Assembly (NCBI GenBank): GCA_016177615.1
Contig: JACOUX010000035.1
Location: forward strand, 1 to 54,080
Reading direction: 5' to 3'
DNA from: Candidatus Woesearchaeota archaeon
Lineage (GTDB): Archaea > Nanobdellota > Nanobdellia > Woesearchaeales > GW2011-AR4
Length of the DNA stretch: 54,080 nucleotides
The position numbers were made by a program, and so were the translations under genes. The notes under the pieces are model-generated. The model ran no database searches. It was not told the origin of the DNA and worked only from the letters and a program-made list of their open reading frames with translations. How positions within the stretch are numbered: the stretch's first letter is position 1; each line of letters starts with the position of its first letter. Positions 1 through 54,080 of this stretch are shown here, piece by piece.

Positions 1-246
1 TATGCCTCCAAGCCACTTTCTGATGGAAGCAAACGAGTCAACCGTGCTCTTTCTGAAAAACTGCCCTGCCGAGAATTCAAGCAAGAGCAGGGGCATTCCG
101 GCAACAAGCATGGCTATAGTGTAAGGTATGAAAAAAAAGCCAGTAATTGTGTACGACAGGTAAGGGTAAAGGAAGATATTGCCAATTCCAACCGATGCGC
201 AGACCGCCAGCAAGACAAAAAAAAATCTTGAATTAGTTGCCCCCAT
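1..246 (-). CDS. N-terminal part of a sodium:neurotransmitter symporter (SNF/NSS) family transporter, truncated by window edge
   Basis: Reverse complement from ATG at 246 reads MGATNSRFFFVLLAVCASVGIGNIFLYPYLSYTITGFFFIPYTIAMLVAGMPLLLLEFSAGQFFRKSTVDSF...; matches the NSS TM1-TM2 signature (GxGNxxxFPYL... IPYxxAxxxxGxPLLxLExxxGQ). Open to position 1. Confidence 0.75.
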   Translation of the reverse strand, partial: MGATNSRFFFVLLAVCASVGIGNIFLYPYLSYTITGFFFIPYTIAMLVAGMPLLLLEFSAGQFFRKSTVDSFASIRKWLGGI

Positions 247-348
247 AAAACTTAAATTTTAATGATTATATTTAAACTTTTTGATTAAAGAGTGATAACA
301 GAATTTTGAATCAATACCTTAATAAAATATCAAAGCATACCTTGACAA

Positions 349-1555
349 ATGCATCCGTTAACCAGCAGGCATGTGCCAAAAACTTCAAAGGAAGTCATTG
401 GGCAGGAAGGGAATATAAAGCAGCTGAAGAGGTTTATAGTTAATTTCTCGAATGAAAAAAAGAATTCCTGCCTCATCCGGCACAGGAAAAACATGCTCTG
501 TTTATGCAATAGCGAATGAGCTTGGGCTCGAAGTCATCGAAGTTAATTCAAGCGATTTCCGCAATGCTGAGCAGATAAATGAAAAAGTCGGCAACGCTGT
601 AAAGCAGCGCAGCCTGTTTGCATCAGGAAAGATAATTCTTGTGGACGAGATTGACGGATTAAGCGGCCATGAGGACAGGGGAGGAATACAGGCGATAGCA
701 AAGCTAATTGAGGATTCCCCATATCCAATAGTGCTCACTGCAACAAATCCGTTTGAAAACAAGTTCAGCTCTCTAAGAAGCAAGTCATTCATGATGGAAT
801 TCAAGCCGCTTGATTATATGTCCATATTCCATATATTAAAAATGATTTGCGGGAAAGAAAAAATAAGATTCGAGGAAGATGCCCTAAAGGCATTGTCAAG
901 GAGGTCAGGAGGGGATGCAAGGTCTTCAATAAATGACCTGCAAGCTCTTGCGCAGGAGAAAAAAGAATTGACTAAAGAAAGCCTTGTGGAATTGGGTGAG
1001 AGAAACAAGACAGAGAGGATAATGTCTGCGCTCAATAAAATATTCAAGACAACTGATTTAAAAGTGGCTATATCGGCATTTGAGAATGTTGAGGAGGACT
1101 TAAATGAGCAGCTTTTGTGGATTGACGAGAACCTGCCAAAGGAGTACACAAAACCGGAAGAGCTTGCAAAAGCCTATGAAATGCTGAGCAAGGCTGATGT
1201 TTTCAGCAGAAGAATAAGAAGATGGCAGCACTACAGGTTTCTTGTTTATATAAACGCATTGATAACAGCTGGAATAGCCTCTGCCAAGGAAGAGAAGTAT
1301 AAAAAGCTGGTTGAGTACAAGCCGACAGGAAGAATTCTCAAGATATGGTGGGCAAACCAGAAGCTTGCAAAGAAAAAGGCAATTGCCCAAAAGATTGCGG
1401 AAAGGACGCACTCATCAACAAAAGATGTGCTGAAAAGCACAATGCCTTACCTTCCCTATATATTCAGCAATAAAAATATGGCCAGGCTTGTAATTGATGA
1501 ACTTGAGCTGGACAAGGAAGAAGTGGAGTGGATTAGGAAGCAGGCTAGAAGTTAA
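349..1555 (+). CDS. rfcL: Replication factor C large subunit (AAA+ clamp loader), reading frame interrupted near 474
   Basis: Frame from ATG 349 gives MHPLTSRHVPKTSKEVIGQEGNIKQLKRFIVNFSNEKKNSCLI; a different frame continues SGTGKTCSVYAIANELGLEVIEVNSSDFRNAE...LVDEIDGLSGHEDRGG. The ORF-track start (452) is an artefact of the frame break. Confidence 0.85.
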
Positions 1556-1615
1556 GTATAAAATCGTAGGCAAATACAACTGATTTATTTATGGGTGAAG
1601 CCAGTCGCCTCCATC

Positions 1616-2053
1616 TCATGTTTGTGCAATGGTAACCATTCTATTTTTCCTGTGGCAATTGGATCCTTTTAGCTCGTAATATTCCTTAACCCTGTCCTGG
1701 GCAAGCTCTGGGTCCTCTATTTCCTGTATTCGTTCATAACCGACTTTAGCCAGCCATTGCTTAAATGGCTCAGCTTTTGGAGAAGGAATTGATTGTATAA
1801 GCCTAAACGCATTTTTTGTGTTTACGCAATCCGAATACCTCATTTTGCCATCTTTTGCCTGCAATTTCAAACCGTGACAAATTGTCACGAGTTGCGGTTC
1901 TCTCTCTTTTAGCTTTCGCCAGTAGGCTAGTTCGTCCTTGCTGTCTGTAAGAACAGCTATAATGTCGGATACTGAGAAATGCCACTCTTCATTATGCCAG
2001 ATTCTTCTGATTTTCTTATCCTGAAATACAATTAATGATTTTTCTTTGGTCAT
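1616..2053 (-). CDS. BRO-N domain / DinD-like protein, probably C-terminally truncated
   Basis: IRRIWHNEEWHFSVSDIIAVLTDSKDELAYWRKLKEREPQ...LKLQAKDGKMRYSDCVNTKNAFRLIQSIPSPKAEPFKQWLAKVGYERIQE is typical of BRO-N proteins; the sequence loses family similarity after YYELKG. Confidence 0.65.
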   Translation of the reverse strand: MTKEKSLIVFQDKKIRRIWHNEEWHFSVSDIIAVLTDSKDELAYWRKLKEREPQLVTICHGLKLQAKDGKMRYSDCVNTKNAFRLIQSIPSPKAEPFKQWLAKVGYERIQEIEDPELAQDRVKEYYELKGSNCHRKNRMVTIAQT

Positions 2054-2237
2054 TTCAGCGAATCCTTAAAAATATATTTAATTGCCTTAAAACCATATTA
2101 CGTCCATCAGTTAAAAGCTGATGGTATATTTTCGACATATAAAAGAAGCTGTTTGATATATAAATGTTCTTCCTTTTCATCCCTATAATAGAATTATCCC
2201 ATATCTCATAGCAATTTATTTAAATTAAAGCGGACTT

Positions 2238-5200
2238 TTGGCAGCTAAATTGAGGCATAGGGGGGCTGTTTTGGGGATTTTGGCACTTTTAGTTTTTGCT
2301 CTTGCGGTTTATGCTAGTGAGAGTTCTCAGCTAAAAAAAGGCAAGGCTTATGATGATTCTTTTGACTCGAATCCTAAAAAAGGATCAGACAGCAGTGTAG
2401 GGCTGGATGTTACAGCTTCAAAATCAAGAAAAGGTGGTGCAAACGCTGGAACAGATATTCAGGCTGCCAAAGGAAGATCCAAAAGAGAAGGCAAGATTGA
2501 GCTGGCAGCTTATGAATCAAAAGGCGAGAAAGTAAAAATAATTGTTGAGGTGGAAAAAGATGACAATTATCTAAAATCAATGGCGTTGGGCAATGAGTTT
2601 AAGGAATTCGGGCAGAGAAAGTTTAAGTCCATTACAGTTTCAAAATCCGAGTTGGGAAAATTGGAAGGAATGGATTCAGTGAAAAAAGTCTGGATTGAAA
2701 AGCAATATGAAAAGCTGCTTGAATTGTCTGCGCCAATAATCAATGCTGAGTCATTCTGGAATAATGGGTATAATGGGAGCAATGTTTCCGTGTGTGTTAT
2801 TGATACCGGGATATATAAATCCCACCCTGCGTTTGGCTCAAGAGTGATAGCTGAAAAGGATTTTGTCACTTCTGACAGCGACGGCGATAATCCTGACGAT
2901 TACCACGGGCACGGCACACATGTTGCCGGAACCGTGGCAGGGAACAATGAAACCTATAAAGGAATTGCATTTGGAGCAAACCTTATCAATGCGAAAGTTT
3001 TCAGCTCGTCTACAGATCTCGCATCAACTACAGATATAATGTCGGCCATAGACTGGTGCATAACCCAAGGTGCAGATATTCTTACCTTAAGCCTTGGAGG
3101 AGGAGATGAAACAAATGATGGAAGCGATTCACTTTCACAATATGTAGATCTTGCCGTTGACCAAGGCAAGATTGTAACAATCGCTGCCGGCAACAGCGGG
3201 CCTGGCGGGAGCAGTTCCAGCTGCAGGACCGCCAGGGATTCAAGCGGATCCTCTTACTCCATATGCGAGCCGGGGCTTGCTCATAAAGTCATAACCGTCG
3301 GCTCGTCGCAAACCGGCAAGTCCGGAACAACCAAAGATGGTTTAAGCGGCTTCAGCGGTAGAGGCCCGACGGGAGATGAGAGGATAAAGCCGGATTTATT
3401 AGCCCCGGGGGAAGTAATTACCTCAACATGGAAGGATGGCAGTTTTAATTCTATTAGCGGTACGAGCATGGCAACTCCCCATGTTGCAGGATTGGCTGCA
3501 TTATTGCTTCAAGCAAAGCGTAATTTAACTCCGGAAGAGACGAAAGTATTGTTTATGAACAGCGTTTATGATTACGGAGTTTTTGTCAAGGACAATGATT
3601 ATGGAACGGGCCGCATCAATGCTTCGCGGGCTTTGAATGAAATTAATTACACAAAAATTGGAAACATAACAAAATATGATAAAGTGCATAATATTTTTGT
3701 ACCTTCTGGAACAAAAGAGATAAGAGCCACACTTTATTGGCCTGAGAATTATAGCATCCACAATAATATTGATTTATATCTTCTTGACCCTTCAGGAAGA
3801 ATAAGGGATTTGTCTACGTGGGTGTATAATACCGATGAGATGGTTATATCATCAAGCCCAAATATTTTCGGCTGGTGGAAAATTCTTGTTAACCCTTTTG
3901 ATGTAAATGGAACCCAGAAATACGCAATTGCATCCAGCATAATGCCAAGCGAGCAGATGTTCATTAAGATAAACGCAACTTCAAATATAACATTCCACCA
4001 CTTAAATGTGACTGATTCTTCACAATTGAAGGTCAATATAGACTGGAACCAGACAGCCCAGGACATGAATATTTTCTTGTATAATACCTCTGGCATCCTG
4101 AAATCCTATTCCAACGCCACCAACACAAGCAGTGAAAACATAACAATAGAAAATGCTGAAGCTGGATTATGGCTGCTTAAGGTTGTACCGGCTGGATTCG
4201 GCAGGTTCTCAAATATCAAGTATGCCATAACCTCAACATTCGACATTTCCAACCAGACTTTTGATGTTGAAAGCCCTATAGTGAACTTGACAAGCCCGGC
4301 TAATTCTACTTATTCAGGAAATGTAAATCTATCTTTTATCCCTTATGATAACTTCAATTCTTTCATTGACTGCTATAGAAGCGTTAATGAGACAAAAACA
4401 TTTATTGATTCGGTGAAAAACGGCACCCAATACTCGACAATTATTAATTTAGGAGACGGGGCTTATTCGCTTTCTGTTAACTGCACAGACCTAAGCAATA
4501 ATTTCGGTGTTTCAGAGCCTGCAGCATTCAGTGTTGATGCAACTCCCCCTAACATTACGATTAATTCTCCATCGAATAATTCATTTTATAATGTGAATTT
4601 AACAACATTAAATTTGACTTCCGCTGAATCCGCTGCGTGGATTAACGGCTCCCTTGATAATGGGCAATTTTCCAATTTCTGCCAGAATTGCAGCAGCTAC
4701 AATAAAACATTTGAATCATTAACCGATGGGCTGCACAGCCTTATTATCCTTGCTTCTGACCTGATTAATATCGCAAATTTGAGCATTTCCTTCACGATTG
4801 ACACTATTTTGCCTTCGATAAGATTAAGCTCATTGACTAATAATTCTGCAGAGGAAATTGGCACCATTGTTAAATTTAATATAAGCGATGCAACTGGGAT
4901 AAGCGCATGGTACTGGAATGGGAGCATAAATATATCATTAGGAGAGCATTCCATTAATACGAGCAATTTCACCAAAAGGGAATTTGCTACTATTGTCTAT
5001 GCCAACGACAGCGCAGGAAACTTAAATTCGCAGTTTTTCAAATTTATACTTGATAGCAGGCCGATAATAAACACAACTCCGGTTAACCTGACGCTTGAGG
5101 ATGAATCTTATTCGTATGATTCAAATGCAAGCGATGCTGATAATGACTCCTTAAATTTTTCACTGATCCAATACCCAGAAGGGATTACTATAAATTCATC

Positions 5201-6866
5201 CACTGGTATCGTTGCTTGGGTGCCTTCAAATTCGGATGTTGGAAGCCATTCAATTACGCTAAATGCCGGCGACGGAAACTTGTCCTCAAATCAGACATTT
5301 ATATTGGAAGTCATCAATGTCAACGATGCTCCAAATCTTACAACAGCATTGATTGATATAAAGTTCCCTGAAGACAGCTTCAATGACACTTTAAACTTAA
5401 GCAGGCATTTTACAGATGTTGACAATGCAACATTAAGCTACTCCGCAAGCTCAAATGATACAAATGTAAGCATAACAATTTATCAGAATAGCACAATCAA
5501 GTTTAATTCTTCCAAAGACTGGAATGGGATAGCGAACGCCACAATCTTGGCAAGCGATGGGCAATATAATGCCAGCGGCAGTTTTATTGTAAATATCACG
5601 CCAGTGAACGATGCTCCTGTTCTTAACACTATACAAAACATCACAGTCAACGAAACAGGCTTGGCTGACATATACTCTTCAGGAAATGTGATGGCAACAG
5701 ACATTGACGGAGATAACATACAGTACACTTACACAGCGCCTTTAAACGCCTCTGGCCAATGGCAGACAACATATACTGATGCAAGAAAATACCTTGTAAC
5801 GGTAACAGCAAATGATTCAAACGGCGGCATTGACCAGAAAAATGTTGTTATAACCGTTCTTGACAAGCCAAAAGATGAGAATGACACTGTTGTCGGAAAT
5901 ATAACGGACATCATAACCACAATCCCAAATCTGGATTTGAAAATAAACAACTCTTTCTTTAATTCCAGCGGCTTGTTTAAAGGATTGAATAAGCTGAATT
6001 TCACAGAAGGGAATAAGACCTTGATTGAATTTGACTTTAGCTTCTCAAACAGCTCAAAATTCAGCTTTGTTGGCATAACAATAAACAGCACCAAGATTGA
6101 TGGAAAGAACAGCTTGATCATTAGGGGAATAAACCTAACCGGCCAGGGAAGTACAAAAACAGTTTATCTGAACAGAACAAACACAACATACAACTCAGTC
6201 TGCATCAGGGACGAGGATATATCTTCCATTACGGAAATGACATCAGACTGCAGCTCTTCCAGTGAAACAAAGCTTCCATGCGACGGAATTTCAACAAACA
6301 GCTACATCTGTACATTAGAAGACACTGCATACAAAATAACAGGATTGCTGCATTCCGGAATAACTCAAATATCTTATGACAGGCCATCTTCCAGCCCAAG
6401 CAGCAGCAGCCCTTCAAGCAGCAGCAGCGGTGGAGGTGGCGGGGGAGGCACGCCTGGATTTGTATGCTTCATGGACTGGAAATGCGGAGAATGGTCTGAA
6501 TGCAAAGATGGAAAACAAGCAAGGCAGTGTGATTTTGTAAAAGTGCCGCAGCATGTTCAGGAAACCCAATGCCCTGAAGCCTCAAAGCCTCCTGAAACAG
6601 AAAAGGCTTGTGAAGCAAAAGTGGAAGCTGCTGCAGAAGAGAATGAGACTAAAAATATTGGAGTGGCTGCCAAGGAAAATACTATTGCTCCGGAACAGCC
6701 GCAAAATAATAAACCTGCCAATAAGGGGCTAATGAGCGCAATCACAGGCGCTGTCTCAAGGTCTGCAGGCACAGCTGCAGGAAAAGCAGGCATTATGCTG
6801 GCTTTGCTCGCAATAGCAGGAATCGGATGGTATTCCTTTAAATATTACCGCAAATCCTCATTATAA
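2238..6866 (+). CDS. Large secreted/membrane-anchored subtilisin-like (S8) serine protease with Ig/cadherin-like repeats, TSP1-like motif and C-terminal TM
   Basis: Catalytic motifs VIDTG, HGHGTHVAG, AAGNSG, GTSMATPHVAG; N-terminal signal-like helix; Ser/Gly-rich linker; WKCGEWSECKDGKQARQC; terminal TM helix. TTG start in the track. Confidence 0.85.
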   Translation: MAAKLRHRGAVLGILALLVFALAVYASESSQLKKGKAYDDSFDSNPKKGSDSSVGLDVTASKSRKGGANAGTDIQAAKGRSKREGKIELAAYESKGEKVKIIVEVEKDDNYLKSMALGNEFKEFGQRKFKSITVSKSELGKLEGMDSVKKVWIEKQYEKLLELSAPIINAESFWNNGYNGSNVSVCVIDTGIYKSHPAFGSRVIAEKDFVTSDSDGDNPDDYHGHGTHVAGTVAGNNETYKGIAFGANLINAKVFSSSTDLASTTDIMSAIDWCITQGADILTLSLGGGDETNDGSDSLSQYVDLAVDQGKIVTIAAGNSGPGGSSSSCRTARDSSGSSYSICEPGLAHKVITVGSSQTGKSGTTKDGLSGFSGRGPTGDERIKPDLLAPGEVITSTWKDGSFNSISGTSMATPHVAGLAALLLQAKRNLTPEETKVLFMNSVYDYGVFVKDNDYGTGRINASRALNEINYTKIGNITKYDKVHNIFVPSGTKEIRATLYWPENYSIHNNIDLYLLDPSGRIRDLSTWVYNTDEMVISSSPNIFGWWKILVNPFDVNGTQKYAIASSIMPSEQMFIKINATSNITFHHLNVTDSSQLKVNIDWNQTAQDMNIFLYNTSGILKSYSNATNTSSENITIENAEAGLWLLKVVPAGFGRFSNIKYAITSTFDISNQTFDVESPIVNLTSPANSTYSGNVNLSFIPYDNFNSFIDCYRSVNETKTFIDSVKNGTQYSTIINLGDGAYSLSVNCTDLSNNFGVSEPAAFSVDATPPNITINSPSNNSFYNVNLTTLNLTSAESAAWINGSLDNGQFSNFCQNCSSYNKTFESLTDGLHSLIILASDLINIANLSISFTIDTILPSIRLSSLTNNSAEEIGTIVKFNISDATGISAWYWNGSINISLGEHSINTSNFTKREFATIVYANDSAGNLNSQFFKFILDSRPIINTTPVNLTLEDESYSYDSNASDADNDSLNFSLIQYPEGITINSSTGIVAWVPSNSDVGSHSITLNAGDGNLSSNQTFILEVINVNDAPNLTTALIDIKFPEDSFNDTLNLSRHFTDVDNATLSYSASSNDTNVSITIYQNSTIKFNSSKDWNGIANATILASDGQYNASGSFIVNITPVNDAPVLNTIQNITVNETGLADIYSSGNVMATDIDGDNIQYTYTAPLNASGQWQTTYTDARKYLVTVTANDSNGGIDQKNVVITVLDKPKDENDTVVGNITDIITTIPNLDLKINNSFFNSSGLFKGLNKLNFTEGNKTLIEFDFSFSNSSKFSFVGITINSTKIDGKNSLIIRGINLTGQGSTKTVYLNRTNTTYNSVCIRDEDISSITEMTSDCSSSSETKLPCDGISTNSYICTLEDTAYKITGLLHSGITQISYDRPSSSPSSSSPSSSSSGGGGGGGTPGFVCFMDWKCGEWSECKDGKQARQCDFVKVPQHVQETQCPEASKPPETEKACEAKVEAAAEENETKNIGVAAKENTIAPEQPQNNKPANKGLMSAITGAVSRSAGTAAGKAGIMLALLAIAGIGWYSFKYYRKSSL

Positions 6867-6867
6867 A

Positions 6868-9288
6868 ATGGAGCTTCCGAAAAACTATGACTCGGACGAG
6901 TCAGAAAAAAAATGGCTTGAATTCTGGGATAACGAAAAAATTTACGCTTTTGACCCTGAAAGCAAGGCAGATGTATATTCCATTGACACCCCGCCTCCAA
7001 CTGTCTCAGGGAAAATGCACCTTGGGCATTCTTTCTCTTATGCGCAGCAGGATTTTGTCGCGAGATTCCAGAGGATGATGGGCAAAAATGTTTTCTACCC
7101 CTTCGGAACAGATGACAACGGCTTGGCTACTGAAAGGATGATAGAAAAGCTCAAGAATGTAAAGGGCCAGTTCATGAAAAGAAAGGATTTTGTTGAATTA
7201 TGCCTTAACACGCTCAAAGAAATCAGGCCCGATATTGTTTATGATTGGAAAAGAATTGGATTGAGTGCAGATTTTAACATCTTTTATTCTACCATAGACA
7301 GCCATTCTCAAAAAATATCCCAAAAATCATTTGTCGAACTCCACAAGCTTGGAAGGTGCTACAGAAAGGAAGGCCCTACAATCTGGTGCCCGGAATGCCT
7401 GACAGCGATAGCCCAGGTGGAGATGAAAGATGAAGAAAAGATGAGCAATCTGGTCTATATAGAAGCAAAGACCGAAGACGGGGGGCCGCTTGTATTTGCG
7501 ACAACAAGGCCTGAGCTGTACCCATCGTGCGTCGGCATGTCCGCCAATCCAAATGATGAAAGGTACAAGAAATTCATTGGCAGGAAAGTGATAATGCCCA
7601 TTACTAATGCAAAAATTGAGATCACCGCAGACGAAATGGTGGACCCTGAATTTGGAACAGGTGTTGTATATTTCTGCAGCAGCGGCGATGCACAATTCCT
7701 TGACTGGGAGACAAGGCATCATGTAAAAGATAAGATTTACATCCTTAACTTTGACGGCACAATGAATGAAAAGGCCGGGGCTTACAAGGGATTAACGATA
7801 AAGGAAACGAGAAAGAGGATTGTGGAAGACCTGCAAAAATTGGGCGCAGTCAGAAAAGTTGAGCCTTTGCAGCATTCTGTTAATACCCATGAAAGATGCG
7901 GAACAATTGTCGAGTACATGGTTTCAAAACAGTGGTACATAAAATATCTTGACCTGAAGGAGGATTTCATAAGATATGGAAGAAAGATTAAGTGGCATCC
8001 TGAGCACATGCGCTCAAGGTATGAGAACTGGATTCATGGCCTGAAATGGGACTGGAACATCTCAAGGCAGAGACATTTTGGAATTCCTATCCCTGTTTGG
8101 TACTGCAAAAAATGCAATGAAACAGTTTTAGCTGATGAGAAGCAGCTGCCTGTTGACCCATTAGTTGATAAGCCAAAAGGGAAATGCAAATGCGGCTCTG
8201 ATGAGTTTGTCGGGGAAAAAGATGTTTTGGACACTTGGGCGACTTCCTCGCTGACTCCGGACATTGCGATTGGGCTGTCCAAGGATAAAAATCTCCGGAA
8301 AAAGCTGCATCCGATGAGCTTAAGGCCACAGGCGCACGATATAATAACATTCTGGCTTTTCACGACTGTTGTAAAAAGCTACTTTCACCACAATGAAATA
8401 CCTTGGAATGACGTGATGATCTCAGGATGGGCCCTTGACCCAAAAGGGAAGAAGATGAGCAAGAGCAAGGGCAACATCATTGACCCAAGGGAGATGGTTT
8501 CAAAGTACTCTGCCGATGCGCTGAGGTTTTGGGCAGCAGGCTCAAGATTGGGGGATGACATGCCTTTCCAGGAAAAGGACCTTGTCACAGGAAGCAAGTT
8601 TGTCACAAAAATATGGAATGCCTCAAGGCTTGCCTTCATGCACCTTATGGATTACAGCGGAAAAAAGCCGGCAAGGCTTGAGATGGCTGACAGGTGGGTT
8701 TTGTCAAAGCTGAGCAGGGTTGTTAAGTCCGCGACTGAAAATTTCATTAATTACGAATACATGCACACAAAGCTTGAAGCTGAAACATTCTTCTGGCATA
8801 CCTTTTGCGACAATTACCTCGAGATAATAAAGGACAGGCTTTACAACGCTGAAAAGAGAGGGGAAGATGCAAGATTAAGCGCGCAATATTCCCTTTATCT
8901 TTCATTGCTTACAATAATAAAGTTAATGGCCCCGATAACCCCGTTCATAACAGAAGAGTTATACCATCAGTACTACAGGAAGCATGAAAAAATAAAAAGC
9001 GTTCATATCTCAAAGTGGCCTGAATTAAATATGACTGACGATCACTCAGAGCATGTTGGCGATTTTGCTGTTTCTGTTGTTGAGTTTGTGAGAAAAAGGA
9101 AAACAGAAAACAAGATGTCCCTGAAGGCGCCTGTAAAAAAATTAATCATAAGGTCAAAAGTCGAGGAGAAGGATTTTGAATTGGTTGAGGCTGACATCAA
9201 AGCAGCAACATCGGCAGAGGAAATCATTTTCGAGCCGACAAGGGGAAAACATACTGAAAAGGAGCTGGAGGTTGAGGCGGAGTTTTGA
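6868..9288 (+). CDS. valS: Valyl-tRNA synthetase
   Basis: DTPPPTVSGKMHLGHSFSY, KKMSKSKGNIIDP, class I aaRS organisation. Confidence 0.93.
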   Translation: MELPKNYDSDESEKKWLEFWDNEKIYAFDPESKADVYSIDTPPPTVSGKMHLGHSFSYAQQDFVARFQRMMGKNVFYPFGTDDNGLATERMIEKLKNVKGQFMKRKDFVELCLNTLKEIRPDIVYDWKRIGLSADFNIFYSTIDSHSQKISQKSFVELHKLGRCYRKEGPTIWCPECLTAIAQVEMKDEEKMSNLVYIEAKTEDGGPLVFATTRPELYPSCVGMSANPNDERYKKFIGRKVIMPITNAKIEITADEMVDPEFGTGVVYFCSSGDAQFLDWETRHHVKDKIYILNFDGTMNEKAGAYKGLTIKETRKRIVEDLQKLGAVRKVEPLQHSVNTHERCGTIVEYMVSKQWYIKYLDLKEDFIRYGRKIKWHPEHMRSRYENWIHGLKWDWNISRQRHFGIPIPVWYCKKCNETVLADEKQLPVDPLVDKPKGKCKCGSDEFVGEKDVLDTWATSSLTPDIAIGLSKDKNLRKKLHPMSLRPQAHDIITFWLFTTVVKSYFHHNEIPWNDVMISGWALDPKGKKMSKSKGNIIDPREMVSKYSADALRFWAAGSRLGDDMPFQEKDLVTGSKFVTKIWNASRLAFMHLMDYSGKKPARLEMADRWVLSKLSRVVKSATENFINYEYMHTKLEAETFFWHTFCDNYLEIIKDRLYNAEKRGEDARLSAQYSLYLSLLTIIKLMAPITPFITEELYHQYYRKHEKIKSVHISKWPELNMTDDHSEHVGDFAVSVVEFVRKRKTENKMSLKAPVKKLIIRSKVEEKDFELVEADIKAATSAEEIIFEPTRGKHTEKELEVEAEF

Positions 9289-9353
9289 AAAGATTTAAAT
9301 ACTTTGCAAAAAATTTATAATTTTAATAGTAATGATATTGCGGGGTAAATAAA

Positions 9354-10055
9354 ATGCATGTGCCTCATGCGACTGTTGCGCAAAGAATTGGAAATTATAG
9401 GCGGAGAAACGAAATCGACCCAGTTCCAAGGGATGGAGCGGCAAGCATCGAAGATGTTCTTTATGGAGGCACCCCTCAAGGCAATGTTGCAAGACTTTTG
9501 GAATCAAAGTTAAAGGGCATTTCATTCAAAGATTTGTATTCTTTAAAAGAAGAAAATAACGGAAATGGACATCCAATCCTTAAAGCCCATACAAACAGCA
9601 TCCTTGAATATTTTGGTTTCAGGGATGGCAATGAAAGGGCTGGTGTCCTAAAAAGATATGACTATGTAGCTGATGCAATCAGAACAGCTTATCACCTATC
9701 AGTTTATTTTGGGTTAGCTGGCAATCATGATAAGACTGACCGTAAAACCAAGGATACTTTTCTGGCAATCGCGGATTCTGTCCATAGGTACGGAACTGCG
9801 AATACAGATTTGATTATTGAAAGAGTAGGGCTTGAGCGCTTGCCTGAATTCATGGAAGCCAGCAAAGTATTTTCTATAGTAGATGTTTTCGGCGTTCCAA
9901 GTTTCGTGCCAAGTAAGAGGGTACAAATCGAATCTCGCGGTCCTGAAACTTCAGTAATCAGATCTCCGTGGGCAGAATGGTTAAAGCAAAACGGGTATTC
10001 CCCGAGAACTGTAAACGGATTTCCGTTTTACGGTAGATTAAGATTAGCCAAATAA
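9354..10055 (+). CDS. Hypothetical protein, 233 aa
   Basis: Full-length ORF with upstream AT-rich promoter (TTTATAAT); no family recognised. Confidence 0.55.
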   Translation: MHVPHATVAQRIGNYRRRNEIDPVPRDGAASIEDVLYGGTPQGNVARLLESKLKGISFKDLYSLKEENNGNGHPILKAHTNSILEYFGFRDGNERAGVLKRYDYVADAIRTAYHLSVYFGLAGNHDKTDRKTKDTFLAIADSVHRYGTANTDLIIERVGLERLPEFMEASKVFSIVDVFGVPSFVPSKRVQIESRGPETSVIRSPWAEWLKQNGYSPRTVNGFPFYGRLRLAK

Positions 10056-10131
10056 AACTTTCTGTTTATCTTATCTTCCGATATCCAGAATTCTGGCGTT
10101 TTTATCGAGTTCCTATACATATTTCACCACC

Positions 10132-11560
10132 TTAAATAGTCTTCCACCTAACTCCCTCTTTAGTATCCTCAAGAAGTATTCCCTTTTGCTTTAATTGGTT
10201 CCTTATTTCATCAGCTCTAGAAAAATCTTTTTCCTTTCTCGCCTTTTCCCTTTCGTCAATCAGTTTCTTCAGCTCTGGAGCCAATTCTTGCTCTTCTTCA
10301 TCGAGAATGCCAAGTACTTTGTCAATTTCATTCATAAACATGATTATTTTCCTTGCATCATTTTTTCCAATCTTGTTTTCCATCATCAAAGTATTTATTT
10401 GCTTGGCAAATTCAAAGACTGAAGCAAGAGCATTTGAAATATTTAAGTCATTATTCATTTCTTTTTCAAAGCTTTTTTTAGTTTTTTGAATTAATTTTTT
10501 TATTGTATTGTTTTTTATTGATTCATTCTTTAATGATTTTAAATTAACCATAAAATCTTTCAGCCTTTGGACTGCGTTTTCAGCAGCCTTGGCCGCTTCT
10601 TCCGTGAAGTTCAGCTGCATCCTGTAATGCGCTGACAGCAGAAGGTACCTTATGGCTTTTGGGTTGTATCCTTTCTGCAGCAAATCCCTTAATGTAAAGA
10701 AATTTCCTAGAGATTTGGACATTTTCTGCCCGTTAACAAGCAAATGCTCATTATGAAACCAGTAATTAACAAACTTTTTCTTTGTTGAGGCTTCGCTTTG
10801 CGCAATCTCATTCTCATGGTGCGGAAACACAAGGTCAATTCCGCCGGCATGGATGTCGAAGTGATTTCCTAAATATTTCATCGACATTGCGGAGCATTCT
10901 ATATGCCAGCCGGGCCTTCCGCGCCCGATTTCAGTTTCCCAGAAAACATTTCCGTCTTCAGCAGTGTAAGATTTCCACAATGCAAAATCCTTTGCCTCTT
11001 CTTTTTCGTAAGAATCCTGCTTGACCCTTGCGCCTTCTTTCAAAGACCCGACTTCTGTATGCGACAGCTTTCCGTAATCCTTGAATTTTGAAATGTCATA
11101 ATAAACGCTTCCGTCATCGCTTTTGTATGCAGTCTTGTTTTTCAATAATTTTTTAATTATCTCAACCATCTCCTTGATGTGCTCAGTAGCTCTTGGATAA
11201 ATGTCAGCCCTATCAATATTCAACGTTTCCAAATCCTCAAAGAAAGCTTTTTCATATCTTTGAGTGTATTCCTTTAAAGAAATCCCTTCCTTGTTTGCGC
11301 CTTTGATAGTTTTATCATCAACGTCAGTTATGTTCATGACGTGCTTGACCTTGTAGCCGGAATATTTCAAATAGCGCTTGAGGATATCACTACAGATGTA
11401 AGCCCTGAAGTTTCCAATGTGGGCGTAGTCATATACGGCATGCCCAAAACTACACTGTAATTTTGTTTGGCCCGCATGAATAAATGCCCACAAAGTTCTT
11501 CTTAATTGGCTTAAAGGCTTCTTTTTTCCTAGTTAGGGTATTGAATAGCTTTAATGCCAT
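10132..11560 (-). CDS. cysS: Cysteinyl-tRNA synthetase, reading frame interrupted by an apparent 28-nt insertion
   Basis: N-terminal segment from ATG 11560: [32 protein letters not shown]-terminal frame resumes [25 protein letters not shown]...[13 protein letters not shown]...KMSKSLGNF. The track ORF (10132-11493) is only the distal frame. Confidence 0.88.
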
Positions 11561-11606
11561 TATGCAACCTAATCCTATTGCTAGTTTTTAAGTGTTTTTA
11601 TTTGAA

Positions 11607-11948
11607 TTAACCCTGGTACGCCGTTACAGACTTAATTTCCCTGTGTAGCCCGTAGCCTGATTGGGTTATTCCATTAACTTCAACAAGATAAGTTCTGCCA
11701 TTAAACTTTACGGCATGGCTGCCTGATTCATTCTTGGCAAGAGCGGTAACATCAAGATATAAGTCAGCTGGCAAGCCCATCTCTAAGGCCTGAGTCCTCC
11801 ATAAGTCTTTTGGAATCACTATCTCTTTAAAGTACGCATTCTTCTCATCTACCTGTAACCTCCCTTCCCTGTTTTGATATTCTGCCAATAGCTTATGTTC
11901 AAGCCTTTGGGCTGCTGTTTTGCTTGGGATATCCGGATTTTCGCACAT
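11607..11948 (-). CDS. Hypothetical protein, 113 aa
   Basis: Complete ORF in an otherwise non-coding stretch; no family recognised. Confidence 0.45.
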   Translation of the reverse strand: MCENPDIPSKTAAQRLEHKLLAEYQNREGRLQVDEKNAYFKEIVIPKDLWRTQALEMGLPADLYLDVTALAKNESGSHAVKFNGRTYLVEVNGITQSGYGLHREIKSVTAYQG

Positions 11949-12094
11949 TTTTCATTCCTCCACATTTTTTAAAATTTCAACATTAACCAGAAAATAAAAA
12001 TCAAAACTAGAGATAAGCCTACTCAGAAAAAGCAACAACACATATGTTTTTTATTCTTCATTTTTTAATGAATACCCGTATCTAAAATAAATAA

Positions 12095-12288
12095 GCGAGG
12101 GGCCGGACTCGAACCGGCGAATAAGCGGGCATTGCGCAACATGTCATCTCCTTTCGGATCGTAATGCTGCTTTGCAGCATCGAGTTAACTTTTCAGTTAA
12201 ACGCTCGCCTTAGCCGCTTGGCTTTGAGGTTTTTAAAAAACCCTCGCAAAGCGGCAAGCTTTTCCAGCTCGCCTAGTTTTGCCCTCGC
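12095..12288 (-). tRNA. tRNA-like gene with large internal/intron-like insertions; anticodon not assignable
   Basis: Minus strand: 5' GCGAGGG (12288-12282) pairs with 3' CCCTCGC (12101-12095); T-arm GCCGG-TTCGAGT-CCGGC; D-arm-like GCCAAGCGGCTAAGGC. 194 nt total, with several extra hairpins including ATGCTGC-AAA-GCAGCAT. A second GCGAGGG at 12247-12241 is an alternative 5' end. Confidence 0.55.
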
Positions 12289-12574
12289 ATAAAAGTTAAT
12301 TATTCTTTAATTTTTATATAATTTTTGTCGATGTTCATCCGTTATTGGACAGTATATTAATGTTTTTCGTTAATGGGATTAACCATCATTTAAATTTTAC
12401 CTGAAAAATATAACATAATCTAAAGCAATGAGAGAATTCTGTCAGCAACAACCATTTCTAAAGTTAACCTTAATCATAAAAGGACTGCAAATATAATGCA
12501 TATTTAAATCTTTATGTTTAAGCAGCCTATTATTCCAATTTTCCCCAATATTAACCCTAAATTTTCCCATTATT

Positions 12575-12679
12575 TCACTTGTATTTTGCCTCATCGCAGC
12601 GGTTGTTGAAGTCTATCGCTAATAACTTTTCAATAAAATCTTCGCGTTCCGCAGAGTTTAGTTTTGTCTTTTGTTCCAA
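12575..12679 (-). CDS. Candidate 34-aa microprotein
   Basis: TTG start giving MEQKTKLNSAEREDFIEKLLAIDFNNRCDEAKYK*, preceded by Shine-Dalgarno-like GGAGGTG at suitable spacing. Confidence 0.35.
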   Translation of the reverse strand: MEQKTKLNSAEREDFIEKLLAIDFNNRCDEAKYK

Positions 12680-12872
12680 TTTTAACACCTCCGAATTGTT
12701 TTAGAAAAAAATTAATGTTAAAATCGGCATCAACACATTAGTAGTGTGTGGATAGGCCTGATGACGGCCAGATTCAGAATGCTGATTCCGCACAAAGTGT
12801 TTTTTGCCATTATTTTTGGTAAAAATAAGGTAATATTTAAAGATTATGTTTTGAAATTATATAAATTATATA

Positions 12873-14063
12873 TTATTGGTTTTGGCTATTCATCTCATTA
12901 AGCTGCCTGAGATAATCGCAGGACTGCTTTAGCTGGCTGTTTATGAGCTTGTCGCAGGCTGAATAGTCCTTATAGTCAAGGGCAAATGTCATGTAGCAAT
13001 GGTCTCTTATCCCGTCGGATGATATGCCTTCGCAGGATGTGCTGTCCTTGCTAAGCTGCGCAACATTTGAATAGCAAAGGTCTCTTGTGCGGGAATTTTT
13101 TACCTGGCTGCAGTAATTCCTGCTGCGCTGCACTTCTCCTATCTTGCCTATGCACTCATCCCTCAAATCAGAAACTTCTACTTTGTTGCATTCCTGCAAA
13201 GCGCTGCCAGGGTTTGTCTTTGCCAGTTCACCTATCTCCTCTATATTTTCCAGGGTATTAGGTTGGCCAGTCGCCCTGCAATCTTCATCACATTTTTCAT
13301 CAGTTTCACATATGGAGTTGCCGCAGCATGGAATAATGGGCTTGTTTATGCACAAGCCGTTTTCAAGCAAGTCATTTGTGCATGAATCGTTGTCATTGCA
13401 GCCCTCATTTAGAGTGCATGGGCTGCACTGGCCTCCGCAGTCTGTTTTCTCTTCATCCTGGTTTTTAACCCCGTCAAAGCAACTCTGTTTTTGGCCTGCA
13501 ATTACCTTTACAGGCAAAGTTGCAACAGCCTTTTTGCCGTCATATTCTACTATGGCCCTTAACAAATAATTTCCCGGCTTTGTATTTAAAGGGATTTCAA
13601 TTTGGGTCTGCGTGGAGCCGAATGTCTCTATGGCCCTTGTTTCTGTCTTTCCTGTGACAATCTCAAATGTTGCCTGGTTGAGGATTTCCTGAGTTATAAC
13701 AACATCATATCTTGTTGAGGAGCCCATATTGGAAAGCTCCTTTACAAAGCTGATACTTTCCCCAGGGGCCGCTGTTGTTGAAAGAGGCTCAAGGTTCAGG
13801 TCAAGCAGCTTTGACTGCGCCTTATCTGGATAATAAATGAAAACAGCTGCCCCGACAATTGCAATGACAGCAAAAATAACAACAAAAACAGTCGCTTTAG
13901 AAAGATGGAGCTCATGCCTCACAGTAGGATTATTGACCTCATCTATGGCATCATTCACATCCTTATCCGTATAGCCGTATTTCAGCATAGCATTTCGTAT
14001 TGCAGAAACGCTGTAGCCTTTCTGGAGCATCCCTTTTACATAATCCACTACTCGTTTTGCCAT
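12873..14063 (-). CDS. Membrane-anchored Cys-rich surface protein
   Basis: N-terminal helical segment, TM (ATVFVVIFAVIAIVGAAVFIYY), extracellular-looking domain, CFDGVKNQDEEKTDCGGQCSPC motif and repeated Cys pairs. Confidence 0.65.
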   Translation of the reverse strand: MAKRVVDYVKGMLQKGYSVSAIRNAMLKYGYTDKDVNDAIDEVNNPTVRHELHLSKATVFVVIFAVIAIVGAAVFIYYPDKAQSKLLDLNLEPLSTTAAPGESISFVKELSNMGSSTRYDVVITQEILNQATFEIVTGKTETRAIETFGSTQTQIEIPLNTKPGNYLLRAIVEYDGKKAVATLPVKVIAGQKQSCFDGVKNQDEEKTDCGGQCSPCTLNEGCNDNDSCTNDLLENGLCINKPIIPCCGNSICETDEKCDEDCRATGQPNTLENIEEIGELAKTNPGSALQECNKVEVSDLRDECIGKIGEVQRSRNYCSQVKNSRTRDLCYSNVAQLSKDSTSCEGISSDGIRDHCYMTFALDYKDYSACDKLINSQLKQSCDYLRQLNEMNSQNQ

Positions 14064-14302
14064 TGATTGAACATTCCGTAATCTTTCCTATTTAAAGATT
14101 GTTTTTTGTGAATATAAATTATTTTTCTTAATATACTTAATTTATCCTTTTTTCAGTATAAATTTAGATTAATTAAAGTATATAATTTTCTAGTTTATAC
14201 TTTATATATACTTAATTTAGTATAAATTTATCTTTTTTATAATAGCAAATTTTAAATACTAATACTTAAATTAGCCTATAAAATGTATAAAAAAAGGTAA
14301 AA

Positions 14303-14476
14303 ATGAGTATTCAAATACGAATTACTGTATCTAGGGAAATAAATGATTTGCTAGAAAGGGTTTCTAAAAAGCTTGGCAAGAAAAAATCAATGCTTGCAAG
14401 AGAGCTGATGGAGCAGAAGATGTACGACCTTGACTTGATACAAAAAGAGCTGCAGGAGCTTGACAGCAAAAAATGA
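14303..14476 (+). CDS. Small ribbon-helix-helix-like DNA-binding protein, 57 aa
   Basis: MSIQIRITVSREINDLLERVSKKLGKKKSMLARELMEQKMYDLDLIQKELQELDSKK*; overlaps the next CDS by ATGA at 14473. Below the ORF-track length cut-off. Confidence 0.65.
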   Translation: MSIQIRITVSREINDLLERVSKKLGKKKSMLARELMEQKMYDLDLIQKELQELDSKK

Positions 14477-16623
14477 AAAAAAAGAATTTTAGCAATAAAG
14501 CGCAGGCCACTATTTTCATGATAGTAGGACTGCTGATTGTTTTGGGGGGCGCTCTTTTCATTTATTCGACGCAAAAAGAAAAAGAGCAGCTTGTGCCCCA
14601 GGTGAGGATAAGCGAGGAAAAGGTGCCGATTGAGTTCGATCCGATAAGAAAATATGCGAATGACTGCGCTTATTCTGCTGCAGTCGAAGGGCTCCAGATC
14701 ATAGGCGAGCAAGGAGGCTATATAAGCTTCAATGAAAGAAGCCTGAACAGCCAGCCGTTAGCCATAACAGGCAATCCAACTGAAAGCGAGGCAGTGACTT
14801 TCGCCAGGGGCTCTGAGCTAAAAATTCCGTACTGGTGGTACTTAAAGTCGTCAAATGACTGCAAAAGCAATTGCGAGTTTGCGTCAAAAAAGCCTGAGCT
14901 GAGGAGCGCAGGCGCACAGGCAGATAATTCGATAGAAAGGCAGCTTGAAAGATATATTGACTTAAAGTTCAGGGAGTGCCTCAATGGGTTTGAGGCATTT
15001 GCAGAGCAAGGATACAAAATAACTGAAAAGGGAAATGCAAAATCAGATGTCATAATTTCTTCAAGCGATGTTGCAGTAATTGTGCAATACCCAATGACTG
15101 TGGAAATTGAGGACAGAAAAACAGATGTCAGCCAGTTTGCTGCCCAAGTTCCTGTAAATCTGGAGAGGATGTATCAGCTTGCAGCAAAGATCACAAGCCT
15201 GCAGGCAGAGCACCGTTATATCGAAAAAGGCATTTTAAACCTGCTGGTCTCATTTTCAGGAGTTGACAGGCAAAAGCTTCCTCCGATGTCTGACATGACA
15301 TTCGATTTTGGCAACAAGCTAAGCTGGCAGAAATCTGATGTGAAGCAAAAGGTAACAGGATTGCTGGAATCATACATCCCATTGTTTCAGGTGGACAGCG
15401 CTGCCAATTTCGAAAGAAGCATATTTGATTCTGAGCTGAAGCAGAGGCTTTATGACCAGTTTATAATTCCGGTATCCAACAGCTCTTTCAGCAGCCTGGC
15501 TGTTTCATTTTCCTATCTGGACTTCTGGCCTGCATACTTTGACTTAAACTGCAAGGGAGAAATCTGCAGGCCGGCTTCAATAACCAGCATCATACCAATA
15601 ATAGGCTTACAGAGCTACAAGTTTGCATACGACTTAAGCTACCCTGTACTTGTTGAAATTAGGGATCCTGTGGCTTTGAATGGGAAAGGCTACAACTTCA
15701 ATGTGTTCCTTGAAGGCAACATTAGAAACAACAGGTACATGAACACGGAATTTAAGCCGCTTGAGTTCCAGGAAGCAGAAAAAACCCAGCTTTGTGATTC
15801 CAAAACAAGCGGAAAAATTGCAGTAAAGGTCATTGACGCTGCGGAAAAAAAGCCGATTGAAAATGCGCAGGTTCTTTATACTGTTACAGGAGAAAGCTGC
15901 TTCATCGGGCCTACAGAGGGAGACGGCGCATTGAATGAAAGATTTCCTGTAGGAATTGGTGGGGTTGTCAATATCGTTGCAGATGGCTACATAGGAAAAG
16001 GGGTAGAGTTTGACCCGCAGATAGGGATCGACTCTGCATTAAAAGTTGAGCTTCAGCCAATATACACAAAGGAGATAGTTGTCAAAAAGAAAAATTATGC
16101 AAAAACCCTTAATGGATGGGAGTTTGTGAATGAGCCTGAAAGCCTTAGCGACAAAGAGACTGCAACAGTCTCATTGGCAAGAATCGGAGATGAAAATGAG
16201 CTTGAGTTTTCTGCTTTTGCTGATTATTATGGTGGCCAAAAAGAAAAGAGCGAGATGGAAATAGCGCCCGGAAATTATGAAGCTAACATCAATCTGCTGC
16301 TCAATAAGAGAATCGTGATTCCGGAGCAAACAAGGCATTATTGGGTGCTTTTTGTAAAAAAGTCCTATACTGTTCCTGCAGTTGACTTTGGAGAGAATGC
16401 AAAACCAGGCCAGGAGCAATTCCCGTCAGGCGGCCTAAAGCTGAACATCACAATAAGCCCTGATGATCTGAAAAACCACGGCAAAATCGTGCTGTATGCT
16501 GTCAATGTGGATATTGCAGGAATTCCTGAGCAGCAGAGGGTTATTGAGGACCTGGAGCAGATGGGGCAGATAGAGAAGCTTTCAGGCTTGTATCAGGTGG
16601 CACTCCAGCCATCATTTGAATAA
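14473..16623 (+). CDS. Large single-pass membrane protein of a KAQ-x-[ST]-IFMIV family (paralogue of 25395-27314)
   Basis: N-terminal KAQATIFMIVGLLIVLGGALFIYS; shared motifs with the second copy: GLxxIGxxGGYI, PYWW, (F)(A/T)YD(L/I)SYPV. Confidence 0.75.
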   Translation: MKKKNFSNKAQATIFMIVGLLIVLGGALFIYSTQKEKEQLVPQVRISEEKVPIEFDPIRKYANDCAYSAAVEGLQIIGEQGGYISFNERSLNSQPLAITGNPTESEAVTFARGSELKIPYWWYLKSSNDCKSNCEFASKKPELRSAGAQADNSIERQLERYIDLKFRECLNGFEAFAEQGYKITEKGNAKSDVIISSSDVAVIVQYPMTVEIEDRKTDVSQFAAQVPVNLERMYQLAAKITSLQAEHRYIEKGILNLLVSFSGVDRQKLPPMSDMTFDFGNKLSWQKSDVKQKVTGLLESYIPLFQVDSAANFERSIFDSELKQRLYDQFIIPVSNSSFSSLAVSFSYLDFWPAYFDLNCKGEICRPASITSIIPIIGLQSYKFAYDLSYPVLVEIRDPVALNGKGYNFNVFLEGNIRNNRYMNTEFKPLEFQEAEKTQLCDSKTSGKIAVKVIDAAEKKPIENAQVLYTVTGESCFIGPTEGDGALNERFPVGIGGVVNIVADGYIGKGVEFDPQIGIDSALKVELQPIYTKEIVVKKKNYAKTLNGWEFVNEPESLSDKETATVSLARIGDENELEFSAFADYYGGQKEKSEMEIAPGNYEANINLLLNKRIVIPEQTRHYWVLFVKKSYTVPAVDFGENAKPGQEQFPSGGLKLNITISPDDLKNHGKIVLYAVNVDIAGIPEQQRVIEDLEQMGQIEKLSGLYQVALQPSFE

Positions 16624-16624
16624 A

Positions 16625-19600
16625 ATGGAAAAGAAAATATATTTGCAGTTTGTTGCATCATTCCTGATATGCCTAATTGTAAATCTCACTCTGTACGTTC
16701 CTGTTGCGTACGCCGCAATAACAAAAGTAAGCGCCAAAGGAAGCAGTGGAGTTGAAGGGTTTGCGAGCTCAAATGATTTTGTGACATTTACTGTGCAGGC
16801 TGACATCGGCTCAGCAATAACCAATGAAATGATTTATCTTGGCTCTTCATTTAAGTTCGACAAATGTACTCCTCTGCCGAGCAGCGGGTTTGAATGCACG
16901 TTAAAGTTTCCGCCTGAGAAGGAAAACCTTAATCCTGATGCGCACCCGTACACAATAACATTATACACAGACAAAGACAAGTCAGAAATTGACAGCGCCA
17001 AATCAGGCGCTTTTATAGTTGACAACAAGGCTCCTGAAATAAAGCTAAGCGCTTCCAAAGCAAGATTTTCATCTCAAGACAGCATTGACATAAGCTATGA
17101 TGCAATGGATTACGCGTGCGATACAGCTTCATGCAGCAACAAATGCTCAGGATTAAAAAACATAGAGTTCTACACTTTGGACAATGCATTCAAGAAAACT
17201 GAGGAAATAAAATCCACGGGATGCAATGCGCAGTCAAGCATATCCTTAGATGCAAAATCGCTTAAAGACGGAAGGAACTCAATTTTTGCCAAGGCAACTG
17301 ACAGCATAGGCCAAGTTTCACCTGCTGTATCTGTAACATTTGATGTTGACAATACAGCCCCTGTTATTTCAGAAGGCTCACTTTCCATAATAAGCAAGGG
17401 ATTGAGTATCAGTGCATTCGGGCCTTCAGGCATTCCTGTTGAGGTTGTCGTGAACATTTCAGGAGCTGATTTGAAAGAAGCTACAGCTGATTTGTCTGCA
17501 TTAAATCCATCTCAATCTCTGAAAAATGCCAAATCCCAATGCGTTTTGCAGGATGGGATAAATGTATGCAAATGGATGGTTGAGCTAAAGCCAGGGAGTG
17601 AAGGACAAAAGCCAATTACAATTGAAGCTGTTGATACTGCAGGAAACAAGGCATCTAAGACTGTCAGCAGGCAATTGTCTCTTGACAACAAAGGGCCTGT
17701 AGCCAAATCGCTGTTAACGTCAAGGCAGCAGGACAGCAAAGCATTGGCAAGGCCAGGCGGAAACCAGATTATAGCTGTATTTGAGGAAGCAAGCGGGTTA
17801 AGCGCAGTGGATGTAATTCTTCATGCAGGAGATTCTGCTTTGCAGGCAGCCAGTTGCAGCAAAGACTTAAGCTGGGTATGCACATGGGAAAACGTAAATT
17901 TTGGAGCAGGAATTACAAGCATGTCCATTTCAAGCGATACAAAAGATATTTTCGGCAACAGCGCCCCTGAAACCAAGACAACTGAAGTCCATGTTGACAG
18001 CAAAGCGCCTGTGCTTAAAGGAATTGAAATAACCCCTGTTGGAGGCGCTGCTCCTGCATTTGCCGGGGTATTCAAGGTTGGCGACAAGATTGCAATAGTC
18101 GCAAACATAACAGAAGAAAATGATGTCTCTGCTGCTGCTGATTTCTCAAAATTCATAAGTGATTCAAAACCAATACAAGGAGACTGCAAAAAAGTTTTAG
18201 GAGATGAAAATGTATGTGTGTGGCTGAGTGATTCCATAAATATTGCAGGGACAGGCCAGATAACTTTAAATTTTAATGACAGCGCAGGAAACATGCTCAC
18301 TGTCACAAGGCAGCTTACAGTCTTAGGATTATCCACAGGAGCAACTCCTGACTTATGGAACTCTGAAGTTTCCTGCTCTCCAAAATCAATTGATAGGCAG
18401 TTAGGCCCTCTGATAAGCCAGAGAGTTTATTGCCAGGTTAAATTAAGCCCAAAATCAGCAACGCAAAAAGTCTCTACTGTCTTCATAGGCCAGGCAGCAT
18501 GCTCTGATTCCCAGCTTGTGCAAAGCGTTGAAACCTTGAACACGCAGCCTGGAAGCACTTCTCCAATAATAAAAGTAACTTTGAAAAAAGATAATCTTGC
18601 AACCAATAACGCAACATTAAGCTGCTCATTCGACATATTTTCCAAAGCAGGAGCAACCATAAACAAAAACCCGGAGATTGAGAATGCAAGGATAAGCCTT
18701 CAGTTTGCAAACCTTCCGCTTGGCGAGCTTTCAGATGAGGTGCAGAGAAAGATAGATGACGCCAAGAAAGATGCGCAGGGCATCTGGAAAGTCATTGGAG
18801 CCTTGAACAAGCTGATTTTCGTCTTCAAGAGGCTGTGCCAGCTGATAAGCTTGTTTTACAATATAGTTGGTGCATTATATAGCGCAGCGATCTTTTTGGG
18901 CTGGACAGATGTAGCAGCTCAAAAAACTTTATTTGGGTTGTTTACAATCACTCCCACAGCAATAGCCGGCTGCGCAACTGCAACAAGCACAAGAGTCTCT
19001 GTCCAACTTACTTATGAAAAAGGCATTCACAAATTCTGCGCTGCTGTGAACTGCTACAATGGAAAATTCTTGCTGGACAGCCTGCCTGGAATGGGATATA
19101 TCAGGGAAAAATATGAGACAGTTCAGGATGCCTTAAACGGAAATGTTCCCCAGCCGCAAAAAGGCTCAGAGGACAAGAAAAAAGATGACAAGAAAAAGCC
19201 TTCAAGCAGCCAGCAATCAAGCGGCCAAACAATAGATGCCAGCGCTCCCGGGCGTGAAGGCACAACCCAAGGCTATGGAAGGCCGATTGGGGAGTTTATG
19301 GATCCTACAAAAAACATTGGGGTTGCATTAATGTACGTGCCGCCTTGCCTGCCAGGCATAATTTATGGATTAGACCGATATAGGCAGATTAAATGCCTCT
19401 ATGCCCACTGCCTTCAGGATGCTGTCGGAAGAGATGGCTTGCCGGTCACAGCATGTGAAGAGCAAAAAGACTATGCTACCTGCAAATATGTTACAGGAGA
19501 GGTATTTGCCTTCCTGCCATGGACAGCATTCGCTGATAATTTCCTTAGCATAATAAAAGATACATTGTCAAACCCTTTTGCAGCCGGAGGCATAATAGTT

Positions 19601-19816
19601 TCCCTCTCATGCATGCATGTCTGCCCGGTTCCGGAAGCTAAGACAAGGACAACTGCATTAATGGTATGTGAAGGGTTCAGGCTAGCGAGCCAGATTGGGC
19701 AAGTTTCCCAGGAAGTTGCCTCATTGGCAAAAAGCGGAGTTTTCAAGTCGCATGAAGACTATTGCGAAAACCTGGACATAGGGGAAGACACAAGCAAGGC
19801 GCCTCTGCCAAAATGA
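16625..19816 (+). CDS. Giant secreted protein with Ig-like repeats and a C-terminal Cys-rich hydrophobic domain
   Basis: Signal-like N-terminus MEKKIYLQFVASFLICLIVNLTLYVPVAYA; repeated VDNTAP-type bacterial Ig-like modules; hydrophobic segments near residue 750. Track start 16616 (TTG) lies within the upstream gene; ATG at 16625 preferred. Confidence 0.75.
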   Translation: MEKKIYLQFVASFLICLIVNLTLYVPVAYAAITKVSAKGSSGVEGFASSNDFVTFTVQADIGSAITNEMIYLGSSFKFDKCTPLPSSGFECTLKFPPEKENLNPDAHPYTITLYTDKDKSEIDSAKSGAFIVDNKAPEIKLSASKARFSSQDSIDISYDAMDYACDTASCSNKCSGLKNIEFYTLDNAFKKTEEIKSTGCNAQSSISLDAKSLKDGRNSIFAKATDSIGQVSPAVSVTFDVDNTAPVISEGSLSIISKGLSISAFGPSGIPVEVVVNISGADLKEATADLSALNPSQSLKNAKSQCVLQDGINVCKWMVELKPGSEGQKPITIEAVDTAGNKASKTVSRQLSLDNKGPVAKSLLTSRQQDSKALARPGGNQIIAVFEEASGLSAVDVILHAGDSALQAASCSKDLSWVCTWENVNFGAGITSMSISSDTKDIFGNSAPETKTTEVHVDSKAPVLKGIEITPVGGAAPAFAGVFKVGDKIAIVANITEENDVSAAADFSKFISDSKPIQGDCKKVLGDENVCVWLSDSINIAGTGQITLNFNDSAGNMLTVTRQLTVLGLSTGATPDLWNSEVSCSPKSIDRQLGPLISQRVYCQVKLSPKSATQKVSTVFIGQAACSDSQLVQSVETLNTQPGSTSPIIKVTLKKDNLATNNATLSCSFDIFSKAGATINKNPEIENARISLQFANLPLGELSDEVQRKIDDAKKDAQGIWKVIGALNKLIFVFKRLCQLISLFYNIVGALYSAAIFLGWTDVAAQKTLFGLFTITPTAIAGCATATSTRVSVQLTYEKGIHKFCAAVNCYNGKFLLDSLPGMGYIREKYETVQDALNGNVPQPQKGSEDKKKDDKKKPSSSQQSSGQTIDASAPGREGTTQGYGRPIGEFMDPTKNIGVALMYVPPCLPGIIYGLDRYRQIKCLYAHCLQDAVGRDGLPVTACEEQKDYATCKYVTGEVFAFLPWTAFADNFLSIIKDTLSNPFAAGGIIVSLSCMHVCPVPEAKTRTTALMVCEGFRLASQIGQVSQEVASLAKSGVFKSHEDYCENLDIGEDTSKAPLPK

Positions 19817-22800
19817 TGAAAAGCAAAATTGGAAAAGGATTAGTAAGCCTGCTCACAATAATTATACTGCTAGTCTCTGTTTTAGCTTCAACTGTTTACT
19901 ATGATAATCAAATTACGGCAAATGCCATAAAAGAATATTCATTTGATTCAGCGCAGAATGAACTGCAAATAACAGAAGCCAATGACATTTATGAATTAAG
20001 CCAGCTGAACGAGGGCTGGTATTCTTTAAGAAGCGGCTATGTGTTTTACCTTGAGCATTTTGACTCTTACATTCCCTTGTACATAAGAGTTAATAATCCA
20101 CTGCAGAAGAACGAGATCTTTGTTGTTGATGAAGAAGGAAACGTCGAAGTAAAAAAATTTGATGATGAAAATATCAAATTTTTTTCAGATAATGAAAATG
20201 ATAATAACTTGATTACTGGAGAGGTTACTGGGATGGAGGGGGTGACAGGGAGGCAGACGGCTGTACCAAATTGTGTGAGCACCATTAATACAATAGGTAG
20301 TACGGTATGGAAAAATACTAGATACATTCAGAATTTGGGATGTGAATACTTATATGAAGATTCCAGAAGTGAAAAAATTTGGACATACAAAAAGCCAGAT
20401 GAACCTACAAGATTATATTGGAATCAGAATACAGATGGTTTTAAGGATAGAAAGTGGAGTCGAGGGATATATTTCTCAATCACAAATACTTATGACTCTC
20501 GAACAGGAAAAATAACTTTTTATTCTGGGGAAAAAACACTTCAAGCCATAGGTGGCCTTCCTGATAAAGGGTATGTTCAGGATACAGGTGACAATTTTTA
20601 TCCTGTAGTTAAAAAGGACGGAAAGTATTTTCGTCTTTTGTCTAATGGGGAACCTTCTGATAAAGAATATGATTTTAATGACGTAAAAAACTTTTTGACT
20701 AAAGAACAGCTTCCTCCCAGCAGGACAATAATTCGCTATTCTGACGCTGGGATTGCTACTGACCTTACCACACAACAAATTAATGACGCAAAAAAATTCA
20801 ACCAAGATTCAAAAAATCAGGCATATGTAGAGCAATTCAAGCAATATTTAATGCTGGTAGAAGGCAAAACAGAGGCTGAAGCTAATGAAATAATTAGTAA
20901 TCCAAAATATGTTAGTGATTACCAATATGACTCTAAAAATCTTGACTTCGCTCTAGATAATTCTAACGGTAAAATTGGTCAAAAGACAGCAGAGGCAGCC
21001 ACACAAAAAATTCGGGGAGAAATATTAGATGGAACCATAAAACTTAAAACTCCAGACAACAAAGAATTCAATTTGAAAAATGATTTAATAAAAGGTAATT
21101 CAGGGCAAGACCCGGAAACTATTGAGCCTGGAAAAATTGTCCAAATCGGGGATAAGCTTTATTATAAAAGCAAACAGGGAGAGCACGCCAAAGAATTCCA
21201 ATATGGTTGGAATTTAGCGGAGACTGAACAAAAAAAAGAGTACCAGCCAGATTGGAAATATCTCAAGCACAGTTTCACGATTAAAGCAACAGATTCGGAC
21301 AAGGTTTCATCTTCTTTCAAATTTGACGGAACATACGAAGAATTAGAGGCACATAAAAAACTAATGGCTGGGCAAGGATTTACAGATATTGAAGACAAGA
21401 GGGCTACAACAGAAGAAGCAACTCAGGAGAAGGTAAAAGAGATTGAAGGCGAATGGGTTCCAAGTGACAAGGGCAACTACATAACCAATACTGCTACAAA
21501 AAAATCAAAATTTGCTCAGGGAATTAGTAAAGAAGTACTTGCCAATCAGGAAAACAATAAAATAAAAATCGAAAAAGCATATAATGATTGGCTCAAAACT
21601 CTAAGTTCTGAACACCAGAAGCTCGATGCAAAAGTCTTGCAGGAAATTTTCGTAAAAACTTCTGGGCTGGATCTCCAAGATAGTAATAAACGGCAGATTA
21701 ATCCGGAAGCTCTTCAAAAACTCATAAGGGCAAATTTTGGCTTGCCGGAGCCTGAAGAAGGCGCAGAAACTGAGAAACCCACCACAACAGAAGAAAAAAA
21801 GCCTTATTCAACTATGACGGGGAATGACGGCACCATTTTGTACATCAAGGATAGAAAAGTGATATCACAGGGAACTGCAAAAAGATTGGAAGATGAGCAA
21901 CAATTTGAAGGCAAATTAAAAGAATATACTTCATTGAATGCAGTAGACGAAAACGGAAATTCCCTCTACAAAAGCAAGGACGGGAAAGTTTACAGCGTAA
22001 ATACCAAAGAGTCTACAATAAATGAAATCAAAGGAACATCTTACACCACAATGGAGAAGCTGACAAGTAATTCTGATATATCTATATTAAAAACCAAAAA
22101 TATAGAAGACGGCCAGATAACAGCAATCAGGCTAAAAACTGGAGCTGGGGAAATGACTGTTGATGGCTCAACAGCATTAAGGATAGAGCAGGCTGATAGA
22201 AACAAGCAAAAAATAAATCTTTATTTTGGAGAAAAAGCTAAAGCTGTTGTTTCTGAATTTCCTGCTGAAAAAGAAATTAAGGCTGATACCAAAATATACA
22301 GCCCCGCTAACCCAACCCATTACTGGAAAAAATGCGATGACGGCTCTGGCAGTTATTGCTGGTTTGATGAAAATGATAAGCAAGTATATAGTGAAGCTTT
22401 GAATAACCTTGACTATAAAAATCTAAATAGGATATATGCTTCTCAAAAAGAATTGATGGAAAGGATTTCAGGGCCATCGCCAGCCTCAAACACAATAGAA
22501 ATAACAAACCCAGCCACAGGAAACCTGCTTGAAAAAAGGGAATTGAAAAAGGCAGGCAATGAAGTCGTTTTGGGGTACATTGCAACTTACAGCGAAATTT
22601 ACATTGACAAGCAAGGCAATAGATTAAGCCAGAAAGAGGCTGAAGAGCTGAATAAAAAGAAGCCAGACTCTGCAAGATTAGTATCTCAAGCCAGCCAGGA
22701 AAGGATAAGGCAGGAAGATGGCTCCTACTCGTCAACAACTTACAGGTATAGGGCTGAATCATATACCGATAAAGATGGAAAAAAGCAGTATATTAGGGTT

Positions 22801-23679
22801 GGCGAAGGGGAAACAAGGAATGAAAAAACAGGAAAGAGTGTTGGATTCACATATATTGAAGCTGATCCAGATGAGCCAAGCAGTTATAGGAGAGTAATAT
22901 TTAATGAAAAAGGGGATTTTGTTAAAGCTGTGGATATCAATGGAGAAGAAATACAAAACTCCCAAGATAAAGACAAATTAAAGAACAGGGCCACTTCCTC
23001 AAAAAACCAGCATAAATCAAGGCAGTTCTTCTCCAATGTTGAGAGAGTATTCACAGAATTCCGCGGCTTGGGATTTTATGCGACATTGTTCATAGACGAG
23101 GACAAGCTGCTGGAATGGAGAGAAGCTGTTGACAAGTATTTCGTGCTTAACTACCTGAGCTCGCAGTATTATTCAAGCAAGATTTGCTCAAGCTGGCTTG
23201 ATGGAACACAAGAAGGGATTGCCTACGCGGAAACACCACAAGGATTGGCGCAAATCGGAGCGCATGTTGAAGCAACAAGAACCAAGCCGATAACAGCAGA
23301 TGGCGCAACAGAATTCCTCTATAAGATAACATTCAACGTGAAAAACGGCGACTACGAAAAGGATGTAAGGGCTCCTGAGGAGATGAGGATAAATGTCATG
23401 CTCATTGGGGAAAGGAGCATAGATGTATTCAAGCAGGATCAGGCTGTAAAGAGGGGCACATCATTCGGAAAGTCCGGGAAAAATGCCATTGTGAAGTACA
23501 GCGGCACTTTCTACAGCCAGGTATGCATAAGGTTTGACAAAGTGCCTGAGAAATGGAAGATAAAGGACAAGCTCCTGTGCAATGTAATACAGGAGTCCTC
23601 TGAAGAGCCGACAACGATAAAAGTTCCAGCAGCACCAGGCTCAGGAAGCAGCCCAGCAACAGAGATTAATGATTTTTAA
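19813..23679 (+). CDS. Giant secreted/anchored protein, unknown function
   Basis: ATG at 19813 overlaps the upstream stop (ATGA); MMKSKIGKGLVSLLTIIILLVSVLASTVYY signal anchor; long Lys/Glu-rich ectodomain. Confidence 0.75.
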   Translation: MMKSKIGKGLVSLLTIIILLVSVLASTVYYDNQITANAIKEYSFDSAQNELQITEANDIYELSQLNEGWYSLRSGYVFYLEHFDSYIPLYIRVNNPLQKNEIFVVDEEGNVEVKKFDDENIKFFSDNENDNNLITGEVTGMEGVTGRQTAVPNCVSTINTIGSTVWKNTRYIQNLGCEYLYEDSRSEKIWTYKKPDEPTRLYWNQNTDGFKDRKWSRGIYFSITNTYDSRTGKITFYSGEKTLQAIGGLPDKGYVQDTGDNFYPVVKKDGKYFRLLSNGEPSDKEYDFNDVKNFLTKEQLPPSRTIIRYSDAGIATDLTTQQINDAKKFNQDSKNQAYVEQFKQYLMLVEGKTEAEANEIISNPKYVSDYQYDSKNLDFALDNSNGKIGQKTAEAATQKIRGEILDGTIKLKTPDNKEFNLKNDLIKGNSGQDPETIEPGKIVQIGDKLYYKSKQGEHAKEFQYGWNLAETEQKKEYQPDWKYLKHSFTIKATDSDKVSSSFKFDGTYEELEAHKKLMAGQGFTDIEDKRATTEEATQEKVKEIEGEWVPSDKGNYITNTATKKSKFAQGISKEVLANQENNKIKIEKAYNDWLKTLSSEHQKLDAKVLQEIFVKTSGLDLQDSNKRQINPEALQKLIRANFGLPEPEEGAETEKPTTTEEKKPYSTMTGNDGTILYIKDRKVISQGTAKRLEDEQQFEGKLKEYTSLNAVDENGNSLYKSKDGKVYSVNTKESTINEIKGTSYTTMEKLTSNSDISILKTKNIEDGQITAIRLKTGAGEMTVDGSTALRIEQADRNKQKINLYFGEKAKAVVSEFPAEKEIKADTKIYSPANPTHYWKKCDDGSGSYCWFDENDKQVYSEALNNLDYKNLNRIYASQKELMERISGPSPASNTIEITNPATGNLLEKRELKKAGNEVVLGYIATYSEIYIDKQGNRLSQKEAEELNKKKPDSARLVSQASQERIRQEDGSYSSTTYRYRAESYTDKDGKKQYIRVGEGETRNEKTGKSVGFTYIEADPDEPSSYRRVIFNEKGDFVKAVDINGEEIQNSQDKDKLKNRATSSKNQHKSRQFFSNVERVFTEFRGLGFYATLFIDEDKLLEWREAVDKYFVLNYLSSQYYSSKICSSWLDGTQEGIAYAETPQGLAQIGAHVEATRTKPITADGATEFLYKITFNVKNGDYEKDVRAPEEMRINVMLIGERSIDVFKQDQAVKRGTSFGKSGKNAIVKYSGTFYSQVCIRFDKVPEKWKIKDKLLCNVIQESSEEPTTIKVPAAPGSGSSPATEINDF

Positions 23680-23681
23680 GG
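23662..23681 (+). repeat. Direct repeat, left copy (3' end of upstream CDS, E-I-N-D-F-stop)
   Basis: 19/20 identical to 24369-24388. Confidence 0.8.
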
Positions 23682-23724
23682 CCCAGAAAGGTTTAAATAC
23701 AAAATAAGCAATATTCATTAAATC

Positions 23725-23925
23725 ATGGCAACAACAAACTATGAATGGTTTATAGAAAACAATCTTGACAAATACGCAGGAAAATGGGTGGCAATAGATG
23801 ATAATCGTGTTTTGGATAGTGATACAACTTTAGATAAATTACTAAAAAAACTCAAAGACAGCCACCCAAAATCAAGACCGCTCATTGGGAAAATGACAAA
23901 TAAGCTGCTTAGGCTGCATTCTTAA
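23725..23925 (+). CDS. DUF5678-like small protein
   Basis: NYEWFIENNLDKYAGKWVAIDDNRVLDSDTTLDKLLKKLK resembles DUF5678. Confidence 0.65.
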   Translation: MATTNYEWFIENNLDKYAGKWVAIDDNRVLDSDTTLDKLLKKLKDSHPKSRPLIGKMTNKLLRLHS

Positions 23926-23926
23926 A

Positions 23927-24355
23927 ATGGCTTTAAGCTACAAGTTCAAAAAATTTAGATTAGAAAATGGAATGTATATCAAAAGGCCTGTTGTGAATAT
24001 TATTCTAAAAAATGATGGTAGATCTTTGGAATTTTGGGCTATTCTTGATTCTGGCTCTGACTTAACTACAGTTCCAAATTCAGTTGCTGGCTATTTAGGG
24101 TTAAAAACCGAAGATAAGGAGCTTGATATGGTGGGTTACAAGGGAACCGGAAAAGTCAAACAAGGCAGAATTACAATAGTCTTTAAGGGGAAAGTTCAGC
24201 GACAAGAAGAGATATTAAGCAATGTTCCTGTTGCAATCATGCAGGACACTGAAGAAGAGGATGTCATAATAGGAACTTCAGGGGTATTTGAGAACTTCAG
24301 AATTATTTTTAATGACAGCAAGAATATAAGCCTCGTTAGACTGCATAGCCAATAA
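23927..24355 (+). CDS. Retropepsin-like (clan AA) aspartic protease
   Basis: FWAILDSGSDLTTVPNSVAGYLGL (DSGSD active-site type motif) and later VIIGTSGVFENFRIIFN; directly follows the DUF5678 gene. Confidence 0.7.
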   Translation: MALSYKFKKFRLENGMYIKRPVVNIILKNDGRSLEFWAILDSGSDLTTVPNSVAGYLGLKTEDKELDMVGYKGTGKVKQGRITIVFKGKVQRQEEILSNVPVAIMQDTEEEDVIIGTSGVFENFRIIFNDSKNISLVRLHSQ

Positions 24356-24368
24356 AGCAAGAGAAAGC

Positions 24369-24388
24369 GAGATAAATGATTTTTAAGG
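24369..24388 (+). repeat. Direct repeat, right copy (remnant/duplicate E-I-N-D-F-stop)
   Basis: 19/20 identical to 23662-23681; the single difference is synonymous (ATT/ATA Ile). Confidence 0.8.
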
Positions 24389-24391
24389 GAA

Positions 24392-25165
24392 ATGAAAAAG
24401 CAAAAAAATACAAATTTTCTTGAATGGAACCGCAATATTTTATTATCCTCCATTAAAAAAATCAACACAAGCTTCATTTTAATAATTGCTTTGGATGCAT
24501 TGTTCTATGCGCTGGCGGGATTGCTGGCTTATTTCTGGCTCCAAAGGGTACAGCTCAAGATCCTGTCATTTAATGTGCCGCAAAACCTGGCCTCATTGGG
24601 CTACGAGCAGGTGCAGGCTGTCGCAAAAAGCGCCCAAATGCTTTATGTTTTTCTCATAGCATCATTTATTCTTTTGGTTGTTGCAATAATATTCCTTGCA
24701 AGCATATCCAAGGGAATAATATGGGCAAGAACTATAGGCGCAAAACCAACTCTTAAACTAATCTCCAAATTCCTTGGGCTTAATCTGATATGGATGACAT
24801 TTTGGATTGGATTGGCCATTTCTGCATCCATATTGCTCAATCCCGAAAGCGTTCCTGCTTTTCTGGCAGCAATGCTGTTCATAGCATTATATTTTACAAA
24901 TACTTTGTACACTTTGTTCATAAAAACAGGAAGGTTCTCTTCCCTAAAAGATGCCATCAAATTCAATATTATAAAAGCCCGCATGCTTGCGCTTCCTTAT
25001 GCCTTGGTCTTTGCAATATTTTACCTGCTTGGATTTGCTGCAAATTTGGCAAGCTTCAGGTACTCAAGCATATTGTTCAGCCTGATATTGATAACATATA
25101 CAGCCTGGGTAAGGCATTATGCTTCTTCTTTGGTTCTGGAATTGGAAAAACCAAAACATTTATAA
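24392..25165 (+). CDS. Polytopic membrane protein (about 6 TM), similar in size and layout to 34098-34934
   Basis: Multiple hydrophobic helices across 257 aa. Confidence 0.65.
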   Translation: MKKQKNTNFLEWNRNILLSSIKKINTSFILIIALDALFYALAGLLAYFWLQRVQLKILSFNVPQNLASLGYEQVQAVAKSAQMLYVFLIASFILLVVAIIFLASISKGIIWARTIGAKPTLKLISKFLGLNLIWMTFWIGLAISASILLNPESVPAFLAAMLFIALYFTNTLYTLFIKTGRFSSLKDAIKFNIIKARMLALPYALVFAIFYLLGFAANLASFRYSSILFSLILITYTAWVRHYASSLVLELEKPKHL

Positions 25166-25243
25166 ATAGTATATATGATTTATATATAGATAGTTTTTTT
25201 TCATTATTATTTTATATATAAATAATGTTGTTCCATATATGCA

Positions 25244-25393
25244 ATGAAATATGTCAAAAAGCTGGTTAAGACCAGCGGCGGATTAGTTGTGCGCGTCCCA
25301 TCTGACATAGTAAATCTTCTAAGACTGACAGAAAAGGATTATGTCGAGATAGACTTAACGAGGCTTGATGCCAAAGAATTTAGGAAAAAGTAG
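25244..25393 (+). CDS. Small AbrB/SpoVT-like DNA-binding protein, 49 aa
   Basis: MKYVKKLVKTSGGLVVRVPSDIVNLLRLTEKDYVEIDLTRLDAKEFRKK*; directly precedes the second KAQ-family gene. Confidence 0.65.
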   Translation: MKYVKKLVKTSGGLVVRVPSDIVNLLRLTEKDYVEIDLTRLDAKEFRKK

Positions 25394-25394
25394 A

Positions 25395-27314
25395 ATGGCA
25401 AATAAAAAAAGAGATATAAGGATCAAGGCACAGGCATCGATATTCATGATAGTGGCAGCAGCGGTTTTGCTTCTTGGAATACTTTACTTCATCTACCAAA
25501 GGGCAAGTATTGAAAGGGAAGTTGAAGTTGTGCAGCCTGAAATCTCTCCTGTCAAGCAGTTTGTGGAGAATTGCATAAAAAGCGCTGCAGAAGAAGGCCT
25601 TGACACGATCGGATTGAGCGGAGGCTATATAAAAATACCTGAAGTCATGTCAAGAAACCAAAGGGCTTACTTAACAAAATATCCCGGCTTGGGATTTAAG
25701 AGCCCTTATTGGTGGCATGACGGAATAAGCGCAATTCCAAGCGAGCAGTTCATAAACCAGCAGCTGCGAAGTTATGTTGAAAGCGAGCTTAAAGCGTGCA
25801 CAAACAGCTTTGAGCAGCTCAAAGATCAATTTGACATAAAGGAGCTGAAAAGCCCTGCTGCAGAAGTAAAATTCAATGATAACAATGTGTACATAAAGGT
25901 AAACTACCTTCTTGATATCAGGACAAAAGACGGAAATTTCAGGGCTTCAAGGGAGAATTTTGATTATACTGTCCCGATAAGGTTCAGGAAAGTCTATGAA
26001 TTGGCCAGGCTGATAATGGAAAGGGAAAACAAGGATTATTTCCTGGAAAAGAGGACAATAGACCTTTATTCAATGGATATAGATATTCCTACAACTGACA
26101 TGGAAGCAAGGTGCTCCGCAAAAACATGGCTCCTGAGCGACATACAAAGCAAGATGAAGGAGCTGCTAAGGTTTAATCTTCCTTATATCAGGATAAAAGG
26201 CACAGATTATAACCCGGATTTGTATGTTCCAAGCCCTGACGGAAAAAGCGCTTATTCCAAATCCTACTACCAGCAGCACTACATATGGGACATAGATGAC
26301 AATGCAGCCCGAAAATACAGCAGCATGAAAGTCTCTTTCAGCTATGATGATTGGCCGCTGAGCATCTACGCAAGGCCAATCCAGAATGGAGTGTTAAGGT
26401 CGAATGCGCAGAAAGGCAGCAACATGCTTTCATTTTTTTGCCTGCACATATGGCACTTCACTTACGACATAAGCTATCCTGTCATGGCCACCATAATTGA
26501 CCAGGAGTCAAAAAGCAGCAAGGAATACAGGTTCACATTTCCGTTCAGGGTTTCAATAGACCACAACCAGCCAAACAGGGCAAGCAAAGGAACGGCGCTT
26601 TTTGAATCTGCAGAATCCTCAGAGGAATACTGCAATGAGGCGCAAAATGAAATTACAATCTTCACTGTAAACAATGCAACAGGAGAGGATATAAGGGGAG
26701 TCAACATGACATTTGTATGCGGAAGGTTTTATTGCGATGTTGGTCAAAGCGACTGGGTAAGCCTTGGCGCAGCAGCAGGCATAACAAAAAAGCTGCCTTA
26801 TTGCGTTAATGGAATAATAAAAGGCTCAAAGGAGGGGTTTGCAGATGCCCAGTCTTTTGTGCAGACAGATTCTTTTAGAACCTATGTCCTTGGGCTTAAT
26901 CCTGTAAAAAACATCAAGAATTACAAAATAGTGAAGCACATGATTTCAGACCCATCAACCACCTTGGAGTTGGATACAGGAGAAAAAGCCTCGATATTGA
27001 TAAGGGAAAACAGCACAGGGTATGAGGCATGGGCATATTACCCTATAGATTCGTCACCAGATTCGTATGGGCTTGCGCTGCCTTCAGGAAAAGACGCTGT
27101 TTTTGAAGTGACTATTTTTGTTGGAGACGAGGAAAGCATAAGCGCAGGGTACATTGGAGAATGGAAAGCAAGCAAATCTGAAATAGAGAATGCGGAAGAG
27201 GTGTTGTTCCATGTTGCAGCGCAGGGCTCTGCTTCAGAAGAAGAAAGGGCTTTGTTCATTGCCAGGCTGGAGTCTTACTCTAAAAGCATTCCTGGAACTG
27301 AAATAAGAGGTTAA
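25395..27314 (+). CDS. Large single-pass membrane protein, paralogue of 14473-16623
   Basis: MANKKRDIRIKAQASIFMIVAAAVLLLGILYFIYQ; shared motifs with 14473 product. ATG 25395 preferred over the track start 25365. Confidence 0.75.
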   Translation: MANKKRDIRIKAQASIFMIVAAAVLLLGILYFIYQRASIEREVEVVQPEISPVKQFVENCIKSAAEEGLDTIGLSGGYIKIPEVMSRNQRAYLTKYPGLGFKSPYWWHDGISAIPSEQFINQQLRSYVESELKACTNSFEQLKDQFDIKELKSPAAEVKFNDNNVYIKVNYLLDIRTKDGNFRASRENFDYTVPIRFRKVYELARLIMERENKDYFLEKRTIDLYSMDIDIPTTDMEARCSAKTWLLSDIQSKMKELLRFNLPYIRIKGTDYNPDLYVPSPDGKSAYSKSYYQQHYIWDIDDNAARKYSSMKVSFSYDDWPLSIYARPIQNGVLRSNAQKGSNMLSFFCLHIWHFTYDISYPVMATIIDQESKSSKEYRFTFPFRVSIDHNQPNRASKGTALFESAESSEEYCNEAQNEITIFTVNNATGEDIRGVNMTFVCGRFYCDVGQSDWVSLGAAAGITKKLPYCVNGIIKGSKEGFADAQSFVQTDSFRTYVLGLNPVKNIKNYKIVKHMISDPSTTLELDTGEKASILIRENSTGYEAWAYYPIDSSPDSYGLALPSGKDAVFEVTIFVGDEESISAGYIGEWKASKSEIENAEEVLFHVAAQGSASEEERALFIARLESYSKSIPGTEIRG

Positions 27315-30300
27315 ATGAAAAAAAGAGTTTGCTTTATCATGGCCGTAATTTTGCTGCAATTGATGGCATTAGCCTTAGCTTCAGCCTCAAATGCGCTGAC
27401 AATCTCAAATGTAAGGGTTACAAACATAAATTCCAATGCCGCAACAATCGAATGGGATACTGATGTAATTGCAAACGGAAAAGTGCAATACGGGAAAACA
27501 TCAGGGCTTGGCTATTCCCAAAAGCATGACAATTTTGTTGATAAGCACATAGTTACTGTCTCAAACGGGATAGCGAGCGAAACTATATATTATTTCAGCG
27601 TTGAGTCTTCAGATGCAATTGGAAATTCAGCAGCTGCAAACAATTCAGATAAATTTTTCACATTCAAAACTCCTGACATAACTCCGCCTCCGATAGTCAC
27701 AGGGTTAAGGATTTCCTCGTCCACACAAAGCTCAATATCTTTGGCATGGGACAGCTCAAGCGCAGCAGACATAAGCCATTACATCATTTACAGGAACAAT
27801 ATAAGGATTGCAAATTCCACAGCAGCCGGATTTAATGACACTTCTGCCCAGCCAGGAGCAGCATTCACGTACAGGGTTGCTGCTGTTGACTCAAGCGGCA
27901 ACGAAGGCCTTAAGTCAGACTCATTATCAGCATCAGCAGCTTCAATTGACATGAATGCACCTGCAATAACCAATGTAAATGTCCTTACAGTAACCGATAC
28001 AACAGCAATCATAAAGTGGCTGACAAATGAGAACTCCACATCCATTGTGGCTTTCGGCATAAATGATACAGGCAAAATGCAAACTTCCAGCGGGATTGCC
28101 ACAAACCATTCTGTATCGATTGAAGGCTTAATAAAAGGGCAGAGCTATGTTTTCATAGTCAAATCATGCGACGCATCAGGCAACTGCGCGAACTCATCGG
28201 TAAAGAGCTTTATTGCCGGAAAGGACATAATGCCTCCGTTCATCAATCTTACAATTCCAAGATACATAAGCAGAAGGGTGATTGACTTGACGGGCTCGAC
28301 AGAGCCTTCCTCTTCAATTGCTCTTTTCATCAATGACATGAATGTCCCGAAAAGAAGCCTAAGCGGCAGCGAAACATCCTCAGGCAGATTCACTTTCAGC
28401 CAAATTCAATTGGAGCCAAACAATGCCATAAAAGTAGTTGCAATTGACAGCTCCGGCAACAGAAATGAAAAATTGATTGAAGTAGGGGTTGATACAGAAG
28501 AGCCTGCAATCAGCCTGAATAACGTGACAGCCCTCACATCAAATTCAAATGTAACGATAAGCGGCACTGTAAATGAGCAAGTAGCCATAAGCATTTTTGT
28601 TGACATCAACGTTAATGACTCCTCTGTTCCTCAAAAAATATTTGGGTTGAATGCAACCAAAATAACACAGAATTCAATTGAGATTCATTGGCAGGAGTTA
28701 AGAGAAAAGGATTTTAGCAATTATGCTGTTTATCGCTCTGGAATTCCAATTGCAGTCACAAAGCCGTCAAGCTACAACCTTTTCATAGATGCTTCAGTGG
28801 ACAGCGGAAAATCCTACACATACTCTGTCTCTGCTGTAAATATTTTCGGGAAAGAAGGCCAAAAATCAGATCCATTAACAGCAGCCACTCCAGGCGGTGG
28901 AGAGGTATTTAACAGAAGGGTGGAGCCTGTTGACATATTCGAAGAGCTGTCAAAGCCTTTGCTGGCTTTAAATGCAAGCGGAGCTTTTAATTTTGGAGTG
29001 AAGCTTGGCAAGGGGGATGGAAACTACAAGATCAGGCTGTTGTTTGAGGACAAGGCAAAAAACAGCGTTCTTATTGAGAGAAGCATTAGCCTTGACACAA
29101 AAAAGCCTGAGGTGAAGATAACAAATCCTGGTCCAGGGGCTTTTGTTTATGAGAATGCCGCCAACCAAGTAGATATAATAGGCACAACAAAGCCAAATTC
29201 CAAAGTCCATTTGTATATTGACAGGACTCCATTCACTTTCTATGAGCAGTCATTTGAGGTAAGCGGATTGCCAAATGAAATACAGGACATTCCTGAATCA
29301 ATATCAAAAAAGGCGTATATTGTTGATTTAACCAATATGGAAAAAAGGCTGGAAAACGTTTCAGACAAATTGCTTGAGGCAAAGTGCAAGCTGGGCGTTG
29401 TGACGAATGCATGCAGGGACGGGGCTGACCGCTCAGTGATGTCAGACAGCAAAGGCAATTTTAAATTTGAGGGCGTTGACCTTACCGCAACATTTGGGGC
29501 AGCAGCAAGGTTTACAGAAGTGCGCGAGACAGAAATAAGGGATATCCAGCTTAACCAGGAAGCAGCTAACGCAAAAAGGACAACTCTTGTTGTAGTTGCC
29601 GTTGACCAGGCTGGATTAAAGGGATTTGCTTCACAAACTGTTGGAATAGGGACATGCTGGAGAGGCAACCAGAGCTGGGATGTCATACCATTGACCAATT
29701 TGCAAAGCCCATTCTTGCTCAGCACAGAAAGGCTGGCAGAAGGCACAGAGGCAATAAGGTTTTATTTCAACTTTTCCTATATTGGAAGGGGTGCAAAAGC
29801 AAGAATAAAAATAGTTGCAATTTCAAAGGCATGCTCAAGCTATGAGCTTTCTGACCCAAGATTTAACTTAAGCTGCAAAATACTTCAGGCAGGAGGAAAT
29901 CCGAAGTATTTAAACCCTCCTGATAACACATTAACCTACACTGAAATTCCTCTGGGAAGGCTTCCAAACATGGACAAGTTTGCCGAAGGCGACTGGAAAG
30001 GCTTCCTTAAATCAATAAGCAAGGAAATGACTTTCCCCATTAAGCTTCAGATAAGCTATCAGCATGATATGAATAACGATGGAATTTTGGAAACAGAAGT
30101 GCAGCAGACATGCGAGCAATTAACTTATGTTGTTGACAACTCAATAATTGACCCAAGAAAAGTCCTGCCTGACTTCATGCTGTACGATTTTGTTGATTTT
30201 CTTGACACTTCAATAAAAGGGCTGAGCAAGGCTCAGGAGCAGATTGACCGTGCATTAAACTATGTTGCATATGGGTGCCTTTCCTCATTTGCGCTTAACA

Positions 30301-33300
30301 CAGTGCTGCAGACCTATAGGAGATGGGTTGAGTTCTGGGATGAACACACATATAATGGATTGTTAAAAGGGCCAAAAGGGCTTCTGGGAACAGATATATT
30401 TACAACAAATCCATTCACAGGGCCTGAGCAGGCTGACTGCCAAATTTTAATCGAGGAAATTGTAAAGTCCAAGGGCAAGTTCAAAATCAAGTACATGACT
30501 GATGCTGATTTGGCAAGATGCTTTCCGAGAACTTCAGGGGCATGGAAAAGAGAAGCTGATTCATACCAATGGTTTAGGTGGACATGTGACAGGATTTTTG
30601 GCCATGCTGCGCCTGCAAAGCGCACAGAGGTAATGACTGACAAAAATTTAAGGGAGCAGATTGATGCCCCTGACCAATGCCCGGGGCAGTCAGCAGACAG
30701 AGGAAAGCCAATCAGGCTTGTCAGATGCAAAGATGTGCAATTGTCCAAGTATGAAAAGCAGCCGTCACAATATGAGCCTGACGCAAAATGCTTTGAAATA
30801 TCAGACAAGAACACAAGGTCCACAACTCTTTACGTCTTAAACGAGCGGCCAATAGAAGGCAACCTGTATAAGATAAGCAGATCAGCAGGACGCTCCACAA
30901 TCGAGGAAGACTATGCCCTAAAAATAACTGAAACAAATTATTTGACCGCCGATCCAAGGAGCTGCAGTGAAGTATGCGCAGGCCCGGGCCAAACTCAAAG
31001 AAGGCAGGTGCAGCGCGAGGGCAAAAGCATCACAATAAATTATGACAAAAGTGGAAATGCAGGGTGGGGGGAATGCCTTATAGTTAATACATGCAGGGCC
31101 TTAAATGCCGGCGACCAAAAAGACCCAAATAATCCCAGCAGCAAAATCACAATAACGGAAATGAAGGATGGCAAGCCTTTAATTCGGACAGTCAGCGACG
31201 CATCCACAAGAGGAGGCTTTACTTCTGACTGCTTTTACGGAAGAACATATGCATATGGGGGAATCTCATCAGATACAAAAGCTGTTCTTGGCACAGATGA
31301 TGAAAGGGAAGTATGCTGCTGCATAAATTCAAAGGAAAAATCAGCAACTGACTACGGATATTACCAGCCTGATGACGTATGGGCAATAGATACCTCTTTG
31401 AGAAAGCCGGTGCACCAGTCCAAAACTGCATCCCCTCTCCAAGGGGCCCTTGCAGCCACTCCTCCGCAGGGCAGTGTTCAGGCTCCGGATGCCAAAGAAG
31501 ACCAAAGGCTTGCTGACATGAAATGGAGCTACCGCTACTTCAAGGAAAAGTTTGAGGCAAAGAGTATAGACAACAAAGCAATTCATAACCAATACAACAA
31601 AGACAGGTATATTGAAGGAAGAGACCTGCCTGCATGCTTTGGCCAGAATAACTGGCTAAGGGGGGACAAGGCATTGTTTGTTGACCCGTTCAAGCAGCAT
31701 GAAGCATCAGTCCAGTGCGTGCATCTGGCAGGAGTAAGCCAAAGGCTCAAGTTCCTGCAAAACCTCATGGGCTCAATGTCAACATGCCTGAAAAAAGTGA
31801 GGATAAGCGGAGGAGGAGATGCAGGCGCATGCAAGGAGCTGTTTACACAATACTTGTGCAATTCAATCTGGCAGATAGTGAATTTTGCCACAAATGGATG
31901 CAATCCTACAGAATTTCCTGAAACAGAGAAGCAGAACACCAATGTATTAACCTATGTTAAGCAGGGTTTCAAAGGAGTTTCAGAAAGTTTATCTGACCTG
32001 CAAAGCACGATAACACAGGAATATGGGAATGCGAAGCTCAATGAGCTTCTTGGCACAGGAGAGTCAAGCGTTGCAAGAAAGATATGCCTGGCTGCATTTG
32101 GCTATGACTGGGAAATCAATGCAAAAAATCTTGTTGATGTGGCTTATGCAACCCCATTTTCTACATTAGTGCAGCCGATAACAAAATCAAGGGAATTTTT
32201 GACAGTTGATCCATTATCTTACAGGCCAAAATATGAGTACAGGGCATCCTGGATAATCAACCCGGGATGTGATTTTGAAAGGTACGATGTCTATCTTTCA
32301 TGCATCGGAAGAAAGCAGCTTGACCAGTATCCAAACCAGATAAACTGCGGAGCAGTAGGCGCTCCTTCAATTGGAACTGTTACAAGCTTGGGTGTCAGCA
32401 CATCAAAAGGCTACAGCGATTGCGACTGTTTGAACCTGCCTGATGAAAAGGTACAGCCTTTTTTCGGAGGCAGGCTAAAACAGAATGTGCTCGAAGACAG
32501 AGAGCACCATGACGATTTTGAATATGACGTAAGGTATGACCACCTGAAATTTGTCTTAAAGACAGACAGAAGAATCCCCCCAAACACAAAGGCAAACTGC
32601 TTTCCCTCCGGCTATGAGGATGGCGTGTTTTATTTCCCATTGCATGATAAAACAATAAGGGACATTGCAGACTGCAGAGTCGATCCTTTGTCTGGCTCAT
32701 TTACGTGCGGGGCAAGCAGCGTTTTCACAACCAAAAAAGGATTTGCAAGCTTCGTTGACCTTTTCATTAACGGAGTCAACACGCTTGAGCGGGACAGGCT
32801 CGTGTTTAATGTTGGAGACTCATTGGTCATTGACACCAACATAAGGAAAGTCGGAGCAGACAAGTGCCTGTCAGCAACAATAGACAACCATGAAGAAGTT
32901 ATGGGAATAGATGTAGACGGAGTCTATCCTTATCAGATGGTGCTTGGAACAACATTGAGCACAATACAGCCGGCTGATATCCAGGCGCCTAAAGAAATTA
33001 CAGTCAGCAAGCTGCCTTCAAGCAATCCGAACCCGGTATCAATTAAAATACTGTTTTATGATGCTGATAATGATGGATGGATTTCATTTGCCCCTGACAG
33101 CGCAGGCAACAAAGACGGAAGCAAAGACGTTATAGAAATTGAAAGCAACCAGATTCCAATATCAAGCTTAACTGCTCCAAAAATTTTAAACAAAGGCACA
33201 AATAACGAGGTTGAAGTTTCATTGTCCGACTACAAGATTGTCCTAAAAAAGCAGAAAGCAGAGATAGAGATTTTGGCAGCAGTAATCCCAAAAGACCTTG

Positions 33301-34076
33301 CCGGCAAGGCGCAAGCTACCAAGAAAATCACTGATGCTTCTGGAAAGGCGATAGATGTAGGCGTAGTTGATGCTAATATTGTGGTTTCTGGAACTACAAC
33401 AGCAGCCCAGCCGCCACAGTCACAGGTTAAAACATTAGTGATTGGCCTGTACCACCTCAAAGGAGATGCTGAAAAGTTCACCAATGCAGGCGATTGTGAT
33501 CTAAACAATCCTGTTTATGGCTCTCAGCAAACTGAGCAGAAGAGAACTATCATGATAACCGTGCAGCAGAGGCCGACTGGAGCTGAAACGCAGGGGCCTT
33601 CGATAAGAAACCTGAAAATACCTGGCACTGTTCAAAAAGAAAAAACAGGAGAGATAAGGATAACAGCAGAAATTACGCATGCCAGCGGAATAAAAAGCGC
33701 AGTCATGGCATGCAAAAAGCCTGATGGAAATGACCTTCCTGTTCCGCTTCCAAATTCCTTAAGCAACAACTTATACGACTTTGTCATAGGAATTAATAGT
33801 ATAAACATGGCTGGAAAGTACCAGTGCACAATAACAGCAACTGCCCAAAATCCTGCTGCAAAAACAAACTCGTACACCGCTAGCTTTGAGGTAATGTGTG
33901 GAGGCCCCCCATCTGACTATGGGTTTTGTGAAGAGGATAAGTGCATGCTGGGGAGCACAAAGATTAATGGTGGCCTGCAGTGCGCACCAAAAAAAGTAGC
34001 TCCAACTCCGCTAACTCCGTCAGCTGGCGCTGCACCTGCGGGAACCATACCGACGGCAGCACCACCTCCATCTTAA
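27315..34076 (+). CDS. Giant 2253-aa surface protein with fibronectin type III-like N-terminal repeats and Cys-rich central domain
   Basis: Signal peptide-like N-terminus; repeats ITNVNVLTVTDTTAIIKWLTNENSTSIVAFG and similar FN3-like modules; many Cys. Confidence 0.75.
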   Translation: MKKRVCFIMAVILLQLMALALASASNALTISNVRVTNINSNAATIEWDTDVIANGKVQYGKTSGLGYSQKHDNFVDKHIVTVSNGIASETIYYFSVESSDAIGNSAAANNSDKFFTFKTPDITPPPIVTGLRISSSTQSSISLAWDSSSAADISHYIIYRNNIRIANSTAAGFNDTSAQPGAAFTYRVAAVDSSGNEGLKSDSLSASAASIDMNAPAITNVNVLTVTDTTAIIKWLTNENSTSIVAFGINDTGKMQTSSGIATNHSVSIEGLIKGQSYVFIVKSCDASGNCANSSVKSFIAGKDIMPPFINLTIPRYISRRVIDLTGSTEPSSSIALFINDMNVPKRSLSGSETSSGRFTFSQIQLEPNNAIKVVAIDSSGNRNEKLIEVGVDTEEPAISLNNVTALTSNSNVTISGTVNEQVAISIFVDINVNDSSVPQKIFGLNATKITQNSIEIHWQELREKDFSNYAVYRSGIPIAVTKPSSYNLFIDASVDSGKSYTYSVSAVNIFGKEGQKSDPLTAATPGGGEVFNRRVEPVDIFEELSKPLLALNASGAFNFGVKLGKGDGNYKIRLLFEDKAKNSVLIERSISLDTKKPEVKITNPGPGAFVYENAANQVDIIGTTKPNSKVHLYIDRTPFTFYEQSFEVSGLPNEIQDIPESISKKAYIVDLTNMEKRLENVSDKLLEAKCKLGVVTNACRDGADRSVMSDSKGNFKFEGVDLTATFGAAARFTEVRETEIRDIQLNQEAANAKRTTLVVVAVDQAGLKGFASQTVGIGTCWRGNQSWDVIPLTNLQSPFLLSTERLAEGTEAIRFYFNFSYIGRGAKARIKIVAISKACSSYELSDPRFNLSCKILQAGGNPKYLNPPDNTLTYTEIPLGRLPNMDKFAEGDWKGFLKSISKEMTFPIKLQISYQHDMNNDGILETEVQQTCEQLTYVVDNSIIDPRKVLPDFMLYDFVDFLDTSIKGLSKAQEQIDRALNYVAYGCLSSFALNTVLQTYRRWVEFWDEHTYNGLLKGPKGLLGTDIFTTNPFTGPEQADCQILIEEIVKSKGKFKIKYMTDADLARCFPRTSGAWKREADSYQWFRWTCDRIFGHAAPAKRTEVMTDKNLREQIDAPDQCPGQSADRGKPIRLVRCKDVQLSKYEKQPSQYEPDAKCFEISDKNTRSTTLYVLNERPIEGNLYKISRSAGRSTIEEDYALKITETNYLTADPRSCSEVCAGPGQTQRRQVQREGKSITINYDKSGNAGWGECLIVNTCRALNAGDQKDPNNPSSKITITEMKDGKPLIRTVSDASTRGGFTSDCFYGRTYAYGGISSDTKAVLGTDDEREVCCCINSKEKSATDYGYYQPDDVWAIDTSLRKPVHQSKTASPLQGALAATPPQGSVQAPDAKEDQRLADMKWSYRYFKEKFEAKSIDNKAIHNQYNKDRYIEGRDLPACFGQNNWLRGDKALFVDPFKQHEASVQCVHLAGVSQRLKFLQNLMGSMSTCLKKVRISGGGDAGACKELFTQYLCNSIWQIVNFATNGCNPTEFPETEKQNTNVLTYVKQGFKGVSESLSDLQSTITQEYGNAKLNELLGTGESSVARKICLAAFGYDWEINAKNLVDVAYATPFSTLVQPITKSREFLTVDPLSYRPKYEYRASWIINPGCDFERYDVYLSCIGRKQLDQYPNQINCGAVGAPSIGTVTSLGVSTSKGYSDCDCLNLPDEKVQPFFGGRLKQNVLEDREHHDDFEYDVRYDHLKFVLKTDRRIPPNTKANCFPSGYEDGVFYFPLHDKTIRDIADCRVDPLSGSFTCGASSVFTTKKGFASFVDLFINGVNTLERDRLVFNVGDSLVIDTNIRKVGADKCLSATIDNHEEVMGIDVDGVYPYQMVLGTTLSTIQPADIQAPKEITVSKLPSSNPNPVSIKILFYDADNDGWISFAPDSAGNKDGSKDVIEIESNQIPISSLTAPKILNKGTNNEVEVSLSDYKIVLKKQKAEIEILAAVIPKDLAGKAQATKKITDASGKAIDVGVVDANIVVSGTTTAAQPPQSQVKTLVIGLYHLKGDAEKFTNAGDCDLNNPVYGSQQTEQKRTIMITVQQRPTGAETQGPSIRNLKIPGTVQKEKTGEIRITAEITHASGIKSAVMACKKPDGNDLPVPLPNSLSNNLYDFVIGINSINMAGKYQCTITATAQNPAAKTNSYTASFEVMCGGPPSDYGFCEEDKCMLGSTKINGGLQCAPKKVAPTPLTPSAGAAPAGTIPTAAPPPS

Positions 34077-34097
34077 TAAAACGGCACAGGCATAAAA

Positions 34098-34934
34098 ATG
34101 TCAAAAATAATATTAAGCTCAATCAAGGAATCCTTTGCCTCAATCTGGAAGCAAAAGGCATTGTTTTTTGCGCTTATGGCTCTGCAGGCATTATTTTTTG
34201 CCTTATTTTTTTACCTGAGCATGAATTACCAGGCAAAAATTCTTTTGAATGCAAAAGCCATTTCCGACTATGTCGGCCAGCAAAGCTTTGACGATCCTTC
34301 TATAGCCTCTAATATTCTCGAGCAGAAAAGCATTTTAGGAGACGACCCATTACGGATAAGCAGGAATTTTAACGAGATGAGGATTAATTTTATTGCCTAT
34401 CTTGCTTATTCTTTTATACTTGGAACTATTTTCATGTCGTTAAGTTGGGCGCTTTCTTCCAGACTGAAAGGCAGGGAAGGCAAATTCATCATAAAAAATT
34501 TTATGGTGGATTTCATGAGTAATATTATTGTGCTGTCATTTTCAATGGCGCTGGTATTCATCTTCCTGATTTTGATGTTCGGCATCCCATTGGAATTAAT
34601 TGAAGCAAAAGGGGTGCTTATCAGATTCCTGCCGTTTATTGCTTTTTCAATTGTCCTTTGCTATTTCACGCTTGTGGCTTTGGCTCTTCCAAAACCTGGC
34701 CTGAAAAATGTCATTCACAGGGCATTGGTGGTTGGAATCACAAAAATTCATTATATCCTGGCAGCCTGCAGCGCAAGCCTGCTGCTGCTGGCAGCATCAG
34801 TCATCCTAATGTACCATTTCCTCGAAGGGAATTTGATGGCATTGTCTGCATCTGTGCTTCTGTTCATTTTCAGTTTTGTGTTTGGAAGGATCCTTTTAGC
34901 AAAGGTTGTTGAGAAGGTTGAAGCGCTTTTTTAG
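34098..34934 (+). CDS. Polytopic membrane protein (about 6 TM)
   Basis: Hydrophobic helices throughout 278 aa; sits between giant surface-protein genes as does 24392-25165. Confidence 0.65.
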   Translation: MSKIILSSIKESFASIWKQKALFFALMALQALFFALFFYLSMNYQAKILLNAKAISDYVGQQSFDDPSIASNILEQKSILGDDPLRISRNFNEMRINFIAYLAYSFILGTIFMSLSWALSSRLKGREGKFIIKNFMVDFMSNIIVLSFSMALVFIFLILMFGIPLELIEAKGVLIRFLPFIAFSIVLCYFTLVALALPKPGLKNVIHRALVVGITKIHYILAACSASLLLLAASVILMYHFLEGNLMALSASVLLFIFSFVFGRILLAKVVEKVEALF

Positions 34935-34989
34935 AAATGTTTAAATATAGGCTTTTCAAAAGATTAAATAATATAAAAAATGATAAAAA

Positions 34990-37900
34990 ATGCTTGAAAA
35001 AAGAGGTAATTTTAAGCGAGCAATATTTCTCGTTTCCTTAATCGCATTTGTCACATTATTTTTTATTGTGTCGATGTTTGTATATGGGGTAACCAACTGT
35101 TGGACGTACTCTTCTGAATCAACCTGCGAAGCTAATACAAAATGCACATGGCATGATGATGCATGGGGAAGCGGCTGGTGCGAGCAGATTGACTGCTGGA
35201 GTTTTTATACCCAAAAAGACTGCTCAAATGCCAATGCTACCTACAATCTATCATGCAAATGGCAAACTCCTTCATTGCCTCCTGGTTGGTGCACAGAAGC
35301 AAACTGCTGGGACTTTGGAGGCACAAATCAAACGGTTTGTGAGAATGACACTAGAAGAGATTATGGACTATCATGCCTTTGGGGGCCGACTGATCCATCT
35401 CCTAATTATATCGGATACAATTGCTTTGGCGGACCACAATGCTACAGGACTATCCCATATACCGAAGCAGAATGCAAGAATATAACAGGATGCTCATGGG
35501 GAGCGTGTTATCAAAAGGGATTTTGGGACTATACTGCGCAAGCTTCTTGTGAAAGCAATCCCAGCTATTACTGGCGCAGTGACAATATTTGCCAGCCAAT
35601 TGGCTGTTATGATGAAAAACACAAGGCGCAGACTTCATGCGACAACTCAAGCGACAGCTTAGTCTGTAAATGGAATTCAAAGTACAGCTATTGTGAAACG
35701 CTTAATTGCTGGTCATTCAACTATAACCAAACAGGGTGCCAAAGTACTGCAATTCCTGGTCTGGAATGCATTTGGAAAGATCCATGGTGTGAAACGAAAG
35801 CTTGCTGGCAGAACAATGACGAAACCAGCTGTAAAGGAAAGACAGGGTATGATGCAAAAAATTGCACGTGGCATGCTGCATCTGTTGTTACAACAGGATG
35901 GTGCGAAAAGATAGGCTGTTGGAATGTTCCAGGAATTAATTCAAGCAATGGCAGCATTGTTATTAATGAAACCCAATGCGTAAATAACTCTTATGGCTTA
36001 AATTGTGTCTGGGAAAGCAATACATGGGGATCCTTCTGCTATGAAAACCGCAATGTTTCTGTATTGAGTTGCTCTAATATTACAGACGAAAAGAAATGCT
36101 TTGATTCAATGTGGTGCTGGTGGGATTCAACATCTAACAGATGCAATGAGCCAACAGCAGGCACAGAAGGGGGGGCGATAGGCGGAAGCTTATTAGCGCC
36201 TGGATGCTGGATTTTTGACTTGAACCAAAGCTCATGCACAAATACAACAGGCTGTGCTTATGACTCAACATTAAAGCTGTGTAATCTCAGCACCACAGTT
36301 GCTGCTGATATAGCAGATGGCATAAGCTCAAATGGATTGAATTGCACACTGCTTAATAATACGAATTTATGCAATGGCGCTACATTTTTGCCTTATTGCT
36401 GTGAGTGGCAAGGATCTAAATGCCAGCAGAATAAGTACTCAACAACTTGCCATGATAACCTAAAGAAGCCTCCAGAGGGAGCAAATTATTGCGATGATTA
36501 TAATGCCTATACATCTGAAGCCAAATGCAATGAAATAGCCAATAATCCTTGGTATATGCCATGCAGGTGGAACAACAATACAAAACATTGTGAGTTTAAA
36601 GGCGACAAATTTTTTACTCAAGGTGAGGAGGGAGATATAGATTTAGTGGATAACAAAGAGATGTGTGAAAATGGTGTTGGAGGACTGTGGATAACTGAAA
36701 GCTATTGCGGAGCTGGCAATATGACAAACGCTTCTATAGCTATAGGCAGATGCGCGCCAAAATTAGGCTCAAAAGGAGGAAATTGCGACTCAGCGTGCTT
36801 TAGATGTGAATTTAAGCCTGATGGCTCCAACCACAGCACAGAAGGCGCTGCAAGAACAGCTTGTGAAGGATCAGCTCTGGGATTTTGCGTTTGGAAATCA
36901 GACAGTGGAGCCCAAAATAAGCTAGGATTTTGCGAGCCAAGCGCAGAAATTAAAGGAGGAAGTGTCGGCAAATGCGATTCAAACAATTGCGATGCGTGCA
37001 ATTCCTATAATTCAGTCAATGCCAAAACCAAGTGCCAGGAAGCCAAGTGCGAGTGGAAGATTGACCTATTAGACGCAACAAAAGGCTTCTGTGTTTCAGC
37101 CGGCAAAACAACATGCCTTGACAGGTGTGAAAGCTGCAATGAGCAGAAATCCTGTGTAGAGAAAGGAAGAGGCATAAACGGCTCTTGTACATGGGACTCT
37201 AATCTGGGACTATGCAAAAAAACTTCAACAGGGGACAATACAGGCGCTGTGGAAACATGCTTTGATGGAATTGACAATGACGGAGATGCGAAGGTAGACT
37301 GTGCAGACGGATCCTGCTTTACAGACCCATTTTGCGGTGGGTCATCTATAAAGGACTGCTGGCAGTATTCAAATAACGCCAGCTGTGTTGATAATGGATG
37401 CAGATGGTTTAATGACACATATGGGAGCTGGTGCGACCAACCAGGTGCTGTATGCTGGCAGTATGATGGCGATTCAGCAGGATGTTTGCAACAAAGTGCT
37501 TGCCAATGGCAGCCAGCAGCTGCAGGCACAACAATGTGCAACTTAAATGAATCGGTATGGGATGAGTGTGCTCCTTTAAGTCAGAGTGACTGTAATAATA
37601 ACAATAGATGTTATTGGTTTGTTGATCCGTATCTGAGTACAATAAATGCCAGCAAAGGATGGTGCGGCCATAGGCACGAAATTTGCCATTTCAACCAAAC
37701 TTTGATGACTAATTCCAATGCTTCTTGCTCATTGGCTTGGCAAAAGATTGGAGGAAACCTAAACTGCACTTGGTACTTTGATCCCTGGTCCCAAAATAGT
37801 GGCTATTGTGAGTCATCATGCTTTAGCTTAGGAAATGACTGCAGCTTAAACGGAATGTGCAAAAGCAAAGACGGGTGGTGCAATCCATCCGGATTTGGCG

Positions 37901-40836
37901 GCAATGGCAGCAATTTATTTAACTGCTTTCAGTTTGAGAGCCAAACAACTTGCATTAACCAGACTAATTGCAAGTGGTTCTCCGATCCAAAAGCAAGTTG
38001 CGATGTAAGCCATTCAACAGACTGCTTTAACTTTAAGGCTCAGACCGGCTGCAATTCTAATCTGAATTGCTCATGGACAGGTTTAGATGCAAATAGCGGC
38101 TGGTGCGATCAAAAAGTAAACAGGTGCCACTGGAATTTTACCCTTAGCACAAGCGAGGATAATTGCAATGCAGACCCGTTATGTTATTGGAAAAGCTGGG
38201 GAGGAAGTTATAGTTCTTGTGAGCCAAAAGTGGCAAATTCAACGACAGAATCCGGATGCGCAAGCCTGAATGGCACCTGGAGAAGCGGATGGTGCGAGTC
38301 AGCATCAGTAGTAACCTCTTTTACAGGAATGGATATGGAAACCCCTCCAACACCATTGGGCAATGAGCTTTGCCCAGAAAACGGCATTTCGCCATTTAGC
38401 GACATATGCTACTTTGGAATGAAGGACAGCAAAGACAACTTCGGCTTAGGAACAGGTGTTAGCAATATCAGAGATGCTGCAATGTGCAATGGTGTTTCAA
38501 CATGGCAGGGAGTTGGCAATGGAAATTACACAGTTAAGTTTTATTGGTATGTTGACTCTGATGGCAAATCTTCCGGAGGATGTGCATTAAATTCTAACAC
38601 CAGCAGCAGTGGATGGGATATATACTTTAGATATGAAGCAAGCTATGTTAATGGCTCTGTAAAAGAATCAAAGAAAGTGCATAGATGCATAAGCAGCGAA
38701 TGGAAGGCTTCTGACATAAAGATAAGCGCTTGGAAAGAAAAGATGTGCAATGATATACAAGGAGGAATGATCAGCGTTAATAAAGACGACTTAACAGCTA
38801 TTAGCGGCTTATTGAACTTGTCATCTACACTTAGATTTTATGCCGCTACCGCAAACGAAACTACCAATGAAACTACGCCATTAGACACAGTAGGGCCAGC
38901 TTACTTTACCCCAGGCACGATAGATTTTATACCGGAATGCTGCTGGGCAGCAGGAGACCAAAACATTGATTGCGATGGCGATGGCTTAAATCCTGCAAAT
39001 GATCCTGAATGCACCTTATTGATGTACAAAGGATATATACCATTTGAGGATTGTTTTGGCAATAGCATTGATGAAGATGCAGATACGCTGACTGATTGCA
39101 ATGATCCTGATTGTAAGGGAAATCCTTACTGTGTAGAAAATAAGCTTGGAGTTGAAGCCCCTGGCTATGTAGACAATACCGCTCCGAAGATAGTGTACTT
39201 GAATGTCGAAAAATATCCTGATGCTGTGCTTTTAAGCTTTGATACAGATGAGCCGGCAAATGGCAGCTTAGACTTCTACTATAACGTGAGCAATTGCATC
39301 ACTCTAAATAAAACAGTGTATGATGTCGGAATATACAACACAAACACACAAAAATATAAAAACTGGCATGAGGTTGAGCTGTACAATGACACAGGCATCA
39401 ACTCATTAAATTACACCTTAAGCGGAAACAAAACTTACTTCTACAAGCTAAAAGTATGTGATAATGCAGGAAATTGCGCGCAAAGCGCATGCTCTAACTT
39501 TACAACAGCAATATCTGCAGCTAAATGCAAGAAGTGCAGCTTTATATTTAACATGGACATGCCAACAGGATGGATATTAGACATGGATTTAGACGCAGAT
39601 GGCACTTATGAGACGGCATTAAGGAGGCAATGTGGGGCAAGCGCCGGAGTATTGCTGAATTATACAACAGCTAGAAGTGTAAACTTAAGGTTTAGAGACA
39701 ATTCTACAAATACCACGTTATTCTTCTTAGACACAAAACTTACAAGAAGCTTGGCGCATAATGAAGAGATAAGAGATGTTGACGACGCTGGCGGAATCAA
39801 GAGCGGCACAACATCCACTACAGCAGGAACTACGGTAGGCTATAGCGGGTTAAACAAAGAAATGTCCAACAAGCTTGTAGATAAGTTCCATCCAAAGTCC
39901 TGCATGATACAGATTGATAAGGGTACAGGCGCATGCTCACTGCTTTACCATTGTGATGACGACTTAAAGAATTGCATACGCAGAGATACAGAGGCTGGAG
40001 TAAGCTTGAATGAAACCGGGCCAAATTACTGCATCTGGAAGATTCCATGTATATTTTCAACATATGCAGGCGGAGTGCCAGGATCTGCGCCTGGAAGCAG
40101 CAGCTCTTCAAGCAGCAGCAGTGGCGGAGGCGGAGGGGGCGGTGGCGGCGGAGCAGCATCCTCAGCAAATACAGAAGCATCTGCCGCCAGAGTTTGGGAG
40201 GCAATAGAGCCTGGATCAGTAGGGTACTTGACAATTAATAATGAAAAGATAGCAATAATAGAAGTTGCAATGGATGTCAGCAAAAAGCTTGCAAACCCCT
40301 CTATAACAGTCGAAAGCTTGAAATCAAATCCGTTATCGACGGCAGCTGGAGCAAAAGTTTACCAATATATCCAGCTGACAAGGGCCAATATATTAGACTC
40401 TGATACATCAAAAATCACAGTTAAATTCAAAGTTCCAAAATCATGGCTCGCAGCTAATTCAGTCAGTGAAGATGATATTGCGCTGTTTAGGTATTCTGAA
40501 AACAAATGGAATGATATACCCACAGCAAAAATTTCAATTGGTGCAAGCGATGTTTTTTACCAGTCCGCATTGCCTGGATTCAGCACATTCGCTATTGGAG
40601 CTAAGGAACAGGCTCAAGCACCGCCAGTCGAAGAGCTGGAATTGCCAGAAACTATTCCAATTGTGGAAGCAGCAGCTGCAGAGCCTGCCGAAGAAGCAGC
40701 CGAGCAGCCAGTGCAAGAAATTGAGAAGCCAGCCGATAAAACATTAATCTCCTTTGTAGTTATTGGCATAGTAATTTTTGCTGCATTATTTATTGGCTTT
40801 TATGCTTGGAAGAAAATAATCTCAAGAAGCAGCTAA
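34990..40836 (+). CDS. Giant 1948-aa Cys/Trp-repeat surface protein with PGF-pre-PGF-like domain and C-terminal TM
   Basis: Many repeats of the form C-W-x(n)-C-x-W-x(n)-W-C; CFDGIDNDGDAKVDCADGSC motif; Ser/Gly linker; YQYIQLTRANI...FKVPKSWL...LFRYSENKWNDIPT...PGFSTFAIGA; terminal TM. Confidence 0.8.
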   Translation: MLEKRGNFKRAIFLVSLIAFVTLFFIVSMFVYGVTNCWTYSSESTCEANTKCTWHDDAWGSGWCEQIDCWSFYTQKDCSNANATYNLSCKWQTPSLPPGWCTEANCWDFGGTNQTVCENDTRRDYGLSCLWGPTDPSPNYIGYNCFGGPQCYRTIPYTEAECKNITGCSWGACYQKGFWDYTAQASCESNPSYYWRSDNICQPIGCYDEKHKAQTSCDNSSDSLVCKWNSKYSYCETLNCWSFNYNQTGCQSTAIPGLECIWKDPWCETKACWQNNDETSCKGKTGYDAKNCTWHAASVVTTGWCEKIGCWNVPGINSSNGSIVINETQCVNNSYGLNCVWESNTWGSFCYENRNVSVLSCSNITDEKKCFDSMWCWWDSTSNRCNEPTAGTEGGAIGGSLLAPGCWIFDLNQSSCTNTTGCAYDSTLKLCNLSTTVAADIADGISSNGLNCTLLNNTNLCNGATFLPYCCEWQGSKCQQNKYSTTCHDNLKKPPEGANYCDDYNAYTSEAKCNEIANNPWYMPCRWNNNTKHCEFKGDKFFTQGEEGDIDLVDNKEMCENGVGGLWITESYCGAGNMTNASIAIGRCAPKLGSKGGNCDSACFRCEFKPDGSNHSTEGAARTACEGSALGFCVWKSDSGAQNKLGFCEPSAEIKGGSVGKCDSNNCDACNSYNSVNAKTKCQEAKCEWKIDLLDATKGFCVSAGKTTCLDRCESCNEQKSCVEKGRGINGSCTWDSNLGLCKKTSTGDNTGAVETCFDGIDNDGDAKVDCADGSCFTDPFCGGSSIKDCWQYSNNASCVDNGCRWFNDTYGSWCDQPGAVCWQYDGDSAGCLQQSACQWQPAAAGTTMCNLNESVWDECAPLSQSDCNNNNRCYWFVDPYLSTINASKGWCGHRHEICHFNQTLMTNSNASCSLAWQKIGGNLNCTWYFDPWSQNSGYCESSCFSLGNDCSLNGMCKSKDGWCNPSGFGGNGSNLFNCFQFESQTTCINQTNCKWFSDPKASCDVSHSTDCFNFKAQTGCNSNLNCSWTGLDANSGWCDQKVNRCHWNFTLSTSEDNCNADPLCYWKSWGGSYSSCEPKVANSTTESGCASLNGTWRSGWCESASVVTSFTGMDMETPPTPLGNELCPENGISPFSDICYFGMKDSKDNFGLGTGVSNIRDAAMCNGVSTWQGVGNGNYTVKFYWYVDSDGKSSGGCALNSNTSSSGWDIYFRYEASYVNGSVKESKKVHRCISSEWKASDIKISAWKEKMCNDIQGGMISVNKDDLTAISGLLNLSSTLRFYAATANETTNETTPLDTVGPAYFTPGTIDFIPECCWAAGDQNIDCDGDGLNPANDPECTLLMYKGYIPFEDCFGNSIDEDADTLTDCNDPDCKGNPYCVENKLGVEAPGYVDNTAPKIVYLNVEKYPDAVLLSFDTDEPANGSLDFYYNVSNCITLNKTVYDVGIYNTNTQKYKNWHEVELYNDTGINSLNYTLSGNKTYFYKLKVCDNAGNCAQSACSNFTTAISAAKCKKCSFIFNMDMPTGWILDMDLDADGTYETALRRQCGASAGVLLNYTTARSVNLRFRDNSTNTTLFFLDTKLTRSLAHNEEIRDVDDAGGIKSGTTSTTAGTTVGYSGLNKEMSNKLVDKFHPKSCMIQIDKGTGACSLLYHCDDDLKNCIRRDTEAGVSLNETGPNYCIWKIPCIFSTYAGGVPGSAPGSSSSSSSSSGGGGGGGGGGAASSANTEASAARVWEAIEPGSVGYLTINNEKIAIIEVAMDVSKKLANPSITVESLKSNPLSTAAGAKVYQYIQLTRANILDSDTSKITVKFKVPKSWLAANSVSEDDIALFRYSENKWNDIPTAKISIGASDVFYQSALPGFSTFAIGAKEQAQAPPVEELELPETIPIVEAAAAEPAEEAAEQPVQEIEKPADKTLISFVVIGIVIFAALFIGFYAWKKIISRSS

Positions 40837-40859
40837 AAAAATTTCAAATTTCAAATCAC

Positions 40860-41072
40860 TCACTTAGAAGCCAGCTTTATATCCCCTTCATGCACGGTCT
40901 TTCTTCCAGTGTGCTTTGCTATTTCAGAGGCTTTTGTGGAGATCCTCATAGCTATGTCTGTAAGCGCATCTGCAAGCGCAGCTGCCCCATTTGCCGAAAC
41001 CCTTTTTGCGCCTGCCTTTACAAGTATTCTTGCAACAGATGCTTTCGGTATAATAGAAGTTTTTCTTCCCAT
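40860..41072 (-). CDS. Archaeal histone
   Basis: IIPKASVARILVKAGAKRVSANGAAALADALTDIAMRISTKASEIAKHTGRKTVHEGDIKLASK; full histone fold. Confidence 0.9.
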   Translation of the reverse strand: MGRKTSIIPKASVARILVKAGAKRVSANGAAALADALTDIAMRISTKASEIAKHTGRKTVHEGDIKLASK

Positions 41073-41205
41073 GGCAATAAAAAATTTAAATTCTTCCTGA
41101 ATTTAAATTTTTTTATAATTTTTTTGTAATGAATGCCCCTTAGTCTTTGTGTGGAGCATCATAATAGAATAAGTTATTTAAATAACTTTCCATTTTACCT
41201 TGGTT

Positions 41206-42900
41206 ATGGATGAAAATACCAAGGAAATGATAAGAAAGTATGCACTGCAGAATGCAGTAAAATACAAAGGGAAGGCCAATCCAGGCGCAGTCATAGGCAA
41301 GGTTCTTGCTGAAAATTCGGAATTGAGGGAAATAGCCCAGGAAATAGGAAAAGAAGCTGCCAAGATAGTAGCAGAAGTTAATAAGCTTGGCATTCGTAAG
41401 CAGGAGAGCCAGCTTCAGAAATTTGCGCCAGAGCTTCTTGAGAAAAAAGAGCCTGGGGAAAAAGACATTTTTGGGTTTCTCGGAATAAGGGAAGGGCAAA
41501 AAGTCGTGACTGCTTTTCCTCCAGAGCCAAGTAAGTATCCCCACATAGGCCATGCAAAGGCAATTATCATGAACTATGAGCTCGCAAAAAGGCATAATGG
41601 AGATTTTATTCTTAGATTTGAGGATACAAACCCGGAGCTTGCTGAGGAGGAGTTCTACAAAATACACATGGACAACTATTCCTGGCTGGGCATAAAGCCA
41701 GACAAGGTTGATTATGCATCAGACCACATGGGTGAGTTGTACCAGTATGCGGAGAAGATGATAAATGAGAACCATGCATATTCATGCATGTGCAGGCAGG
41801 AAACTATCAAGGAGAACAGGGCAAGCGGGACAGAATGCGAGCATAGGTACCACCAGCCTGACAAGAATATGCAGCTATGGCAGCAGATGACGAAATCAAA
41901 AGCCGGGAAGATTGTGCTGAGGCTTAAGGGCCACATGCAAAGCCAAAACACTGTGCTCAGAGATCCAGTCATATTCAGGGTAATTGATGAGCCTCATCCA
42001 AGGCAGAAGAAAAAATACAAGGTATGGCCAACTTACGATTTCGAGAATGCAGTAATGGATGGTATTGAAGGAGTGACCCACAGATTAAGAAGCAAGGAGT
42101 TTGAGCTGAGGAATGAGCTGCAGAGGCTGATACAGACAATGGCAGGTTTTAAAGAAACGCAGATTTACGAGTTCGCAAGATTCAATCTTGAAGGCGTGGA
42201 AAGCTCCGGCAGGATTATAAGGGAAAAAGTCCAGAAAAAGCAGCTTATCGGATGGGATGATCCTTCCCTGACGACATTGGTTGCATTGAGAAGAAGAGGC
42301 TTTCTTCCGGAAGCGATAAAAGAGTTTGTTCTGTCGACCGGACTGACCAAGACAGAGGCTATCCTAACTTGGGATGATTTTATTGTACACAACAGGAGGC
42401 TGCTTGACTCAAAATGCAACCGCTATTTTTTTGTGGAAAATCCAAAGGAAATAAAAATTGAGAATGCCCCTGAACAAATTTCTGAGCTGAAACTGCATCC
42501 TGACTACAGCGAAAGAGGAACAAGAAAATTCAAGACAAAAGATAAATTTTATGTTGCTGAAAAAGACCTGAAGGAGTTCAGGGACGGAAAGTTGATAAGA
42601 TTGATGGATTGCATAAACTTCAAGAAGGCAAAGGGAAAATTTGGAAAATTTGTTTTTGATTCAAAGGAATATGAAAATTATAAAAAACACGGCGATAAAA
42701 TTATTCATTGGCTGCCTGTCCAGAAAGATTTGGCCAAAATTGAGGTCTTAATGCCTGATAAAAGAATAGCGAAAGGGCTTGCCGAGCCAATGGTTAAAAA
42801 TTTAAAAGTTCAGGATATTGTGCAGTTTGCCAGATTTGGATTTTGCAAGCTGGATAAGAAGGAGAAAAATAAGCTAGTGTTTTGGTACACGCATGGTTGA
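41206..42900 (+). CDS. gltX: Glutamyl-tRNA synthetase (archaeal type)
   Basis: FPPEPSKYPHIGHAKAIIMNYELAKRHNGDFILRFEDTNP; GWDDPSLTTLVALRRRGFLPEAI. ATG 41206 is an alternative to the track start 41200. Confidence 0.9.
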   Translation: MDENTKEMIRKYALQNAVKYKGKANPGAVIGKVLAENSELREIAQEIGKEAAKIVAEVNKLGIRKQESQLQKFAPELLEKKEPGEKDIFGFLGIREGQKVVTAFPPEPSKYPHIGHAKAIIMNYELAKRHNGDFILRFEDTNPELAEEEFYKIHMDNYSWLGIKPDKVDYASDHMGELYQYAEKMINENHAYSCMCRQETIKENRASGTECEHRYHQPDKNMQLWQQMTKSKAGKIVLRLKGHMQSQNTVLRDPVIFRVIDEPHPRQKKKYKVWPTYDFENAVMDGIEGVTHRLRSKEFELRNELQRLIQTMAGFKETQIYEFARFNLEGVESSGRIIREKVQKKQLIGWDDPSLTTLVALRRRGFLPEAIKEFVLSTGLTKTEAILTWDDFIVHNRRLLDSKCNRYFFVENPKEIKIENAPEQISELKLHPDYSERGTRKFKTKDKFYVAEKDLKEFRDGKLIRLMDCINFKKAKGKFGKFVFDSKEYENYKKHGDKIIHWLPVQKDLAKIEVLMPDKRIAKGLAEPMVKNLKVQDIVQFARFGFCKLDKKEKNKLVFWYTHG

Positions 42901-42936
42901 TAATTCTTTTTCCCTCACTTCATTTATATTGTTGCG

Positions 42937-43131
42937 ATGTTGTTCTTTTTAATCTTTGGTTTACCAATCGGAATTTCTAGCAATATAATTAGCGATTTTG
43001 TTAATAGACCATTTCATCCGATTAATATTCCTGGTAGTCTTTTGGCTTTGCTAATATTCTTGATAGCGCTATTATGGGACTATTTAGTTGTATGTATTAT
43101 CTATTCAATATATCAAAAATTCAAAAAATAA
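42937..43131 (+). CDS. Small hydrophobic protein, 64 aa, two TM helices
   Basis: Hydrophobic segments at both ends, gene-sized gap between neighbours. Confidence 0.4.
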   Translation: MLFFLIFGLPIGISSNIISDFVNRPFHPINIPGSLLALLIFLIALLWDYLVVCIIYSIYQKFKK

Positions 43132-43185
43132 AAATCCTTCATGTTCGCCGACCTCGATTGCATTAAATGGTTCTTAGGCTTCTGT

Positions 43186-43208
43186 ACCGCCAGATTGTGC
43201 GGTTTTTT
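43186..43208 (+). terminator. Intrinsic terminator-like hairpin
   Basis: ACCGC-cagattgt-GCGGT followed by a T tract. Confidence 0.4.
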
Positions 43209-43240
43209 ATTTTGTTTTGTAAGATGTTGGTCATTTATAT

Positions 43241-43284
43241 ATTTCACAGCGCCATGTCCAGTGTCCAGTGCTATTGTAAAATAT
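43241..43284 (+). repeat. Dispersed short repeat, copy 1
   Basis: ATTTCACAGCGCCATGTCCAGTGTCCAGTGCTATTGTAAAATAT, similar to 49081-49124. Confidence 0.6.
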
Positions 43285-43340
43285 ATTTTAGAGAATCAAA
43301 AACAGAAAGTATTTAAGGTATATTAGAGACTACATTCAAA

Positions 43341-43523
43341 ATGTCCAAATCAGTTATCGTGAAATCACAAGTCAAGGAATTGGCCAAGGTAGACGGCAAG
43401 CCATTAAGCGTAGCTGAAGAATTTTATGCAGCGCTTGAGGAAAAAGTAAAAAAGGATGTTGAGAATGCATGCAGGCGTGCAAAGTTCAATTCCAGAAACA
43501 CCATAATGGCAAGGGACTTATGA
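43341..43523 (+). CDS. Histone-fold-like protein, 60 aa (possibly DUF1931-like)
   Basis: SKSVIVKSQVKELAKVDGKPLSVAEEFYAALEEKVKKDVENACRRAKFNSRNTIMARDL*; histone-fold pattern ending just after the L2-like segment. Confidence 0.6.
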   Translation: MSKSVIVKSQVKELAKVDGKPLSVAEEFYAALEEKVKKDVENACRRAKFNSRNTIMARDL

Positions 43524-43528
43524 GGAAA

Positions 43529-44080
43529 TCATGAGTGGTAATATCCGTGAATATCAACCTTCTGATTTATCTTTTGATTTAGGGCATTAAGGCGGTGCTT
43601 CCTTTTCGCCTTTTCCATGATGAGCTGGTTCATCTTGCTCTTTACGCTGCTGAGCGACTCATTAAGCTGCCTGGCATTTTCAGAGCTCTCTGATATTATT
43701 CTCATCTTTTCCTCTTTCTCATTATTAAGCTCTTCCTGCAACGCCTTGATCCGGCTCTTCAGCTCCTTAGCTTCTGAATCATCTGTCTTGAAAAATTTGG
43801 CATAATCTGCCTCAATCTCCATAAATCTTCCTATTTTGCTTTTCAGCTTGTCAATATCACTGTAAGTTAGGTTCATTCTTATAATTGATTTTCTCATCCT
43901 GCCCAAGTGCTGCTCTATTTCACTCTTAGCCTTTTTTCTCTCATGATAAACCTTGCTTGCGAGAAAGAAATGCTTTGCAAAGTGCCTTAGCGGCCTTGAA
44001 TTTCTTGAAGGCTCCATTTTATTTTCTAAAATTCTATTTTTTGAACATCCCGAACAGGCCTTTTTTCTTCGGCTCCTCAT
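43529..44080 (-). CDS. Coiled-coil protein
   Basis: Long heptad-like region (DDSEAKELKSRIKALQEELNNEKEEKMRIISESS...); probable internal start at MEPSRNSRPLRHF. Confidence 0.55.
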   Translation of the reverse strand: MRSRRKKACSGCSKNRILENKMEPSRNSRPLRHFAKHFFLASKVYHERKKAKSEIEQHLGRMRKSIIRMNLTYSDIDKLKSKIGRFMEIEADYAKFFKTDDSEAKELKSRIKALQEELNNEKEEKMRIISESSENARQLNESLSSVKSKMNQLIMEKAKRKHRLNALNQKINQKVDIHGYYHS

Positions 44081-44738
44081 CAGCTTTCAGCTCTTCGGGA
44101 AAATTGAAGTCGGGGGCAGGCTCTCCAAGCGGAGGCAGCTCCATCCCAAAATCTTGGTCTGGCATCTGGGGCTGTGAAGCAAAAGAAGGCATTGAAAGCT
44201 GTGGCATAGGTGGAATAGGCGGCATAGGGGAAATAGTGGGCGCTGGAGGAGCAAAAGCCTGTGCAGGTTTTTGCATCCTTGGCATAGGTTCAGGCCTTGG
44301 CTGCCAATCCTGCTGCACCTGATTAAACGTTGTAGGCATTTTTGGCGATTGTTCCTGTTTAAACGCTTCCACCTCTTCTCCAGGCGCTTCAGCAGATTCC
44401 TCTTTCTGTACGAGCTTTCCCTTTATCATTTCAACTAAAGCCACCATCCCTTCCGCAATTGTCTTATTTTGGTCTGAAATTTTTTCCAGCTTTGAAATTA
44501 TCATGTCATGCTTCTTTGATTCAGCTTCATACTCTTTTTCCTCAAGCCTTAGTTGTGACGATGCGGCTGAAAATATATCGAGCATTTCCATTATTGTGCC
44601 TGCAAGCTTTTGCATAGCGTCGTAAATCTCCTTATTTGAGACATCTGCCTTGCCCTTGATGCCTTCAAGCTCTTTTCTTAGCTCAGAAATATCCTTATAT
44701 GAAGCGAAATCCGCATCTTGTTCTTCCATCCTAATCAT
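44034..44738 (-). CDS. Coiled-coil protein with Pro-rich C-terminal half
   Basis: Helical N-terminus, then PAQAFAPPAPTISPMPPIPPMPQLSMPS...; C-terminus EEPKKKGLFGMFKK; adjacent to and slightly overlapping the previous CDS. Confidence 0.6.
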   Translation of the reverse strand: MIRMEEQDADFASYKDISELRKELEGIKGKADVSNKEIYDAMQKLAGTIMEMLDIFSAASSQLRLEEKEYEAESKKHDMIISKLEKISDQNKTIAEGMVALVEMIKGKLVQKEESAEAPGEEVEAFKQEQSPKMPTTFNQVQQDWQPRPEPMPRMQKPAQAFAPPAPTISPMPPIPPMPQLSMPSFASQPQMPDQDFGMELPPLGEPAPDFNFPEELKADEEPKKKGLFGMFKK

Positions 44739-44865
44739 CCTCTTTTTTGATAATCAATCTAATAAAATAAAAATAAGAATAAATGTATATAAAGATTTCG
44801 GAAATGCGGATTAAATTATTGTTATTACTTGATGAAAGTGAAGATAAAAAGGTTTAAAAAGATCT

Positions 44866-45729
44866 TTAATACTCCTTCAGAAACTTTACCAATTCATTTG
44901 CCTTCTCAAAATCCATGAACTCCTTTTCAGTCATTGCTGGTATGTTTTTCGGCTTTTTCTTTTTGAATATCACAAGATTGTCTGCTTCAAGCAGTTTTGA
45001 CAGAGACTGCATCTGCGGGTTCACTTTGTCGCTTACCTCTGTCAGTATTATTTCTCTGTCTTTTCTGGCTATTATATCGAAAGGAGTCTTCCTTGTTTCT
45101 GTTGCATCAAAGCCAAGCTCAACGTATTTTCTTGAGACTTCTGTCTCGAACCTGCTTTCCGGGCCCTTGCTCCTCCCGAATACATTGATCTCATTGAACA
45201 CATGCTGCCCGAAGATATCGTAAATTTTCATTGCCCTGCTTATTGTAACCTCTGAATCGCCGCTCTCATACTTCATCACCATTCTGCTTGTTACCCCGAG
45301 CTCCTTTGACAAGGAATTCAATGAAAAGCCAATGCCCTCGCGCTTTTCCCTCAGTTTTTTTCCAATGACTGAAGCAGTCAGCCCTGCCCTGCTCCTCCTG
45401 ATAAAAGGGTATTTCTGTCCTATGCAGCTGACAAATGTCCTGAAATTGAGAGTGTATATGCCAAAGCGGGAATAGACAATATTGTCGTCCAGCATGCTGC
45501 CGGCCTTATCCGCTATTATCAAAGGCGATGAGCCTAAGTAAGATGCAACAGCGTCCATTTCTTCAGCATAGTCCTTGCTTATCGAGTTTGCATCCTCAAG
45601 AACCTTCATAAGCAGTATCTGCTCGTCCTTTCTTGCCAGTATATCAAAACATGCCCTAGATAAATTCTTTATTGTGAATCCTTTTTTCAAGAGCAAAATA
45701 TTGATTTTATCAAGCAGAGTTTGCTTCAT
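44866..45729 (-). CDS. Archaeal HTH transcriptional regulator, COG1395-like
   Basis: Central XRE-type HTH (GKKLREKREGIGFSLNSLSKELGVTSRMVMKYESG) between two nuclease-like fold segments (FDILARKDEQILLMKVLEDAN; FDIIARKDREIILTEVSDK). ATG 45729 preferred. Confidence 0.75.
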   Translation of the reverse strand: MKQTLLDKINILLLKKGFTIKNLSRACFDILARKDEQILLMKVLEDANSISKDYAEEMDAVASYLGSSPLIIADKAGSMLDDNIVYSRFGIYTLNFRTFVSCIGQKYPFIRRSRAGLTASVIGKKLREKREGIGFSLNSLSKELGVTSRMVMKYESGDSEVTISRAMKIYDIFGQHVFNEINVFGRSKGPESRFETEVSRKYVELGFDATETRKTPFDIIARKDREIILTEVSDKVNPQMQSLSKLLEADNLVIFKKKKPKNIPAMTEKEFMDFEKANELVKFLKEY

Positions 45730-45791
45730 CCAGCATAAGTTGGCATTTATATTTAAAAAGGTTTTTATACCAATCGCGGCATCTGGCTCGC

Positions 45792-46328
45792 ATGCGCATA
45801 ACAATATCCGGAAAAGCAGGCTCAGGCAAAAGCACAGTTGCAAAGATGCTTTCCGAGAAGCTAGGGCTTAAGCACTACTCCATTGGTGACCTGATGAGGG
45901 CAATGGCCTTAGAAAAGGGAATAAGCCTAATGGAACTCAACAAATTGGCTGAGAAAGACAAAACCATAGATTTTGAGCTGGACAAAAAGCTAAAAGAGCT
46001 TGGCAGCGAAAAAGATAATTTTGTAGTTGACGGAAGGCTGGCTGCATTTTTCATCCCGAATGCTGATGTAAAAGTTTTTCTTGAGACAGACGACATAGTG
46101 AGGGCTGAAAGAATACTAAAAGACAAAAGGAAGCAGGAGAAAAGCAGTAGCCTGCTGGAAATGAGCTCAAAAATCAAAAAAAGGGAAGAAAGCGAGAAAA
46201 AAAGGTACAAAAATTATTATAATATAGACTACGCTGACAAGAGACTATATAACTTCACAGTTGACACCACAAAACTCAATCCAAGCGAGGTAGTTAAGAC
46301 GATAGTGAAATTTGTTGAAGAAAGATAA
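45792..46328 (+). CDS. cmk: Archaeal cytidylate kinase
   Basis: MRITISGKAGSGKSTVAKMLSEKLGLKHYSIGDLMRAMA; VVDGRLAAFFIPNADVKVFLET. Confidence 0.85.
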   Translation: MRITISGKAGSGKSTVAKMLSEKLGLKHYSIGDLMRAMALEKGISLMELNKLAEKDKTIDFELDKKLKELGSEKDNFVVDGRLAAFFIPNADVKVFLETDDIVRAERILKDKRKQEKSSSLLEMSSKIKKREESEKKRYKNYYNIDYADKRLYNFTVDTTKLNPSEVVKTIVKFVEER

Positions 46329-46375
46329 AATAATCTCAGAAATCTTTATAAATTGCCAGCTTGTTCTAAAACCCA

Positions 46376-46984
46376 ATGCCTGTGATTAAAAAGCATGATT
46401 TTGTGGAAATTGAATACACTGCAAGAGTAAAGGAAGACAACAGCATATTTGACACGACAAATGACCATTCTCCTGTTGTAATCTGCGTCGGGGAGCACAG
46501 CATTCTGCAGCCGGTTGAAGAGCGCATGATCGGGAAGGAAACAGGAAAAGATTACACATTTGAAATCGACTCTATGAGCGCATTTGGCAAGAGAGATGCA
46601 AAGCTTATCCAGCTGATACCTGCAGGCAAGTTCAGGCAGCAGAATATCCAGCCTTTTCCAGGGCTGCAGCTAAACATTGACGGCGTTTTTGGAGTTGTCA
46701 AGACTGTAAGCGGGGGCAGGGTCCTTGTTGACTTCAACCATCCCCTGGCCGGAAAGGATGTTATTTACAATGTAAAAATACACAGGCTGGTCGAAGACCA
46801 GAATGAAAAGCTGGCATCATTGGTCAAAACGCATCTTGGCGTGAAAGACGCGGAAATTGGTATGAAAGACGGAGTTACAGAAATAAAATGCAAAAGCAAT
46901 GTGCCGAAGCAGCTGCAGGATGAGTTTGGCAAGGTCATTGAGCGGGTCATCCCTTCAATTAAAAGCATCAAAATATTTAAATAG
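46376..46984 (+). CDS. FKBP-type (SlyD-like) peptidyl-prolyl isomerase
   Basis: VEIEYTARVKEDNSIFDTT...LQPVEERMIGKETGKDYTFEI...FNHPLAGKDVIYNVKI. Confidence 0.88.
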   Translation: MPVIKKHDFVEIEYTARVKEDNSIFDTTNDHSPVVICVGEHSILQPVEERMIGKETGKDYTFEIDSMSAFGKRDAKLIQLIPAGKFRQQNIQPFPGLQLNIDGVFGVVKTVSGGRVLVDFNHPLAGKDVIYNVKIHRLVEDQNEKLASLVKTHLGVKDAEIGMKDGVTEIKCKSNVPKQLQDEFGKVIERVIPSIKSIKIFK

Positions 46985-47036
46985 TAGTGTTAACCATTTT
47001 ATAATAACAAAAATTTACTAAGCAAAAGGTGAGCTT

Positions 47037-48188
47037 GTGGAAAGTTTTATCAGGCAGGCAACAGAAGAAATGACCAATGACAACCCGAAGCTCCTTTCCC
47101 AGGAAAGGAAGCAGCAGGCACAGCAAAGCCCTGAAGCCCATGATGTAGATGCAGAGCTGGAGCAGCTTCTTGCAAGGCAGAGGGCAACAATAAAAGTGGT
47201 TGGATGCGGCGGCGGAGGCAACAACACAATCAACAGAATGACTGAGGTAGGGATTGTTGGAGTGGACACCATTGCCATTAATACTGACGCGCAAGACCTG
47301 CTTTATACGACTGCCAACAAAAAAATTTTGATAGGAAGGGAGCTTACCAAAGGGCATGGGGCAGGCTCTGAGCCAAGGCTTGGAGAAGAAGCAGCCCGCG
47401 AGAATGAGGCAGACATAAAGAAGGCAATGCAAAACTGCGATATGGTGTTTGTGACATGCGGCTTGGGTGGAGGCACCGGAACAGGCTCAGCGCCTGTGGT
47501 GGCTGAAATAGCGAAAAAGCTTGGAGCTTTGACTGTTGGAGTCGTGACCATGCCATTCTCGATGGAGGGGCACAGAAGATATGAAAACGCTGTTGTGGGC
47601 CTTGAAAAGCTTGAGCAGGTCGCCGACACATTGATTGTGATCCCGAATGACAAGCTACTGGAATTGGCCCCGGAGCTTCCGCTGCATACAGCCTTCAAGG
47701 TTGCTGACGAGATCCTGACAAATGCTGTCAAGGGCATCGCGGAGCTGGTGACAAAAGCTGGGTTGGTTAATCTTGATTTTGCTGATATACGGGCCGTAAT
47801 GAAAGGAGGAGGCGTTGCGCTGATTGGAGTTGGCGAGTCAGACACAGAAAACAGAGCCGTTGAAGCTGTTGAAAAAGCCATCAACAACCCCTTGCTCGAT
47901 GTTGACATTTCAGGCGCAAATGGAGCCTTGATTAATGTAATTGGAGGAGAGGACATGACTCTTGACGAGGCAAGAAAGGTTGTTGAAACAATAACTGAAA
48001 AGCTGGATGAAGACGCAAGGGTAATCTGGGGCGCCCAAATCTACAAGGACATGGAAAAAACAATAAGGACAATGCTGATTGTTACTGGAGTCAAGTCTTC
48101 CCAGATATTCGGCGCGGACAAGAAAAAGGCGTCTGACAAGAAAAAGAAGGAAATAGAGCAGCATTTGGGTATTGAATTCTTGGATTGA
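47037..48188 (+). CDS. ftsZ: Cell division protein FtsZ
   Basis: [66 protein letters not shown]. Confidence 0.95.
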
Positions 48189-48210
48189 ATAGGCAATAAT
48201 AAGAATATTT

Positions 48211-49050
48211 TTACAGCATAGGCAGGCTGTCAATCGGGCTTTTTGTGCCAATCATCTTGGGAGAGGCAATATGGAGATAGACCATTGTTGTCTCTGCGCT
48301 GCTGTGCCCGAGCAGTGACTGGACTTCTGCAACGCTGCTTCCGTTCTCTATGAGGTGCGTTGAAAAGCTGTGCCGCAAAGTGTGCGGATGGGCATGCTTG
48401 GATATTTCGGCGCTCTTCACTGCGTTTTTTATAATAGACCTTACGGACGCTGTTGTGAGGTGCCCGTTGAATCCCCTGAAGATATATGAATCAGAGGACG
48501 CGCATTCTTTTGAAATGTAATTTTTCAATTCTTCCCTGGTATTATCAGCTATGATAAACATCCTGTCTTTATTTCCCTTGCCGTGCCTCACCCACCCATA
48601 ACCATTTTCTATTTCCAGATGTTCCGGCTTGAGATGGACAAGCTCGCTTACCCTCAGCCCGGCAGAATAGAGCAGCTTTGCCATAAGCTTGTGCTTAGGA
48701 TTGCTTATTGAATTTATTAGTTTTACGATTTCTTCTTTAGTCAAAACTATTGGCAGAGCTTTGGGAGTTTTAGAGTACCTTATATTTATCATTAAGCGCT
48801 TATGCAATACACTGCCATAAAAAAACTTCAATGCGCTTAAGTTTACATTTATTGTGCTGCCGCATGCGCCTTTCTCAATCATTAAGTCAAGATAGGATTT
48901 TATATCTGCTTTCTTGATTTCATTCGGCTCCTTTTTGCACCAACTGAAAAATTTTCTGACACACTGCCTGTAAGTCTTTATGGTTTTGTGGCTTAATCCT
49001 CTTCTAAGACCTTCTTTTCTAAGCAATTCCGATACGTCCATTTTGATCAC
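48211..49050 (-). CDS. xerA: Tyrosine recombinase, Xer family
   Basis: AGLRVSELVHLKPEHLE, GKGNKDR, HTLRHSFSTHLIENGSSVAEVQSLLGHSSAETTMVYLH. Confidence 0.85.
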   Translation of the reverse strand: MIKMDVSELLRKEGLRRGLSHKTIKTYRQCVRKFFSWCKKEPNEIKKADIKSYLDLMIEKGACGSTINVNLSALKFFYGSVLHKRLMINIRYSKTPKALPIVLTKEEIVKLINSISNPKHKLMAKLLYSAGLRVSELVHLKPEHLEIENGYGWVRHGKGNKDRMFIIADNTREELKNYISKECASSDSYIFRGFNGHLTTASVRSIIKNAVKSAEISKHAHPHTLRHSFSTHLIENGSSVAEVQSLLGHSSAETTMVYLHIASPKMIGTKSPIDSLPML

Positions 49051-49080
49051 ATTAAATCATAATGCGCATTAGGTTTAAAT

Positions 49081-49124
49081 ATTTCACGCAGGCATGTCCA
49101 GTGCCCAGTGCTTAATTGCAATAT
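49081..49124 (+). repeat. Dispersed short repeat, copy 2
   Basis: ATTTCACGCAGGCATGTCCAGTGCCCAGTGCTTAATTGCAATAT; matches 43241-43284 with a few indels. Confidence 0.6.
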
Positions 49125-49375
49125 GGAAAAGAATTAATTTTTAATCTTTCATACAGCTTCGCATTCGCCATTGATGCCAAATTTTGCCATTTCATCTCCT
49201 ACATCTTATTCTTTAATGTCCATTCTTTATCTTTCTGCCAATTTCTCAATTTCTCAGTTTCATAACCTCAAATGCCTTGGCGACAGTCAGGAAATTAATT
49301 GATTTGTCCATCACAATAGAAAACTTCATTGATTTCCTTCCCTTAGGGAGAATAAAAACATTTGAGGTGATTTAA

Positions 49376-49564
49376 ATGAAACTAGATAAAATATGGCTGG
49401 AAAGAAAAGAATTGCTAGACAAGCTCCAGAATGATGTAAGAGACCTTATGAAATGGCGCATTCCATGGCATCAAAAATGCGGCCACTGGGAAGCAATTTA
49501 TTCCCGCTTCCTTAATAAGATAATACAGCAGGATATTGAGCTTCAAAAAAGGCTCAAGCCCTGA
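49376..49564 (+). CDS. Hypothetical 62-aa protein
   Basis: ORF preceded by Shine-Dalgarno-like GAGGTGA. Confidence 0.45.
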   Translation: MKLDKIWLERKELLDKLQNDVRDLMKWRIPWHQKCGHWEAIYSRFLNKIIQQDIELQKRLKP

Positions 49565-49678
49565 CTTTTTCTTATTTTCTTATTTTTCAGTCATAACGGA
49601 TTTTTGCCCTATGGGCATTGAAATTCAGCAGAATTAAGCCTTTATAACCATAAATCTGAGGACTTTAGGTTATAGGCT

Positions 49679-49932
49679 GTTATACTCAATTTTTTTCTTT
49701 AGTTTGAAATGCAAATATTTCAGTCGTCGCAAAAAATAACAACAAGGGCAGGCAAACACGGGTTTTCTTTGTGAAAACCCTATTCGCAAAGGAAATTCCC
49801 CACATTTCGCATGGGAAATTTCCTCTGCACTCAGTTTGCCGCCAATGTTATTTTTCGCTCCTACGCTGATTGCACTTCGTGCTTGCTGCATTTGCCAAAA
49901 GAACTAAAGAAAAATCGACAAAGGAGCATAAC
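49679..49932. repeat. Palindromic branched repeat element A
   Basis: Ends GTTATACTC / GAGCATAAC; outer stem TTTTTCTTTAGTT (49692-49704) pairs exactly with AACTAAAGAAAAA (49902-49914); nested hairpins GGGTTTTC/GAAAACCC and GGAAATTCCC/GGGAAATTTCC. Confidence 0.8.
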
Positions 49933-50008
49933 AACTGTTATATTGAATTATTACTCGGCATTTTTTCCTTTATTTCTTTGTGGATAAGTTTCACTTAAAC
50001 CATCTTGC
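49928..50008 (+). repeat. 81-bp exact direct repeat, left copy
   Basis: Identical to 54000-54080 (ATAACAACTGTTATATTGAATTATTACTCGGC...CATCTTGC). Confidence 0.95.
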
Positions 50009-50251
50009 AGCAGCAATAACGGCAGGCAAACACGGATTTCTTGGTGAAATCCTGCTCACAAAGGATTTTCCCCACACTTCGCATGGGAAAAATCCTCTGC
50101 ATTCGATTTGCCGCCATTGCTGCTGCTATGGAAAAAATGCCTGCGTCATAACTTTTCGGATTTTTTGGAAATCCTCAACCCTGCATCCTGATTTTTCCAG
50201 CTCTCGCTCACTATCGCTCGCAGAGGGAAAAATCGGGTAGGGCAATATAAC
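49937..50251. repeat. Palindromic branched repeat element B
   Basis: Ends GTTATATTG / CAATATAAC; GGCATTTTTTCC (49957-49968) pairs exactly with GGAAAAAATGCC (50130-50141); stem GCAGCAGCAAT / ATTGCTGCTGC; nested hairpins GGATTTC/GAAATCC and GGATTTTCCC/GGGAAAAATCC. Confidence 0.8.
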
Positions 50252-50342
50252 ACCGATTAAGTTCAATAATTTTTAGTGGCTAAACGTAGATAGGGGGACA
50301 TTTCTACGAAAGAAACTGAGGGGTGGGGCGAACGAAACAAAG

Positions 50343-51506
50343 ATGATGTTTAATATGAAAATTTATAAAGAAATCATACTTAGTAACATTATGAATAGGG
50401 TAATAAAAATACTGATTCCAACGATTGTCTCCTTAATTATAGCTACTTTTCTTTATGTTCTTAACTTATCTAACTGGAATAATTATGTGTTTATTCTTTC
50501 GTCAATAATACAAATATTAACCTTTGTATATTGGTTGATAGGAGACTCAAATCAAAAACAGATTATTGAAGCTGTATTAGGGACCAAAAACGACCTAAAA
50601 GAAACAAAGCAGATTGCACAAGAGGTTAGGGATTTCCAAAATCAAAAAGAGAGCCTTCTTGAGAAGAGACAAAAAATATTGGTTAACCTGTTCAAAAATG
50701 GAGCTATACAAACTATCGAGATTAACAAAATAATAAAATCAGTAAGAAATAAGGGTATGTTTGTGGTTTCAAGTTTTGGTGGGCATAATATGAAACTTAA
50801 AGGAGTCTTAAAAGCAATGAATAGTTCAGAACCAATATCGATTGTTCCAAACGTTCTGTATAATCTAGGTTTTAAGAAGGTATACTTTAATGAATTTATG
50901 TTTATTCTACTCAAAGAAGATCTACCCCCAAAACTAAGAAGTGCTGAGAAATTAAAAAAAATAATCTATGATGAATTAATTAATAAATGGACTTATCTAC
51001 AAAAAATAATAGTAGATAATAACTTCAAAAAATATGATAAGTGGAAAGATGGCAGCAAATTTTTTTGTAATCTTTGTTTGATTGATATAGAAGAAGGAGA
51101 AATGGGTATTCTCTATAAAAGACTTAAAGAAGCGCCAGAATTAAGAGATTCATTTTCGGAGGAATTCAAAAGTTTACTTTTGAGTCATTCAGACAAAATC
51201 CATATTGGTCAATTAATCAAAGATAAAATAAAAGCTAATCAAGTCTTGGATAAAATTACTATTGGTCTATTACTTAATAATCTACCAGAAGGGATAAAGG
51301 ACACTCTGCTTTTAAAAGAAAAAGAGATAATGACTCAACTTAAAATCAATAGATTTATTGATATTTCGAATATAACTGACCCAAATCTTAAAGATGTAAT
51401 AAAACAATATATTCCTGCAAATCAAGTTGAAGAAATATCCAAAAAAATCATGTCAGAAATAAAAGATTATGTGCAGATAGTGAGAGATTTAGAATTATTT
51501 CAATAA
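50343..51506 (+). CDS. Hypothetical membrane protein: two N-terminal TM helices plus large cytosolic domain
   Basis: VIKILIPTIVSLIIATFLYVLNL and YVFILSSIIQILTFVYWLIG followed by about 310 soluble residues. Confidence 0.6.
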   Translation: MMFNMKIYKEIILSNIMNRVIKILIPTIVSLIIATFLYVLNLSNWNNYVFILSSIIQILTFVYWLIGDSNQKQIIEAVLGTKNDLKETKQIAQEVRDFQNQKESLLEKRQKILVNLFKNGAIQTIEINKIIKSVRNKGMFVVSSFGGHNMKLKGVLKAMNSSEPISIVPNVLYNLGFKKVYFNEFMFILLKEDLPPKLRSAEKLKKIIYDELINKWTYLQKIIVDNNFKKYDKWKDGSKFFCNLCLIDIEEGEMGILYKRLKEAPELRDSFSEEFKSLLLSHSDKIHIGQLIKDKIKANQVLDKITIGLLLNNLPEGIKDTLLLKEKEIMTQLKINRFIDISNITDPNLKDVIKQYIPANQVEEISKKIMSEIKDYVQIVRDLELFQ

Positions 51507-51568
51507 AGTGGTATACTGATAATATCTTCTTTTCAGAAGTAAAAAAATGAAACGAGTTGGGAGAGTTC

Positions 51569-52162
51569 TTAACTATGAATATATGCGCTTAATATTTCAG
51601 AAGGGTTACCTATTCTTTTTTCATTTTTTAAATGAGAAATATCAATAACTGCCCCATGTTTAATAAATTCATCATAAAACTTATTATATTCCTTACCCCA
51701 GTATATCATCGCACATGACATTGGAGCACCTTTACCAGTGCTATTGCCATTTTCCAAAAACTTTAAACGAGTATCAAATAAAAAGCAAATGGCTTTTGCC
51801 CTGCCATAAACACTTTTTTTCCAATGACCTGTATTTGTTGCAACTGGTACTAACGCAATAACTTCTGAACCATAATTTTCATGCGCTTTTGCACATTTTT
51901 CTAACCAATGTTTAATAGACGTTTCACTGTCTTTATTCCTACCATAGGGTGGATTAACATAGATGCTAGGGAATTTCCATGATTCAATCAATCCATTTTT
52001 TTTGGGCAGGCTGTACTCTACTTCAGCATTAACAATGGAAAACTCATTAGAACATGGATCTAAATGTATCTTTCCACTAAAAACTTTCTTAACTGCATCT
52101 ACATACTTTTTAGGGGTACACCAATCCTTACTTTTTGAATTGATATTTCTTCCAGCTGTCAT
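51569..52162 (-). CDS. Phage-type DNA N6-adenine methyltransferase (Dam-like)
   Basis: DWCTPKKYVDAVKKVFSGKIHLDPCSNEFSIVNAE...SIYVNPPYGRN...; DPCS and NPPYG catalytic motif. Confidence 0.82.
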   Translation of the reverse strand: MTAGRNINSKSKDWCTPKKYVDAVKKVFSGKIHLDPCSNEFSIVNAEVEYSLPKKNGLIESWKFPSIYVNPPYGRNKDSETSIKHWLEKCAKAHENYGSEVIALVPVATNTGHWKKSVYGRAKAICFLFDTRLKFLENGNSTGKGAPMSCAMIYWGKEYNKFYDEFIKHGAVIDISHLKNEKRIGNPSEILSAYIHS

Positions 52163-52234
52163 TTTATCTCCATTATTGAGTATATGATTAAGTATTTAAA
52201 TTCTTTTTGATTGTTGGTAACTAATTGGTAAATA

Positions 52235-52260
52235 AGTATATATTTAGTGGTATATATACT
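52235..52260. promoter_or_regulatory. Candidate operator: perfect 9-bp inverted repeat
   Basis: AGTATATAT-ttagtggt-ATATATACT, immediately upstream of the winged-helix gene and in its divergent promoter region with the methyltransferase. Confidence 0.5.
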
Positions 52261-52268
52261 TTTCGATT

Positions 52269-52523
52269 ATGAATAGCAACATGGCACTAATAGGTTACAT
52301 CAAAGCGAGTAATTATAGAATTGAACTACTTAAAAAGTTAATTGAAAAACCATTTACCCCTACCGAACTTGCGAATTCAACTAAAATAAATAAAGGTCAT
52401 GTTAGTAGGACACTAAAGGAACTCTGCGAGAAAAAACTTGTGGAGTGTGGCAACGAAGAAGCAAAAAAAGGGAGAATGTATTTGATTACTGAATTAGGTA
52501 AGAAAATAATAAAGGAATTATAA
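52269..52523 (+). CDS. Winged-helix (ArsR/MarR-like) transcriptional regulator
   Basis: ELLKKLIEKPFTPTELANSTKINKGHVSRTLKELCEKKLVECGNEEAKKGRMYLITELGKKII. Confidence 0.75.
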   Translation: MNSNMALIGYIKASNYRIELLKKLIEKPFTPTELANSTKINKGHVSRTLKELCEKKLVECGNEEAKKGRMYLITELGKKIIKEL

Positions 52524-53669
52524 ATTTGAGATAACCAGTGAATTGTTGATTTTACTTATTTTTTTAAAGTTTAGGTCTTCAATGTCATAGAATATTGCAT
52601 TTTTGTTTTCGGATATTATTTCTTGAATAAGTGTTTTAACATCTTTGTTTGTCTTTAGTGCATCTTTACTGATGAACTTTAAGAAGTCATCACCAAATTT
52701 TTTGTGAAATTTCTTAAATGCTTCAATGATTATATAATCTGGAACAACCAAATTATGGTCAATTGTTTTTGTAACAACCTTTCTTGATTTATCTTCCCAA
52801 TGTGAAACTTCTCCAATTACAAGTATCGGTGTAAAATTGTCCGTTTCTTTCTTTTCTTCTTTACCCCATTTACCAATACGTTTTTTTCTGACATCTAAAG
52901 CAACTAATGCTGATTGTTTAGCTTTTTCTATTGTCTGTGGTCCAGTTAAACAAGTTTCTATTTTGAAAAAAGTTTTGTTTTGTATTTTGGTAAGGGTAAA
53001 AACATGGCATAACCTTACTTTTTCTGAAAGATCTATCAACTTGTTTTCTGGTTTAATAATCCTTACTGTTCCATTTTCAACCAGCGTGATTAAAAACCTC
53101 TTATTGACAGAAATCTCAAATTTTTCATCAATCAGATTATTTTTCTGTTTAGAAGATTCTTCTTCATTGGCATTTTTTGAAGTAATGTGAATTTCTGCAT
53201 TATTGCCAGAAATTTTTTTACACACGATGTTAATTTTTATCTCTCTGTCTAACCATCTTGGATTTATGTTATGTTGGTAGGCTTCATTTACGCCCAATTG
53301 TAAATCTTGATATCTCGTCTCGGCATGAACAGTTACCTCAACACCAACTTTTTTACATTCAATGAAACCTATGAGATTATTTTGGTCAATATCATCATTC
53401 TTATCAACAGTAAAATTTCCATTTTTATCTAACTTAAAAAAACTGAATTCAACTTTATGTTTTGCTCCAGTAAATCCTTCTAATGATAATTCGGTTTGCA
53501 TGGAGTTTAATAAATCTTGGGAAGAATGACAATAGCCCATTATTACTATTTCTAACATATCTCCTATTTTTCTTCCAATCTGATGTCCTTTTTTTCCAAA
53601 TTGTTCTATGTAAACATATACATCAGATAAATACTCAAAATCTCTTGAATCGTTAAATTTCATTGACAT
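52518..53669 (-). CDS. Putative restriction-endonuclease-like protein (PD-(D/E)xK-type core suspected)
   Basis: Contains KVEFSFFKL...LIGFIECKKVGVEVTV (ExK-like motif after a beta-strand-like segment); located with a methyltransferase and an HTH gene. Confidence 0.45.
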   Translation of the reverse strand: MSMKFNDSRDFEYLSDVYVYIEQFGKKGHQIGRKIGDMLEIVIMGYCHSSQDLLNSMQTELSLEGFTGAKHKVEFSFFKLDKNGNFTVDKNDDIDQNNLIGFIECKKVGVEVTVHAETRYQDLQLGVNEAYQHNINPRWLDREIKINIVCKKISGNNAEIHITSKNANEEESSKQKNNLIDEKFEISVNKRFLITLVENGTVRIIKPENKLIDLSEKVRLCHVFTLTKIQNKTFFKIETCLTGPQTIEKAKQSALVALDVRKKRIGKWGKEEKKETDNFTPILVIGEVSHWEDKSRKVVTKTIDHNLVVPDYIIIEAFKKFHKKFGDDFLKFISKDALKTNKDVKTLIQEIISENKNAIFYDIEDLNFKKISKINNSLVISNL

Positions 53670-53999
53670 ACTTCAAGCGTAGTATCCACTTATTAAATAG
53701 ATTTATACCACTTAGTTACCACGCAAAACTAACGCCCCACCCCCTACGACTAACTAACGAAACGACTGAAACGAAATGTCCCCCTTGATGTTTGTTCTTG
53801 ATTGCTCACTTTGTTCGCTGGATTGAACACGAGCCACTAAAAATTACTCTGCGGACGCAGGTTTCCAGAACTTCGTAACTGGAAACGAACTTAACAAGAA
53901 TTATATTTAATTCTTCACAATGGCTCTCGCCTTGTTCAGAACTCGAAACCTTTAATCTCAGGCAAGCTGAGTTAAAGCTTTCGCCCTTGCGAGGGAAAT

Positions 54000-54080
54000 A
54001 TAACAACTGTTATATTGAATTATTACTCGGCATTTTTTCCTTTATTTCTTTGTGGATAAGTTTCACTTAAACCATCTTGC
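54000..54080 (+). repeat. 81-bp exact direct repeat, right copy (start of a second element B, cut by window edge)
   Basis: Identical to 49928-50008. Confidence 0.95.

Follow-up and report, generated by a model that had tools for sequence, protein, structure and literature searches.

A putative integron-like cassette array next to a XerA-type recombinase in a Woesearchaeota archaeon

What are the two large palindromes that lie in tandem near the end of a contig from Candidatus Woesearchaeota, close to a recombinase gene? The window analysed here, 54,080 nucleotides in length, is the whole of this contig (C16) of a 1.54-Mb genome. A sequence-only reading had described palindromes A (49679-49932) and B (49937-50251) as branched structures with covarying arms, and their similar ends, the AACT spacer and the paired cores are all present. 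Folded as single-stranded DNA, A and B reach -51 and -65.4 kcal/mol (z = -6.6 and -8.9, respectively), and no shuffled sequence equals these values. That reading treated each palindrome as one element, which has to be abandoned: the outer arms are recurrent recombination sites, whereas the branched core within them, here termed the Y-core, is a separate hairpin repeat, dispersed independently. The terminal GTTATA/TATAAC repeats are recombination-site arms of an origin distinct from that of the core. We consider it likely that A and B are cassettes without genes that head an integron-like array, associated with a dedicated XerA-type recombinase and a split, branched site.

The row of cassettes in the window

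Dif-like junctions of the form RRGnnnnTAAC-ANNNN|TTAnnnnCAAT divide the region into head-to-tail cassettes, and the GTTATA…TATAAC ends of A and B are arms of these junctions. At its left the row starts from an attI-like site, next to which a XerA-type integrase gene (48211-49050) lies in divergent orientation, and it runs through A, B, a 3.6-kb gene cassette (C) and a 109-bp cassette to B again at the contig end, with junction sites at 49921, 50240, 53884 and 53993. The borders first given to the palindromes need correction, those of the functional units lying 1 nt and 5 nt away (A, 49680-49937; B, 49938-50256). Each cassette of the window opens with TTAnnnnC, and its end is complementary to that opening, a pairing referred to as P1: TTATACTC..GAGCATAA in A, TTATATTG..CAATATAA in B, TTAAGTTC..GAACTTAA in C and TTATATTT..AAATATAA in the small cassette.

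The attI-like left end (GAGGACTTTAGGTTATAGGCTG, 49658-49679, plus strand, as are all features below unless stated) is found in relatives as the same block beside the integrase, followed there by different first cassettes. The crossover would fall after its last base, 49679, and similar CTG|TTA blocks occur in other families at starts predicted from the complementarity of cassette ends. Cassette A (TTATACTC...GAGCATAAC-AACTG, 49680-49937) has a homologue in G009C36 (89% over 225 bp) in which the P1 arms and the neighbours differ, and it is joined to B at 49921-49948 (AAGGAGCATAAC-AACTG-TTATATTGAAT). The start of cassette B (TTATATTG...CAATATAAC-ACCGA, 49938-50256), which is likewise gene-less, is found at five places, each behind a different upstream cassette, recurring at 54010, on C32, in G009C36 and in G009C60. 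The B/C junction (GGGCAATATAAC-ACCGA-TTAAGTTCAAT, 50240-50267) leads into cassette C (50257-53900), whose joined ends fold with P1 as TTAAGTTC/GAACTTAA and a second stem, P2, as AATTTTTAGTGGC/GCCACTAAAAATT. It carries genes for a Dam-like (phage-type) N6-adenine methyltransferase (51569-52162, minus strand; PF05869, 2.7e-16), a winged-helix regulator (52269-52523; PF25213 and PF01022 above cut-off) and two proteins of unknown family without a Pfam or NCBIfam match, of 387 aa (50343-51506) and 383 aa (52518-53669, minus strand). Next come the junction at 53884-53911 (AACGAACTTAAC-AAGAA-TTATATTTAAT), the 109-bp gene-less cassette (TTATATTT...AAATATAAC-AACTG, 53901-54009) and the junction at 53993-54020 (GGGAAATATAAC-AACTG-TTATATTGAAT). 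The second copy of B (54010-54080), part of an 81-nt exact repeat of 49928-50008, ends with the contig.

Several minor features accompany this layout. Assembly breaks lie within cassettes A or B at contig ends of the window, G009:C36, G009:C60, G001:C8, G001:C11 and G008:C9, which implies several copies per genome. On another contig of the source genome (L009, G000:C32:5500-9500), a truncated B ends beside a secE-like and spt5-like pair, after which an L11-like reading frame seems interrupted by unrelated sequence, either an array remnant or an assembly join. A P2 variant, YATTACTC...TGCGTCATACT, with conserved mismatches, is common to a sub-class of cassettes (B at 49938-50256 and cassettes in L205, L211, L212 and L217). 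Elsewhere in the window, a stretch rich in AGCAGC/GGCGGAGG is repeated at 6402-6448 and 40096-40157 and is probably a shared low-complexity protein linker; the match of a 62-aa ORF to Curtovirus V2 was under the Pfam cut-off and was taken as chance.

Junctions, folded ends and integrase across genomes

The simple pattern ATATAA-N6-TTATAT is enriched within the window (17 matches versus 4.8 expected) and proved too weak genome-wide (393 versus 353 in the control), and a 28-nt junction profile, with two 11-bp arms around a 6-bp centre, was used in its place. In the first array set most profile matches scored 26-35 bits, compared with at most 9.3 in reversed sequence. A search of 353 genomes of the order returned clustered sites, and in the 20 further array contigs examined every junction match lay on one strand and none on the opposite one. 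The total came to 144 distinct junctions and 115 cassettes (median spacing 659 bp, interquartile range 489-1073), with array rows in some 20 families and cassettes that differ per genome. In related genomes the left flank of the array and the recombinase gene recur side by side, and the inserts that follow are different ones, divided by sites of this type. Among viral contigs, 14 stretches carried the exact pattern and just one had two sites, so the junction is not an obvious viral feature.

One and the same cassette can turn up in genomes that belong to different families or orders, each time among other neighbours, and the homology stops at the predicted borders, as between G064C5:2932 and G228C28:2992 (90% over 484/490 bp) or G064C5:8801 and G472C9:3693 (83% over 537/539 bp). 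The cargo comprises NUDIX proteins, methyltransferases, ParE, PIN and HEPN proteins, restriction-modification enzymes and various other enzymes, and the longest ORFs of the cassettes lie equally on both strands (50 plus, 48 minus). The junction spacer is common to pairs of junctions more often when these have the same left arm (14/107 versus 562/10296). A rule by which the spacer always moves with the upstream cassette was nevertheless downgraded, as homologous cassettes may differ in the spacer at their end. Tiny gene-less cassettes of 70-120 bp occur (G039:C16, L201 in G136C25 and L244 in G472C9), in places as near-identical tandem copies; on G039:C16 (L219:9380-9608, in reversed orientation) three sites lie 100 bp apart.

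The ends of a cassette match each other, and not across the junction. Over the five variable bases of P1, complementarity averages 3.68 of 5 within cassettes versus 2.60 between the halves of one junction, the permutation control giving 2.38 (sd 0.09, with a maximum of 2.75 over 10000 permutations), a pattern that fits a circularised cassette as the ancestral unit. From position 11, the cassette start also pairs near the cassette end, forming P2, with a median exact run of 12 nt; runs of at least 12 nt are present in 51 of 99 cassettes, compared with 0.25% of swapped pairs. In most cassettes the joined end and start fold as a branched four-way structure, in the order P2, one or two side hairpins and P1 with its 6-nt loop, the side hairpins often being CTCTGCGGACGCAG plus a stem capped by GAACTTCGTAAC. 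The bottom strand of the joined ends was the more stable in 75 of 97 cases, a preference that depends on the energy model, and on this strand the hairpin caps read C-GNA-G, a loop that is unusually stable in DNA. Both features point to, and do not prove, a single-stranded substrate. The earlier suggestion of a folded single-stranded DNA recombination site with the nearby Xer enzyme as partner is the best-supported reading of the outer part of A and B.

The integrase (279 aa, 48211-49050, minus strand, divergent from the array) is a XerA-family tyrosine recombinase (Pfam PF00589, 1.7e-40; NCBIfam XerA_Arch NF040815, 225.6 bits, cut-off 220) with conserved catalytic residues, whose nearest named relatives are in Woesearchaeota genomes and whose relatives in the PDB are XerA structures 5hxy and 4a8e. 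Its score for integron integrase TIGR02249 is under the cut-off (191 versus 265 bits, matched in two pieces), alignment with a XerA paralogue shows it to lack an IntI-type insert, and none of the 40 genomes of the order that were scanned reaches the IntI cut-off. The source genome also encodes a second XerA (G000:C35:1975-2772), a genus-wide housekeeping gene, at whose locus there are no junctions. In a maximum-likelihood tree all 21 of the 21 array-adjacent enzymes fall into one 43-member clade (support 100/99), and 22 housekeeping-type enzymes lie apart from it in the other half of the tree. An integrase at least 46% identical was present in 13 of the 19 array-carrying genomes checked, and fragmented assemblies may explain the others; none was found in a comparison set made up mostly of genomes that lack junction matches. 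Integrases 86% and 64% identical to that of the window occur in other families (L232, G121:C33:631-1464; G209:C5), and such resemblance suggests that the integrase itself may have been transferred horizontally.

An independent set of 19 loci was chosen solely by homology to the window integrase, some of them from other orders of the class, and 15 of these had more than 2 kb of sequence on the array side. Junctions were present in 10 of the 15, all 29 of them in the predicted orientation, and were undetected in the other 5. P1 matching in these loci was 3.83, versus 1.77 for all combinations of starts and ends. When the start of the first cassette is predicted from the first junction, it mostly comes directly after a short conserved block whose last bases are CTG or close to it. 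This attI-like site, whose distance from the integrase gene is mostly about 100-270 bp, reads GACTTTAGGTTATANNCTG|TTA within the genus and is TTCGCATATANNCTG|TTA-like outside it. The array and its link to this integrase are well supported.

The inner core and its covariation

The Y-core lies at 49735-49852 in A and at 50008-50125 in B, both on the plus strand. The covariation first noticed between A and B extends past these two copies: in 26 distinct copies of the core 92.8% of the cells pair, versus 74.1 after shuffling. Both sides of a pair have changed in 141 cells (44 when shuffled, at most 43 with the register slid) and just one side in 4; these counts are not probabilities, since the copies are related and the alignment was built for this analysis. 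Three further covarying pairs, beyond those of the sequence-only reading (alignment columns 52-102, 55-99 and 56-96), lengthen the second hairpin, an extension that carries a conserved CA bulge and a TC/TC loop. The unpaired positions are conserved too.

A functional RNA had also been proposed, and this is now disfavoured, given that nearly all of the covariation is Watson-Crick (of about 750 paired cells, 4 are one-sided or G-U), that the best Rfam matches of A and B were far under the gathering threshold, and that the bottom strand is energetically favoured in the joined sites. Compensatory change had been taken to imply a functional fold. The covariation is real, but alone it does not prove selection for folding, as self-templated repair of a palindrome can also yield it.

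A proposed capture system and its alternatives

According to the mechanism that we propose, the XerA-type recombinase, encoded divergently at the left end, would add cassettes one behind another at the attI-like site. An excised circular cassette would bear the complete site, its end and start meeting as GnnnnTAA-CANNNN-TTAnnnnC (P1), flanked by the longer, cassette-specific P2 stem and usually by two more hairpins. This branched site, probably folded from the bottom strand, would be recognised by its shape and by the conserved bases TAACA, TTA and CAAT, so that cassettes unrelated in sequence could be exchanged. Insertion into attI or another site would split the cassette site and leave hybrid junctions, and the Y-core of A and B would be carried as cargo. 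The units, their orientation, matching ends and attI-like block, the linked integrase clade and the sharing between families and orders appear in the sequences themselves; from them we infer excised circles, a single-stranded DNA substrate, single-strand exchange and catalysis by the array integrase.

The reading to which we lean, with only slight preference, is that of an independently evolved second integron-type capture system, native to DPANN archaea, with a XerA-derived integrase that recombines sequence-diverse cassettes at a site that is split, branched and single-stranded. Arrays of this kind were not found described in the openly searchable literature, including a review on tyrosine recombinases of archaea, a scope that takes in neither subscription papers nor preprints, so that priority is uncertain. 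The array system is real, large and apparently undescribed. Integrons, long held to be bacterial, are the chief platform known for storing and shuffling single genes. If the proposal is true, a parallel built from XerA in the small-genomed Woesearchaeota and their relatives would mean that structure-read cassette capture arose more than once, and it would account for much of the turnover of accessory genes (restriction-modification, toxin-antitoxin, NUDIX, methyltransferases) in uncultivated archaea. The explicit site model enables cassettes to be annotated in many genomes, and it becomes possible to test directly how Xer recombinases gave rise to integron integrases, a question of long standing.

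A less likely account, which has to be taken seriously, is that the units are Xer/dif-type modules that recombine, as do the pdif modules of Acinetobacter, through ordinary 11-6-11 sites in double-stranded form, and that the hairpins are incidental or transcription terminators. pdif modules are bounded by sites of alternating orientation, whereas the junctions here are all direct (29 to 0 in the integrase-chosen loci, none opposite in the 20 array contigs). Xer exchange requires a matching centre, but centres differ between evidently recombined sites (ACCGA, AGGCA, AAGAA, AACTG), and neither the cassette-specific arms nor P2 and hairpins at fixed offsets would be expected of such modules. The arrays do resemble pdif modules in that gene modules bounded by Xer-like sites are shuffled between replicons (PMC6449649, PMC13141974), and differ in their dedicated integrase, chromosomal location, attI-like end and folded cassette ends. 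With archaeal Xer/dif they have in common an enzyme of the XerA/C/D family, here XerA, and a site with two AT-rich 11-bp arms, ATATAA/TTATAT cores and a 6-bp centre, and archaeal XerA recombines dif without partners (PMC2958812). However, dif in Thermococcales is a single site away from xerA (PMC2958812); instead of one conserved dimer-resolution site per chromosome, the arrays have many variable, cassette-matched sites per genome beside the enzyme gene, and their enzymes form a clade separate from the housekeeping XerA.

Less probable again is a neutral origin of the covariation, in which palindromes are corrected from their own template as they replicate and no selection for folding is involved. 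Palindromes self-correct, the near absence of one-sided changes in the Y-core helices fits arm-to-arm templating, and many P2 stems could in principle be maintained in this way. Conservation extends to the unpaired positions, however; complementarity is kept between ends 0.5-4 kb apart, for which local template switching is not easily responsible, and the P1-P2 geometry is fixed.

A conventional integron with IntI and attC, as reported in Archaea by Ghaly et al. 2022, is very improbable and is already contradicted by the topology of the site. The architecture is the same as in integrons, including archaeal ones (PMC9668308): an integrase beside the insertion site, an attI-like site and tandem exchangeable cassettes of about 0.5-1 kb with mixed accessory cargo, in addition to sites conserved in structure yet variable in sequence and an apparent preference for the bottom strand. 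The array enzyme is, by contrast, of XerA type without the IntI-specific domain, as its scores and missing insert indicate, and its cassette genes lie in both orientations, unlike those of typical integrons. In attC sites, which measure 57-142 nt, R'' and R' enclose the hairpin (PMC2727003), whereas in the array the site is split, cassette start and end forming P1, with partners 6 nt apart, and P2 around side hairpins that lie outside P1. An attC site has RYYYAAC...GTTRRRY around its hairpin; in the array the cleavage motif would be A/G^TTA, and a G precedes TT in only 10% of the 144 junctions.

That A and B are mere MITE/REP-like hairpin copies beside a Xer gene, with no array, is just as improbable as a full explanation and is already contradicted as such, because it leaves unexplained the junctions around gene cassettes that lack a Y-core, the P1 matching and the test on integrase-chosen loci, although it remains true of the inner core, which is dispersed elsewhere in the genome and beyond it. 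The Y-core, a dispersed repeat of the genus, was found in 20 of the 59 genomes searched (41 distinct full or partial copies), both within arrays and dispersed outside them, and further copies in the same genome were found by blastn on C22, C31, C32 and C59. Like REP/BIME or MITE-type palindromes it forms dispersed intergenic hairpins, often in inverted pairs, but it differs in being three-way branched with conserved unpaired bases and in that no mobilising enzyme was identified. A Y1 transposase was rejected as its mover, since presence does not follow copy number: G012 and G019 have many Y-cores without Y1, and G002 and G014 have Y1 without a Y-core. A dispersed Y-core occupies the tip of a palindrome specific to its locus, for instance AGCAAAAAAT..ATTTTTTGCT, and often two cores, one of subtype I and one of subtype II-IV, form an inverted pair (L005, L122-L125, L128, L095, L096, L098, L099, L102). 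The apex position and the inverted pairing suggest insertion into hairpin tips or a two-ended element.

What the first reader, a model, noticed from the sequence alone, without database searches (positions are those of the whole stretch)
50267..53846. Defence-like island bounded by ordered inverted sequence blocks
Three blocks (TAATTTTTAGTGGCT, AGGGGGACATTTC, GGGGTGGGGCG) occur in order at the left and as reverse complements in mirrored order at the right, with unrelated and unequal spacers (64 bp versus 114 bp). Between them are four genes and no recognisable transposase. This suggests a non-autonomous mobile island with a new type of composite end, possibly mobilised in trans.
Basis: partly seen in the sequence, partly recalled or inferred. 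Interest (0 to 1): 0.7.

Follow-up and report, generated by a model that had tools for sequence, protein, structure and literature searches.

The report
Integron-like gene cassettes in a DPANN archaeon
The 'island' is one gene cassette (apparently a restriction-modification system) in a tandem array beside its own XerA-type recombinase gene in a woesearchaeote, and the two ends of each cassette are matched so that the circular form would fold into a cloverleaf, which suggests a second, independent way of building an integron-like gene-capture system.

Summary
These outer 8-mers are the arms of dif-like sites (8 bp, 6-bp spacer, 8 bp). Such sites repeat along the locus and bound consecutive cassettes. 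The array starts at an attI-like site, 130-250 bp from the start codon of a XerA-type recombinase gene in most relatives.

Relatives carry the same layout with different cassettes and different block sequences. In each cassette the left and right ends match each other in arm, block 1 and block 2. The right end also carries covarying hairpins between the blocks.

Joined as in an excised circle, own right and left ends fold to -35.7 kcal/mol on average, against -18.6 for genomic junctions. The fold is a four-way junction.

The platform (recombinase gene plus array) is inserted between ftsZ and secE-nusG; fifteen genus-mates have those genes adjacent. The cargo is REase_II, Dam-type methylase, winged-helix protein and membrane protein; the REase and methylase are in none of 193 relatives.

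It works like an integron, but the recombinase lacks the IntI-specific domain and the sites are not attC. I call it a new variant. Excision, capture and single-strand recognition are inferred, not shown.

The parts
48211..49050 (-). Dedicated XerA-type tyrosine recombinase gene (279 aa), reading away from the array
   Evidence: NF040815 recomb_XerA_Arch 225.6 bits, cut-off 220; catalytic R133, K158, H223, R226, H249, Y258 invariant in 8 relatives; clade of 19 with support 100/100
49641..49691 (+). attI-like site; right arm of the core starts at 49680
   Evidence: Conserved with G001, G002 and G013 up to the arm; sequence after it differs in G002 and G013; similar sites in distant relatives
49680..49931 (+). 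Cassette 1, no long ORF; shared with G001 at 97%
49924..49948 (+). Junction site GAGCATAA CAACTG TTATATTGAAT
49938..50250 (+). Cassette 2, no long ORF; own arms match 8 of 8
50243..50267 (+). Junction site CAATATAA CACCGA TTAAGTTCAAT, left boundary of the finding
50257..50330 (+). Left end of cassette 3: arm and blocks 1-3 without hairpins
   Evidence: found in about 20 other genomes
50343..51506 (+). Cassette 3 gene: 387-aa predicted membrane protein of unknown family
   Evidence: No Pfam family at its cut-off; weak TIGR04402 match, E 0.012
51569..52162 (-). Cassette 3 gene: Dam-type N6-adenine methyltransferase
   Evidence: PF05869 2.7e-16; PADLOC oMTase 6.6e-15; no relative in 193 other genomes
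52269..52523 (+). Cassette 3 gene: winged-helix regulator, 84 aa
   Evidence: PF25213 and PF01022 above cut-off
52518..53669 (-). Cassette 3 gene: type II restriction enzyme-like protein, 383 aa
   Evidence: PADLOC REase_II 3.7e-54; no relative in 193 other genomes
53733..53894 (-). Right end of cassette 3: arm, hairpins hpA and hpB, block 1, hairpin hpC, block 2, block 3
53887..53911 (+). Junction site GAACTTAA CAAGAA TTATATTTAAT, right boundary of the finding
53901..54003 (+). Cassette 4, 103 bp, no ORF; own arms match 8 of 8
53996..54020 (+). Junction site AAATATAA CAACTG TTATATTGAAT
54010..54080 (+). Start of cassette 5, identical to the start of cassette 2; the contig ends here
   Evidence: 81-nt perfect repeat; array resumes on contig C32 before secE-nusG

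Best explanation
The island is one gene cassette of an integron-like platform. A dedicated XerA-type tyrosine recombinase recombines dif-like sites, adding circular cassettes at an attI-like site beside its gene and removing them again. Each cassette carries half of a recombination site at each end: an 8-bp arm plus blocks on the left, and the mirrored arm and blocks plus hairpins on the right. Joining the two ends in the excised circle makes a perfect dif-like core at the tip of a foldable cloverleaf; insertion separates the two halves again. Shown here: anatomy, arrays, attI-like site, matched ends, empty platform sites, cargo turnover, dedicated recombinase clade. Inferred: that this recombinase acts on these sites, that circles exist, and that the folded form rather than only the double-stranded core is recognised (the last at about even odds).
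For: Tandem head-to-tail units sharing dif-like junctions. attI-like site conserved beside the recombinase gene, followed by different first cassettes. Arms match within a cassette, 77 of 95 variable positions against 49.6 shuffled, none of 100,000 shuffles as high. Ordered blocks match within a cassette, 480 against 116 nt. 33 strict hits against 0 in shuffled and reversed sequence. Circle-junction fold far more stable than the genomic junction, p 3e-8. Hairpin covariation. Clean eight-site array in a distant woesearchaeote, L155. Empty ftsZ-secE site in 15 genus-mates. REase and methylase cargo absent from 193 relatives. Single recombinase clade beside the arrays.
Against: No excised circle, recombination or read-level variation was observed. 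Most genomes are fragmented assemblies and contigs often end in the arrays. Elements with these ends also occur in genomes without this recombinase clade; some lie beside another Xer lineage. Shuffle tests do not correct for relatedness, and 5 of the 26 folded cassettes were chosen partly by matched ends. The folded core pairs its two arms with each other, which is not an obvious Xer substrate.
Confidence: 0.82

Rival explanations
1. A non-autonomous transposon or MITE-like island with composite terminal inverted repeats, moved in trans by a transposase.
For: Mirrored ends, no transposase inside, same ends around different genes.
Against: Block sequences differ between cassettes and match only within a cassette, whereas one transposase would need constant ends. 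Neighbours share a single dif-like site instead of having separate ends and target duplications. Arrays start at a fixed point beside a recombinase gene.
Confidence: 0.06
2. Xer modules like the pdif modules of Acinetobacter plasmids: segments between dif-like sites that are shuffled as double-stranded DNA, with blocks and hairpins serving another purpose such as insulation or transcription termination.
For: Xer-type recombinase and dif-like arms with a 6-bp spacer.
Against: A fixed attI-like start, a dedicated recombinase, one polarity in all sites of an array, and covariation of both ends of each cassette are not part of that scheme as described.
Confidence: 0.09
3. A classical archaeal integron whose integrase and attC sites are too diverged to be recognised.
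For: Same overall layout; integron integrase profile is the second best match; junction arms contain AAC and GTT as in attC boxes.
Against: IntI-specific domain absent; recombinase clade separate from true IntIs; only 5-6 nt lie between the two arms at a junction, and the paired parts lie outside the core at opposite ends of the cassette.
Confidence: 0.02
4. Chance inverted words or ordinary promoter and terminator elements.
For: AT-rich sequence; two of the blocks are G-rich.
Against: Zero controls, random placements, and recurrence in many genomes.
Confidence: 0.01

Closest known systems
Integrons (IntI, attI, attC cassettes), including the archaeal integrons of Ghaly et al. 2022 (PMC9668308)
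   Same: Tyrosine recombinase gene facing away from an array of head-to-tail gene cassettes; attI-like site beside it; structured, sequence-variable recombination sites; cargo of mobile accessory genes; cassettes also found away from a recombinase gene.
   Different: Recombinase is of XerA type without the IntI-specific domain. The arms at a junction are 5-6 nt apart rather than flanking a long hairpin. The palindrome is split between the two ends of the cassette, with the core at its centre rather than its base.
pdif (dif) modules of Acinetobacter plasmids (PMC6449649)
   Same: Gene modules between dif-like sites, Xer recombinase.
   Different: Dedicated recombinase beside an ordered array with attI; matched ends and hairpins; one site polarity; archaeal chromosome.
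Archaeal Xer/dif chromosome resolution (PMC2958812)
   Same: Recombinase family and site layout: two inverted arms with a 6-bp spacer.
   Different: This genome has another, more widespread Xer (contig C35); the window's Xer is patchy and sits beside a cassette array with many sites.

Membership tests
Integron (IntI/attC) | Tyrosine recombinase with the IntI-specific additional domain | tested here: not met
   About 42 residues missing against VchIntIA 2a3v at that place; segment of 31-37 residues against 76-77 in true IntIs; TIGR02249 191 bits, cut-off 265
Integron (IntI/attC) | attI-type insertion point beside the recombinase gene | tested here: met
   Conserved site, then different first cassettes; similar sites near most recombinases of the clade (fixed pattern 7 of 10 against 4 of 23 other Xers)
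Integron (IntI/attC) | attC: outer and inner boxes flanking a folded hairpin at the cassette's 3' end | tested here: not met
   Only 5-6 nt between the arms at a junction; paired parts lie at opposite ends of the cassette. The published attC model itself could not be run.
Integron (IntI/attC) | Tandem array of mobile cassettes, same orientation of sites | tested here: met
Integron (IntI/attC) | Demonstrated cassette excision and integration | not testable with these tools
   Needs reads or an assay
pdif (dif) module | Gene segment bounded by dif-like sites with 6-bp spacer | tested here: met
pdif (dif) module | Shuffled by the host XerC/XerD pair, plasmid-borne | tested here: not met
   Chromosomal between ftsZ and secE; a dedicated single Xer clade lies beside it
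Terminal-inverted-repeat transposon or MITE | Constant ends for one transposase, and target-site duplication | tested here: not met
   Ends differ between cassettes and match only within a cassette; neighbours share a single site
Archaeal XerA recombinase | XerA profile and catalytic residues | tested here: met
Type II restriction-modification (cargo) | Restriction enzyme next to a DNA methyltransferase | tested here: met
   By profile only; activity not tested

The most novel reading that the evidence does not exclude
An integron-like gene-capture system that arose from archaeal XerA independently of IntI, in which the cassette's recombination site is a cloverleaf of folded single-stranded DNA that exists only in the excised circle and is split into two halves by insertion, giving built-in polarity and perhaps one-way capture.
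Probability: 0.45. Interest if true: 0.92.

Novelty: new variant of a known kind. Interest (0 to 1): 0.8.

Why it matters
From general knowledge, integrons are tied to IntI, a recombinase with an extra domain that handles folded attC sites. Here a XerA lineage without that domain sits beside cassette arrays whose ends covary as if they pair. If confirmed, the integron principle would have arisen at least twice, and DPANN archaea with small genomes would have their own gene-exchange platform, with cargo that includes restriction-modification, toxin-antitoxin-like and enzyme genes. It is directly testable with one protein and short DNAs. I found no report of it in the library searched; only open-licence PMC papers were searchable.

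Tried and rejected
First dif-like pattern search was useful, but its weaker hits (C43, C61, C59) were not followed. The loose matched-arm scan gave as many hits in the reversed sequence (126) as in the real one (120), so it was rejected and replaced by the strict scan. One search was a badly formed alignment. Searches failed on coordinates. A search for real attC arrays next to true IntIs as a control found none, so there is no positive attC control. Rfam: no match. Restriction enzyme: no relative in PDB or in phages. Viral contigs: nothing closer than 38% to this recombinase clade, so a viral origin is not supported. Reading the three blocks as constant transposon ends was rejected because other cassettes keep the layout with different sequences. 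A possible array in a Patescibacteria locus (L163) is too weak to claim.

Full report
The observation. The 15-base block occurs nowhere else in the genome. A fourth block was missed: TTAAGTTC at 50257-50264 and its complement at 53887-53894. The chain of exact words between the ends (47 nt) was not reached in 3000 random placements (maximum 27).

Where it lies. The window is a whole contig of a 1.54-Mb archaeal genome. Named relatives of its recombinase come mostly from Woesearchaeota and other DPANN archaea. To the left of the finding are ftsZ and, on the opposite strand, a tyrosine recombinase gene (48211-49050) that passes the archaeal XerA profile and has all catalytic residues.

The ends are a family. 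A search of 147 related genomes with the left flank found the left-end sequence in many genomes of the order. Alignment gives GTTAAGTTCAATAATTTTTAGTGGCTAAACGACTGATAGGGGGACATTTC. The right end recurs too, in about 30 places. The two ends bound elements of 1 to 4.5 kb with different genes. In several loci a right end is followed directly by the next left end, so the elements are tandem and head to tail (L110, L118, L130, L140).

Junction sites. Each boundary is a dif-like site, two inverted arms with a 6-bp spacer: in the window GAGCATAA CAACTG TTATATTGAAT, CAATATAA CACCGA TTAAGTTCAAT, GAACTTAA CAAGAA TTATATTTAAT and AAATATAA CAACTG TTATATTGAAT. Archaeal dif sites have the same layout (PMC2958812). 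Some lineages have a spacer of 5 nt or one extended to about 15 nt. The window therefore holds cassettes at 49680-49931, 49938-50250, 50257-53894 (the finding), 53901-54003 and the start of a fifth. The fifth starts like the second, which explains the 81-base perfect repeat at the contig end.

attI. In G000, G001, G002 and G013 the sequence beside the recombinase gene is conserved up to GACTTTAGGTTATA, a few bases and TTATA; G002 and G013 then carry different first cassettes, while G000 and G001 share theirs. In loci of distant relatives a similar site lies about 130-250 bp from the start codon. A fixed pattern finds it in 7 of 10 of these loci and in 4 of 23 loci of other Xers. In the window the distance is about 630 bp.

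Matched ends. The arms differ from cassette to cassette (for example TTATATTG, TTAAGTTC, TTATACGC, TTAAATGC), but the two arms of one cassette match: 77 of 95 variable positions, shuffled mean 49.6, none of 100,000 shuffles as high. The two arms across one genomic junction match at only 66 of 130. The blocks behave the same way: own ends share 480 nt of ordered exact words, shuffled mean 116. Block 1 usually starts at +10 on the left and at +46 to +50 on the right; block 2 at about +29 to +37 and +98 to +120. The layout is fixed and the sequence is free, the pattern expected from selection for base pairing. A strict search for matched arms plus block 1 gave 33 hits in 764 kb, none in three shuffled versions and none in the reversed sequence; a few of the 33 look like chance or duplicates. 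These tests do not correct for relatedness.

Folding. Right end, spacer and left end of the same cassette, as they would be joined in a circle, fold as single-stranded DNA with a mean of -35.7 kcal/mol, against -18.6 for the right end plus its real downstream neighbour (Wilcoxon p 3e-8). Own left end was the best partner among 26 for 25 cassettes. Five of the 26 were chosen partly by matched ends; the other 21 were defined by consecutive junction sites. The fold is a long stem from blocks 1 and 2 that closes a four-way junction with three hairpins: hpB, hpA and the dif-like core with its spacer as loop. Hairpins hpA and hpB show strong covariation in 19 right ends (95% of cells paired, 40 double changes against 11.7 shuffled; 25-56% paired when slid). 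In the array the two halves of a site are separated, so the cloverleaf can form locally only in the circle.

Recombinase. Aligned to VchIntIA, the window protein lacks about 42 residues at the place of the IntI-specific domain. True IntIs recovered in the same search have 76-77 residues there; this clade has 31-37. It forms a clade of 19 with support 100/100, apart from the IntIs and from the genome's other Xer. A second Xer lineage (about 37% identity) lies beside cassettes in G065 and G075. Viral contigs hold nothing closer than 38%.

Mobility. In G000 and G001 the platform lies between ftsZ and secE-nusG. The two G001 contigs overlap by 116 bases, so they are adjacent and the array between them is whole. 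In 15 genus-mates ftsZ and secE are adjacent with 38 to about 820 bp between them; G012 has a remnant of the recombinase gene after ftsZ. In G013 the platform lies elsewhere on the contig. The restriction enzyme and the methylase of the window cassette have no relative in 193 other genomes, although the ends are found across the order.

Cargo. Window cassette: REase_II, Dam-type methylase, winged-helix protein, membrane protein, probably a restriction-modification system. Other cassettes: Mrr-type nuclease, ParE-like protein, HEPN-like and Ig-domain proteins; PIN and RHH proteins, ParE-like protein, methyltransferase, peptidase S66, AAA kinase, LemA.

How it most likely works. The recombinase joins the dif-like core of a circular cassette to the attI-like site or to a junction in the array. 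The matched ends then mean that the circle, and only the circle, carries a palindromic core on a foldable structure. Whether the folded strand is the substrate, as for attC, or the double-stranded core alone is used and the fold serves polarity or control, cannot be told from sequence.

Comparison. Layout and logic are those of an integron. Two defining features fail: the IntI-specific domain and the attC site. pdif modules share the Xer sites but not the ordered array, attI, dedicated recombinase or matched ends. The library held one paper on archaeal integrons (PMC9668308) and none describing this system. I therefore call it a new variant: an integron-like system built on XerA. Recombination itself has not been shown.

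Noticed in passing
window 49736-49853 and 50010-50125; also G000 C22 20395, C31 40153, C59 13810 and 13955: Dispersed long palindromic repeats of about 110 nt with two inner hairpins; sequence varies while the palindrome is kept, and one hairpin loop (AGAACTTCGTAACT) resembles that of hpA. Found across the genus, also outside arrays. No Rfam match in the window copies.
   Followed up: partly
window about 49095-49110, just upstream of the recombinase gene: TGTCCAGTGTCCAGTG-like tandem motif 40-60 bp upstream of the start codon in most close and several distant members of the recombinase clade; a copy also lies in G000 C22. Possibly an operator or accessory binding site.
   Followed up: partly
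L029 about 10300-10735, minus strand: A broken IS200-type transposase reading frame in the part of the array next to secE-nusG (read by eye).
   Followed up: no
L155 12605-20692 in reverse complement: Clean eight-site array with one constant spacer (CATCG) in a woesearchaeote from a 209-kb contig; two near-identical methyltransferase cassettes suggest recent duplication.
   Followed up: partly
G065:C33 939-1700 and G075:C31 2173-2934: A second Xer lineage (about 37% identity) beside cassettes with the same kind of ends, so the cassette design may be shared by more than one recombinase lineage.
   Followed up: partly
G000:C59 19957-19997 (L030): A 41-base piece at 95% identity to the inner part of the right end, without a complete end: possibly a decayed cassette.
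   Followed up: no
L163 (Patescibacteria MAG), upstream of its Xer: An attI-like motif and one possible matched-end element beside a bacterial-annotated Xer; weak, may be chance or mis-binning.
   Followed up: partly
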